DNA from: Wolfiporia cocos
Lineage: Eukaryota; Basidiomycota; Agaricomycetes; Polyporales; Phaeolaceae
NCBI GenBank assembly: GCA_029448655.1
Contig: JACCLO010000009.1
Coordinates: forward strand, 1,674,001 to 1,738,000
DNA length: 64,000 nt
Reading direction: 5' to 3'
Shown: in pieces, positions 1 through 64,000 of the stretch
Layout: every line of letters begins with the position of its first letter
Position numbering within the stretch: the stretch's first letter is position 1
Notes under the pieces: model-generated
Seen by the model: only the letters and a program-made list of their open reading frames with translations
What the model was told of the DNA's origin: nothing
Databases searched by the model: none
Translations under genes and position numbers: made by a program

Positions 1-1421
1 GGCATAAACGGCTAGACCCTCGATGGGTAAGCTGTCATTGATGCCCTTTAGCTAAGGGAGCTAACATGCCACAAGGCTGGCACCGAATGGATCCCGGGCT
101 TGCATTCCGATCGCTGATCCTCCCGCCTAGGCCTGATTACATATAAGTTCTCAACGTCGTGAGAAAGTAAGCTACTAGTGAGTATCACCACATTTGCCGT
201 TCCAGACCACTTGACATCCTCGTAGGACGTACTGTATGAAGAATTTTGTGTTACGCATCACTAATTATTATCTCGTGACTATGTGATGCGTGACAGAAAT
301 AGCATTGTTCTCAAGGCTAAGGAGCCCACAGCCGGCAGCACTGTTACATTATAGCAACTAGAACTGTGTGGCATGCTATAATACGACCAAATTAGCAACT
401 TCTTGAAGGCTTGTGACGCGTCATCAGTTACTCTCCATATGTACACACAATTACAGTGTATAGAAACACGACGTCCAGAGGATCGGCGATCTCACCGTGA
501 ATTTTCTCGTTGTAAATACACTTCGCACTAGAAGCGGTACAAATGCTCGCTCGCAATCGGTGCCGATGAGTTTTGATCGATTTTCCCAGCGTCCCCAACA
601 CGACGCTTCAGCAGGAGGCTTGATTTCGGCGCAACATCAGCAAATACGATCTGATCAACAAATCTTCCTCATGATTACCATGGCCGTCCTTTTCCCCGGC
701 TTGGACGTCAGCCATAATGGAAGCAATAAGACGGTAGGGCACTCGCCCGTATCCTGTGATGCAGATGCTGTTCCGGAGAAAGCGCGGCGTACCAACGTTG
801 CCGACTGGTCTGCCGTTTCTTCACAGAAACGCTGGATATCCAGCAGATCAGCGCTCAGCGCTCATACGGTTTCATCAGCTGAGCGCTCGGGTCTGACGCG
901 TCAGATAGTACACGTCCGCCGATGAAAGCTGCCTTCACAATATAGTGCATCTGACCTGCGTTTGTGTCGGTACAGTCAATGAAACAGCAGCGTTACTCAG
1001 GGTACGGAAATGAACCAACTAGCAATTGTGAACGCGATCCAGATCACAGGGAACTCCATGTCGTCTGTGGCGAAAGTTGATCGTCTTCATCCGAGATTCG
1101 CTTGCAGTCCCAGGCTCGCCGTTCCGAGATATGCTACAACGTGGTAGCGTCAGTTATAGCGGTATGAAATAACGTTGACGCTCGTGCGGACGAGAGCTCG
1201 CTGCAGAACAGCCTCGATTTAGCTTGCAGCCATGCGGCTTCCTGACCGGCTCAACGCTCTATCTTCCACCGCAAGGCTCATAAACGCCTGAGAAGACTCA
1301 CTTTGTACATAAGGCGGCTGCAGCTACGTGCCCTGCACGTCCTGCTCGGCGGTGGACCGCTCGTTGAACTCCTTCCCACTTTCCTCTAGCCAGCTATCCT
1401 CGTTCTCTCTCAATCGTCACG
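1..1421. other. Intergenic, no supported gene
   Basis: No recognisable gene. An open frame at 497-925 (+) encodes a 142-residue low-complexity peptide with no motif I recognise, and it has no sign of splicing or conservation, so I do not call it. Around 848-888 there is a cluster of GAGCGCT/AGCGCTC palindromes. The last 200 bases are C/T-rich, as expected for the promoter and leader of the zinc-finger gene that follows. Confidence 0.5.
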
Positions 1422-2293
1422 ATGATGCCGAACTACTCCCACAGCCAATCCACTGGCTGGCAACATGTTGCAACACCTACTCAAGACAACACCCACGAAT
1501 TCGCTTTCGCGATGATGCACGATCAATCACAGATAGGGCTGTTAGTGTATCGCTCAGCTGAGTCATCTACAGGCCGAGGACTGATTATCTGCAGAGGGCA
1601 GGACTCACCATACTCGACTGGCAATGTCGGATTTTCTTTTCACCAATATGGAGTCAGTTCAAGTCACCTTCCGTGAGCTTCATCTTCCCTATGATTACGT
1701 CTCACCAACCATCTCGTTTCAGTCAGGAACAGGCGCATACAAATCATCCATCCGCACCCATGCCGTCCATGCAGTCCATGTTACTTAGCCATCACGCCGG
1801 CCACTACATGCATCCTCACCCTTATCACCCATTACAAACTGAAGATCCGTCGATTCATCCGGTCCATACATCGCCAATTAGCTCATCCGACCAGGCGCAA
1901 TGCCGCTGGGGTCATTCATGTGGAAGGTCCCTTGATGATGTCACTCCTGCTGGCATCGCACGCCATCTGAAGGAGCATCATATCGACCCTAGCACTTGGC
2001 ACAACAAAAACCGGGGCCATTGCTTCTGGTCGGATTGGGATGGCCTATGCAACAGGGAAATGAACTACGCCAGCTTCGGCAAGCACATCGCATCAGTACA
2101 TCTCCATGCCACAGCCAGCAAATGTCCACACTGCCAGCGCGCATTGGGTAGGGCTGATTCCTTGGATCGCCACATCAAAAACTACTGCGAATATCGGCAC
2201 AAATCTCAGAAGCCAATCGGAAAAACACACCTCGTTCGTGCTGTGGAGCTTAGTAGGTCCATAGATTATGTGTTTGCTTCTGTGAGACATTGA
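1422..2293 (+). CDS. C2H2-like zinc-finger protein, paralog 1
   Basis: Predicted 255-residue protein from three exons: 1422-1540, 1595-1672 and 1723-2293. Both introns (54 and 50 nt) are GT-AG and the frame is continuous. The N-terminal half is Pro/His/Ser/Gln-rich and probably disordered. The C-terminal half has three Cys/His modules: CRWGHSC...H-x4-H at about residue 126, CFWSDWDGLC...H-x4-H at about 166, and CPHC...H-x3-C at about 200. The spacing is looser than in classical DNA-binding fingers, but the layout is typical of small basidiomycete C2H2 proteins, so a transcription-factor-like nuclear role is inferred only. The gene at 5808-6680 is a clear paralog with the same three modules. 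The start is the first ATG in the frame; ATGATG allows a start one codon later. Confidence 0.75.
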
Positions 2294-2522
2294 TGGGACT
2301 GGACAGATGGTTATCCAGAGTCTCACTAGCACTGCTGCATGCAATACTATATTCAGCTGCAGGAAAGGCTGCCGTACGAAGGGAGACGCAATGATGACGG
2401 CCGATTGATGTCCCGGACATTTGAAGGCGTGGTTATTGTCAGCCTCGCAGTATATCCTCGATCTGTACCGTATGCTGTATTATAGCACCTGCTCTAGAAT
2501 TCTCTCCAGGTGGAAGGCTTGT

Positions 2523-3249
2523 TATGAGGGGCGCCAGCGGACATAATCATTTGGGATCCCGTAGTTCGGCTTGAAGTTGACAGCTTGGTATTGTTGCTTC
2601 ATCGATACTATTCGGCACGCTTATGTTGAAATTGAGATTTGGGATTTGGGGTTCGGCGCATCCGGCGCAAATTCGGCGACTCCGGCGCGATTTCGGCTTG
2701 CTCAGTTTGATTTCGACAAGCGCGCGCAGAGCAGCACTGAGGATGCACTGTGGGCGGGCACACACAGTGTGATTTTGCTCTGTTCTCTTCGGAGCTCTTG
2801 TCCGGAGAGCTGAGATACAGCGCAAGAGGATTCCGCCTTCTCGGCGTGTTGCGCAGGAGATTATACATGTAAGCTCGCAAAAAATGTCATATACGAAAAT
2901 TAAAATGAATGGGAAGAATGAGATCATTCAGAGGCCTGGGGGTAATACAAGTACACTACTTCATAGCCAATCACAGGTCAAAGTACACAAGACCTCAACA
3001 TGAAGTCAACGGCGCAGGAGTGGACCGTTAAGAATGCGTCGAGCTCGGGTGTTGAGAACATACCGCATTCGGGCATTGCCAAATAATACCAAGCAGGCAT
3101 TAGGCGCACAACAACAGGTGCATCGCGAGGCCGAAATGACAGTTACATATGCCGAAATATTGACAGCTGGACCGAAATGTTGACAGCTAGGCCGAAATTC
3201 TGACAGTAGAGCCTCCCAATTTACTGATGTCCGCTGGCGCACATCATAG
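2523..3249. mobile_element. Small TIR element (MITE-like)
   Basis: The ends carry inverted repeats. GCGCCAGCGGACAT at 2531 is mirrored by ATGTCCGCTGGCGC ending at 3240, with weaker pairing outward. CTTGT occurs at 2518-2522 and again at 3250-3254, which would be a 5-bp target-site duplication if the element is 2523-3249. No transposase is encoded. The interior holds GC-rich simple sequence (2640-2720) and a 20-bp minisatellite. The exact ends are uncertain by a base or two because the two outer arms differ in length. Confidence 0.5.
3130..3209. repeat. Minisatellite, period 20-21 bp, four units
   Basis: Four successive units start with GCCGAAAT or ACCGAAAT at 3130, 3151, 3171 and 3191, each followed by a TTGACAGCT-like block. 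It lies just inside the right inverted repeat of the TIR element, a position typical of subterminal transposase-binding repeats. Confidence 0.7.
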
Positions 3250-5807
3250 CTTGTACCATCATTGACAGTCAATTGTCTGCACTACGAATCTACTTTCACA
3301 GGTTTCATTTGCTTCACTGCTGGCCCTTTGGATATGCAAAAAAGGCAGCTTATTATCCAACCGAGCCGCGGACCCCTGCCCCTGGGCGGTAGCCGTGCGA
3401 ATCAGATTCGCACGACCAGGCTGTGCTGTATCAGATCTTCACATGCAGGATGTGTAGCACCTCCTTTACGCGCTGCCACTTCGTGTGTGTATTCTAGCTT
3501 GGTCAGCGTACCGGAGATATAGTTCTTCTTTTGGAGTACAGGAATCAAAGAAATTCAAATTGTACACATCGCGAGGAGTGTTGAGAGATCCGGCATAGAG
3601 ATCCGGCATAGGGGCCGGGATATCAGCAAAATTCAAAAAGACTAGGGCGTTCAGTCTCCCTCGCCTTGTAGGGTAGACAATATTGTCCTTCAGCCCCCAC
3701 AGGGCCCGGATATCCTTAATTGTGGACAGTGCCCGAGTTACTTCCCCGGCTCAATCCACGCAAGAAGAATAACGTTAATGGTCTTATTCACGGATGTTCA
3801 AGAATAGTAAAGGAGGCTGACTACAGGAGGAAGATAGCGCTCACCGGAAGTGGAGATATTGGATATTAGGGCTCCCCAACAGGCTCACAGTGACTAAGAG
3901 GGGCCTGGTCGGCCTCTAGCTCAGGACAGTGCTCAGATACCGTCGCCGAGTCAATTGCAATGTGCTGCTCATCGAGTCTTTCACGTCTACGCACGCATCT
4001 TGTTCATATTGGAAGAAGTGAAGGGACTTCACTACTTGCATATCTGACCGACTACTCGGATGGTTAAAGATCTTGGCTCAGAACTCAGCCCGGGGTCTCG
4101 TTAGACATTCACCTACAGCTGCTAGTGTCAGCGGCGACATTGCCATCCACGCACACAACGGTCAGTCATCTGCTCGGTTCTAGTCCCCGTCAAGTGTCTT
4201 TCAAGGATGGAATGTAGGACTTTGCACGACGAGGGTAAGGATCTTGCCGCAGCGGGCCTAGCGCAGCGATGTAGCGCGACCCATGGCATTTGCGCGGAGA
4301 TCCAGCTAAGAGGAGGGGGTCTTCAATGCCGCGCAGCCTCGTTACATCAGGCGTCAGGATATGATCCCGATCAGGCTGCTTCCTCGTACTGTCGGTGAGT
4401 AGGTACTGGCGCGGGTGCAGTGGAGGTCCATCGCTAGAAGCGTCGGCAAATCTACAACGCCATTTCTCGCCTTACTCGATACGCGGAATGAAAGACTTCC
4501 GCGGTTCGAGTTTCCGTGATGTCGCGGAGCTTGTTGTGGCGATACGACAGTATAACGGTCAGCCGCCCGTTGTTGCGTAGCCTTCGTCCCGCGATCCACC
4601 GGCTTGATGTTGCGAGTGACGCGCTTGCCGACCAGTGTACATCAAATACCTCACGACGTACCTATCACTTTATTGCTGCTGTGCGGTTAAATGTGGTATG
4701 AGCGGCATTGGATCCCTCTGTAATTGCATCACGAGCTCGGGAAATCTTTGATTCGCCTCGGCCCTCCAGTTCGACCATATGGGACCAATGTGCTCTTACT
4801 GGCAACGACAAGTTCGGTGCGCCAATAATGTCCGCTAACGTGTGTGTAATCACCGATGCAGGTACGCTGTCATCGATCATCGGCAGGCAGTGTGCTGTGC
4901 TGATGCAGTACGGGTGCGACGGGTATCATGCATGGTTTAATTCGCAATGTTGATCTCGGCTACGGGATCTCGCAGCATCATGTCATCGAAGGGATTCGCT
5001 ATATTGACGCGAAGTCTTCGCATGTTGGAATGGAATGGTCGACTGTGGCGGTCATAGCCAACGATGCGAAATCGAGATCTTGTAGGACGATACCTGCCAG
5101 TGCTGCGTCCATGCATTTTTGCCATTTACCGCGTGGCTTGCCATCCGACTAGACTCCGGATCCTTCCCTCCACGTGGGCAACACAGAATCATCAATTTGT
5201 TGAGTCAACCAGTATGACCAAACGGGGATAGTGCCATATATTAACGGTAGTATTATATCATTCCTGTAGGCGACAGACTGGAATGGTTATATAGGCTCGT
5301 TAGTGGTAGCAGCGGTATCGGTCATTGGCATGAAGATACGCCAGGATTGAGCATTCCTGTCAACGACTCAAAAGAGCTTCTCCATGGTCGATCGTAAGCG
5401 CTTAACAGTGAAGGTTTGCAGCGCACTATAAGCGGGGCTGTGAGCACAGCAAGCGCCATTGCGGGTGCGAGTGGAAGGCGCCGGCATCACACCAGTAGAC
5501 GGAGAGAAGCATCGGAGGGAGTTCTGCGTTCGCGATTTGTAGCCTTCGCCAACGGATGAACGATGTCACCGACGTAGACATAGTTTCCCCCCGACCTCTT
5601 CTCAATTACAGGCACTGCAATATAGCACCGCAGTGATTTGACCTTCTGAGGACTAACATGACAGTTGAATGAAGTGGCAACAGCTTCATCACCGACATCG
5701 GGTACTAACCACTGTGTGCATGTGTGGTCTCAGCGATGTCATGGCGGCTTATAATAAAGCTCGGAATCCTTGTCGGCATCGTCTACCAGCTACCTCCCTC
5801 CAGCAAG
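3250..5807. other. Intergenic, no supported gene
   Basis: About 2.5 kb with only short overlapping open frames and no recognised protein. Two local structures are clear: a near-perfect palindrome at 3394-3414 (10-bp arms, CGTGCGAATC, one-base centre) and a perfect 13-bp tandem duplication, GAGATCCGGCATA, at 3585-3610. The stretch 4207-5152 contains several 60-80 codon frames on both strands that do not join into a convincing spliced gene. Confidence 0.5.
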
Positions 5808-6680
5808 ATGGATCAATACGGATCCAACATGGATTCATTCTTCAATGTCACTGCCTCTGAAAGCGAATACACGTACATGGCTGCCAATGCCTACAGCAAT
5901 ACTGGTCGCGCACAAACGCATCCTGTGCATGAGCAGTGCCAGAATACCAATTCCACGTCCGGAATGTGAGCAGACAATGTGCCCTCAGCTTCAACGAACA
6001 TTTTCTCACCTGCCTTCAGAAGCCTTACAGCATACCACCAACCTGCACACGGTGCCGCCGCAATGCAGAGTCACACGAGCAACATCGCATATACGTGAGT
6101 ATCAGAGCTAAATGGGATGATCATCACCTAAGAATATGGTTGTCGGCTGCACAGGAATGCCGCAGTGCAAGCGAGTTTGCCCACTTATGGATTACTAAAT
6201 TGCCCGACTATGACTAGCCCGATGTAAGCGAATAGTCTATCAGAGAAACTGAACGCTAAACACCACTTCAGACCTGCTGCAACGATTCCTCCACGTCAAC
6301 AGATGCCTCCACGTCAACAGATGCCACCACCACCACCCCATCCTCGCACTGTCGCTAGGACTTCAACCTCGCCCATACCCTGTGTGTGGAACAATGGCTC
6401 TTGCAAGACCCGGTTAGATGACCTGTCCGCTGCGGGGATTTTGCGCCACTTGCGAACTCACCATTATTCGGAGGGTACCAGCGGGTCTAACAGGTGGAAA
6501 TGCAGCTGGGGCCCCAGTTGCAGGAGTGAGGAGATGAATTTTGACAGTCTGGGAAAGCACATCGCTCAGGTTCATTTGAAAACGACGAAGACGCCCTGTC
6601 AGCATTGCGGGCGGGAATTCGCTCGGCAAGATGCGTGCCTTCGTCACCAAAGGGAGACATGTGAGGGAACTCGTCAATGA
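5808..6680 (+). CDS. C2H2-like zinc-finger protein, paralog 2
   Basis: Predicted 235-residue protein from four exons: 5808-5965, 6023-6094, 6155-6223 and 6272-6680. All introns are GT-AG and the frame is unbroken. The Cys/His modules match the 1422-2293 gene in order and wording: CVWNNGSC...H-x3-H at about residue 137, CSWGPSC...GKHIAQVH, and CQHC...H-x3-C near the end. The shared phrase GKHIA-VH and the common spacing make this a paralog. An 18-bp in-frame duplication at the start of the last exon doubles the hexapeptide PPRQQM, followed by a five-proline run. The N-terminal third is Asn/Ser/Thr-rich and differs from paralog 1, so only the finger region is conserved. Function unknown; a DNA- or RNA-binding role is inferred. 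Confidence 0.75.
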
Positions 6681-8296
6681 CATCTTTGTAGATATTTCTT
6701 TATCTTTATCTGTACTATGCGATGGTCCTGCTTCAGTGTATCTGTCAGTCTCTGTCATTGACTATCTGTGTATCATACCCGCACCTATATGCCAGATCAT
6801 CATGTCCGTGTATCCTTTCGCAGCTTTCGCATTGCCCAGACCCAACGACCCACACGTCCGGTGATCGCAGAATTACCAAATACGCGTGTTAATCGGTACA
6901 CTGAGGTCTGGAGTCCCCTATGATAGTGTATAGCGACTGTGCTCACCTATAAAGCCCGGATGGCTTGACGTCAACCACCTGGTGAGGAGCGCGCCGACGA
7001 ATGCTGTGGGTCCCCATGCCTATGTTGACTGCATCGAACACTTCCAGAAGTCACCTGCGAGTAATCTCATGTCGCGGACATTGGTAGATAATCTAGGACC
7101 TCGAGTGAGACGGCACTGTTGTGAGGACCGGGTGTGCAGCCGGGTCGGACCGCTGTTTGCTGCGGACTGCTGGCCTCGTTGACGCCACAAAAAGCTGGTA
7201 TCTTGGTACACCTACGTCGGCTATCGAGCTGAGGCAGGACAATCTGGCAGCATACTCAATACAAGATGGATGCGGCTATTGGTTTGACAAGGCAAGTGGT
7301 TAGATGTGTGCAGGGTTGATCGTTTGAGGCCGCACGGCGGCAAATCCGACCAGAGAGCGCCGTTTTCTTGTCACAGCAAGCGATCAAACAAATGAGTAGA
7401 CAAGACCTGCAGCAGTGGGAACAGATGCTCTGCACGTGCATATCGTATGGTGCAGACGTTGGCTCTTCCTGTGGACGAGTCCAGAGACCAGAACGAGATA
7501 TCTACAATAGAACTCTATATATCCATAGCTGAAATTGATACTGCTTTAGGCTGCGGCCGAGACCCGCGGACCGCTGAAGCAGCGAATCAGATTGCCACCG
7601 TGTGCGGAACTGAAGCCAGAATCACATTCGCCAGCCGAATGCGAGTTAGGTCATTGAGATCCTCAAGGTTTTAGGGCTGCTGTCAGTGAGCACTGGATAT
7701 TGAACAGTATCCGTGTCACATCGCGGGGGATATTGAGGGCCGCCACCATATCGCTGGCTCACAATCTAGCACTGTCGACTCTAAGCAGATCATGGCATTG
7801 ATCTTGAATCGACAGGCCTTCATAGCTTTATCTCGGTCTTGACGCACCATGGGGGCCGCTGGCGGATAGTTCGGGATGCGTGAAATATGATAGATAATAC
7901 GCAAACAGCGCTGAAATAACACGCACCGATGAGCAACGTGAACAGCTGATTTTCAACCGCATGCGTGAATACCTCTGCGCCGTTTCGTACCGTCAATTAT
8001 GTGAACTTGAACGAGGCTATCGATATCTGATGCTTCGATCAGTGATATGGGCGACAATTTTTCTCTTACACTTACCGCGGTGTATATGCTGAGATCCCAT
8101 CCTTACTACAGATCCCTTGCTGGATTGCCGATGTGATGTAATTTAAATGAGCAACTGGTATCTTATCGGATGGATTTGGTAATGATATTTAACCGCTGGG
8201 TATGTCGTGATCGAATTCGATTACGTCGATTACGAGTCATACGTCCTCAATGATCATGCCATGCTCGTACCCGCCATCTTTTTGCATTCGGACAAG
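6681..8296. other. Intergenic, no supported gene
   Basis: Short open frames only (60-77 codons), none recognised. The last ~100 bases act as leader or promoter for CIA1. Confidence 0.5.
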
Positions 8297-9603
8297 ATGG
8301 ATAGCCTTCCGGCTCGCATCGAGCTTATAACACAACTGGAAGGTGCGAGCGTGTAGTCCGGGGGATAACAAATTCACTAAATTTGATTGTAGGACATGAT
8401 GATCGGTCATGGCATGTCGCGTGGAATCCTCAGAGACCAATACTGGCATCATGCTCAGCGGACAAAAGTGTGCGACTTTACACCTACAAGAGCTTTCAGG
8501 AAGCGGAGAAAGCAAGCCTGACGTTCACTTACCACACAACGATCCCGACCGGTCACGGAAAGACAGTGCGCGCTATCGCCTGGTCGCCCTCTGGGAAGAC
8601 TCTAGCCACCGCATCTTTTGATTCCAACATTGGGATCTGGGCTCAAGACGAGGAAGAAGGCGCTGGAGTGGACGACGGCGAGGGCAGAAGTACAGAATGG
8701 GAGTGCATGACCCTCTTGGAGGGGCATGAGACGGAATGCAAGAGTATCGCATATTCTATCTCTGGCAACCTGCTAGCGAGCTGCAGCAGGGACAAGACCG
8801 TCTGGGTATGGGAAGGTGCGTATGCCTCCTCGTCTAAGTCAGCGAACGAAACAGATCAACCGCAAATCGTCTCAGTACATCCCGACTATGACTTCGAATG
8901 CATGGGTGTGCTCATGGAGCACTCGCAAGACGTGAAGTGCGTCGCCTGGCATCCACACGAAGAGGTCAGCTAGCCAGTCGTCTCATCTGCCCCGAATCCA
9001 CTCACCACATGCCTCCCACCCAGCGCAGATCCTCGCCTCTGCGTCGTACGATGACACGATCAAACTATACGTAGACGACCCCTCCGAGGACTGGTTCTGC
9101 TTCGCGACGCTCACGGGCCATGAGTCAACAGTGTGGGCGCTTGCATTCTCTCCTGACGGTCGTTACCTTGCCTCCGGCTCCGACGACAAGACCGTGCGAG
9201 TGTGGGAGCGAGTACAAGAACACAAGTGGGAATGCGTCGCCGTCCTGGAGGGTCACGAGAGAAGCGTGTACTCAATCAGCTGGGGGAAAGGCAGCGGCGA
9301 TGGCCTTGGTTGGTTGGCGAGTACCGGCGGTGATGGGACGATACATATTTGGGCCATGAGCGTATGTGCTAATATTCCATCAGACATTCTGGGCGGCATT
9401 TGACTTACTGTCAGCAGTCGACTGCTGCGGAGGAAGGTGGCAAATCCACCCTCGTCCACAAGCTGATCGCTCGATTCCCCTGTGCTCATGATGTGTCGGA
9501 CGTTAACAGCGTTGTATGGTGCCCACACCAGGGGCTCGAAAATGTTTTTGCGACCGCGGGTGATGATGGACTTGTCAGGGTGTGGAGAGTCATTCTTGCT
9601 TGA
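8297..9603 (+). CDS. CIA1: Cytosolic iron-sulfur assembly WD40 protein CIA1/CIAO1
   Basis: Four exons (8297-8342, 8393-8964, 9029-9361, 9418-9603) give 378 residues, close to the usual length for this family. CIA1 is the WD40 docking subunit of the cytosolic targeting complex that hands Fe-S clusters to nuclear and cytosolic apoproteins. The sequence has the expected string of WD repeats: GHDDRSWHVAWNP with SADKSVRLY, GHGKTVRAIAWSPSGKTLATASFDSNIGIW, GHETECKSIAYS with CSRDKTVWVW, HSQDVKCVAWHP, GHESTVWALAFSPDGRYLASGSDDKTVRVW, GHERSVYSISW, and a final GDDGLVRVW blade. The start was chosen because the short first exon splices in frame to restore EGHDDR. It is convergent with the ubiquitin protease downstream. 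Confidence 0.93.
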
Positions 9604-10138
9604 AGGTCATGAACCCACTGGTAAGCGATGTATCTATTCATTGTAGAATTGATCCCGATGCATGTAAACTCGTGTGCTGCTACAACTGTAGCTCCTTTTG
9701 GCGTAGCCACTTCACTCAGGCACTATGGTCCTATTGAAATCCTAGCCGCCTTCCATGAGGGTAGGGAGGCTTTGAAAAATGACTAGTCATCAATGATTGT
9801 CGGCTCCAATCGCGTACGGCGCCAGATCGCAGATCGACCTGGAGGGCTTCCATTCAACGTATGTCGCTGAGATGTGCGGTTGCTCGCTGAGTCGCGCCTT
9901 TTTGATATCACCAGAGCACGCTTTGCTCCCGTTGTTTCATTCTACCAGCAGATTCGGGATACACTTGTTAGTACTATTAAAGTTTACAGTCCGTGCAGGT
10001 CCCATCTACAACAAGCTGTCAGCGAAAGGTATAACTTAGGTATACAAAATAGCCGAAGTATTGGATCTAAATATGCGATGCCGTGAACTCGCAGGCAGAT
10101 CCGACGGCGAGGCGATTGCGTCGCGGAGCGACGAGACC
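9604..10138. other. Convergent intergenic spacer
   Basis: Spacer between the 3' ends of CIA1 (+) and the ubiquitin protease (-). No gene or repeat seen; it should contain the two facing poly(A) regions. Confidence 0.5.
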
Positions 10139-13100
10139 TCAGATCCGCTCGTACATGCAGATGTACGCCTTCGCCTTAAGCACTTCATCAAGCGTCGTCA
10201 GCCGCACGATCGTATCACTGATGTAAGCCCATTGCCGCTGCGGCTTGTGCGGTTTGACGCCATCCATTGGATTCGCATCAGATTGCACAGCAGGGGACAG
10301 AGCAGAGCCATCTGCCACGATGGGTGCTTGGAGACCTTCCGTCTGCGAAGATGGAAGTGCAGTGTACGCAATGTAATGGCCGCCCAACTGAGAATCGAAG
10401 TCAATGGAATTCGTCCACGCGATGATACAACAACATACCATGTTGCCGATGTGTACCACCACAGCATATAGGCGGTACATGCACCGATGAGGTTCCTTGC
10501 CCTTCTCCTTGCCAGCTTTGTCAGACGTGAAATCTTCTCGCCGAGGAGCCAGGTATGGGGCCAGGTCCAGGTATTCTGGAAATGCAACGTACTCGTCGAG
10601 CTTCTTGACTCCGCCCGCACCGGTGAACGAGTATGTGTAAGTCCGGTTGGTCTGTTGGAACCGTTTCAGGTGTACGACGAGAATTGGAGGTGGCTCTGCA
10701 ATGAGGTACCGCTTATACATTCTTCGGAGGATGACTTGTTGAGACCGAGGTATCCGTGCGGTCGACGTGTCGGGCATTGGCACCTTTGAGCGATCTGCTG
10801 ATGATGGCGTGTCGGTAGTCAAATTCTCGACTGATGTCCTCGGAGAAGCCGAAGGAGACGCTACAGGAGACGCGTCCGAATACGCAGAAGTACTCGCGGA
10901 GACGTCGCTATCCGACTCGTAGCTCTCATCGTCATCACAGCTGTCACTATCCACATCGGCGCCGTCTATTTTAGACTTGGCACGACGTCGGCCCCGAGGA
11001 GTGAGCAACGATTCATCAGAAGGGAATGGAACCGTTGAGCTGGTCTGTGTCGTTGAGGAAAGTCGAGGACCAACGTCATCGCCATCCCCCGCTCCAGCAG
11101 CGACCGGTGGTGTAAGTGGCGACTCAGGCCCAGTTGTCGAGATCGATGGTATAAGCAGGCCACCATAAGTCATTGGCCGCGTTGGAGATACCAAAGGCGT
11201 TGGCGTCTTCGATCCGACGCTGGTGGGCGCCGTAAGCGAAGTCGTGTCGGAAACGTTGTCCGTAAGGGAGACTACGCTGTGTGGAGCTGAAGTAGTTTCC
11301 GAAGAAGCGACCATACTCTCCGAAGTAATGGACCGTGCTTCCGTCGGAGGACTAGCGCCTTGTTCAGCTTCAGCGGAATCGCTTCCGTCGGCCAACTTCT
11401 CATCACTTTTCTCCGTCCCTTCGCTGCTCGCTCCCTCACTAGCAGGACCGTCCTCGTTGACGCCCGGCATGTCTTGCCGGCGAGGCTTGTATAGACCATT
11501 TGCAATTTTCCAGCACCTGTGACAGCCTACCATATTGTCCCCTTCCAGAATCTCGACGGCAGTGAACATTCTCAGGCAGTCTTCAATACCTGGAAGATGT
11601 GTCATTTTAGCCCAGGCTGCCTGCGCAGCCGCCGAACGGGCACCGCCGGCAATGGCATGATGAATCATCGAGAAGGGGTTGCCAGTCTGTGTATGGACGT
11701 CTGCCAAAAGCTTGTGGAGATAGGCCGCCTCTTGCCGGGAGGGCTTAGGCGCATGAGGCGATTTCTTTTGCTTTCCCCCGAGCGCTGTGCCCCGCTTGAG
11801 ATGTTGTGGGCGCAACGGCGCCGTGATGGGAGGATTCGTCAACGGCGACGGCGACAGCAGTGGGGACCCGACACGGAGACGCGCAACGTCAGGCACGTCG
11901 GCAGCATCGGAGCCACTGTCGTACGCGCGCACCGCAGCTGCAACGGACGGTTTGCCCGATTCTGACTCGCTATAGTCCTTCGACATGCGCCGGTCCTTGT
12001 CCTTTGATTTGGAGCTTACCTTCCGACCGCGCTCGACCGATCGGCTCGGGCTGCCTGGGTCCAACGCCTTCATACCCTTCTTCACCGATACGCTGAGACG
12101 CCGTCCGAACCGGCCCCACGGGTCGTCCTTCTCCTTCTTCTCCTTCTTTCGCTCATGCTCCGGCCCGGGAATGATAGCGTCCGTCTGGGTCTCTTGCTCT
12201 GACGGTGGCTCGGCATCCTTGTTGCGCTCCTTGCCCTCGCTCGCATCTGCGCTCGTGTCCTCGTCCTCGGCGGCCCCCAACGGCGGGGGCGAGCCCGAGG
12301 TCACCATATCGGGCACCTCGTCCCGCGCTTCATGCTCGTCCATGTTCTCGCTGACGTGGTCAAAGCTCCGGCGGCGCGGGCCCTCGTTCACAGGCGGATC
12401 GTTCTCCTGCGTGACGACCTCCAGGCTGCGCCGCAGTGGGTCCGCAGGCACAGACGACGAGCGGTGCATCGCCTTGTCCGGCGGCGGGCGAAACTGGCCG
12501 CGCAGCTTGCGTGCGAGCATCTTGAACCGGTCGCGCTTGCGGTCCTTGACGTAGTCCTCGGGCTTGATGCTCAGGCTCAGGTCGTTGAACTCCTCGTACG
12601 TGAGCGACACCTTCTTACACTTTTCGCACACAAGGATGCTCGCGAGCTGTCCCCCGAACAGCATGTCCACGAACGACTGCAGCTTCTCCTCGTCGCCCGG
12701 CGCGGGGGCGCTCGGCGGCGGGGGCGCGCGCTTTTTTCGCGACCGCCTACGCGGCTCCGGCGGGGGAGGTTGGCGCTGCTTGATCACCTACCAACAGTTT
12801 AATGAGTATTTATGCGATTATGGGCAATGAACATACATCCAACTCTTCCATACGCATCGCATCGAGCATGTGCCTCAGAAATTCGTGCGCGTCCTGCTGT
12901 CGGAAATCCAGGTACTGGTCGTACTTTCGACCCATCGTGAACAATAGTTCCCTGTGCAAATTAGTACAGGTACAACGAATATTAATATTGACTCACTTTG
13001 GACTCATGCTCTCCCTCTTCCGGTTCTCCTGCAAGTCCCACGCCTTGCACATCACATCAATGAATACGTCGCCTAGCGGCATGTTATCCACTCGCGGCTG

Positions 13101-13443
13101 CTCGTACTGCCCACCAAATCCATGGCCGTTCGTGAGCTGAGGTGAACGCCATGAAAGAAGAGGCGGCCCTAGCATGTCCTGGAGTGAAGGAGAGATGGGT
13201 TGAAATCTGATGAGATTGTGCAGGAGTTCAGTAGCCATTAGCTGTACATCAGTGTGCAATGAGAAAACGACCCCGAGTGAATCATGCAATACCCACCCCC
13301 TGCAATGTGGAGTTCATGAAGCAAGTATTGCCATGATTGATCAGACCCGGCGGCAGGATCGCGACCTTCTCCTCCTCCTCCCGCTGCTTCCGCGCGCGAT
13401 AAAGATCCTGCGGGGTCGGTTGATGCTTCTTATGCTTCATCAT
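10139..13443 (-). CDS. Ubiquitin carboxyl-terminal hydrolase, USP16/45-like
   Basis: Five exons on the minus strand (13443-13297, 13241-12997, 12951-12837, 12787-10439, 10387-10139) give 1034 residues. It is a cysteine protease that removes ubiquitin. The Cys box is NHGNTCFMNSTLQ with nucleophile Cys41. The His box is GGHYIAYT with His956. A WAYISD motif places the acidic residue at Asp1010. CEKCKKVS and CHRCW form the zinc-binding Cys pairs, and LVVHLKRFQ is the QQD/LKR core. The USP16/45 assignment rests on the LVCEKCKKVSLTYEEFNDLSL phrasing (residue run shared with that family in pattern). About 550 residues of Ser/Pro/Asp-rich, probably disordered sequence split the fold. The last intron is 51 nt with no stop, so it can be misread as coding; removing it restores the spacing just before GGHY. 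Confidence 0.92.
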
Positions 13444-15263
13444 GGTTTAGGGCAAGCGATACAACGCATAAATCGAGGCCTGAGTAGTCCAGGATTGGAC
13501 AATAAGAGCCCAGCACCTGCGGACGTCGGCGCAGCGCAAGCAGACAGAAAGCCCGAGAAGTACGTAAAGCCGTGCCTGCAAGCTGGAGCGCGCTGTTTCA
13601 GCTTTGATGGCCCACACTTGGCTGGCGGTGCCTAGTGGCTCGGTAGATGAAGTTGGGAGCAAATGCGGGGGTCCGGGGCTGAGCCCGAGTCCCAACTCGG
13701 CCGGGATTATATTATTCCAGCAGGCTGGTCGGCCCTCGACGTCCTTGGATCTTTAGATGGCTCCAGGGCAAATCAGATGTTTGTAAAACAGCAGAACTAA
13801 GCGCGACGGCAGCCTGAGCTAAGTGAACTCGGCCAAGCAGGGCCGGAGAGAAGTCGCTAAGCAGTCCAGCGCTCACTGAAGTAACGCGGGAGTGTAATAC
13901 TGCTTGCGATCGGAGAACGTACGATGCAAACTAAAATTGCAAAAGAACAGATCTCATTTAATGGTGACGAAGTACAGTAATGGCGAGATATAGACGTCAA
14001 GACAGACGAGGAGGGAGCATGGAGCCGGTCGACAATAGCTTTTAGCTCCGAGCTCGGCTGAACGTCGCCGCTGAGCCGAGCGATTGCAGCAGGAAAACGT
14101 AACACGAGCCTCGCAGAGAATCGGTGAAGCATTCGAACACATCACTCAGTTTTCAGTAAACCATATATCAGCTTACTGTGATGGCACCACAAACCGGTAT
14201 GCGCAACCCGAAGTCGGTTCATCTGCATTAGCTAGCATCCTAAGCATACATGATGCCGAAGTGGAGACATACATGCGCCCACATACCTAGAGAAGACGGC
14301 GGCGAGGTCAGCATCATGCATCACCTTACGAGCCGTTCTGGGGTCGAACGGAGATCTTGACAGCAAATTGCCAATGTATACGTATCACCGTGTGAAGGGA
14401 GTTGTTATTCGATCGAGTCGACCGGTAGATTTACTGCAACATCTGAGTCAGTCCGGCTACGTCCAATAGTTACCACTGGCTAGGAGACACTAAGGATCTC
14501 ATAGGAGAGTAGCAGCGAAGGTGCCAAGAACTTGACTTCTGTTGCAGTATATCGTGAGCCTGCTATAACTGCCATCGTCGTCATTTGTGCGTGATGCAAG
14601 GCACTGGACTCACCAAATCGCCAATTCCTTGTAAATTTGTACAGGTAGCCGCTTACCAGAACATGTTTACTGTCATACGATTTACTGGAATCATGCCGCT
14701 GTCCCACGGCGACGAGCCTGCCCAAAGTCTCGAGCGTCGCACTGCGCATTAGCAGGGAGACGTGTATAACGCGTTGATAATGTGCGAGCGAGATGCAGGT
14801 ACCGGCGATGGCCCAGCAGGAGACAGGACAACGTGAAAAGCGTGTGGTGGATACAATAGTGCTAATTAGAAAGTGCGTCAGCATGTCAGCGAAATGCATC
14901 TGCAGCAGTCAAGTCGAGATGCAAGTGTGGCGGTGCAGGGATGCGTGAACATAATGGTGAGTGCACAAAAACACGCGAGTGACGTTTGCTGGAGACCTGA
15001 TGCTGGCGGCCTTGATGCACAACAATGCACCAGCTGTGCGCTCTGTGGTCGGGTTATCATAATTCGACGACAACTGAGCCGCCAATGTCGATGTCGCATA
15101 AGCGCTCGTGCTTGGGTCAATATTCTGCAATCTAATCTTATCGTCCAATTCTCCATCCCTCCTCCGAGTCATGGTCTCAAGCCTCTTCTTCATCGTCCTC
15201 CACTGCGCTGTGCAGGGGAGTCTGGCTTTGTACCCTCGTCCCGTGAATCCTAATTGAGTCGCT
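13444..15263. other. Divergent intergenic region
   Basis: Holds the promoters of the ubiquitin protease (-) and HIS5 (+). It is longer than needed, and the open frames at 14480-14899 (-) and 14873-15253 (+) show no recognisable motif. Two GAGTC half-sites (near 15166 and 15256) lie just upstream of HIS5; they only weakly resemble the Gcn4/CPC1 site TGASTCA, so regulation by general amino-acid control is a guess. Confidence 0.4.
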
Positions 15264-16651
15264 ATGCCCATCCTCGGTCTCGCGCCGTCGCTTTACCCCA
15301 CCTCTCCCGTCCACTTCGACATCGAGCAGGTCATCCGACCAAACATCCTCGCTCTCCAGCCATACCGCTGTGCCCGCGACGACTACTCGGAGGGCATCCT
15401 CCTCGACGCCAACGAAAATGCACTCGGTCACTCTATCGCCCAGCCAAATGGCCATGCGGAGACAAAATCAAAATCAAGTACCGAGCCGGAGATCGAGCCC
15501 GAGCTGAAGCCCACGCTCGCACTCGACCTGCACCGGTACCCCTCGCCGCGGAATGACCCCATACGCGAGCGACTCGCAAAAATGCGCGGGCTCCCCAGTA
15601 CGGACTATGTCTTTCTGGGCGTCGGCTCGGACGAGGTGATCGACCTCCTCATGCGCGTGTGCGTTGCACCCGGGAAGGAGAAGATCCTCACCTGCCCGCC
15701 GACGTACGGCATGTATGCCGTGTGTGCGCAGGTGAACGACGTCGGCGTGGTCAAGGTTCCGCTTGAGCTCAGCGGTGACCACGGGGAGGGCGGTGAGCAG
15801 GGCAGGTTCTCGTTGCGCGTTCAGGAGGTGTGAGGCGCTGTTCTGCCCGAGCATTCGAAGTCATAACTCACGCCTACTGCAGGTGAAGAAGGCGATTGAC
15901 GAGGATCCTTCGATCAAGCTCGTCATGCTCTGCTCCCCGGGCAACCCGACAGGCACGCTCCTCTCGTTACCGGCGCTGCGCGAGTTGCTCGAGTACCCAA
16001 AGTTCAAAGGTATCATCGTCGTAGACGAGGCCTATATCGACTTTTCGGGGGAGAGCACGAGTGCGGTCCCGCTGATCAAAGAATTCGCGAACCTCTGCGT
16101 CATGCAGACACTAAGCAAAAGCTTCGGGCTAGCAGCCATTCGGTGAGCATGCTAGGTGGAGAAATATATTGACTGTATTCTGACGACACAGCAGACTGGG
16201 CATGGCATTTGCTCACCCGGCCCTTATCCAGATCCTGATGAACACCAAGGCACCGTACAATATTTCCGCGCCCACCGCCTCCCTTGCGCTCTCCGCTCTC
16301 TCACCCTCCTCCGTTGCGTCCATGTCTGCGAAGGTTGCCCAACTGGTCACACAGCGCAACGTACTACTCGATGGTCTCTCGAAGCTTGCCCCGCTCGGGC
16401 TCGGCGCAGCGATCGGCGGGAACGACGCGAATTTCGTGATGATGCCCGTTCTGGAGAAGAGCGGCAGCGGCAAGCCAGACAACGTCAGGGCGCAGAAGAT
16501 CTACAAGACGCTGGCGGAGGAGGAGGGCGTGGTTGTCAGGTATCGCGGGAGCGAGCCGGGGTGTGCGGGGTGCCTGAGGATCACGGTGGGGAGCGAGGAA
16601 GAGAACGCGGTCGTGCTCAGGAAGATGGAGGAGATGCTGACAAGAGTTTAA
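15264..16651 (+). CDS. HIS5: Histidinol-phosphate aminotransferase
   Basis: Three exons (15264-15827, 15883-16142, 16195-16651) encode 426 residues. The enzyme is a PLP-dependent fold-type I aminotransferase converting imidazole-acetol phosphate and glutamate to histidinol phosphate, a late step of histidine synthesis in the cytosol. Diagnostic blocks appear in order: LLDANENALG near the N terminus, LHRYPSPRNDPIRERLA, YVFLGVGSDEVIDLL, CPPTYGMYA, SPGNPTG, VVDEAYIDF and SKSFGLAAIRLG, where Lys267 of SKSF is the PLP Schiff-base lysine. The C-terminal domain ends with VRYRG and LRITVGSEEEN. An insertion of about 30 Glu/Pro-rich residues after NALGHS is common in fungal versions. The start matches the family N terminus (...FDIEQVIRPNILALQPYR). 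Confidence 0.96.
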
Positions 16652-17454
16652 GCAGCAAGCCTAAATCCTTCGCCTTGCAACACCCGCATATTTGCGCAAT
16701 TGTGATTGGTTTCGTGGTCCACATGCTTCAACATTTGACGGTCCGAAAAGTAGTAGGTGCAATGCCGCTACGCTTGCTATGCACCCCTATCTCCTCAACA
16801 TACACCACGAGCAAGCATGAGCAGGGCACTTGGGAGATGACACCCTCTTAGATTGCATGGCACAAGCCTTGCTGGACGTAGCACTTTGCTGTGAGACCGA
16901 GCTCGGGTCTCACCAACACAAGTCTACGGCTGTAGTTTTTTTATAACAATAACGGAAGTATGTAGCGCTATAGCGGGAAAATAACACTGACTCTGCGCCG
17001 GCTTACGTGATTCCAAATATACCGATGCAGTATGCAGTATCAAAAGTCTTCACTCGCCTGTTTCCAGTCCAGGACTAGGGACAAACAACTGTGGCCTTCA
17101 ATCCGGAGACGCTGAGGACGGGTTCCAAGCTAGCTCCGGAGATGAGAGAAGTCTAGGAGAGACAGCTTGAGCGATTGCAAGTCGCTAACAGGAGAGCGCA
17201 TAGTGTCACGATGAAGTCTACGCTGGACGACGTCTACGTTCTGCGAGTCAAGTCATCAAGTGCGGATAATGATCCGCGCGTAAATGACCCTACAATCATT
17301 GCTCTGAGGAATAGTCGACCAGGCTTGAAACTGGGAGGATATAAACGACGCCCAAGGACCGTCCAAAGCGGAGGAAGCGCTGTCGCCAATATTCAGATAC
17401 ATACCAACTCCAACGCGCACAATCCAAGCCTCAAGCTGTAGCAGAACCCAAGAC
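16652..17454. other. Intergenic, no supported gene
   Basis: Downstream of HIS5. An 88-codon frame at 17175-17441 (+) has no recognisable motif and is not called. Confidence 0.45.
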
Positions 17455-18186
17455 CTATATCATTAGGAGTAGCCAATGAGCACAGATAGCATGCAGCCCC
17501 ACAGGAGTATCGAGAACGTGGAGACTACTGTAACGGCGCAGAGCGGTACGACCAATGAAGCAGTGCAGATGTCGATGGACGCGAACGGCATTGAGCCCAG
17601 CAAACAAAGGTCCATAGGCACAATGCATGCCCATACAGGTAGTTCGTTCCTCCGTAGCAATACCGGCGGGAGTGCTGAACCAAAAATCTACAGAGGCTGA
17701 TGTCGTGGCAGGGAATGGGCTAGAGGAACACGAAGGACAGGGTGGACGCATGGCATTGCCAGCGAGTGTGCCTGTAGAGGTGGCTTCGGACGAGGCTAGG
17801 ATGAACGAGGTGAGATCGCATACTCCCGTCCCAACCTCGACCCCGGGTGTAGAGGTAGCGGTGACGCTACACGCCGATGGGCGATCATGATAGGGGTTGT
17901 GCGGCACTGGATTCATGGACGCATCGTCGTGGAGGTGCAACCAGGGAGAGCAGAACCAGTGCATGCCGACATCGCCGTGGATGACACCCAGAACCTGGTG
18001 AGATTCAGACATGGTGAACTCTCCATTTGTAGCAGGGTGAATTCCGCGCCAGAATGGGTTGGTCATCTTCTCTTTGACCTCCCATGTCTTGCGCTTTCGC
18101 ATTACCGCAACCTGTCTCTCTTCGGCATCCTCGCCAAGCGCTCTGACCGTTTTAAACGGCTGGCAACCGTGCTGTTGGTCTGACAT
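17455..18186 (-). CDS. Unrecognised ORF, 243 residues
   Basis: A single open frame on the minus strand beginning MSDQQHGCQPFK at 18186 runs to 17455. It has a Lys/Arg/Glu-rich segment near the start (EERQVAVMRKRKTWEVKEK) and is then Ser/Thr/Cys-rich. I recognise no domain. It lies 0.24 kb downstream of, and in the same direction as, a membrane-protein gene. It may be a spliced gene misread as one exon, because several GT and AG sites fall within it. Coding status is uncertain. Confidence 0.3.
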   Translation of the reverse strand: MSDQQHGCQPFKTVRALGEDAEERQVAVMRKRKTWEVKEKMTNPFWRGIHPATNGEFTMSESHQVLGVIHGDVGMHWFCSPWLHLHDDASMNPVPHNPYHDRPSACSVTATSTPGVEVGTGVCDLTSFILASSEATSTGTLAGNAMRPPCPSCSSSPFPATTSASVDFWFSTPAGIATEERTTCMGMHCAYGPLFAGLNAVRVHRHLHCFIGRTALRRYSSLHVLDTPVGLHAICAHWLLLMI

Positions 18187-18430
18187 GGTGGTGTATTTGT
18201 CTGCACGGGCGGAACACTTGCTCCGTGGTGCGACGTGTAAGGGGTCATCACAAGATTTCCTGGCCGCTCCCGTCTCCTTCCTCAAAAGCACTATCTACTC
18301 AGCGAAAGGTGCATTCGACAGTATATATTCCACAGATACAACCAAGAAAAACGATCGCACGCTAGACACTCGAGTCAGCTTCCTGTGCTCGGTTCTGGGC
18401 ATCAGATTTACTCACTGCGCCCCCCTTCTA

Positions 18431-19271
18431 TCATAGGCTTGCCATTCTTTCTCTCATACTCTCGATCCAATGAGGCCCGTGGATTATGCCAACGACAGTG
18501 CAAAGGACCACGAACAGCGCGATGCCCTGATCCCACGCCATGCCGAGCACTCCGACGTTTACGATGACGCCGATGGTGGTCCATCGAGCGGGCGTGAACA
18601 GTATGGTGCCGAAGGCAAATGCGGCGAACACGACCTTGGATGCTCTGGTGGACGAATTGCTCGAGGACTGTGCGACGGTGGATAGGAAGTAACAGCAGAG
18701 GTTGAACTGACATCGATGCTAGTGAGCTGACGAACTTGTCACATTCAGTCAGACATTGGTTCCACAACTCACCAGGTTTCGCATATTATTGCGAACGATA
18801 ACATCGCGCGTACTCCTCTCCACCTCAGGCGGCATGTCGATGACGATGTGAGCTCTGGCCCGCTCATGCGTAGGCACGGTTGCAAGGGACCGTCCGCGCG
18901 TACCATGCTCGCCTCCGCTTTCTGTTCCCATCATCGCAGCTGGAGTTGGTGCGCCGACACTCCCCCCTTCCGCCTCTACCTCTGCGATGACCTCTGAGGG
19001 GCGGGACATGTGACCATCTTGCTCACCAAATCCCATCAATACTCCTTCCGTCGAGGGTTGGGTCCTCGTGGAGCTTGGTAGCTTGACATCGTGAACTTCC
19101 ACGCCAGCGATAGTGGTGTTCTCCTGGAGAGTCAATTGTCATGCTTATGTTTGGCATATGTTCCCGGGACCTCACCTCGCAGCCCTCTGTTTGGCTCTTC
19201 GCCGCTCCAGAATCACTGTCGCCCTCGGAATCATCTGTGTTGGCCGACGTCTGCACCGCCTTTCCCCCCAT
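18431..19271 (-). CDS. Small membrane protein of an unrecognised family, paralog 1
   Basis: Minus-strand gene with at least three exons: from 19271 or upstream to 19176, 19123-18773, and 18706-18431. Introns are 52 and 66 nt, GT-AG, phase 0. The N-terminal part is Glu/Ser/Thr-rich and hydrophilic and ends in a segment HIVIDMPPEVE. The C-terminal 70 residues hold a conserved hydrophobic block, VVFAAFAFGTILFTPARW, then GVIVNVGVLGMAWDQG and a further apolar helix, suggesting two or three membrane spans and a short basic tail. The intron before the membrane block is in the same place in all three copies in this window. Compared with paralog 2 the frame extends further upstream, so the start is uncertain. 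Function unknown; the constant TP-RW and MAWDQG motifs mark the family. Confidence 0.6.
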
Positions 19272-19488
19272 CGTGCCCTGGTCTAACGTCTCCTCGTTGG
19301 CATCGCTCTCCCGATGCTGTCAATGTATCCTAGCGGTGTCGGCCATACACCCCATCGTGATTGTTGTTCAATGTTTTTGCTATGATCTAGACCTGCTGTC
19401 GTACCAACTGCGACTGGGATGTGGGATAGATGAGACGCGCCAGTGTTACGTTCCCCTCCCGTGCTCAGATACTTGAGGTTAATCTCCC

Positions 19489-20103
19489 AACCCGTTTGCG
19501 TAGAATTGAAACCCCGCACATCACGTAAAGGCGGGCCCGACGTGTCGGGCCGGCGCCTCTGTGCTCTGCGCACGCCATATGAGTCCTCCGCGCCCTAGAC
19601 TTGTTACATGGCTTTGGACAACTAGATTCAGTACTTCCACTGTTAAATTTATCATCGAATGTGTGTTTTATTAGTCAATGACATGGGATTCCGCACAAGA
19701 GGGCTCGCGCGCTGAGTCTTTCACTCCGCCGCCTCTCCACGTACTCGACTGTATAATGATGCCTTGCCTCCACCGATATGTTTGAAAGCGCTGCGGGAAT
19801 CCTCAGCCGCTATTACAGTGCCGTACACTGCCCGCAGCGAATCCGAGAACGCACCAAGACCCTTTCCCCGTCGATGTAATGGGATCTAAGTTAGGCATCA
19901 CAAACATCTAGTTCATCGTGTTGCCTACCACAGAGATAACTACTGAATATGATGGTGATATATGTTGCATTCTCTGCTTGTATCGGGCCTACAACCCGAG
20001 TCGAAGGACTTAGCCTTTAGCAGGGTGCGCGGAGGCACCGACCCGACGCGTTCGGGCCCGCCTTCACGTGATGTGCGGGGCTTCAAATCTACGCAAACGG
20101 GTT
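19489..20103. repeat. Inverted repeat, ~75-bp arms, 615-bp span
   Basis: The left arm (19489 to about 19565) begins AACCCGTTTGCGTAGA. Its reverse complement, with about 85% identity by eye, occupies roughly 20027-20103. Shared internal words include CCCCGCACATCACGT and AAGGCGGGCCCGA. About 460 bp separate the arms and no ORF is recognised there. It looks like a foldback or MITE-type element, or two opposed copies of one repeat. I could not find a clear target-site duplication. It sits between the two membrane-protein paralogs. Confidence 0.65.
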
Positions 20104-20919
20104 TCAAGTTGCTTAGATGATGTTGGTCTTTGTGGTCTGTAACCGCAGGCCTGGCTTGTAGTGACATTGCAGGGCAACCGTGGACAACAGTACTACATTC
20201 CATATATTCTGCTTTGCCTCATACGTTTGCTCCTCATGTCTAGTGGTTTGCTCGAATGACAACGTGTTGACGCATCTGTACTACTTACGTGCTTTGCACA
20301 TAAACAGCCACTAGTTTCCTTTGCGCTCGCGGTTGTACTGAAGCTTGAAGCACTGCAGATCGACCCATCGCTCATCTCGTCGTGGAGAACACGTGGCGAG
20401 AACATCGATAGACGTCGGAATTTGTCCCGCTCGTTTGTCGCCATTAGCCTTCATTCGTTGGTGTCGTTCCGTGGACCCTTGGCGTTGCTTGCGGACACTG
20501 GGCCAAACAGCGTTCGAGTTCTGGTCGCCAGCACAAACAACTGATGCTCAAATCCCGGGCAAGAGCTATGATCATCCAGCTCGCCCATACCCCGAGCAGA
20601 CCTTCGAGATACTGGGCAGTAAAGCTGCTTGTAGAGGCTGAGAACTATACAGAGCGGATGGTCATAGCGTCAGGGCATCTCAAGGTGAGGCCCAGTTGCT
20701 CAGAGCTCCTCCTTGCACCATAATCTGATGTTCATCTCGGCTTCGTATCTGTTCTACAGTCTGTTCGGTGTATTACAGTGCAGACAAGAAGCAATATAAC
20801 CTGCGACAGCCTTGAATCGTCGATATCTGGTGGGATCATTTGTCTAGTCTCTGAGAGCTGGGTGTACAGTGAGTCCCGGAACATATCTTTACAGATCAAG
20901 TTCACTCACTTCTATATCT

Positions 20920-21672
20920 TCATTTCGAGACTGGAGACATCTTTCCCCATACGTTCTTGACCCAGCGTGGCACATGCACCACGCATACAGCGGCGCAGAG
21001 GATCACGAACACCGACATGCCTTGGTCCCATGCCATACCGAGCATTCCGACATTCGCAATAGCACCCATCGCGGTCCACCTGGGTGGCGTGAAGATGACG
21101 ACGCCGATGGCAAATACCATGAAGACTATCTGCGAAGCACGTGTAGGCGAGTTGCTGAAAAACTGGGCAGATATGGACAGAAAGCAGCAGCAAATGTTGG
21201 ACTGCCGAGGAGGTTGTATGAACTCATCTCCTACCTGTGCTCTGCAACTCACCAGATTCTGCGCGTCTCCCTTGGCGAAGCTGCCACCTTTCGTCTCCGC
21301 CTCCTCCACCGGCAGGTGGATAACAATGAACTCTTGGCCGCGATTCGATGCGTTCCTGGTCACGGCGGGCTGCGGCATATGCGCCATTCTGTAAGCTACT
21401 CCCGGCTCCGGGACTCTAGATAGCGGGCTTGTTGCCTCTGTTAACGCCTCGGTCGACCCAATCACACATTTGCTATGTATGCCTGGTTTCTCTGGCTGGC
21501 TCGTCTCCCATGCTTCGGCTTTCTCGGATGCCTTCGCATCGACCAACTGCTGTTCAGTCAGCTTGTTGAGATCCTGGATGCCCAACGTGCTACTCTTGGT
21601 CGACACATTTGTCAGAAGGTTAGGACCGTCTCCAAGGTCCTGCTCTTCGGTCTCCGTGTCCTTCGGCTGCAT
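20920..21672 (-). CDS. Small membrane protein of an unrecognised family, paralog 2
   Basis: Two exons in view: 21672-21253 and 21201-20920, giving 233 residues if translation starts at MQPKDTETEEQ. The 51-nt intron is a multiple of three without a stop, so the unspliced frame is also open; the identical intron position in the paralogs supports splicing. The N-terminal 125 residues are acidic and Ser/Thr-rich, followed by FIVIHLPVEEAE. The membrane block is IVFMVFAIGVVIFTPPRW, then ANVGMLGMAWDQG and VFVILCAAVCVVH, ending in a short basic tail. In paralog 3 more sequence lies upstream of the residues matching this start, so a further 5' exon is possible. Partner and function unknown; the layout suggests a small membrane protein with a cytosolic N-terminal tail. 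Confidence 0.65.
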   Translation of the reverse strand: MQPKDTETEEQDLGDGPNLLTNVSTKSSTLGIQDLNKLTEQQLVDAKASEKAEAWETSQPEKPGIHSKCVIGSTEALTEATSPLSRVPEPGVAYRMAHMPQPAVTRNASNRGQEFIVIHLPVEEAETKGGSFAKGDAQNLVSCRAQVGDEFIQPPRQSNICCCFLSISAQFFSNSPTRASQIVFMVFAIGVVIFTPPRWTAMGAIANVGMLGMAWDQGMSVFVILCAAVCVVHVPRWVKNVWGKMSPVSK

Positions 21673-23063
21673 TCCACTGTCCCCGTGGCCCTTAACGCTT
21701 CTGTCTGTACGTGTGCGCCGCTATATACGTGTTCTCCTTGGTATATTAACTGTACTCGTCCGTTTGGCTTGCTCCCTAGGTGGACGTCGTGTTCGTACTG
21801 TTCTGCTGAGCGTTGTGAAGAAAGAGTTAGATGACAGCGCATGTTGGCTGTTGAATATCGCTTGTGTTCTATCCTATGCCCGTACCCGCCTCGTGAAGGC
21901 AACCCGGATAGTCGTCTGCAAGATTATCCAACATGTCCTTGGAAGTCCTGATGCTCATATTCTGTCTTCGTCAGCGCACCGCCTTCTCATCTTTGCGACC
22001 TGTACAATGGATTGCGTAGTACTCTCAAACGGAATAGCGTTGCAGTCTGTATATGACGCAATCACTTACCATATAATGATTGAGTTAGCCACACGCGTAT
22101 ATCCGCCATCAGCCGCTCGCCTGCGCTTTCCGCCACAGACTCGAACAATCCGAATCCGGGGCAACATGACACTGAACGCCTGCTATGGTGGATTTGTCAA
22201 AGCTGCGTAACAAGTCGATATTGTGCGGACCGTTTGCACGCGTACAAAGTCGAAGTGTCAACTAATCTATGACACAGTGTGAATTTGGACTTTTCGACTT
22301 GGTCGTGCTGTAGTGCACCCGTCAACTAGGATCCGGTATCATGATAATCATGGGGTCGGTTTGTCCGACAATAGTTCCACTCAGGACTGCAGGACCACTG
22401 AGTGGCCATTTCTGTTTAGGCGCTGACTCCCGCAGCAGGCGGCAACACCCCAGACAGGACACGCTATCTGGCTCAAAGTCTCCTCACAGGATGTCCGTAC
22501 CTAAAAATATACACGTAAATGAAATCTTGGGCAGTTCGCACTGCAGCATCCATATAAGGTACGTTGTATCCTGACCTGACATACCCGATATACGGGACAA
22601 TCGCGCCGGATGATCCGCCGTGGATGGAAACACGGCGAGATCGCGTATGAATCTCGACAGATGAGTCAGTTATCATACCGCCCGTGAGTGGCTGTTAAAC
22701 GTAAAGGATATAGTTCTATCCTGACGCGGACTGGACCGGGACCCAAACAGTCGCTCCTACTGTCTATCCAAAATGGATCTACCTTGAGCTCGCGTCTCAC
22801 AAAACACCGCGTGAGCCAGCAGCGTACCATCATTGCTATACGTTCTTCACTGTATGTGCAGCGGCGAAACATCGGGCGCGACATACGCTCCGATATTCCG
22901 CCGCGTGATACAACGCAGGCCCCGTGTACGTGTCGACACCAATCACAACTTCTCTTCGACAGTCGGAGGCGGCCGTGCTTCATTGTGGCTACCTGTATAT
23001 ATGTCATTCGTGAAAGCTGGAACAGGACATCCTCGTACGCGTGCTCCACCTTTGTCATAAAGC
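21673..23063. other. Intergenic, no supported gene
   Basis: Upstream of the beta-glucosidase on the plus strand and of paralog 2 on the minus strand. Open frames of 75-200 codons overlap on both strands, but none shows a recognisable family or consistent splice signals. The 5' end of paralog 2 may extend into the first hundred bases. Confidence 0.45.
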
Positions 23064-25500
<2,437 letters not shown>

Positions 25501-25925
25501 TTTGCACTCTGAGCTGCCTGTCGGATGGCGGGGTGGCACGGAGGCGTTTATTATTCGTTATATTCAACATATGTAACAGCAGCATCTCGAACTCGGAAAG
25601 AATCACGCGCGCCCGATTTTGCAGCTATCATATATCATGGTCACACTATGACTGGACTGTATATTCGTTGGTAATGTACAAGCTGACAGCAGATAGTGTC
25701 TGCGAAAGATGAAAGTACGGTCGGATGACCTCCGATGCAATATGCATACAGAATGTGCATGTGCATGTCTTACGAGAAACCGGCCCGATCGTGTCCAATT
25801 CGAGCCTTCCAACTGTCCCACCCGTTTATTTCAGGAGAAGACCGTCTAAGTGGGTAAATCCACGAGAAGATATAACACGAGGGACTGGGGAGCCGGGCCT
25901 GAACCTACCCAGTCGGGCTGGAAGT
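25501..25925. other. Spacer between beta-glucosidase and GST
   Basis: Carries the 3' end of the beta-glucosidase transcript and the promoter of the GST. No other gene seen. The GST reading frame is open upstream of its chosen ATG to about 25725, but that part shows no GST features. Confidence 0.5.
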
Positions 25926-26803
25926 ATGTCCCCTCGTCAGCCGATAACGCTGTACGACGTTCCGTGCAAACTCGACCCTCCGGCTTGGTCTCCCAACGTC
26001 TGGAGGACCAGGCAAGTGTCAATGCAGACGCGGCGCGGGGCGATCATCATAATGATTTGAGCCGCATACATACAGGTTCATCTTAAACTTCAAAGAGCTG
26101 CCATATGTCACGCAGTGGGTTCACTACACCGACATCCAGCGTGTCTTACCCTCCGCTGGTGTACCTCCAACACGGACATCAAAGCCACTGTACTCCGTCC
26201 CTGCCATCATTGACATTGTCGAAGGAGAAGCCCCTGTGATGCTCGCCGATTCTCCTCTCATCGCCGATTACCTCGAGCAAACCTACCCGGAACGCTCAAT
26301 ATACCCGGGAGGGAGGGACGCACATTTGCAATGCGTCGAAAAGGTCATACAGCACGTCAACAACAAAATCGCGTTCATGGTCATTCCCCACGTCGAGCGG
26401 ATACTCGAAGGGGGAGATCACGAGTACTATTTGAGTACGAGAGAAATGAAGTTCGGTCAGCATGAGGCTTGTTGTGGCAATCTTGAACAGATTTTGATCG
26501 TTGTGTATCGCAGGCGTGCCGTTGGGCAAGATGTTTCCCGTTGAGAAACAGGAGGCAATGTGGGCGGATCTTATGACGTCGCTCACGGAGCTGTCCGCAT
26601 ATATTGATGGGATCCGCAAAGGAGAGAAGTGGCTGTTTGGAACGACTGACGATCCAAGCTATGCCGATTTTGTCCTTGGAGGTGCACTGATCTGGTTCAA
26701 ACTCGGAGGTCCAGAGGGCGGCTGGGACAAGCTCAGAGCGTGGCACGAGGGAAGGTGGGAGCGACATCTTGAAAATCTCGAGTCCTACATGCAGATCAGC
26801 TAG
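25926..26803 (+). CDS. Glutathione S-transferase, serine-type GSTFuA/Ure2p-like
   Basis: Three exons (25926-26011, 26076-26455, 26514-26803) encode 251 residues. The protein conjugates or removes glutathione from small electrophiles and acts in the cytosol. The N-terminal thioredoxin fold starts ITLYDVP and has the catalytic-region motif WSPNVWRTR with candidate Ser22. LYSVPAIID supplies the cis-proline, and ADSPLIADYLEQTYP the glutathione-binding Ser and adjacent acid. The C-terminal all-alpha domain includes SYADFVLGGALIWFKL. The first intron has a GC donor (AG then GCAAGT) and an AG acceptor; with this GC-AG intron removed the frame continues RFILNFKELPY. The start gives the normal distance to the first beta strand. 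This class is expanded in wood-decay fungi, so handling of wood extractives is an inference. Confidence 0.9.
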
Positions 26804-27640
26804 CACAATGCAGCTGAAGAGTCAAATATTCATATTGCTCCTCTGTGCCATATGGACTGTCGTGAAGAGATCCTTTGCGCTGTGACTATCAGGACATTGG
26901 ACATTGAGACAAGTTAGCCTCATGTTCGCTTAGATTGTGCTGTGCTTGATTTGTGTGCGCTGTCCTCTTTATGAGTATTCAGACATGTACGTATAAAAAC
27001 CGCACGTATTGTCAACAATCGAAAGGACTACTCTGGTGATCATGCCACAATGGGCGCGCCACACAGAGCCACAACGAGTAGAAGCGCCCATCATGCCATT
27101 CGCAGTAACTCAGACCTGCAGCAGCTGCTGTTGCCGTGTTCTTCAGTACTTCAGTACCAGATGACCAGTATGATCTGATTTTATACAACACGGTCGTTGA
27201 AATCTGAGGTCTTGGTTGTCCGATGACGTCCTGTCCGTTATACAGACTATCCGCATCAGTAACGAGTAATAAGTCCGTCTACATGCTCATCCATCAGATC
27301 TGAGGGCAGCATCGGCAAGATGCACACAACAGCATTAATAATGGCGTGGCCTTGAAGTTCTGAATGACAGCCGCACGGAATTACCACAGGAGGGTTATCT
27401 GGAGTTCTATAGCGGAGAATATGTGAGGTAGGAAATATGTTGTGGACTGCAGTACTGTTGTGTAGATTGATTCTTCGTGCTGCGTTTTTGCGGTGACGGC
27501 CGATGGTACGGCTGCCCCAGACTATGATCTCTGCTTTCTAAGGACATTTCATTGGACTTGTAGTACACCGTCAACCGTACAAATTCACTCGTACCCCCAA
27601 GATGAGCGTTGTTCATGACATTCAGCAGTGGAATCTGTCT
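26804..27640. other. Convergent intergenic spacer
   Basis: Lies between the 3' ends of the GST (+) and prolyl-tRNA synthetase (-). AT-richer than its flanks; no gene, RNA or repeat recognised. Confidence 0.5.
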
Positions 27641-30208
<2,568 letters not shown>

Positions 30209-30746
30209 AGTAGTATGGGAGAGAGGTCTGATAGAGCAGCGAAAGCCCGATTTGCAGCCCTTAGCGCTTTTCGCTACTGACTCGGTGTACGATGTTATCA
30301 GATGGCTTCGCGGAAAAAGCCTAAGAAGTCGAGTTAACCGTGTCGCCGCATTGCGAGACGCGAACATACAGTCCGACAATCCAGGACTGCACTCACGAGC
30401 CGATTGTAGAAATTGGCGGGCGATCGCAGACGCGAAACAAGCGAAATCGACGCGCGCCTGCTGTATAACAGATTTGGCGAATCTCCCTTGCTTATGACTG
30501 GCAAAAAAGAAGCAGCAAACGTGCAGCAGTTCTGGCACGGCGTACGCGGCGAGACGAGCTAACTACGGCGAGTTGGGCGGAATTGTGCCTCCTTGGCAGG
30601 CTTTCAGTTGCACATAAATTCTTACGCGCGGAGATAGCCGAGACTTTCCGGAAAGCCAGGCCAAGGACACAAACAATTCGCGATGCATTATATCAGTAGA
30701 GATACCGCCAACAGCATACATACAGAAACGGAGAACATGCTGAATG
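30209..30746. other. Spacer between SWC5 and prolyl-tRNA synthetase
   Basis: Promoter and leader of the prolyl-tRNA synthetase gene, both neighbours on the minus strand. The frame of the synthetase stays open through this leader as far as an ATG at 30538; an in-frame ATG at 30367 begins a basic, hydroxylated stretch resembling a mitochondrial presequence. Confidence 0.5.
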
Positions 30747-31658
30747 TCACCCTTTCCGCCGTTTCGACCTGGTCGCGTCCAACGCATCCGCTTTACGATC
30801 TTCCACTCTCTTGAGGAACTCGACCTTTTCAAGGTAGCCACCACCTCTTCGGTTGGCCTCAAGTTCGTCCTTGAGGCCCACTTGCTCGTCCGCCTGGACG
30901 TGACTGCGCCAGTCCATGGCGGACTTGTCGAGTGTGGTCAGCTTCTTCGTCTTCTGGGCACCGGGAAGCGGCGCGAGAGTTGTCTTGGGTTTGCGCGGTC
31001 CAGGTCGTTTGACAGGAGGCTTCGTAGTGCTCGCTGACGGAGCTTTCGCAGAGTCAGGCCTTGCATCAGCCTGAGTTTGGGTTGTCTCCGGGGCCACAGC
31101 TGAATCTGGTGTTGTATTGTTGGTTCCAGACGTCTCTGGCGAGTCTGTCGGAGGCCGCCAACGGGGCCACTTCCTTGCTTCTTCTGAATCCTCGGGCACC
31201 TCCTTCACCTCTCTGCAAGGGCGCACTCGCATACATCATCCGAAAACGAACATATTCTTTCAGGGAGAATCAACTCACGTAACGTCCTCTCCCGCGTATC
31301 GGAATCGTTTCTCAATCTTCACCATCCGACGGGATGCCTCCTCTTGGGGCTTACTCTGTGGTGCAGACACAGAAGCCTGAAATTCTGCCCATAACGCCTC
31401 GCGCTCCCTGAAAACGTGCTGTCAGACGTCGTGACATGCAGGTTGCTGTGTGCATACTGTTTCTCGTTCTCTTTGTCTGTCTGAGCCGGTGAAGCCGGCT
31501 CCAGCCGCGCACGTTTCGAATCTCGGTGCTCATCCTCCGAGTCACCGTCAGAGTCTAGGAGAGAGATGAGACAGTTCATACGGAAGGCGATCTAGCCATG
31601 GCTTGCCATCAACTACGGGAATGTATTCCCCGTCGCCTTCGGAATCAGATTCATGCAT
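30747..31658 (-). CDS. SWC5: SWR1-complex subunit SWC5 (BCNT/CFDP1 family)
   Basis: Four exons on the minus strand (31658-31607, 31554-31458, 31407-31279, 31212-30747) give 247 residues. Swc5 is a subunit of the SWR1 remodeller that exchanges H2A for H2A.Z in the nucleus. The diagnostic BCNT C-terminal domain is complete: KKLTTLDKSAMDWRSHV, then NRRGGGYLEKVEFLKRVEDR, and a basic tail ending SKRRKG. The N terminus is acidic (MHESDSEGDGEY ... SDGDSEDEHRD), as expected for the H2A-H2B-binding part. A middle segment, EKRFRYAGEDVTEVKEVPED, matches the pattern conserved before the BCNT domain. The first intron fits only with a GC donor (GATG then GCAAGC), giving 52 nt and a clean frame; that splice is the least certain. 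Confidence 0.9.
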
Positions 31659-31763
31659 GGTTGATAGCAATAGAGCAGCTCAGAGCAAAAGCAGGCGTGA
31701 TCTTGATCGCGTAAGAGCTGGGGTAAAAGCCCATATATGTTTTGATTTAGTAATAATAATCAA

Positions 31764-31843
31764 TCCCTGGTAGTATATCGGTTAGTACACGCGCCTGTCA
31801 AGTTCGCCCGCGCGAAAGCGGGGTTCGACTCCCCGCCAGGGAG
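31764..31843 (+). tRNA. tRNA-Asp (GTC) with 8-nt intron
   Basis: A full cloverleaf can be drawn. The acceptor is TCCCTGG (31764-31770) with CCAGGGA (31836-31842) and discriminator G. The D arm is GTAT/GTAC. The anticodon stem is CGCGC (31790-31794) with GCGCG (31810-31814), and the anticodon GTC is at 31797-31799. The T arm is CGGGG/CCCCG around TTCGACT. To close a 7-nt anticodon loop, 8 nt (31801-31808) must be removed one base 3' of the anticodon, the canonical intron site. A TTTTT Pol III terminator follows at 31849. Confidence 0.92.
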
Positions 31844-32406
31844 TAAATATTTTTCAAGCCTGTACTTTTGTACTTCTGCGTCCTCACTTGACACTCAGAG
31901 CGATGTCGTATCTGAGGCAAAATGAATGCTTGACTTCTTGATCCCTTGGCTCCTTGATCGGATCAAAGAATCTAACTCGGTCGAACACTGGTCCGGTCTG
32001 TTGTACAATATGTATCTGAGGCCGGGCGAAGTGCTGGGGTATAGCGATCGAGCCATTCCCGATACATGCTTAAGTATTGAAATCATGATGCCGCTGGTCT
32101 GTTGTCTCTGCGTCGTGATTGCTACCAAAGTACTTGCAGTCATCAACTCTTCGAACGGGGAGCCATCTAGTGAGAGCTCGCACGGCTCTGCACTAGATTG
32201 TCAGACTAAATTTGTGCCAGATGCGTAACACAGAACGTTGAGCACCAAGAATCAGTGGTCACAGTATGAGTAGGTTCTGTGTCATTCACGTGCGGTGACC
32301 GCAGTATGGGAAACGTTCTGTGTAGCGCAACCTTCAAGTCAAACTCGCTGGAGCCAACTCATCTCATCACTTCGGAAAGTCGGATTTAATGCGCGTGGAC
32401 AACGGG
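31844..32406. other. Intergenic, no supported gene
   Basis: Between tRNA-Asp and the 3' end of mitochondrial isoleucyl-tRNA synthetase. Open frame 31926-32228 (+) has no recognisable content. Confidence 0.45.
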
Positions 32407-35400
32407 CTATGACTCAAGAACATGAGAGCATCTGGGGCATATTTCACTGTCTGCGGGCCGCGAGTAAGTCCAACATCTAGGACATTTTGAAAGAGCCGCT
32501 GGTCGCGCGATCAGCTCGATGCTGCGATCTGAGTCTGTGCTGACATTAGTTCCCAGCCAATCAATGACAGATTGCAATCCACCTTCAAGTTGTATATGTT
32601 CTACGTATTGCCAGGAAGGACTTCGTGCTGTCGCAGATGACTTCGTGGATAGCTTGACGTTGGACACAATGAATAGCGTCTTCAGGAATTGTTCTGTGCT
32701 ATATATTCAGATGCTAGTGTGTCGAGGCGCTCAATCAAGACTCACCTTCACGCTGCAACAGATCAAGCAATGGGTGAGGATTTGCTTCTGGTAAGACAAG
32801 CTCCACGTCGGCCTCAAGGGAACTTCTCAGCTCTCTACAACGTTGGAACTACAATCAGTAGCAGAAGCCTTCGGGCGTGAATTGACGCACTTGGCCTCAC
32901 GAGCACGGGCCAAGACCGAAAGGACCTTGGTGCGCACACGGAGGAGATCATCCATCTCGCGTTCGGCCTCTAAGTCCTCCCACGATGAGGTCTATTCAAC
33001 GGGATCCTTCATCATGGATAGCACGAGTTAGTCACAGGCATCACATACCGTAGGAATCCATTGCTGAGAAAACACGGAAGATTCTGTGTCACCGTTTAAT
33101 ATTTGGTGGATCTCCTCAGCAACATACGGAAGGATGGGTGCCGCCACTCGCGTCATTCCAAGCAAGACCTAGATAAGATCAGCGGCTATTCCCTTGCAAA
33201 GGACGAGTTCATACCTGTTCCAGTACCGTCACAACAGCTCGCCTTTCTAGATTATCATTCGCGCTCGCATAGAGGCAGTCCTTCGTAATGTCCAGGTACA
33301 GAGACGAGAGCGTGATGTTGGCGAAGTTCGCGAGTGCGTTCACGACTGAGATCAGATCAGCATAGTGACCAGAAGAATGCAAAGTCTCAAAAGAATGCAA
33401 AGTCTCAAACCTCTTGGAAAGTCGTATGCCGCATAACTCTGCTGGGCGGCCTTCTCTAGCTTGAACAGCTCGTGCATGACATATCGCTCGGCCTAGTGTA
33501 TGATTCAGATGGATGATCATGTGCATACGCCTCAGAGGACATACGAGGCCGAGATCCTTTCGCTCTACCCTGTCAGAACATGGCTGATCTCCCAACACGC
33601 CGAGAATGAATCGCGCCGAGTTCCTAATCTTGCGCAAGGTCTCCGCGCATTGGGACAATAAGATTGGCCCGATATGCACATCTTTGGTGAACTCCACAGA
33701 AGCAGCCCATAGTCGGAGGACTTCGGTACCATACGCAGGAGCCTTCTTCTTGTTCTAGAGTACCCGAGAATAAGATAAATTAGCTCAAGAGCGGATGGAT
33801 GCACTAGCCTCTCCGCCGTTGATGATCGTCATCGGACTAACGACATTGCCTTTTGATTTGCTCATTTTATATCCCTTTTCGTCCAATACCATTCCATGCG
33901 TGATCAGAGTTCCATACGGTGCTGCCTTTTCACGCTCTTTGGTTGTTGCGGCTCCAATCGCAGTCAGCAGCTGACTCTGGAACCATCCACGGTGCTGGTC
34001 TGACCCTTCCAAGCACACATCGGCACCGAACCGCTTGCCACTTCGATTCTCGGGCCCAGTCTTGCTGTATAGGTCTTCAAGCATCGACCATGAGGTGCCA
34101 CTGTCGAACCAGACGTCCATTGTGTCGGTGCCCTTGCGCCATGTCTCCGCAAGCTGTTGCGCATCCATGCCGTCACGAAGCGAAGGAGGGACGAACTCTT
34201 CCACAGGACCCTTCCACCAGTACTCCGTGTGTTTGTCTTGCAAGACGCTTAGGATGTGCGAGAGACTCTTCGAGTCGAGGACTGCACGTCCCGAGGGTAT
34301 ATGATGTAGGGCAGGAATTGGAACGCCCCAGACGCGCTGTCGCGAGATACACCATTCCGAGCGCGAGCGGACGTATGTCTCGAGGCGGTTACGCGCTATG
34401 AATATATCAGACAACTCATGCGATGTATTCAACGAATAGTCAGCGCACATCCTGCGGGATAGAATGAGACATCTTTGAGGGCAGCGATGGAGTCATCCTT
34501 GATCTTGTCGATATTCGCAAACCATTGCGACGTCGCACTGTTCAATCATCTGAAGCTTTAACTAGAAGGCATATGATCGGATGAAAGACACGTGCATGAC
34601 AATGACAGGCTTATCTGTCCTCCAATCATAGGGATAACGATGTCGGATCTTCTCCATCTTCCTAAGTGCGCCTGTATTCTCCAATAGTTTCACGATAGCC
34701 TTGCCACCTTCGCCCAAGACCTCCTTGCCAATTAGCGCGTTTGATGCATCGTCACCAATAACGTCAGCTACGCCATCCGTAAAACAGCCTTGAGTGTCGA
34801 CATGACAGAGCAGACTGCCCAGCGAAGAGGAAGATGACAGGAGGCCTAGTGTCCGGAAGACTTCGTAATCCTCCGCACCGTGAGCAGGTGCACAGTGCAC
34901 GAGTCCGGTACCAGATTCTGGAGTGACATGGGACGAGGGAATGATGGGCAGGGAACCAGGTTCAGAACCGCCTAGAAGCTGCGCAAAGATGGGACGATAT
35001 GTTGCACTAACGAGGTCCGACCCTACAATGCGAAACAATGAGATTGCTTCTGCGATCTCGTCACATTGAGTTGACCTTGGAGCTCCGCAACGGAGACTTT
35101 GCCATTCGTCACCTCCGCAAGGGCTTGTTCGCGATCAACCGCAATGATGTCTAAGGGGGCGCTAGGGTCGTCACTAGGAGCGACTGCTTTGTACATCATC
35201 TCTGGATTGACTGCGATAGCCTTCAGAGGAGTTCGTCAGCCCTTCAAAGATTCGAGTAATTAGGCTAGTCACCATGTTCGCGGTCAAAGTCCACGGGGTA
35301 GTCGTCCATACAAGTAAGCGTACATCCGCCCGTCCAGAAATGAGGGTCCGTAATGCCGGACTCATCTGGGGGCTATCCGATTCGAGCTTGAACGCGACAT

Positions 35401-36461
35401 AGGCACTGTGAGAGATATGTTTGTCATTATAGACAAGTTCCGCCTCTGCAAGTGCGGAAGATGACGATGGGGAGTAATATACTGGACGATAGTGCCGATA
35501 TATGAGACCTACAGATATCGCAACGGTGAGCATAGCACAGAGCGTACACGCATCTGAGGTGGGCACCTTTCTCAACCATGCCTTGGAAGATACGGAGCTG
35601 CCTCATCTCATAATCATGTTCTACGACCCATATGAATCGCTTAATAATTAACAAACCAATGACACCTTACCCATCGTCCGATATGTCGATTCTGGCGTCC
35701 AATTCGCCATAACGCCGAACTGCTGAAATTGGTCCTGCTGCGTCTTAACCTCTTGCTTCGCAAAAGCTTCAGCTGCAACGCGTATCTCTTCGGGCGCTAG
35801 TTCATTCGGACGTTTCTTGAACGCAGATTAAGTAGTTGTGGTTTCGAAGAGGATCATATACATACCCCCAGTTTCTGCAGAACTTTGCTTTCGATCGGTA
35901 ATCCGTGACAATCCCAACCAGGAGTAAAACTAGCCGCATGTCAGCGCGTATAACTAAGTTAGCAAGAGATGCTCACTGTACTCTATGACCTATTAGCACA
36001 TGAAAGCGATTGATGATGTCCTTGAGGATCTTATTCAAGGCGTGGCCTACGCCGTTGTTCATTGACCATTGACCATTTTAAATTCAATGCCAGATCATAC
36101 CGAGGTGGAGATCGCCATTTGCATAGGGAGGCCCATCATGCAACACAAATAATGGCCCTTCCGCGTTGTTCCACTATTTCAGCCTGCAGTGAGGTCAACG
36201 ATGTACTAGCGCGAGCGAGGCTCTGACCTGCTGTTGATACAGCTTGTCGCAGGTTTTGTATCGCAACACATCGTCTTTTGATGGGTCGTTCCATAGCGAA
36301 AATCTGGTTTTCGGCAAACGAAGAGATTGTGTATATGCCTTTCCATCAGTATTAGCTTGTGTTTTGTGACCTGAGCGACGCAATGCGGTAGCTGAGAGGT
36401 GCCGGCGCGGGGCCGAGCAACGGTCAAAATGCAACAAGACGCGTGGCTGCGGCAGGTGCAT
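32407..36461 (-). CDS. ISM1: Isoleucyl-tRNA synthetase, mitochondrial
   Basis: Long multi-exon minus-strand gene from ATG at 36461 to a stop at 32407. It charges mitochondrial tRNA-Ile. The N terminus is basic and free of acidic residues apart from one Asp (MHLPQPRVLLHF...APRRHLSATALRR), a good mitochondrial presequence. It is followed by YTQSLRLPKTRFSL and the class I signature HDGPPYANGDLHLGHALNK. The editing region contains WTTTPWTLTANM and TGLVHCAPAHG. Next come ISRQRVWGVPIPA, TDTMDVWFDSGTSW, EGSDQHRGWFQSQLL and the KMSKS loop (GYKMSKSKGNVVSP near 33870). The anticodon-binding domain follows (ERYVMHELFKLEKAA), and a C-terminal zinc site CPRCWTY...CPRC. The HLGH signature itself is split by an intron near 36100-36060. 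All motifs are present in order, so the gene looks intact, though I did not fix every exon edge. Confidence 0.92.
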
Positions 36462-36837
36462 TGCGTAGCGGAATCCGTCGATTGAGGACCAGTAACCGTG
36501 CGGCAGCTCCTCTCAAAACGATTGCTACTAGGCGGAATGCTCCGAGAGTAGACTTACTTGGGGGGCAGAAAATATGACTATGCACCACGCATACAAGCAG
36601 TGATTATGACTTACTCAACAACTGGGCATGTTTACACCCGCATCGCAGCTTCGGACATAGGCGCCTAACGCGTTCTCCGTTCTCCACATGTGACTTCCAA
36701 CATGCGCGTTATTTGCTCGTATTTGTGGCTCGTTGAACAAAATGTGGCTATCGATTCGTGACAAGCATCCTCCACCTCGCATTACAAGTTCGTGTTGTTC
36801 TTCTGCATTTATCACACTGTAGAGAGCGGAGCGACAC
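36462..36837. promoter_or_regulatory. Divergent promoter region, ISM1 / cyclin B
   Basis: A 376-bp spacer between the start codons of ISM1 (-) and cyclin B (+). It should hold both promoters and leaders. No specific factor site stands out. Confidence 0.5.
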
Positions 36838-39051
36838 ATGTCTTCAGCCATACCTGTAAGGCACTGACTGTCTGACCGATTTGGCTCGCTCATTGCATTG
36901 CTTTCAGACGCGACGTGTTACGCGGGCAACGCGTACCACCGTTATCAGGGACAAGGAGAATGCCACTGCCCGTACGACCCGCACGAGTACTCGAGCGAAG
37001 GTTCCATCGACTGCAAATGCCATTGAGAACGCGAAACCAGTGGTAACGACGCGTGTAACTGCGTCTACCGTGGCCACGCGAGCCAAAGCAGTTGCTGTCA
37101 CAGCATCTAAGACTGAACAGACGAAGAGGAAGCGGGAGGCCCTGGGCGAGGTGCCCAAGCCGCCCGAGAACCGTCCCGCGAAGCCAGTCAATGCGGGGCC
37201 AGGCATGTCCGCCATGAAGGGCAAGACGCGCGGACAGGATTCCAAGGACGCGAAAGAGGTGAAGGAGAAATTCGACGGCGTCGTGATGAAGAAGAACACG
37301 ACGACTACGACCACGTCTGCCGCGCGCGCTCCTCTACGTACTGTCTCGGGCGCTCCCCCTTCGGGTTCCATAACGAGCACGGCTCGACGGACACGCAGCA
37401 CCACCGCTCAGCAGCAAAAGCAGCAGCAGCTGGAGCAAGTCAAGGAGGAAGAGGAACCCGAGCAGCAGGACCGGATGGCAATCGACTCGGAGCCCCCTGC
37501 CCCTGTACCTGCTCCTAAAAGGTTCGTCGCCGCGCGTGAAGCTGCTGTAGCGACTCGGCCTTCTGTGGTGGCGCGCCAACCCGTGGCGGCCCCGCGCGCG
37601 AATCCAGCGCGCGAGATCCCCGTCACCACTGGGAAACACACGACGCGTGAGCCCGTCGTTGCGCCTGTGGCACACGCAGCGGCAGTTGCAACCCGACCGC
37701 CTGCCCTGCGCGAACCTCTTGTCGCAGCTCGACCGACCGCGACGCGCACTCACACCCCCAAGCGTGCTGCGCCGCGCCAACCCCGGCGGTACGAGGAGGA
37801 TGAGGAGGAGAATCGCGCATTCAAGAAGCGGCGCACGTCATCTGAAGTCCCCGAGGAGGCTGTTGCTGAGGCAGAGGAGGTCGTTGGTCGTGCTGCCACT
37901 CCGGAGGTAGATCCACAAAGAAGCCATTGGGATGATCTGGACGCTGAGGATGCTGATGACCCGCTTATGGTAAGCGAGTATGTCGTCGAGATCTTCGAAT
38001 ACCTCAAGGAGGTCGAGGTATGTCATTATTGATGAGTTTGACGACGCATGCGACTGCTGACACGTCGAAGCAAACCACAATGCCTAACCCTCGCTACATG
38101 GAGTATCAGAAGGATCTCACTTGGGAGATGCGAGGAATTCTCACTGACTGGCTCATCCAAGTACACTCGCGGTTCAAGCTCCTTCCCGAGACTTTATTCC
38201 TTTGCATTAACATCATCGACCGCTTCTGCTCCACGCGTTTCGTGTCACTAAAGAAGCTGCAGCTCATGGGCGTCGTCGCTATGTTTATCGCCGCCAAGGT
38301 CGAGGAGATTATGGCACCTAGCGTGCAGAACTTCGTGTTTTGCACAGAAGCAGGTTATACCGAGGCTGAGATCCTCGCCGCGGAGCGCTACATGCTCCAG
38401 TCTCTCGACTACAACATGAGCTACCCGAATCCAATTCATTTCTTGCGGCGTGCGAGCAAGGCCGACGACTACAACCTACAGGTCCGTACCATCGCCAAGT
38501 ACTTCATCGAGATTCAGGTTGTCGAGTGGCGTCTCATCGCTGCGCCGCCCTCCTTATTGGCCGCGGCTGCCATATGGCTCGCGCGTATTGTCCTGGGCTT
38601 CCCTGATTGGGTATGTGTTCTGATTCTTGAATGTGATACCACTGGCTTAGACCTGCTACCTGCAGACACCCAATCTGGCGCATTACTCATCTTACCCAGA
38701 AAGCGCTATCGTACCTACTGCAAACCTGATGTTGAATTATGTCCTTAAGCCAATCAAACATGAATCGTTCTTCAAAAAATACGCGTCGAAACGATTCATG
38801 AAGGTATGTGTGAATGCCGTGGTATGGAGGCCCAACTGACGTTGTCGCAGGCTAGCGTGTTTGTTCGTGAATGGGCATTAGAACGCTGGGACGAAGGGAC
38901 CAACGTTGCACTTGCCGCAGTGCTCTCGGAACTCAAAGCTCTCATCCGCGAACAGCGGGCTCGGGAAGAGGAGCTGCTCGCGGAGCAGCAGGCACTGGAA
39001 GAGGCAGAGGCAGCGGCAGTGGCGCGGAAAGGTATCCACTACGGCGTGTAA
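36838..39051 (+). CDS. G2/mitotic B-type cyclin
   Basis: Five exons (36838-36855, 36908-38017, 38071-38610, 38666-38803, 38851-39051) encode 668 residues. B-type cyclins activate Cdk1 for entry into mitosis. The N-terminal ~370 residues are Arg/Thr/Ala/Pro-rich and disordered. They contain a destruction-box candidate, R82-E-A-L85-G-E-V, in the context KRKREALGEV, for APC/C-driven degradation. The cyclin box starts near YMEYQKDLTWEMRGILTDWLIQVH, with the MRxILVDW-type core, and continues LFLCINIIDRFCS, KLQLMGVVAMFIAAKVEEI, CTEAGYTEAEILAAERYML, SLDYNMSYPNPIHFLRRASKAD. The second cyclin fold ends in SKRFMKASVFVREW. The 18-bp first exon (MSSAIP) was chosen because it gives an ATG and a good GTAAGG donor. 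The C terminus is an unusual Glu/Ala coiled tail. Confidence 0.94.
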
Positions 39052-39524
39052 TCGCGCATCGATACAAGTCGTCGCTACATTTAGCGTCGCGACCCTCCGC
39101 ACCACCGCCCGCTTCCTTTCGCTCCCTTCCATATCCCAGCCTACCGCATCGTCCTGTATACATAGGCATCTGTTCTCGGACAACGTAAATGCAGCGCATC
39201 TATTCGGATCTTAGTTTTCCACGTTGTTTTGTACCTTGTAATTGTTTTCGACTGTCAAGAGCCTTGCCACAATTGACCTTGAGGGATGTCGCGAAAATGG
39301 CATGTGTAAGCAGTGGCAGCCATGCTTAATATGCCCAGAAAGTGTACTATGCTGGCACGTGCATTCTAGCAATGAGACCTTAGTGTCTAACAGTGGCGAG
39401 CTATACAAGGCAGATACTATGGCTGGACCCCTTCTGCACAATTTTGATGGTATGCGAATAGGAGAAAATCGCAAGACCCGTTCGTCTCCGGACAGCTTCA
39501 GATATGTATTTTATGATCCAATCT
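39052..39524. other. 3' flank of cyclin B, start of transposon island
   Basis: Holds the cyclin B 3' region, then sequence around 39410-39460 that reappears inverted near 42660-42700 (shared word GGACCCCTTCTGCACAAT), so transposon-derived DNA begins here. Confidence 0.5.
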
Positions 39525-41367
39525 CATCAGCAAAAGGCGAGATATGTAGTAGATAAGCGTAGATAAAGTGACGTCAGACTGGTATACGTTATCAGACCGA
39601 TTTACGCCGATAAAATATGTTTTGTATTTTGACCTCTGGGAAAATACCAAGGCATCCGGTAAACTGTTGCAAAGTCGCGGGTGGCATCTGGTGAATACTG
39701 GGAAACTCACAAAGGCATCTGGTGGATTGTTTCACAGTTGCAGAGGCATCTGGTGAAAGAGCCACCAGTTGCCAGGCCTGCTGATCTTACATGGGGCAGA
39801 CAGTATTCACTCAGACATTATATTGGGATAAATTGCCCAGACTGGTGATATATCCGGGCACTTGAGGTACGTCAGAATTTATTTATTGCGTGCACTTACA
39901 TAACATGAGTACTACAAATGGCACAAAAACTTGGGGAATGGAAGCAGGGCGGCACCAGCGCACGTCAGGGAGCCAGTACCGCTCACACCGCCAACCTTGT
40001 TCCTGAGCCATATGCCATCGCAGTTGCCTTGAAGCACACCGTGCCCATCCCCACAAGCATGACACCCCAGTCCTCGTGGCCCCACTCACCCTGGGCCGCC
40101 CACTCATTGCAGCCATCTCTGCCACTGCTGCCACCACTGCCCATGGGGAGCCAGCACTGCACGTGGTTGAAAGTGCACGCACGTCAGGTGTGATCTCATC
40201 ACCATGGTGGGGAACGACCTAAAAAGAGAAGGTGGTGGAGTGAGCCCAAACCAGAAGGTGGTGTGATACACACCTGGTTACGGAAAAGGGGTGTGTAGGG
40301 TCTATAGTCAAGGAACAAAAACTTATTGTAATAAGCCTCGCGATATGTGCACGTGAAAGTGCTCGAGAAGGCCGATGTGCACAGGGACGATGGAGGGGTC
40401 TTCCTTGGAGGGATAGCTGATGTTCTGTGGGTCTTGCAGTGGGGTCTCAGGATCAACCAGGTGGTCCTCGCGTGCTGCGAATGTGATCCACTCGTGGTCA
40501 AGCGGCAACACAGACATGCTGGCATCAAGGAGCCCGAGGCGCCGCACATCGTCACGAGTGGGCCCAAGCATACGTCGGGTAGGACGGAGGGTGCCTTACA
40601 CGCAGGCGGAAGCGTGCCCAACAACATCAGCGGTAGTCAGCAAGAAGCCGAAAAAAGATGAACGTATGCACCAGCATGGCACCGGACAGCAAAGACGCAT
40701 ACAGAGAGCCTGTACGGTAGGGCAAAGGTATTATCATCCATTCATACTCTGCATGGCTCATTAGCAAAAAGAAATGAAGACCGAACGCACGCACTGGCAT
40801 GGACCAGGGCAACGAATGCGCATACAGGGAGTAGTTTCAGAAGTAGTATTATGCATCGTTTATGCTGTGCATGGCTGATTAGTAAAATGTTGAAGGACCG
40901 TTGTGGTGAAGGGAAGAGAGCGACAAAGAAGATTCACCTAGATGGATGACTTATATACTGTGCAACAATGCTGTCAAACCTAGTACACCTAGTATAGCAG
41001 ATGGACTACTCGATATAGTGAAGCTGCATCCCAGTGATGTCATTACATGGAACGAGCGCTTCGAGTGCATGTGACCATAAGCCATCTGCACAACCACTCT
41101 TGCAATTCATATGTCAGCCTGACTACTAAATGACAATTCTATACCAGCCAGATAATTAGTTTCCCAGTCTGGTAGTTAGTTTCCCAGTCACACATTGAGT
41201 TTGACTGACACTTATAAAATGCCTTCAGAGTGGCGATTGAATGCCACTCTGCTGTCAATCTTATCAGTGCTTATCTACAGAGATAAGATTCCTCTTCGAT
41301 TGGCAAGTGCCTCCAGCACTGATAAGCCACCTCCAGCACTGATAAACCGTCTCATGTTTTGCTGATG
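39525..41367. mobile_element. TIR element family A, copy 1 (uninterrupted)
   Basis: The left end CATCAGCAAAAGGCGAGA is mirrored at the right end (TCTCATGTTTTGCTGATG). Inside each TIR lie subterminal tandem repeats: GGCATCTGGTGAA-type units at about 39650-39760 and two CCTCCAGCACTGATAA units at 41310-41350. The interior has small minus-strand frames (e.g. 40323-40571) and intron-like GT-AG blocks, but no transposase motif I recognise. Copy 2 at 51065-54158 is the same element in reverse orientation; without its insertions it is about 1.77 kb against 1.84 kb here. No convincing target-site duplication was found. Confidence 0.7.
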
Positions 41368-41434
41368 CTATAGTATTAAAAAAATGACAGTGCAGATGGA
41401 GTGAGCACTGTTGAAACCGAGGGCTACCAGTCAG

Positions 41435-42144
41435 TGTTACGGGTTGAATACCCGTTCGTATATTCGAGTCGCGAATATAGATCGTTTCTTCTGCACGTAG
41501 GCGTGTAGCCGTATGCAAGGCAAATGCTCGTTAGATGCCTTCAAGTCCTAGGTGAGTCCCTAGGAGATCGTATAATATCCAATACGCGTTAGAGGATATA
41601 ATCTGTTCAAATGCGAGTCTAATAGAATATAAGACTCGCCTAAGTCCGAGAAGTCACTGTGCACTTCGAGGACTTAGTCGTTCGGTTGCTCGAGCGAGAA
41701 ATACTGAGCGTAGTTTCCTACGTTTGAGAACGAGTATAAGACTTCTTGTTTGTACAACAAGGTCGAGCTAAAGAGCTTCGACAGTAAGTACATGAGTTTA
41801 TATACTACGTTAGGTTTTAGGGGTCAAGTCCATCCCAGATGTCACCGCTACTATCTACACTATAGTACCAAACGTTTGATAAGTATGGAGTGATATATCT
41901 GAAATGATAGATAGAAATGAAGATGGCGGTTGAACGCCATCTATCAACTGCGGGATGATAAAGATGGAACGGTGGCAGAGTTGGATCTGGCAAAGGTGAA
42001 ACGCGCCCTACATGCTAGTACAACTGGGGATACGCCCAGTAGAGTCACAAGTAGCCAGGGGGTTGGTTGCGCAACAAGTCCCTGTATCGTATTTGCCCGG
42101 TGGTGAGTTCTGTCGATATTCGAAAAATCAAAATAACCGTATCA
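41435..42144. mobile_element. Solo LTR, 710 bp, TSD GTCA G
   Basis: Starts TGTTACGG and ends CCGTATCA, giving the TG...CA ends and short inverted repeat of an LTR. GTCAG is duplicated at 41430-41434 and 42145-42149. A TATA-like GAGTATAAGAC lies near 41737. It shares the stretch GAGAACGAGTATAAGA and a GTTGAA-loop hairpin with the solo LTR at 49307, so the two belong to related families. No internal retrotransposon region is left. Confidence 0.7.
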
Positions 42145-43185
42145 GTCAGAGGGTGCAAAAGAGACCCCTAATGCACAATTTCGTCACAATCAGTCACAAG
42201 ATGCTGGGTGTGCCACCATGACGGCACAGCCAGCTTGCTGTTGAATGTATGGGCACCTTACGCACTAGTGGCGCTATTTGCCAATCGGAGTTTCTAAGCA
42301 TGATTTCCATGACAGGAAAGGCACCCACAGTTTGTCACGTCTGCACAATGTTTTTTGAAATTTTTTCGCAACAGTCTGATACCTGCTCCAGTAGACCTTG
42401 GTAGCAGTGTCATTTCAATGTGTTCCATCCTTCTATAATAGTGTCAGAGTGTTTAAAGCATAGGATCGGACCAGATCTTACAAGTTTCGTCATACCCCGG
42501 TCCTTGGAGCTTCGAAAACACAACATTCAGAATTATGCACAAGGACATAAGCCAGGGATCTGAACGAAACTCTACAGTGACATTAGTATATATGTCTACT
42601 ATCTACGCGATTATCTACGTGATTTTTCACTTCAACAAGGCCTCTGCAGAGTTGATTGTGCAGAAGTGGTCCATTGTGCAGAAGGGGTCCAGCCATAGTA
42701 GAAGGATGCGAGAAGCCGTCTGAGGAATATGTAATGCAAATTCTGGATGTTGAGCATCGTATATGCTGGCCAAAACGGCTGTGTAACACAAGCCAGACCG
42801 TAACATCTATGGCAGAAACGCTTGGAGGTGAGTATATAGGAGCAACTGTCTTCTTATACTCAAGCTGACTTATGAGCCTGCTCGAGGTCAAACCACATCC
42901 ACTACTACCATGTCTTATGCAAGTGTGCAATTGCACCTCGGAATGCCGGTATTTATGGAGACTGACTGTTAGTCCTTAGGAAGAGTATGTGACAGATGGT
43001 ATGAGAGGTATATCAAGGTATGATTGAGAAGCTAACAACATTTTTGCTACACCATCGTCTCATGGATATTATGTTATGACTTTCAGTCCAGTGTTCGACA
43101 ACATACATTCTGAAACATGGCATTAGCCTCACAGCCATCCAAGGCGGATCATGTCCGCAGACCAGTTTTACTTATGTTGACCTCT
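42145..43185. other. Degenerate repetitive DNA
   Basis: Fragments shared with the left edge of the island (GGACCCCTTCTGCACAAT, inverted at about 42680) and otherwise AT-rich sequence. A 117-codon minus-strand frame (42583-42936) contains the repeated peptide GPLLHN and is probably transposon debris. No gene called. Confidence 0.45.
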
Positions 43186-44806
43186 TCATTGTGAGGCAAC
43201 ACTTTCCCCCTTATGCCCCTGATACAGCGAGACCCATGGACAACGCATACAGCAATGCAGAGGGCCACAAATACTACCACACCAGTCTCCTTGATCCCAT
43301 GCCATGCCAAACACCCCAACATTCACGATAACAGCCATCACAGTCCATCGAGGTGGTGTGAAGATAATGACGCCAACAGCAAACACGATGAAGACCACCT
43401 GCAGCGCGCGCGTGGGCGAGTTGTTCAAGGGTTGAGCAGTAAACGATAGGAAGCAGCAGCAGGTGTTGGACTGCCGACAAGGCTGGATGACTCCTCTGTA
43501 GAGTTTCAGTCAACTATCTTAATCTGCCAATTGCCCTTCACTTTAGAAATCACAGTTGCGAGCTAGGTTTGCACGCAGATTAATCTGCTAGCTGCGGCAG
43601 ATTAATCTACTGTGACAATAAAATGAGACCTCCAGGATTCGAACCAAGGACCTTAGCACAGACGAGAATAAGAGCATCGCAGTATTATTAGCCAACTGAG
43701 CCATAGTGACAACAGTTACCACTAGACCAATCAAAATATATATATATAACGCAAATTTTACACACAATTTCCGCAAATCATCAAGGCAACTAACTGCTAC
43801 AACAAGCATTAAAAAATCAATGATAGTGGTAGCTTGTTTTACCATGCCTGACCTGGAGCAATCCACAATGGGAAAGCTGAATGCACTGGAATCACAAGTC
43901 TTTAGAGGCAGATTCATTTGTATTTGTGTTATGGAAGATGTTAAACTGTGAAAATGAAGTTTACAAAATACTCTATATATTTCTTAAAAGTGTAAAGATT
44001 CTAGTTGCACTGTAGCTCAGTTGGCTAACATATGCTGCGATGCTGTTAGTCTCATCTGTGCTAAGGTCCTTGGTTCGAATCCTGGATGTACCATTTTATT
44101 GTCGCAGTAGATTAATCTGCCGCAGCTAGCAGATTAAGTTGCGTGCAAACCTAGCTCGCAACTGCGATTTCTTAAGCAAAGGGCAGTTGGCAGATTAAGA
44201 TAATTGACTGAAGTCCCTCCTCCTCTACCTGCCGGCTACATGCTCTGCAACTCACCAAGCTCTGGACAATGTCTACAGTGACATTGGCACACGCTGTCCC
44301 TGCAGCCTCTGTCGACATGTCGACGATAACAAATTCCCTGCCCCGCTTCAACGTGGCCTTGGAGACAGTAGCCAGTGGTATGCGCGCCTTCCTGATAGTT
44401 CCTCCCAGCGAGCTATGGATGGTGCATACGCACACTCAACTATCAGCTCTGTTAATCCTATTACACATTTTCTCTGCTTGTAGAGGTCCTCTGGCTGGCT
44501 TGCCTCAGACGAATTAGCTATTTCGGATAGCTCTAGCTCCCTATCGAGTAGCTGCTGTTCGACTAGCTTGTCGACGTTCTGGCTTCCCGATGTGGAACTC
44601 CCAATTGACTTGCATGCCAGCATGTGAGGACCATCACCGAGATCCTGTTCATCTTCTTCTGTGTTGCTAGGCCATGGTCTGTTGTACCTGTGGTCCCTAA
44701 CTGTGCTTGTGCTGCTGTCTGTGAGTACCTGTACTGCCACATCACCTGCCCCCATCTGTCCTCCCACACCTACACGATTGGCATCCTCCTCGGTTTGCAT
44801 GCTCAT
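43186..44806 (-). pseudogene. Membrane-protein family, paralog 3, frameshifted and transposon-split
   Basis: The N-terminal acidic part (44806 to about 44400) shares EEDEQDLGDGP and a KCVIG-T block with paralog 2. The frame then has to shift near 44400 to reach REFVIVDMSTEA. After the conserved phase-0 intron position (donor GTGAGTTGCAG at about 44257), the membrane block VVFIVFAVGVIIFTPPRW...GMAWDQG lies at 43300-43425. A second shift right after MAWDQG is needed to recover VFVALCIAVCVVH. The intron holds a 722-bp foldback element. With two frameshifts, the gene is very likely dead. Confidence 0.7.
43498..44219. mobile_element. Foldback MITE with paired tRNA-like arms, copy 1
   Basis: 722-bp element flanked by CTCCTCT at 43491-43497 and 44220-44226 (7-bp TSD). 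About 215 bp at each end are inverted repeats (inner word GATTAATCTGC). Each arm carries a tRNA-like unit with good Pol III boxes. On the minus strand the A box TGGCTCAGTTGG is 43703-43692 and the B box GGTTCGAATCC 43645-43635. On the plus strand the A box TAGCTCAGTTGG is 44013-44024 and the B box 44072-44082. Both are followed by TTTT within 20 nt and both read outward. The ~290-bp centre has a small open frame but no transposase. Confidence 0.85.
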
Positions 44807-45609
44807 TGTATACTTTCCTTTTACCTGCTGTTGGGGTCTTATTGCTGCTCAATCCTTTCTCCAGGATATTGCAAAGGAAAGGTTGAATGGCAGCACACGT
44901 TGACTACTGAGCATCACTTATATTCATCCCTGCTCTGTCCCCGCCACAATAGCAGCAGCCAGGTTATTCACCTACAAGATGATCTAGGGAAGTCTTGCCA
45001 TCATACTGTCTCCTTGCTCATACATTGCTTTCGTTATTCATGTAGCTTGTGAGCAGACTGTGCGGTACTCTCCGCTGATTGATCAACCAAAATGACACTT
45101 TAGCCTGTATACGACATATTGTGCTTGCTTCATTTTCCATAAAAAATGCAATGGTCGCATTTATGCTGACTGCACGCGTACATATCTGCATCAACCACTC
45201 ACCAGCGCTCCTGCCACGCTCGAAACATCTGGGCGAGGGCTAAGATAGTGCTGGATTGACGTAGCACCAATTGCGTGCCATACAAGGTTGAGGTGCAGCC
45301 ACAGATATACAGCTTAATGGTGACAGCGACAAGGCAGAGCTCGTGAGGAGCAGTTTTCAAAAGACACGCTACCTTGCTCAGGCCTCAGGGCTAAGCCTCC
45401 AAATGTCCGTACATGGAAGAATATCAAGCACGCAAACAAAACATCGAGCAGGTCGTCGGTGAATATAGAAGGTGTATTCTTTATGTCTAGATCACAAAAC
45501 AGTCGCGCCAGACGGTATATCATGGATGAAATCCCAACGAGCTCGTATACTATTCTTGACATTTGAATTGCTGTTTTTCACACGAGTAACTACGAGATGT
45601 AAACAATAT
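44807..45609. other. Degenerate region with possible gene remnant
   Basis: A minus-strand frame at 45314-45562 encodes an 82-residue hydrophobic peptide (SSMIYRLARLFCDLD ... LLDVLFACLIFFHV) that looks like part of a real membrane protein. The 3.4-kb transposon at 45610 begins just upstream of it, and a second minus-strand frame (49002-49226) lies on the far side, so one gene may have been split. Not recognised further. Confidence 0.35.
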
Positions 45610-45720
45610 CACACCATACAGTCACCGTACCCTGGAACAGCCGGTCAACCAATGGGTACGATGGGCTTGTACACCGGTAGAGCCGACGTCAGCTGACAAA
45701 TCCCTCATTGCCTGCACATC

Positions 45721-46078
45721 CAGTCAGCCCACCAGATCCTTGTAGCTGGAACATGGGGTGGGCCAATGGGGGGTCACGGTGCCCATGTTGCCGTGAGCCC
45801 CAGTCAGCCCACCAGCCAAATCTCCATGTACCTGGAACACTGGGTGGGCTGACAGGGGGTCACAGTGCCCATGTTTCCGTGAGCCCCAGTCAGCCCACCA
45901 ACCAAAAATCTATGTACCTGGAACATGGGGTGGGCCAATGGGGGGTCACGGTGCCCATGTTGCTGCAACCCACAGTCGGCCCACCCAGCAAATGTTCATG
46001 TACCTGGAACATGGGGTGGGCTGACAGGGGGTCGCGGTGCCCATGTTGCCGTGAGCCCCAGTCAGCCCACCAACCAAT
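45721..46078. repeat. Subterminal tandem repeat, ~86 bp x ~4.5
   Basis: Units starting CAGTCAGCCCACCA (or CAGTCGGCCCACC) begin at 45721, 45801, 45887, 45973 and 46059. Each contains GTACCTGGAACA and GGTGCCCATGTT-like blocks. It is the left subterminal array of TIR family B; the word order copies the terminal repeat, as expected for repeated transposase-binding sites. Confidence 0.85.
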
Positions 46079-46134
46079 AAGGATCATGGTAAGCATGCAT
46101 ATCTTGCAGTCATAGTCACAGTAAAGGGCACATA

Positions 46135-46699
46135 CAGTTGAAGACCTCATAATGCATAATGATGGTGACCGGATTTCTTTATGCATTATGAGGTCTTATG
46201 CAGTATCAAATTTGTCACAAGATGTCACATTCTGTGACCCAGCATGACTCTGAAGAAATAACATAGCTATGTACCCCAGTATCTATATAGTATTACTTGT
46301 TTCATTGATGTGAGGTCAGCCTTGTAAAGATGAGCAGAGAATTTGCACAACTGCTGCAGCGTGAGCACCGAGATGCCATCTGTTTCTGCAACCTGCAGCC
46401 TCGAGTGGTCGCTGTGTGTCACGTGGACAAAGCGCTTAATGGCGAACTGTGACAGCAATAGGAGCTGCACAAGCCAAAATTGGATTATTTGCTTGGATTT
46501 TGCACCGTAATGCTCTCAGATAAGATACCTATTACTATATATGGCAGATCTACTAATGCATAATTGCCTGATTGCTTATGCATTATGCGATATGAGATTC
46601 CATGCATAAATCCCCGCAAACGAGGTCAGTGACCGGGTCAGGTCATGCATTATGAGGCATTATGCATTATGAGGTTATGCATTATGAGGTCTTCAACTG
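46135..46699. mobile_element. Tc1/mariner-like MITE
   Basis: The ends are perfect 25-bp inverted repeats starting CAGTTGAAGACCTCATAATG, flanked by TA at 46133-46134 and 46700-46701, the signature target of the Tc1/mariner group. The element is 565 bp and has no transposase. The terminal word GCATTATGAGG recurs several times inside both ends (e.g. 46180-46195, 46640-46690), giving extra hairpins. Confidence 0.85.
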
Positions 46700-46961
46700 T
46701 AGATTGCACCAAGCTTTCAATAAGCATCTTGTCACGGTTTTCTACCTGACGTTAAGGATAACGCTTTCCCCCGGGGTCGAACCCCGGTCCTCTTGGTATC
46801 TAGTCACATGATAGGGCCGTTATAGTGTAGTGGGTATCGGCACAGCCCAAGTAGTCACGTTAGGGACACATGACAGTAGCTTAGTCAGTGGCGTCGCGGC
46901 GCCTGCGCACGGCCCCTTACTTTAGGGTCGGTACTTACAAGTAGTACTTGCGCGAGACATG

Positions 46962-46968
46962 TATATAA
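46962..46968 (+). promoter_or_regulatory. TATA box of the LTR retrotransposon
   Basis: TATATAA in the 5' LTR, repeated at 47967-47973 in the 3' LTR. Transcription would begin 25-35 nt downstream, at or next to the self-primer sequence (46995-47007). A perfect 8-bp hairpin with loop CTTACT (46976-46997) lies in between. Confidence 0.7.
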
Positions 46969-47187
46969 GCTAGCGACTGAGGTCTTACTACCTCAGTCTT
47001 GTTATTACCGGCATTGGGGCGTGTCCCACAGTATCTCCCTCTGCGTGCTCTGCTGGCCTCGCCATGCTTCTTAGCCTCTGGCCTTACTGAGTAGCCCTCA
47101 TAGCCAGCGCCACTAGGACGACTCCGGTCCAAGACATTACGTCTTGTATCCTAGGGCATAAGCCGTACGTTGTGAATAACTGCGTCA

Positions 47188-47200
47188 TAATAACAAGACT
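47188..47200 (+). other. Self-complementary primer-binding site
   Basis: TAATAACAAGACT sits immediately after the 5' LTR and is the reverse complement of AGTCTTGTTATTA (46995-47007) in the LTR. It does not resemble the 3' end of a tRNA (no TGG start), which argues for self-priming. Confidence 0.8.
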
Positions 47201-48267
47201 ACTTTACCTCCCCCCCTTGGCATCGTTCTACGCCTTGGGGCCGAGGGTTTCCCACTCTATAGGTAGACAACGCGGCGGGGGCACCTCCTTGAACAGGAGG
47301 TCGGCATCAACTCGCCTGCCCCCCATATAAGCGTTGTCATGGCAACCACCCCCCCCTCTGCGCTCTTTCATGAGCGCGAGCCTTATCGCAAGGCATCAGG
47401 ACGGTGGTATGTTATACCTTACAGAGGAGTGGAAGACGGAAGCCCGCCCTCGCTGTTGAGCGATAGCAGGACATCAACTGGTACGTTCGCTACAACGTAC
47501 GTCCTGGGCGGCAGGACACCCCATGTCCCCTTGACCGGTGGGTATGTGAATCGCTTCGGCGTAACCCCACACTCAACACGGTCGAACCATTATGCGGACC
47601 TCACGTTCAGTCGCAGCAACCCCTCAGGTAGCGTCGCGCGGTTATGCTTTGTACAGCATCGGTAGAAACCGCAACCTAACGCGAATAGAGGGTACGATCC
47701 TTCATCGAGGCGATGAATGTAGAACAGGAGGTAATGTCACGGTTTTCTACCTGACGTTAAGGATAACGCTTTCCCCCGGGGTCGAACCCCGGTCCTCTTG
47801 GTATCTAGTCACATGATAGGGCCGTTATAGTGTAGTGGGTATCGGCACAGCCCAAGTAGTCACGTTAGGGACACATGACAGTAGCTTAGTCAGTGGCGTC
47901 GCGGCGCCTGCGCACGGCCCCTTACTTTAGGGTCGGTACTTACAAGTAGTACTTGCGCGAGACATGTATATAAGCTAGCGACTGAGGTCTTACTACCTCA
48001 GTCTTGTTATTACCGGCATTGGGGCGTGTCCCACAGTATCTCCCTCTGCGTGCTCTGCTGGCCTCGCCATGCTTCTTAGCCTCTGGCCTTACTGAGTAGC
48101 CCTCATAGCCAGCGCCACTAGGACGACTCCGGTCCAAGACATTACGTCTTGTATCCTAGGGCATAAGCCGTACGTTGTGAATAACTGCGTCACATCTATA
48201 GCTCATTGCAAGGCCTAGGGTGGCTTGTACATAGCATAGAAATCAAAATGAACAATTGTTTTACACT

Positions 48268-48380
48268 CGCGATAAGGGTCACGAATAAGCGCCCATTGAT
48301 CGCGGTAAGGGTCGCGGTAAGGGTCACGGCAAGGGTCATGGTGATGGTACATGTCTTGTGGTAAGGGTCACAGTAAGGGC
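48268..48380. repeat. Degenerate minisatellite, GGTAAGGGTC
   Basis: Seven or eight loosely spaced copies of a GGTAAGGGTCRC-like 12-mer, part of the right half of TIR family B. Confidence 0.6.
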
Positions 48381-48729
48381 CCATAACTAGCACTAAGCCT
48401 TCAATAAGTGTTGTGAGGCTTGTGGCATCTCATACACAACATGGCAATCCAAATTGACAACTGGCTTATAATTATGCTTGTGGAAAGGGTTGTGGCATGT
48501 GCCCATTGCAAGCCCTAACATGTGCTACTGATGTTTTTGTGAGCTAACTGCAAGCTTACCGTGAGCTATGGGCACCTATTATGTGACCCCCTACTGTGAG
48601 GGTATTGACTAGGAATGCTTCTATTTTATTCTGTACTATACAAACAAATGCTTACCATGTGTCATTCAATATGTAATGTCACAGTTAATCTTCATAACAC
48701 ACTGAAGTTACCATCAGATATGTAGCATT

Positions 48730-48895
48730 TTGGTTGGTGGGCTGACTGGGGCTCACAGCAACATGGGCACTGCGACCCTCCATCAGCCCACCCCATGGCT
48801 GGTGGGCTGACTGGGGCTCACGGCAACATGGGCACCGCAACCCCCTGTCGGCCCACCCCATGTTCCAGCTACAAGGATCTGGTGGGCTGACTGGA
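48730..48895. repeat. Right subterminal array of TIR family B
   Basis: About three inverted copies of the CAGTCAGCCCACCA unit (here TGGTGGGCTGACTG), mirroring the left array at 45721-46078. Confidence 0.8.
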
Positions 48896-49306
48896 CGTGC
48901 AGGCAACAAGGGATTTGTCGGCCGATGTCGGCTCTACCGGTGTACAAGCCCATCATACCCATTGGTTGACCGGCTGTTCCAGGTACGGTGACTGAATGGG
49001 CTCACAATATACCGTAAAGTTCATCCCTGACACAGATGATCGAATGGGGAACAGCTGCTCCTGGTGTCACTTGGGTATAGAGATCCCTTGGATTCGGCAA
49101 CACTCCACTATATGGTATAAGCAACGGCGCATCAGTGCAGATACTTACTTTCGCTCTCTCATGTAAAGAATAATGAACTAAACCCAAGCAGCAACTGTGC
49201 ATCGATACGAAAGTGAGCACATGCACAAATATCCCTAATGCCTACCCAGAGGGAATTCTCCAAGCATTATTTCGCGGCTTTGAAGTCAGAGACCGTCGAT
49301 ATATGG

Positions 49307-49848
49307 TGTTACAGATCGAATATCCGTTCAACGCAAAATAACCAAGTCGAGTTACTCAGCGTATCGAGTAGCGCACTACTCGTCGGACTCCTCAGAGTCA
49401 GAGCATCGATATACGAGCTGCAGGCTTAATTGCTTAAGCCCTTGAGAACGAGTATAAGATCCTTGTAATTCAACAAGGTCGAGCTGAGGAACTCGACCGG
49501 TATTTACATCAGGTTATATACTACGGTTCGCTAATCGGGGTCATAGTGTCTTTGGTACTGCTACTACTAAGTCCGTCGTGCTAACGATATAGGTAATAAA
49601 GGAGAAGTGTTGCGGTTGAGCGCAACAAGGGATGAAACGTAGAACTACTGTGGTTATACACAGAATATCAGCTAGAACGCGATGCGAACACGGAGAGTGG
49701 GCATAGGGTTGTTATACATGAAACAGGGCCTACGGTTGAACGGAGGCCCCTAGGAATCGAGCGCTGGGTACAGCGGTTGAACGCTAAGTCCTTATACACA
49801 GTGAGGCGCCAACGAGAATATTCGAGTGTACCTGGTAGAATCGTAACA
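49307..49848. mobile_element. Solo LTR, 542 bp, TSD TATGG
   Basis: Starts TGTTACAG and ends CGTAACA; TATGG is duplicated at 49302-49306 and 49849-49853. It shares GAGAACGAGTATAAGA (TATA region, about 49443) with the solo LTR at 41435. Three hairpins with GTTGAA/GTTGAG loops lie in its 3' half. Confidence 0.8.
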
Positions 49849-49922
49849 TATGGCACCAGAAGTCGAGAAATGAGGACCGCTTTAGATTGAACAGAGTGAT
49901 GAGACATACCGCCATCCTCATT

Positions 49923-51064
49923 TCAGGTGATACACCAGGGCAGATTTGAAAACAATGCCCCACTCAGCATGCCTCGCAGTTCCTCGATCAACGATCCCCC
50001 CCAAGCTATTACCTTTAGTGTCAGACTGACACCCAGACACAAAAGGAACTGAGGAGGATATACTTGATTAAAACCAAGCTGAGGATCAGACTTGGTGGGT
50101 TTCTACTATATATACATGAGTCTGTGTGTGTCCTTATGTGTCTCGCATACCTGTAATGGTTTAGCGGTGTCTGGGTAGTGAACTAAAGCTAATAGACTTC
50201 GTTAGACCTTTGTCAAGGGTTTCTGGGAATTGTAGCAGGTGTGATATGACTGGGATCTGCAATGTGTGGTAACCATGTGTATCTACTGATCCCTGAATTG
50301 TGATTGTGTTAGAATTATATGAATGCTTCCTGGAATGTATAGGTGGTTCTGATATTCTCAGGAATGCTTCTGTGAAGTATAAATTAATGAAAGAAGCGAA
50401 ATTAGTTCTTGTGTGACTTTTGACTAAATATATCTCTGGAACTTGTTAAACCTTATGTTTGAATGTCGCCTTATGGTAGCCTTGTGGTACTGGGATTATT
50501 AGAATGTTTCCTGGGGCTTCTGGTGTGTTGTGATAGTGGTATGGAATTTATTGGTTCGTCTTCTTGGGGTTTCTTGTGATAATGGGATTTATTGCTTTAT
50601 GGATTTTATTTGAGGGTTCAGATAGAACTGAGTTATTATTGGATTGAACCGTTTGGAATGTGGATTAGTTTGGAATTTATTATGACTGGTTCTTAAATCC
50701 TGACATTTAGGTAGCTGACGATTTTGCCCTTGTAGGTGTTTCCCTCCTTGCCATCATTTCTTCCGCCAGTTCTAGTGACTGAATTGACACCGATGCCACT
50801 GTACTCTGCGCGAGTTTCGCTAACAATATCCATCACTGCTACGTCTTGTCCGACCAGAAGAGTGTGGAAAATGAATGCCGGGCTTTGGGGCAGCTCGGTA
50901 AAAACCTCTGCATGTTCAACAGCGAGTGCAAATTTGGTCCCAGATGCCTTATCCTGGGTGTAGAACTTGCTGTTATGTGGCCTCCTCCGTGACACGTTAT
51001 CCAAAACTAGAGAGTCATATCGTGCATGCAAGCCATCCACATCACATCTGCCAGAGGTTCCGAA
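49923..51064 (-). pseudogene. Unrecognised coding remnant split by an LTR and cut by a transposon
   Basis: Minus-strand frame from 51064 (where TIR family A copy 2 begins) to 50711 encodes a plausible globular sequence (SRILLMFGTSGRCDVDGLHARYDSLVL region ... VAVMDIVSETRAEYSG). A solo LTR (50019-50705) interrupts it. If the LTR and one copy of its TTTAG duplication are removed, the frame stays open for about 34 more codons to a stop at 49923. I recognise no family. It is either a host gene remnant or an older transposon ORF. Confidence 0.4.
50019..50705. mobile_element. Solo LTR, 687 bp, TSD TTTAG
   Basis: Starts TGTCAGACTGACA and ends CCTGACA; TTTAG is duplicated at 50014-50018 and 50706-50710. 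A TATATATAC box lies near 50110. The 3' 550 bp are markedly T/G-rich on the plus strand. It differs from the other LTR families in this window. Confidence 0.8.
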
Positions 51065-52168
51065 CATCAGCAAAATGCGAGATGGCTTATCAGTGCTGGA
51101 GGTACTTGCCAATTGAGGAGGAATCTTATCTGTGCAGATAAGCGCTGATAAGATCAACAGCAGAGTGGCATTCAATCACCACTCTGAAGACATCTTATAA
51201 GTGTCAGTCAGACTCAACACATGGCTGGGAAACTAACTACCAGACTGGTATAGAATTTCCATTTAGTAGTCAGGCTGGCATACAAATTGCAAGGAGCAGT
51301 CATGCATGGCTTATGGCAGCACCATGCACATGCACTCAAAGCACTCGTTCCATGCAATGATGTCACTGGGATGCAGCTTCACTATATCGAGTAGTCCATC
51401 TGCCATACTAGGTGTTCTAGGTTTGACAGCATCATTGTGTGGTATATAAGTCGCCCGTCTAATCTTTGTTGCTCTCTTCCCTTCACCACAATGGCCCTTC
51501 GCCCTCCACTTCACCCAACACCCATGCACTCTGCCTCTGAGCTACGGACACTATGGCTGAGTCTGCCCTCACTTCCGCATCCAATCTTTGACTGTTCCTG
51601 CACAGTAGAGATGGCCCACCAGTAATGATTTCCTATATGCGCATTCACTACCATGGGCCATGCCACTACATATATCTCGTATTTGACTTTTTACTAATCA
51701 GCCATGCACAGCATAAATGGTGCATCACACCACTTCCAGAACCACTCCCTATATGTGCATTCATTTCCCTGGTCTGTGCCAGTATGTGCATTCAATCTTC
51801 AACTTTTTGCTAATCAGCCATGTACAGTATAAATGCTCCTCCACGCACTCGAGCTCCTCCCACCACCGCGGCGCAACTGGCTCTACCCCACCATGTTCTG
51901 TGTGCTCCGTGCATGATGGTGAGCATGCTCCTTGCCGTTATCGTCCTCTCCCTCGGCCTGCCCAGCATTCCTCTAGTTTGAGTGTAATGGGATCTCGGAG
52001 AACGCGTAAGGTATGTACATTTTCGTTCCTTGACTATATACCCTGCATACCCCTTTTCCGTAACCAGGTGTGTATTGCACCACCTTCCGGTCTGGGCTCA
52101 CCCCGCTGCCTTCCCTTTTAGGTTGTTCCCCGCCGTGGCAACAAGATCACGCCCAATGCGCATGCACT

Positions 52169-52883
52169 GTAGAGTTTCAGTCAATTATCTTAATCTGCCA
52201 ACTGCCCTTCGCTTAAGAAATTGCAGTTGCGAGCTAGGTTTGCATGCAGATTAATCTGCTAGCTGCAGCAGATTAATCTACTGTGACAATAAAGTGGTAC
52301 ATCCAGGATTCGAACCAAGGACCTTAGTGCAGATGAGAATAACAGCATCGCAGCATATGTTAGCCAACTGAGCTACAGTGCAACTAGTGTCTGCCCCATT
52401 TTAAGCGATATATAGAGTATTTTGTAAACTTCATTTTCGCAGTTTAACATCTTCCATAACACAAATACAAATGAATCTGCCTCTAAAGACCTGTGATTCC
52501 ACTGTATTCAGCTTTTCATGGTGAGCTGCTCCAGGTCAAGCATGGTAAATCAAGCTACCACTATCATTGATTTCTTTATGCTTGTTGGAGCAGTTAGTTG
52601 CCTTGATGATTTGCGAAAATTGTTTGTAAAATTTGCATTATTATATTTTGATTGGTCCAGGGTAACTGTTGCCACTATGGCTCAGCTGGCTAATTATGCT
52701 GTGGTGCTCTCATTCTGATCTGTGCTAAGGTCCTTGGTTTGAATCCGGGATGTACCATTTTATTGTCACAGTAGATTAATCTGCTGCAGCTAGCAGATTA
52801 ATCTGCATGCAAACCTAGCTTGCAACTGCAATTTCTTAAGCGAAGGGCAGTTGGCAGATTAAGATAATTGACTGAAGTCCCTC
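52169..52883. mobile_element. Foldback MITE with paired tRNA-like arms, copy 2
   Basis: 715-bp element flanked by ATGCACT at 52162-52168 and 52884-52890. Same architecture as copy 1 but in the opposite orientation. On the minus strand the A box TAGCTCAGTTGG is 52375-52364 and the B box GGTTCGAATCC 52316-52306. On the plus strand the A box TGGCTCAGCTGG is 52678-52689 and the B box GGTTTGAATCC 52736-52746. TTTT terminators follow at least the plus-strand unit. Confidence 0.85.
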
Positions 52884-53066
52884 ATGCACTTCCAACAAGG
52901 ACTGTGTGCAGTGCTGGCGGCGGTGGCAGAGATGGCCGCAATGAGTGGGCGGTCCGAGGTGGGTGGGGCCATGAGGACTGGGGTGTTGTGCTTGTGGGGA
53001 TGGGCACAGCATGCCTGGAGGTGACCGCAATGGCCGGGCTTGGGAACGAGGTCGGCGGTGTGAGGT

Positions 53067-53666
53067 TGACACAGACTCACGTCTGTGCGACCCCTGGGCT
53101 CAGGGGGGATCCTACACGCATGCACAAGCATGAAACACCACCACAACAGCGGTGACCCCGTTGGCCGTCAACCCTATGGTACGGGATTCCTTATAGGGAT
53201 CCACTGGGAGTACCAAGGGTACTCCTCAAGGGCAACGTGACGTGGCGGTATCTCACAGCGAGGCAGACAAGATAGGGCCCCGGGCCAGTAGATCACACAG
53301 CAGTAGCGAGTAAGGGGGATTAACCCATTGTTGAGAATCTAAGAGATGAGGTAGTAAGACCTCATCTTGCCGTATTATATACATGCATGTGTGTACTACT
53401 AGTCCTGCCATAACGTAGCCGGCCTGTGCGCCATATCTAAGGAGTCAGGTGACAAGTAATGCTACATGTAACTAATGTGACCATAAGTGACTGTACCTGA
53501 TGCGCGTGCTACCCTACAGCGCTAATCTACTGGGTCAGGTGAGCTATATGGAATGGAATGTGACGTGGAGAGGTGGCTGAGGCGTAGAGGAGCGTACACG
53601 CGCATAGCGGCACCCATACAACCTATAGCGAGGGATGCTAAATTAATAAAGGAATAATTTGTGACA
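53067..53666 (-). mobile_element. Solo LTR, 600 bp, TSD GAGGT
   Basis: GAGGT is duplicated at 53062-53066 and 53667-53671; the ends are TGACAC and GTGACA. Read on the minus strand, it shows TGTATATAA followed by GATGAGGT-CTTACT-ACCTCATC, matching the TATA box and hairpin of the complete element at 46730, so the two are related and lie in opposite orientation. The paralogous site near 39975 in TIR family A copy 1 shows one unduplicated target (ACCGC). Confidence 0.85.
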
Positions 53667-54158
53667 GAGGTACTGGCTCCCTAATGTGCACTGGCGCTGC
53701 CCTGCTTCCATTCCCCGGATATCCAGCGTTTTCGCTCTTTCTGTAGTACTCATTATGTAATCACGTGCAATAAATAAATTCTGACGTACCTCGAGTGCCC
53801 CAGATATATCATCAGACTGGGCAATTTGTCCCAACATAATGTCTGAGTGAATATTGTCTGCCCCATGGTAGATCAGCAGGCCAGGCAACTGGTGGCTCTT
53901 TCACCAGATGCCTCTGCAACTGTGCAATAGTTCACCATGTGCCTCTGCAACTGTGCAACAATTCACCAGATGCCTCTGCAAGTTTTCAAGTGTTCACCAG
54001 ATGCCACCCGAGACTTTGCAACAATTTGCCAGATGCCCCGGTATTTTCCAAGATGTCAAAATACAAAACATATTTTATCGGCCTAAACCGGTCAGACAAC
54101 GTTCACCAGTCTGACGACGCTTATCTATGCTTATCTACTATCTCGCCTATTGCTGATG

Positions 54159-54347
54159 GTGGGCCTTTGTGGCACAATAACAATATATCTCACCTCTTGA
54201 GACTTGCCATATACTTTGTGTGTACTTTTTGGTAGTTGGGATGGCTTGTTTCATCATTGTGCATCCTTTTATGTATCCTAGCTTTGTACTGCTGCCTCGC
54301 TGTGGAGGTGAAATACTATGCGCAGCAAGGTCAGCTCCCGCCACTGA
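54159..54347. other. Short spacer between two TIR family A copies
   Basis: 189 bp of AT-rich sequence with no gene or repeat recognised. Confidence 0.4.
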
Positions 54348-56413
54348 CATCAGCGAAACATGAGAAAGTAGATAAGCATAGATAAGGGTCGTCAGTCTTG
54401 TAAACATAGTCAGACTGGTTTAGGCCGATAAAATATGTTTTGTATTTTGACATCTTGGAAAATACCGGGGCATCTGGTAAATTGTTGTAAAGTCGTGGGT
54501 GGCATCTGGCGAATACACGCAAAGTTGCAGAGGTATCTGGTGAATAATTGCAAAGTTGAGGAGGCATCTGGTGAATTGTTTCCGGGCCTGCTGATCTACT
54601 GTGGGGCAGACAGTATTGGCTCAGATATTATATTGGGCCAAATTGCACAGACTGATAATAAATCTGGGGCACTCGAGGTACATCAAATCAGAATTTGTTC
54701 AGTGTGTGTGATTACATAATGAAGTATTACGAATGGTACAGGAGCAAGAATGCTAGGTATTTGGGGAATGGAAGTAGGGCAGCGCCAGAGTGTCATGGTA
54801 CAGCAGGGCAGGTATACGGAGTACAACGTGCTGTTCCCACACAGGCTGGTTAGTACATGAAAAATCGAATGTTAGATGCACATACCAGAGACACTACAGA
54901 AAGTCCGCAGCTGTGGGCCGAAGCGAAGGCAGCACATGTGAGTTATTAGACCACTGCTTCATCAGAGCAGATTGCACAGGGCTTACTGCACGACTTAGTT
55001 CTCAAACTGATTCAAGAGCAGTGGCGAGACATGTGGTAGCAGACTCTATTAGAATTACTGGCCATTAAAATGAGTGCCACAGTAAAAATTATTGTGATGA
55101 GCCGGTGGTGTACACACCTAACGCATATAGTCAGAGCGTGGCATTGCTGTGTGTGCACCTCACCATCTTGTAACCCTACTGCAACCTGGTGAAGTCACCG
55201 ATATGGTAGTTAGACAATCACATGAGGGGTCAGCCCTAAGACAAGCAGGCCAAGACTTACTAGTACACATGACACATGACACCGCTAACGAAGATCCCAA
55301 AATCTACAAGGCCATGCTAGAATCTCGCAACACCACATGCTTTGCCTGCGCGCGCACCTTGCTGCATGTGCACGGCAGGCGGGAGCAGCTCAGGGCAAGA
55401 TTCATGGGTGACCCAGAGTCCCCACGCATGTGCCCCGGAGACGGATGCGGACTGAAAGGGCATCAGCAGAGGTGTGGCTACGGGTCCATCGAGCTAAGTG
55501 ACTAATAGAACTTAAACCCGATCACCTACCTGCATGTTATCTGAGCCGCTAGGTTCCTCTTAATGGGGGTGCCACCGCCAGCTCACCAGTCCTCAGAGTC
55601 GAGTTAGATGAGAAAAAGTGGAGGAGATGAATGAGAGCGCATCATGAGCCAGTAGATAAGCTACAGGAGTGACACATTGAAGAGCCGACTGAAATATGAC
55701 AGAACCTAAACTAGTGGCTGAAGGATGACTACAGTAATATCGCTCGATTGGGTAATGAGGTTACCATAAAAGCTCAGTGGCTGCTGCAAGTTCACGTCGT
55801 GGGTCCAATATGACATCATTAATGTGCAACTGCTCGAACACCATCTTGCCGCCTCATCTGGACATTTTGTGAGGGCTCCACCCCTCGTATTTCAAATTTC
55901 CAAGGCTTCTACAGTGCATCGTCTCGTTACAATATCCTTGTGCTATATTTTGTATGCTGTACTACAATAAAAAATGTAGAGACAATGCTAATCAGGGTAC
56001 ATCAAGTTTAATAGAGTGGTTATGGTGAAGGGTATATGGATATGGAAAATATAGTATGTGTTTTGTTGCGAAATGTTTCGGCGCACTGTTGAAGGGCATG
56101 CCGCGCTGTGTGGCGCATGCCACAGGTTACAGTATATCTACGTAGGTAAGCTGTGACCACTCATTTCAAATCATATGCCAGCCTGACTATGAAGCAACAG
56201 ATGTATACCAGTCTGCAGTAATTAGTTTCCCAGTCGTGCGTTGAGTTTGACAGACACTTATAAGATGCTTTCAGAATGGTGATTGAATGCCACTCTGCTG
56301 TCGATCTTATCGGTGCTTATCTGCACACATAAGATTCCTCCTCAATTGGCAAGTACCTCCAGCACTGATAAGCCACCTCCAGCACTGATAAGTCATCTCG
56401 CGTTTTGCTGATG
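54348..56413. mobile_element. TIR element family A, copy 3 (different interior)
   Basis: Ends CATCAGCGAAACATGAGA and TCTCGCGTTTTGCTGATG match the family A TIRs. The outer ~430 bp on the left and ~300 bp on the right align with copies 1 and 2, including the subterminal arrays, but the middle (about 54830-56100) does not. That interior has a 118-codon plus-strand frame (55149-55505) with CFAC and CPGDGC cysteine pairs. No transposase recognised. Confidence 0.7.
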
Positions 56414-56575
56414 GACTAGATCATCGTCGGGTGCATACAGAAGTGTGTATCAGCACAAAGACCTGAAAGGGAGCAATCCAATAAATCTGACAGGAGGCAT
56501 GACAACTTAACCGGAACTATGGGGAAGGGCGAACGAGTGCAGATCTGGACATGCACTAAAGCACAGGGACAATAA

Positions 56576-59233
56576 TCACCTCTTTCTAAAGGTGTTCTTG
56601 CTCCCGCTACGCATGCCTTTCCGCCTCTGGGTGCGACCCCGCCTTTCGCTCTCAGACATCTCGACCTCCATTTCCTCGACACCTCTCTCCAGGCCCGCGC
56701 CGAACGACTCGACTCCCTTCCTCTTCCCCTTGTCCTTCTGCTTCTTTCCTCCGTTGCTTCCGATGCCCTCGCCATACGAATTGTCATCGCCGTCATGCCT
56801 CCTACTGGATGGTACGAACGTAACCTCCATACCGCCATCTCCAGTATGCCGTACATCGGAGCGCTCTTTGCTTTTGCCCTTGGGGTCTCCAAGTACTGAG
56901 CGTCGCTGACCAAACGTAGCATTTTTGTCGGATATCCGGCCGCTTCGGCCTTGAGCGCCAGCTTCAGCACGCAGAGGGACCAGATTGACTTTGGGCGTGC
57001 GCCTTTGTGGCTGTGAGTGAGGGCGTGCGCGCGAGCTATTCCGTGCTGCCATGCGAGCTTGGATGTCATCTCGCCATAGTTCTGCGACGAATTGTGAGTC
57101 TCACGGAGGGCATGATCATGAGACAAGAACACATACCACCAGCTGCATCACTATCTTTGCTGCTATCCGAGCTCTCCCCCTCACTCTCCTCACTATCGCT
57201 AATTCCATCTGAAGATTGCTTATCACTCTCTTCTTCTTCGTCTTCCACTGCAGTCTTCGTGCGCCCCTTTCCGCCAGATTCGCGCTGGTTCTGCCGCTGT
57301 GCCACCGCAGACGGGTTGAGCAGCGCGTATTCTCTGCTCCCCTCATCGATCTGGAACTCCTCATTCTCAAATATCGCCTTGAATCGTGGATCATTGAGCA
57401 AGCTCGGCTTCTCGCTCTTGCCCTCCTCATCCCCATGCTCATCCACATCCATTGCATCGCCATCCTCGCCATTGGCCCGGGCAGCCTTCCGCGCCTTGCG
57501 TCGCTCCTCACGCTTCTTCGCGCGTTCCTCTTCCTTGCGTATCTTCTCCGCGAGCGCCTTGTTCACCTTCACGCCCGTGTCCTTGCGCGCACGAATACGC
57601 GTTTCCGCGAGCTGGTCCATCTTCTCGCGCACCACGCGCTCGCGGTGCTCCGCGTAGACATACGGGTTTGCGATGACGCGCGCAGCATCGTACAGCTGCA
57701 GCGACAAGAAGTAGCCGTGCATGTACGGCTTGAGCGCGGGCGTGCCGATGAGGTGGTCCAGGCCGAGGCTGTTGGTGGTGCGGTCAGATACCGCAGAGAA
57801 GCAGCTAAAGGGGGGGACACATACGTGTTGAGTTCGCTGCGCTCGATGAACTTGTAGTCCTTGTATGCAGTACGCGTCGTTTGGTCCTCCATCTCTTCTG
57901 TGAGGTTCTCAAGGAAGCTGCACCATTTTGGTGCAGGACCGAGTTGCGGTATGAAGAACGTCGTCATCTGGATGCCTTCATTGGCAAGTAACAGCAGGCC
58001 GCTGCCCGGTATATGATGTACGTCGTTGATGTCTTGAGCAGGCGTGATCGACGCAAAGTTTGTCTCCGGCTTTGAAGAACAGAAGGATGTGAACGTCATA
58101 TTTTGCAGGTAGAGAGGGCTGAACATACCGAATGGCGGTCCCAGACTTTGATGACCTTCCTGTCCGCGCTGAGCACGAGTCCATCGCCGGCCATGCGACT
58201 CCCTCCCTCGATCCAGGCGACGTTCCTGACAGGGAGGCCGTAACCCTGATCCTTCAGAGCCAACGGGCGCGCCGACCGAATATCGTAAAGTAGGGTGTGC
58301 CCACTCGATGTCCCAATCGCGTACGACAGCCCATCCATCCGCGACGAAATCGCAGTGACCGACAGCGCCGGGCCCCGGGCACCGTCGTCAGTGCCGGACA
58401 GCGCAGGAGCGGCAGCGGCGCCCATAGGCAACAGCCTCTCCCTCGGCAGCCTCAAGATGCCCACTCTCGACCTCGAACGCGGATCCCAGAACTCGACCGT
58501 CCCGTTCCCGTCCACGCCGAACGCGAACAGCTGGTGCGCGGGGTTGATGTCGATCGTGTTGACGCCCGCGATGTCATCAGAGCCGTCGCCCTGGAGGAGG
58601 AGGGGGGTGAGGAAGCGGCCCTGGTCGAGGTTGAGGCGGAAGATCTCGGGGCCGGACGCGGCAAAGAGCGCGTCGCAGGAAGGGAAGTGGTATGCGAGTG
58701 CACGACCGAAGCGCGGGATGCGCGTGCGGTAGTGGAAGCCGCCCTGGGTGTGCAGCTCGACCGAGCGGTCATTTTGTAGGTGGATCGACTTTGTCCAGTC
58801 ATCCGAGAGCATCTATGAACAAAATGCACAGCCGAGGCAGATTTGATTCAGCGGATTGATGCAATTGACTTGAGTGGACAGGCAAGGCAGACTTACTCAC
58901 AACAAAATCAACATTCTCCGCATCCGTGTGCCTCTCGAACTTCAGAGACAGCTGGTCCAAGTCCCACACTCTGATCTGCGGCTTGTACGTGCCTGTCGCG
59001 ACGACATGGTGCCCGTCTCGGGTGGTCTTGACCCTGTTGCTCGCCTCGGGGAACTCGAGGTGCTGGATGAGCTCAATCGTGCCCTCGATCTGCTCCCGCA
59101 CCACTGCTCGTTTTCCCTTGCCCTTCGCTGCACGCTTGCGCGTCAACCAATCCGGTAGAGAGGAGGAAGAACCCGAGGCGGCGCCGTTGACGGTGTAGAT
59201 CTTGACAGCAGTGGGATCCGGTAAAGCCACCAT
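56576..59233 (-). CDS. ENP2: Nucleolar WD40 protein ENP2/NOL10
   Basis: Minus-strand, about five exons from ATG at 59233 to TAG at 56576. Enp2 is a component of the 90S pre-ribosome needed for early 18S rRNA processing in the nucleolus. The N terminus (VKIYTVNG...LPDWLTRKRAAKGK) and the string of WD40 repeats (ATGTYKPQIRVWDLDQLSLKFERH; FGVDGNGTVEFWDPRSRSRVG; IGTSSGHTLLYDIRSARPL; LSADRKVIKVWDRHS) match the family. These are followed by GIQMTTFFIPQLGPAPKWCSFLENLTEEME and the helical LNTLGLDHLIGTPALKPYM region. The NUC153 module is LLNDPRFKAIFENEEFQID. A long acidic/Ser tract and a basic tail close the protein. Clear introns lie at about 58890-58810, 58125-58070, 57830-57770 and 57130-57075. It shares a short divergent promoter with ERV29. 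Confidence 0.93.
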
Positions 59234-59701
59234 CGTGAATCCAATTGCGATATGTTTTAGCAGATTGTTGGCTCGTCACTGGCAGGTCACAGTAGGTTCA
59301 AATCGAGGTATATAGAGACAGTCCCCAAAAATATACAGCAGCAGTCCCAGAAGGATTTGCGCTTTTCCCGCGAGTGACAGAGACCCTCAGCGAATGAGAG
59401 CGGAGAAGGCACAAATTTCGCCGATCCCGATCTCAGTTAGCAGTGGCGCAGTCACGTGATTCGATCCTGCGGACGGAGTAAATCGCCTCAGTCCTCATCG
59501 TCTCAAATTCTTGAACATACACACCATTATCGTGTCTTGCTGCAAATAGAGAATAGTGAGACAAATACTGCCTCAGGAGATCTAAAGGTGATACATGATG
59601 GAGAAGGCGATGCGCCCGAATGGGTCGGAATTCCCACGGTCTGGGGTAAGCCACGTCGCCCGGCGGCACGTCTTTTCCAACCTCCCTTCGTCGTCCTCGC
59701 C
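59234..59701. promoter_or_regulatory. Divergent promoter, ENP2 / ERV29
   Basis: 468 bp between the two start codons, transcribed in both directions. No TATA box near either start. Open frames crossing it carry no recognisable protein, so it is taken as two leaders and a shared promoter. Confidence 0.55.
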
Positions 59702-60984
59702 ATGTCTGCTCGTATTTCTCTCGCCCGCCCGGCACCTGCCTCTGGAGGCTACAGTCCCGACCCGCATGGCTTTGGCAACGCACGACCCTCGTCAGGATAC
59801 AGGGCAGCTAACCCCGACGACCCACGCGAGAAGCTCCGCGCGTTCGCGCAGACAGTTGAGGACAACGTCGAGATTTACACACAACCCCTTAAGCCGCATC
59901 TGCCAGCCATCGGCAGATTCCTAATTGTTGTGACGTTCTTGGAGGACTCGTTGCGCATCATCACGCAATGGAGTGACCAGCTGTGGTACCTGCAGAGGTA
60001 CGTGGTCGAGCGCGACGCGCTGCTACCGCGTCGCTAAACGACAGCACTCGACATGGCAGGCACCGCCACTTCTGGTGGGGCTTCTCGCATATGTTCCTCA
60101 TGATTAATGTTATTGTAAGTTTATGCCTGCTTCCTCATAAATCGACGTATGAACGCACTGGAAATATTACCAGACGATGCTCGCGGGATCAAGTGCCGTC
60201 ATTCTGAAGCGGTATTCGGAGTACGCCGTCGGCGGCCTGCTTGGAGTCGTTATCATGCAGGCATTCGGTTATGGGCTTATCTTTGACCTCAATTTCTTCC
60301 TCCGCAACCTGAGCGTGATCGGCGGGTTGCTCATGGTCTTCAGCGACTCGATGTACACGCGCAAGAAGGTCTTCGCCGGCCTTCCATCATTGAATGAGAA
60401 TGATCGCAAGAAATAGTACGTGCTAGCCCCTTTTCTCCGGCGAGACCATGTCCCTCACGCACGATAAAGCTTCCTGCTCGCGGGCCGGGTGCTACTCATC
60501 TTCTTGTTCGTCGGTTTCATCATCCGCGGCGAGTGGAGTATCACGCGCGCGTTCGTATCCATCATCGGGCTCGCGGCATGCGTTATGGTCGCCGTCGGCT
60601 TCAAGGCGAAATGGTCTGCCGCGTTCCTCGTCATCATGCTTTCCATCTTCAACGTCTTTATCAACGCGTGGTGGAGCGTTCACTCTGCGCACCCCACGCG
60701 GGACTTCTTAAAGTGAGTGACTCTCTCAACGAAGCTGCGACGAAAGTGAGCTGACGCATAATTGTGTAGATACGACTTCTTCCAGACACTATGTGCGTTC
60801 CAATGTCTCTGTGATCGTTTAACTGGCTGACCTGCTTGCTGCACAGCAATTGTTGGTGGTCTGATCCTTCTGGTCAATATGGGCCCTGGTACGTTTCCTC
60901 GCATCCCCGTCTGTTTTCCTCATCTCATGCTTTGATGTCTCTTCAGGCGGTCTCTCAGTCGACGAGAAAAAGAAGACGTACTAG
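59702..60984 (+). CDS. ERV29: ER cargo receptor ERV29/SURF4
   Basis: Seven exons (59702-59997, 60060-60114, 60174-60415, 60470-60712, 60770-60792, 60847-60888, 60947-60984) encode 312 residues, as in yeast Erv29. This multispanning receptor loads soluble cargo into COPII vesicles. The SURF4 domain is complete: FLIVVTFLEDSLRIITQW near residue 80, then the WWGF exon. Next come GGLLGVVIMQAFGYGLIFD, LLIFLFVGFIIRGEW and [31 protein letters not shown]. The C terminus ends KKTY, a dilysine KKxx signal for COPI-mediated return to the ER. The first ~45 residues are Pro/Ser/Gly-rich and cytosolic. All six introns are GT-AG, 54-62 nt. Confidence 0.96.
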
Positions 60985-61505
60985 GCGCATAACGCACCGT
61001 TGCGCTTAAATCACTGCGGCAGGGTACGGTGTCCGCGCTGCAAGTAATCGGAGGGGAATCTGGTCTGGAGGCTCTTGTTCTGTATCACGTACCAAATGTT
61101 GCGTGCGGGACATTTTTGATATTTATATGACGACTTGGCGGTAGAATTCCGGCGAAGTCTACCCGCAAGAGCACGACGGAGATGTCGCCTCTCGTATCTA
61201 CCAAGTTCAGCGTCCAGATTCCTCCAGCCTGTTAGTAGCTATGCAAATGTATAAGCTCGTCACTCGCCTGATGACCCTGCACACGCACACCTTGCCGTTG
61301 CTGCACGCTCGCGCATTCTTCGGGCTCTGACGTCACGCGTCACCTTCTGACGTCACCACGTGTTGACGCGTCACCCGTTTTGGCACGTCCTCATGCCTCT
61401 TACATAACCCTCCTGCCACTTCCCGCGGCGGCACCGACGCACGATACATTGACTACGCGACCCTTACAATGTAGTCCATGCTTCCTATATGCCATGCAAT
61501 AAAAT
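60985..61505. other. Intergenic with a promoter-like cluster
   Basis: Downstream of ERV29. The stretch 61328-61371 packs several activator-type motifs (separate entry); the rest shows nothing recognisable. Confidence 0.5.
61328..61371. promoter_or_regulatory. CRE / E-box / MluI-box cluster
   Basis: Within 44 bp: TGACGTCA at 61328-61335 and again at 61348-61355 (ATF/CREB bZIP sites), CACGTG at 61357-61362 (bHLH E-box), and ACGCGT at 61335-61340 and 61366-61371 (MluI cell-cycle box). It lies about 180 bp upstream of the possible plus-strand gene at 61506. Binding is inferred from motif match only. Confidence 0.55.
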
Positions 61506-62319
61506 GTGCGTGCTGCCACCGGGACGGAAGCTGCGGAGCCTCGTTGCTCGTCGCGAGACATCGGCGGGCGCACAGCTCAATACATCACACGTTCGACGGT
61601 GCTAAAGAGCCCCATCTTTGCACAAGAGGTCACTTCTGCCTTGTCGTACAGCGTGCACGCTCTCAAACCTCTGACTCTCGGCGGCGACAACGAGCGTGAT
61701 TACGCTATGTTGTGCGAGAACTCCATAGGTATTCTAGACACTGTGAGTGTGTTGATTGTTGATTCGACAGTTCGACTTGTGCAATGGTCGACCATCGCAG
61801 GATCATCAGTACCATATTTTCAACCTTTTGACTGTAATGTAGCTACAGCTACAGCAATTTTTGATCTGTCACAAAGCACATCCGTCGATTGTAGATGTTC
61901 CGATTGAAGGCCTACTACAACGCCTGGAATCCGTCAGATGGTGGGAGCAGACACTTCTATTCGTAACACAGCTAGACGGACCCAACCCGGAAAGGGTGTC
62001 CAACAAGCTTTCCACTTCTCAGATTTGCTTACAAGGGTACATGTTCGCAGCGCGAAAAGTCATTCCTATCTACGGCTCAACTATGACGATGGTCAGTACT
62101 GCATTGGGGTCTAAAAGCAAGTCTGTAGATGTGTCCCCGCGTGCGCCACAGCTGACGCTGATCGTGGGAGGACGACGTGAGCGGCCATCGCGTTGCCCAA
62201 ATGCCAGCATGATACCGTTCAATCTGATTCTCGCACATGAGGCCTTGAGGCTCCAAGAAATCGAAATCGTAAACGTATCTCTGTCGTTCGCGGGCACAGT
62301 TGTACAGGTGAAACGTTGA
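61506..62319 (+). CDS. Possible unrecognised spliced gene
   Basis: A first frame from ATG at 61506 runs MRAATGTEAAEPRC ... LTLGGDNERDYAML to about 61730. A second, 61861-62319, contains DVPIEGLLQRLESVRWW ... LTLIVGGRRERPSR ... VQVKR before a stop. GT-AG introns near 61728-61770 and 61843-61895 could join them, but I could not prove a single clean frame and I recognise no family. The promoter-like cluster upstream is the main reason to list it. Confidence 0.3.
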
Positions 62320-62370
62320 ACATAAGGTAAACTGGACACAAACACAGAATACAGAAAGGCACCCTCATCA

Positions 62371-62595
62371 CTACGCCACCACCGTCGTCGGCTGCTGCGG
62401 GAATGGTGTCGCCGGCCGCAATGAGAGCATGTTGTCCTCCGGATACAATGTGTAACGGGCCATAGAGTCACGCAAGAGGATAGTCTCGGAGAACGCCTGT
62501 ACAACAGAGGTGGGGCGGTGAGGAGGCGACAAGGAGAGAAGCGCGGCAGATGCCGCTGGAAGGAACAGGGTTAGCGCTCGAGCCCCGAAAGGCAA
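62371..62595 (-). CDS. Possible small protein, 74 residues
   Basis: A minus-strand frame starting MPFGARALTLFLPAASAALL, a short apolar segment, and continuing LLRDSMARYTLYPEDNMLSL. The composition looks more protein-like than the neighbouring frames, but the family is unknown. It could be the last exon of a gene extending upstream. Confidence 0.3.
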   Translation of the reverse strand: MPFGARALTLFLPAASAALLSLSPPHRPTSVVQAFSETILLRDSMARYTLYPEDNMLSLRPATPFPQQPTTVVA

Positions 62596-62857
62596 CGTAG
62601 CGCTGAAGTAGAGGGTAGCTTTTTACTAGTAGTTTTCTTTCTCGTCTTTGGTCTGTGCTCGTTATCTCTCGCTACGATCCGCCCGTACTTCTCTCGCCGT
62701 TACAAGGAATAATCACTTACCTCGCACGAACGACGCTGAGAGCACTACGGGCTCACCTGAGCGAAGAGGGACCACGGTGAGTATTCACGGGTCTTCCTAC
62801 ATTGTACGCTGGCCCCGCGTCGTCGTCGTATCCCGCGGACGTCTCCCATCACCCCTC

Positions 62858-64000
62858 TTACCCTGAGGCGTTACACAATGCGTTTAGATGCTCATCCGCT
62901 CTGCGCACGGCCAGCAAGTCCTTCAAAGCCGGTCGCTGCATTGGGTCCGCGTCCTGGAGACGTATTGCTATCTCGTTCAGATGCCCCAGCTCGCCCGGTT
63001 GTTCACAGTACATGAATGCGTGCAGGATCAGCTCGCCGACCGCCCAACGATCTGCACGAATGGGGCTGTAGTCGCCTTTGCCTACCTCCGGGGCCGTCCA
63101 ATCTTCCGTTCCAACAAACTCGCTGATTTGCTCTTCCGGGTCGTGCAGGCGCATCGCGCAGTCGTAGTCGATGATGTATAGTTTCTGTGCATCCGTGTCG
63201 ACAACAATGTTGGCTGTTTTCAGATCGAGGTAGGATATGTTATGGTCGTGTAGAAACGCAACACCTTCGATGAGCTGGTAGAGATAATCACAGAGAACGC
63301 TGGGAGCTGTCTCGACGATGAGCTCGGGGCGGTATTGCACGAACTTCGGCATCACCACGATGCACGTGTTAGTGCTTGCCACATCTATGATATCGACCAC
63401 AGGGATCGTGTGATTCTGTGGTCGGGAGCGCAGTTCAGGTGAGTTAAGGAGCCGAAGAAGTTGAAGCTCCGAGCTGCCTCTCTTCATAATCTTGACCACA
63501 AACTCGTCGTTGCAGCCTGCTTTCCGCGCTAAAGCGACATGGGGACGCTGAGATAATATCAGCGCTGAAAAGCAAAACAGTCACGAATACTCACATGGTA
63601 TACAGATGTAACAGTGTGGATGTTGAAAGACTTCAGCAATTGGGTGTGTTCTACAATTGTGCCTAAGCCTGAATTGCTGCCGCGTGCTGATTTCTTTGAT
63701 GGGTTCTGAGACTCGCTTTGATCCTTCCTTCTCCTGCTTGACAAGGAACGCAGGTGTAGGTCACGGAAACATTCGATCAATTTTTTCGGGACCCCTTTCC
63801 TTGCGAATCCAGACATCGTGCGCGGGAGTACATGCTGGCGATAATTGAAAAGTTCGAACGTGAGTCGCATGGCTTCTTCTTGGTTGGACATCGTGAATTT
63901 TCGCTCTTGAAGAATTTCGACCTTCCCATAAAGATTTGTCAGTCATGAGTGGCCAGAAAGAATGCCGTCTAACCTCCTCTTTGCCTGTATCACGTTGATA
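62858..64000 (-). CDS. Protein kinase domain gene, truncated by the window edge
   Basis: Minus-strand exons 63547-62858, 63921-63595 and a 27-nt piece 64000-63974 share one frame, so the gene starts beyond the right edge. The kinase fold is visible: VVKIMK with the beta-3 lysine, SELQLLRLL (alpha-C Glu), SYLDLKTANIVV as the catalytic loop (Asp, Lys and Asn kept, the HRD Arg replaced by Leu), and IIDYDCAMRL in the DFG position. TAPEVG is the APE motif and DRWAVGELILHAF helix F. A Lys/Arg/Ser-rich stretch precedes the N lobe. The pattern fits the expanded, divergent basidiomycete kinase families; the substrate is unknown and activity is possible. Confidence 0.85.

Follow-up and report, generated by a model that had tools for sequence, protein, structure and literature searches.

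A TRIM-like LTR element in Wolfiporia cocos with probable Tf1-type self-priming, probably copied by resident Ty3-type chromoviruses

In a 64-kb window of the Wolfiporia cocos assembly (the window being the whole stretch of DNA that was analysed), we found a short LTR element that encodes no reverse transcriptase (RT) and whose primer binding site (PBS) is complementary to a stretch of its own LTR. We read it as a TRIM-like, non-autonomous element that uses self-priming of the Tf1 type and depends on the Ty3-type chromoviruses of its genome to be copied in trans, and we put the probability of this reading at roughly 0.87. The element occupies 1463 bp in total (46730-48192), and it is laid out, together with a related solo LTR in the same window, as follows:

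46725..46729, no strand: left target site duplication, CATCT
46730..47187, + strand: 5′ LTR, 458 bp, TGTCAC...GCGTCA, identical to the 3′ LTR
46962..46968, + strand: TATA box, TATATAA
46975..46998, + strand: U3/R hairpin with a 9-bp stem, its 3′ arm taking in the first 4 bases of the inferred RNA
46995..47006, + strand: inferred RNA 5′ end (+1 = A46995, placed from the TATA distance and the pyrimidine-A context) and 12-nt self-primer
47189..47200, + strand: PBS, complementary to 46995-47006
47207..47570, + strand: structured RNA domain, conserved, probably noncoding
47726..47734, + strand: polypurine tract (PPT) AGGAGG plus TAA, adjoining the 3′ LTR
47735..48192, + strand: 3′ LTR, 458 bp, 458/458 bases identical to the 5′ LTR
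47980..48003, in the 3′ LTR at the second primer copy: complete hairpin, able to form in the RNA
48000..48011, + strand: second copy of the primer sequence, in the 3′ LTR
48193..48197, no strand: right target site duplication, CATCT
53067..53666, - strand: solo LTR of a related family, TGTCAC...GTGTCA, read by eye and similar to families D and F

The identical LTRs, the CATCT duplication and the interior without reverse transcriptase had been described in an earlier note on this DNA, and all three descriptions are borne out, the interior amounting to 547 bp. An RT-less interior between LTRs, with a PBS and a PPT present, is the organization of a TRIM. At an assumed substitution rate of 1e-9 per site per year, the 0 differences in the 458-bp LTR pair give an upper age bound of about 3 million years, a bound that by this reckoning makes the element young and does not date it closely, and the identical LTRs are the one sign that it may have been active recently.

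Functionally, the feature that sets the element apart is the match between its PBS and its LTR. As the note had reported, the 13 nt at 47188-47200 are exactly complementary to 46995-47007 in the LTR, and the complement falls at about the 30 nt past the TATA box that it gave, with A46995 located 33 nt downstream of the first T of TATATAA. The chance expectation of an exact 13-mer match in the LTR is ~6.6e-6, and base shuffles of the LTR produced a 13-nt match in 0 of 20,000 cases and a 12-nt match in one; the complementarity is not a product of chance. Base 47188 is paired in the window copy only, its relatives having a 1-nt spacer followed by a PBS of at most 12 nt. A signature scan for a CA end, an 11-nt complement upstream and a TATA at the right distance had 47188 as its sole match in the 64-kb window and none in five shuffled windows, and the same scan without the TATA condition gave 36 matches in the window, mostly in other inverted repeats, and 8 in the five shuffled windows.

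Related copies are numerous in the genome. A whole-element search of the 64.4-Mb, 76-contig assembly returned at least 47 matches (40 of 173 candidates scored); among the matches listed are five full-length copies, the other four being 84-88% identical to the window copy, as well as a sixth family copy (C15) that a nested protein-coding element has interrupted, with solo or partial LTRs, interiors and fragments making up the remainder. The LTR pairs of the five copies other than the window copy are 99.1-100% identical. An interior-only search, the source of further families, returned at least 51 matches (40 of 50 candidates scored). Altogether, 38 copies entered the comparison of LTR/interior junctions, of which 34 are TRIM-like and four protein-coding, with the qualification that some of the interior-search copies, other than those extended downstream, could lie in larger elements. 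Downstream ends were fetched for eight families or subfamilies: seven have a clear LTR pair, 980-1278 bp from start to start, and the eighth (L050) has a partial one only. Judged by eye, 11 of 13 rows have 5-bp duplications without a mismatch (L002 matches at 4/5, L005 has none), and a purine tract plus TAA precedes TGTCAC in 12 of 13 TRIM-like copies (E_L025 has TGA) and in 7/7 of another set. The solo LTR listed above has ACCTC on both flanks, along with a TATA, a U3/R hairpin and a primer-like sequence of its own. In both L027 and L028, an LTR of family A is interrupted close to its TATA/hairpin interval by a family-F element, whose target duplication is the same at the two loci; the loci may be copies of one segment.

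Self-priming is supported by a pairing that persists across these families while its sequence changes. In 36 of the 38 copies, at least 11 of the 12 PBS bases are Watson-Crick paired with a stretch of the copy's own LTR, and in 34 of those 36 that stretch lies 33-34 nt past a TATATA box. The TATA box ATGTATATA stands 33-34 nt upstream of the primer in 35/38 rows (it is absent from C_L012, I_L041 and K_L047, the first two having no consensus TATA), and each of the 37 rows with a primer match has an A at +1, preceded by C or T. L038 (G_L038) pairs at 10/12 with a mismatch at +1, and K_L047, with no TATA box in the stretch examined, pairs at 7/12, which is about the level expected without a true site, given that the primer was picked as the best-pairing 12-mer upstream and scores are biased upward. 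With L047 left out, the 21 distinct primer/PBS pairs average 11.6/12 Watson-Crick against 6.7 for swapped pairs, and 0 of 20,000 permutations reached the observed pairing total; they hold 19 distinct primer sequences, 16 in TRIM-like copies and three more in protein-coding elements. When 18 of the 21 distinct sequences were aligned as a helix (E_L025, G_L038 and L030 left out), 98.1% of primer:PBS cells were paired against 34.7-44.9% in slid registers, 58 cells were changed on both sides against 3-13, and the covariation score was 0.813 against at most 0.108, with two-sided changes at 10 of the 12 positions. Two of the five helix measures are weaker against shuffles (both-side pair changes as high in 16/500, pair types in 9/500), and the families are related, so the primer:PBS changes are not independent events. 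Single changes are compensated inside families as well, between L001 and L003/L005 in family A and among three variants of family H.

Applied to 353 kb of fetched sequence, the signature scan gave 49 matches, of which 39 fall on LTR/interior junctions; because of overlaps between L001 and the window and between L007 and L023, these amount to 36 places. Five shuffled windows yielded no match. The ten false matches lie in other inverted repeats (L014, L018, L022), three of them through an edge effect of the scan script. The scan missed C_L012, I_L041, L038, L030 and L031 owing to a missing TATA, a mismatch, a distant primer or a G.U pair, and it detected by the signature alone an element absent from the prior list (L017), in which the interior domain is present by eye. 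Self-complementary priming is supported because the change between families is compensatory, and the Tf1-like reading offered in the earlier note gains by it. If plus-strand synthesis copies the primer into the new PBS, as we infer from the retroviral scheme, the covariation would be a footprint of actual use.

Two other accounts of the PBS were weighed. The PBS could serve a tRNA or a tRNA fragment, as in ordinary TRIMs and Helenus, with the LTR match a by-product. Yet the 19 primer sequences track the element's own LTR, and none of the PBSs at the 38 junctions begins with TGG, the usual complement of the tRNA CCA end. This account draws on several LTRs here that carry tRNA-like boxes, on TRIMs described with a tRNA PBS (PMC6934838, in the part accessible) and on fungal Helenus elements, most of whose PBSs match tRNA anticodon loops (PMC10886601, likewise in part). 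We regard it as very improbable and have rejected tRNA priming on the self-matching PBSs, in a comparison limited to the elements' own sequences; within the same bounds, a tRNA PBS in a partner, which the note had named as evidence that would tell against self-priming, was not seen in the four protein-coding elements. More improbable still is a match that plays no part in priming and is just a relic inverted repeat or a promoter palindrome, for although R and PBS lie in fast-changing DNA that gene conversion could homogenise, and the scan without the TATA condition found many other inverted repeats in the window, the distance of the pairing from the LTR end is constant across the matching families and the four protein-coding elements, and slid registers are only 35-45% paired.

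For the Tf1-type self-priming that we favor, candidate helpers are present in the genome. Profile searches yielded 1410 RNase H and 1318 integrase candidates (150 scored each), and the four protein-coding elements examined are a non-random four of ~1300-1400 first-look candidates. By Pfam scan, the frame of L029 contains a protease, RT, RNase H, integrase, a Tf2-1-like SH3 domain, a chromodomain and a dUTPase; the Ty3 chromovirus arrangement (RT, RNase H, then integrase, with a chromodomain) was found in L029, the one element scanned, the other three having been chosen by RNase H or integrase-core matches. The Tf2-1-like SH3 match in L029 is the one feature that might suggest a Tf1/sushi affinity of the helper. 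The nearest named record to the L029 polymerase by identity is from Trametes sanguinea (71%), and a cyclin of the host finds its best named matches in Trametes and further Agaricomycetes, which suggests an agaricomycete host, perhaps a polypore. The helper polyprotein (L029:971-6064) ends in the dUTPase, and the 685-aa and 333-aa frames that precede it are without a Pfam match. All four elements have the TGTCAC start, a purine tract plus T(A/G)A before the LTR, the same PBS offset and ATGTATATA, and all four pair at 11/12, one with an added G.U (the L030 primer was taken from the 3′ LTR, its 5′ LTR being interrupted). LTR start, PPT type and PBS layout are thus common to the four helpers and the TRIM-like copies, and the AUTO1 leader has 35 nt at 86% in common with family J just after the PBS. 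The autonomous partner for which the earlier note had proposed a search was accordingly found as a Ty3-type class with the TGTCAC start and the self-primed layout in 4/4 elements, and not as an individual: no protein-coding element with the window family's own LTR turned up among the 40 of 140 candidates scored. Most likely, the helper that the element would use belongs to this class, that of the Ty3-type chromoviruses, to judge from the shared layout.

From a mechanistic perspective, the cycle might run as follows. Pol II would start at A46995, and the first 12 nt of the RNA would pair with the PBS at 47189-47200. The RNase H of the helper would cut the RNA after about nucleotide 12, and with the freed 12-mer as primer the minus strand would be made through U5. 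The new DNA would then transfer to the 3′ R, the plus strand would be started at AGGAGG(TAA), and the product would integrate and duplicate 5 bp of target. Since the primer would be copied into the new PBS in each round, primer and PBS would stay matched.

Between the PBS and the PPT, the interior probably holds a conserved, structured, noncoding RNA of ~360 nt. In an alignment of 17 of the 34 TRIM-like copies, with at least one per family read, RNAalifold predicted 59 pairs, 30 of them with compensatory double changes. The helix cells are paired at 96.3% against 45.9-50.6% in slid registers, a figure favored by the structure having come from the same alignment; two-sided changes affect 102 cells, where slid registers have 7-13 and shuffles average 27, and further pair types are unremarkable (60/500 shuffles as high). 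G.U cells outnumber A.C cells by 59 to 13, an excess as for a sense RNA in a prediction that itself counts G.U as paired, and the fold of the window copy has a z of -4.15 (47188-47583).

We also considered a coding interior, and rejected it. An ATG frame of 108 codons (47339-47662) starts at interior base 152 of the window copy, and frames starting at interior base 150-155 run for 108, 125, 136, 73 and 80 codons in L001, L003, L004, C_L012 and H_L035 (within the stretch read), whereas the same frame stops after 17-43 codons in L002, L005, B_L011 and G_L032. Across the conserved region, 15 of 31 testable copies keep the frame in register, and 5 of these also keep it open (three of the 34 copies, the window copy included, are without an exact anchor, hence 31), and 1-base gaps are common. 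In four pairs from family A, which are not independent, 23-28 substitutions at third positions against 10-17 at the others lean towards coding, and this is the one contrary sign against a frame that is broken in most copies. Rfam gave no match in the 64-kb window at the gathering score and no match in 46700-48220 at E up to 10; over ten loci at E up to 1, its hits were confined to miRNA models that scored below threshold and lay outside the element. The interior RNA most likely serves in packaging, dimerisation or a priming complex. The packaging signal of Ty3-type elements is described, in the portion of PMC4558846 available, as conserved in secondary structure only and hence difficult to identify, and the interior RNA, backed by its covariation, is a candidate for packaging or priming RNA in such elements.

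The earlier note missed both this structured RNA and the hairpin at the U3/R boundary. Spanning about -20 to +5, the hairpin folds in all 37 copies with a primer match, its 3′ arm holding the first 1-6 primer bases, and the hairpin region of the window copy (46969-47000) has a z of -4.07. Although the primer is not the template for the U3 arm, that arm covaries with the start of the primer: 83% of cells are paired against 31-54% in slid registers, and 0/2000 permutations of 22 hairpins reach the observed pairing or energy. Double-change cells number 17, where slid registers have 3-12, and two measures separate poorly from shuffles (12/500 and 119/500 as high), so that on these alignments the covariation of the hairpin with the first primer bases looks less clean than that of the PBS.

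With the RNA starting at +1, only the 3′ LTR copy could form the hairpin, and this raises a general question of how a self-primed RNA avoids the second primer copy at its 3′ end. We posit, tentatively, that the hairpin could act as a lock that holds the 3′ primer copy and prevents futile or destructive pairing with the PBS, the 5′ copy being free for lack of the 5′ arm. The covariation of the U3 arm speaks for this possibility, as do the 11 G.U against 2 A.C pairs in the hairpin, as for sense RNA, and the predicted openness of +1..+4, which averages 0.67 without U3 and 0.09 with it, the lower value going with U3 in 24 of 25 distinct cases. However, the drop in openness follows partly from the presence of the hairpin itself, and the G.U count partly from a register chosen on the sense strand. 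Two of the four protein-coding elements do not fit, with no real difference in AUTO1 (0.31 vs 0.30) and the reverse in AUTO2 (0.11 vs 0.55); family H requires a bulge; 4-6 of 16 rows are unpaired at +2 to +5 in the register counted; and the modest double-change and shuffle results above weigh against the lock as well. It is doubtful, too, that the families form a superfamily of noncoding self-primed LTR elements defined by a ~360-nt RNA, by a three-way covariation of hairpin, primer and PBS and by a hairpin that hides a 3′ decoy primer.

The hairpin might instead have a promoter role, as a DNA-level element that sets the start site, and its position between the TATA region and the inferred start in 37/37 primer-match rows is consistent with this. 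We nonetheless think such a role unlikely, as the arm sequences vary with pairing largely kept and G.U exceeds A.C, albeit in small numbers.

Several further observations concern the LTRs and the rest of the window. In U3, a Pol III B-box (46773-46783, - strand) is followed about 40 nt on by a tRNA D-arm-like A-box (46823-46833, + strand); this B-box (-)/A-box (+) pair occurs in families A, B, C, G, H, H2 and I and is absent from D, E, F, K, M and AUTO1, with a one-mismatch B-box in I and J and no exact A-box in J. Aragorn tRNA calls on the LTRs were scattered, came at a very low cut-off and were disregarded. The stretches 43569-44148 and 52244-52808 have in common an inverted-repeat-rich sequence of the GCAGATTAATCTGC type, which is also found in L018 and is perhaps another repeat family. 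Two - strand frames, 20920-21672 and 44348-44806, are alike by eye over the stretch 'EQDLGDGP...' and are possibly fragments of a repeated coding element.

Among known systems, TRIMs of plants, ants, cestodes and bivalves resemble the window element in being short, LTR-bounded and RT-less, with a PBS, a PPT and presumed mobilization in trans. They are defined by a length under 1000 bp, repeats of 100-250 bp and a tRNA PBS in the available text of PMC6934838, and they use a tRNA or have no clear PBS according to that text and the accessible part of PMC10886601, whereas the element here exceeds that size at 1463 bp with 458-bp LTRs and has a self-complementary PBS. Helenus, the fungal TRIMs with a tRNA-like LTR (PMC10886601, same part), are likewise fungal and non-autonomous, with a 5-bp duplication and, as in some LTRs here, tRNA-like boxes; however, the Helenus LTR is tRNA-like in sequence and its PBS matches a tRNA, whereas here each strand carries one of the boxes and the PBS finds its match in the element itself. 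GalEa Copia elements, as far as the accessible text of PMC5445492 goes, are also fungal LTR elements with no tRNA PBS and a conserved hairpin, but that hairpin forms after the 5′ LTR and no U5 complement was found, in contrast to a hairpin at U3/R and a PBS that matches R. Retrozymes (PMC4918200, in part) are comparable as non-autonomous LTR elements with structured RNA; a retrozyme identity was rejected, with no match to the hammerhead or any other Rfam family in ten loci and in 46700-48220. A dUTPase-bearing Gypsy element of Postia placenta has in common with L029 its dUTPase domain, and the passages on it available from PMC2864245 draw no link to miniature elements.

Evolutionarily, the closest parallel lies in the Tf1/sushi group, where the RNA 5′ end is complementary to the PBS in Tf1/Tf2 and Tj1 of fission yeasts, in Tcn1 and in other members, self-priming being known for Tf1 and relatives and proposed for Tcn1 (PMC7175516 and PMC4600332, both in extract); a plant survey, also available in part, predicted self-priming for 12% of elements. 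Our literature search found no self-primed TRIM-like family, which is weak evidence of absence with most subscription papers beyond reach, and the U3/R hairpin went without mention in those portions of the Tf1-group literature that were accessible. The window element resembles the group in the complementarity between its inferred RNA 5′ end and a PBS next to the 5′ LTR and in the chromovirus-type helpers of its genome, although the Tf1 primer, in the accessible descriptions, is the first 11 nt of the RNA, whereas here 11-12 nt follow a 1-nt spacer. The 16 primer sequences of the TRIM-like copies and the three of the protein-coding elements amount to a natural series of compensatory mutations of the kind usually made at the bench. 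Finally, the known self-primed elements, so far as the sources available describe them, are full retrotransposons, whereas here the layout is carried by passengers that have no reverse transcriptase.
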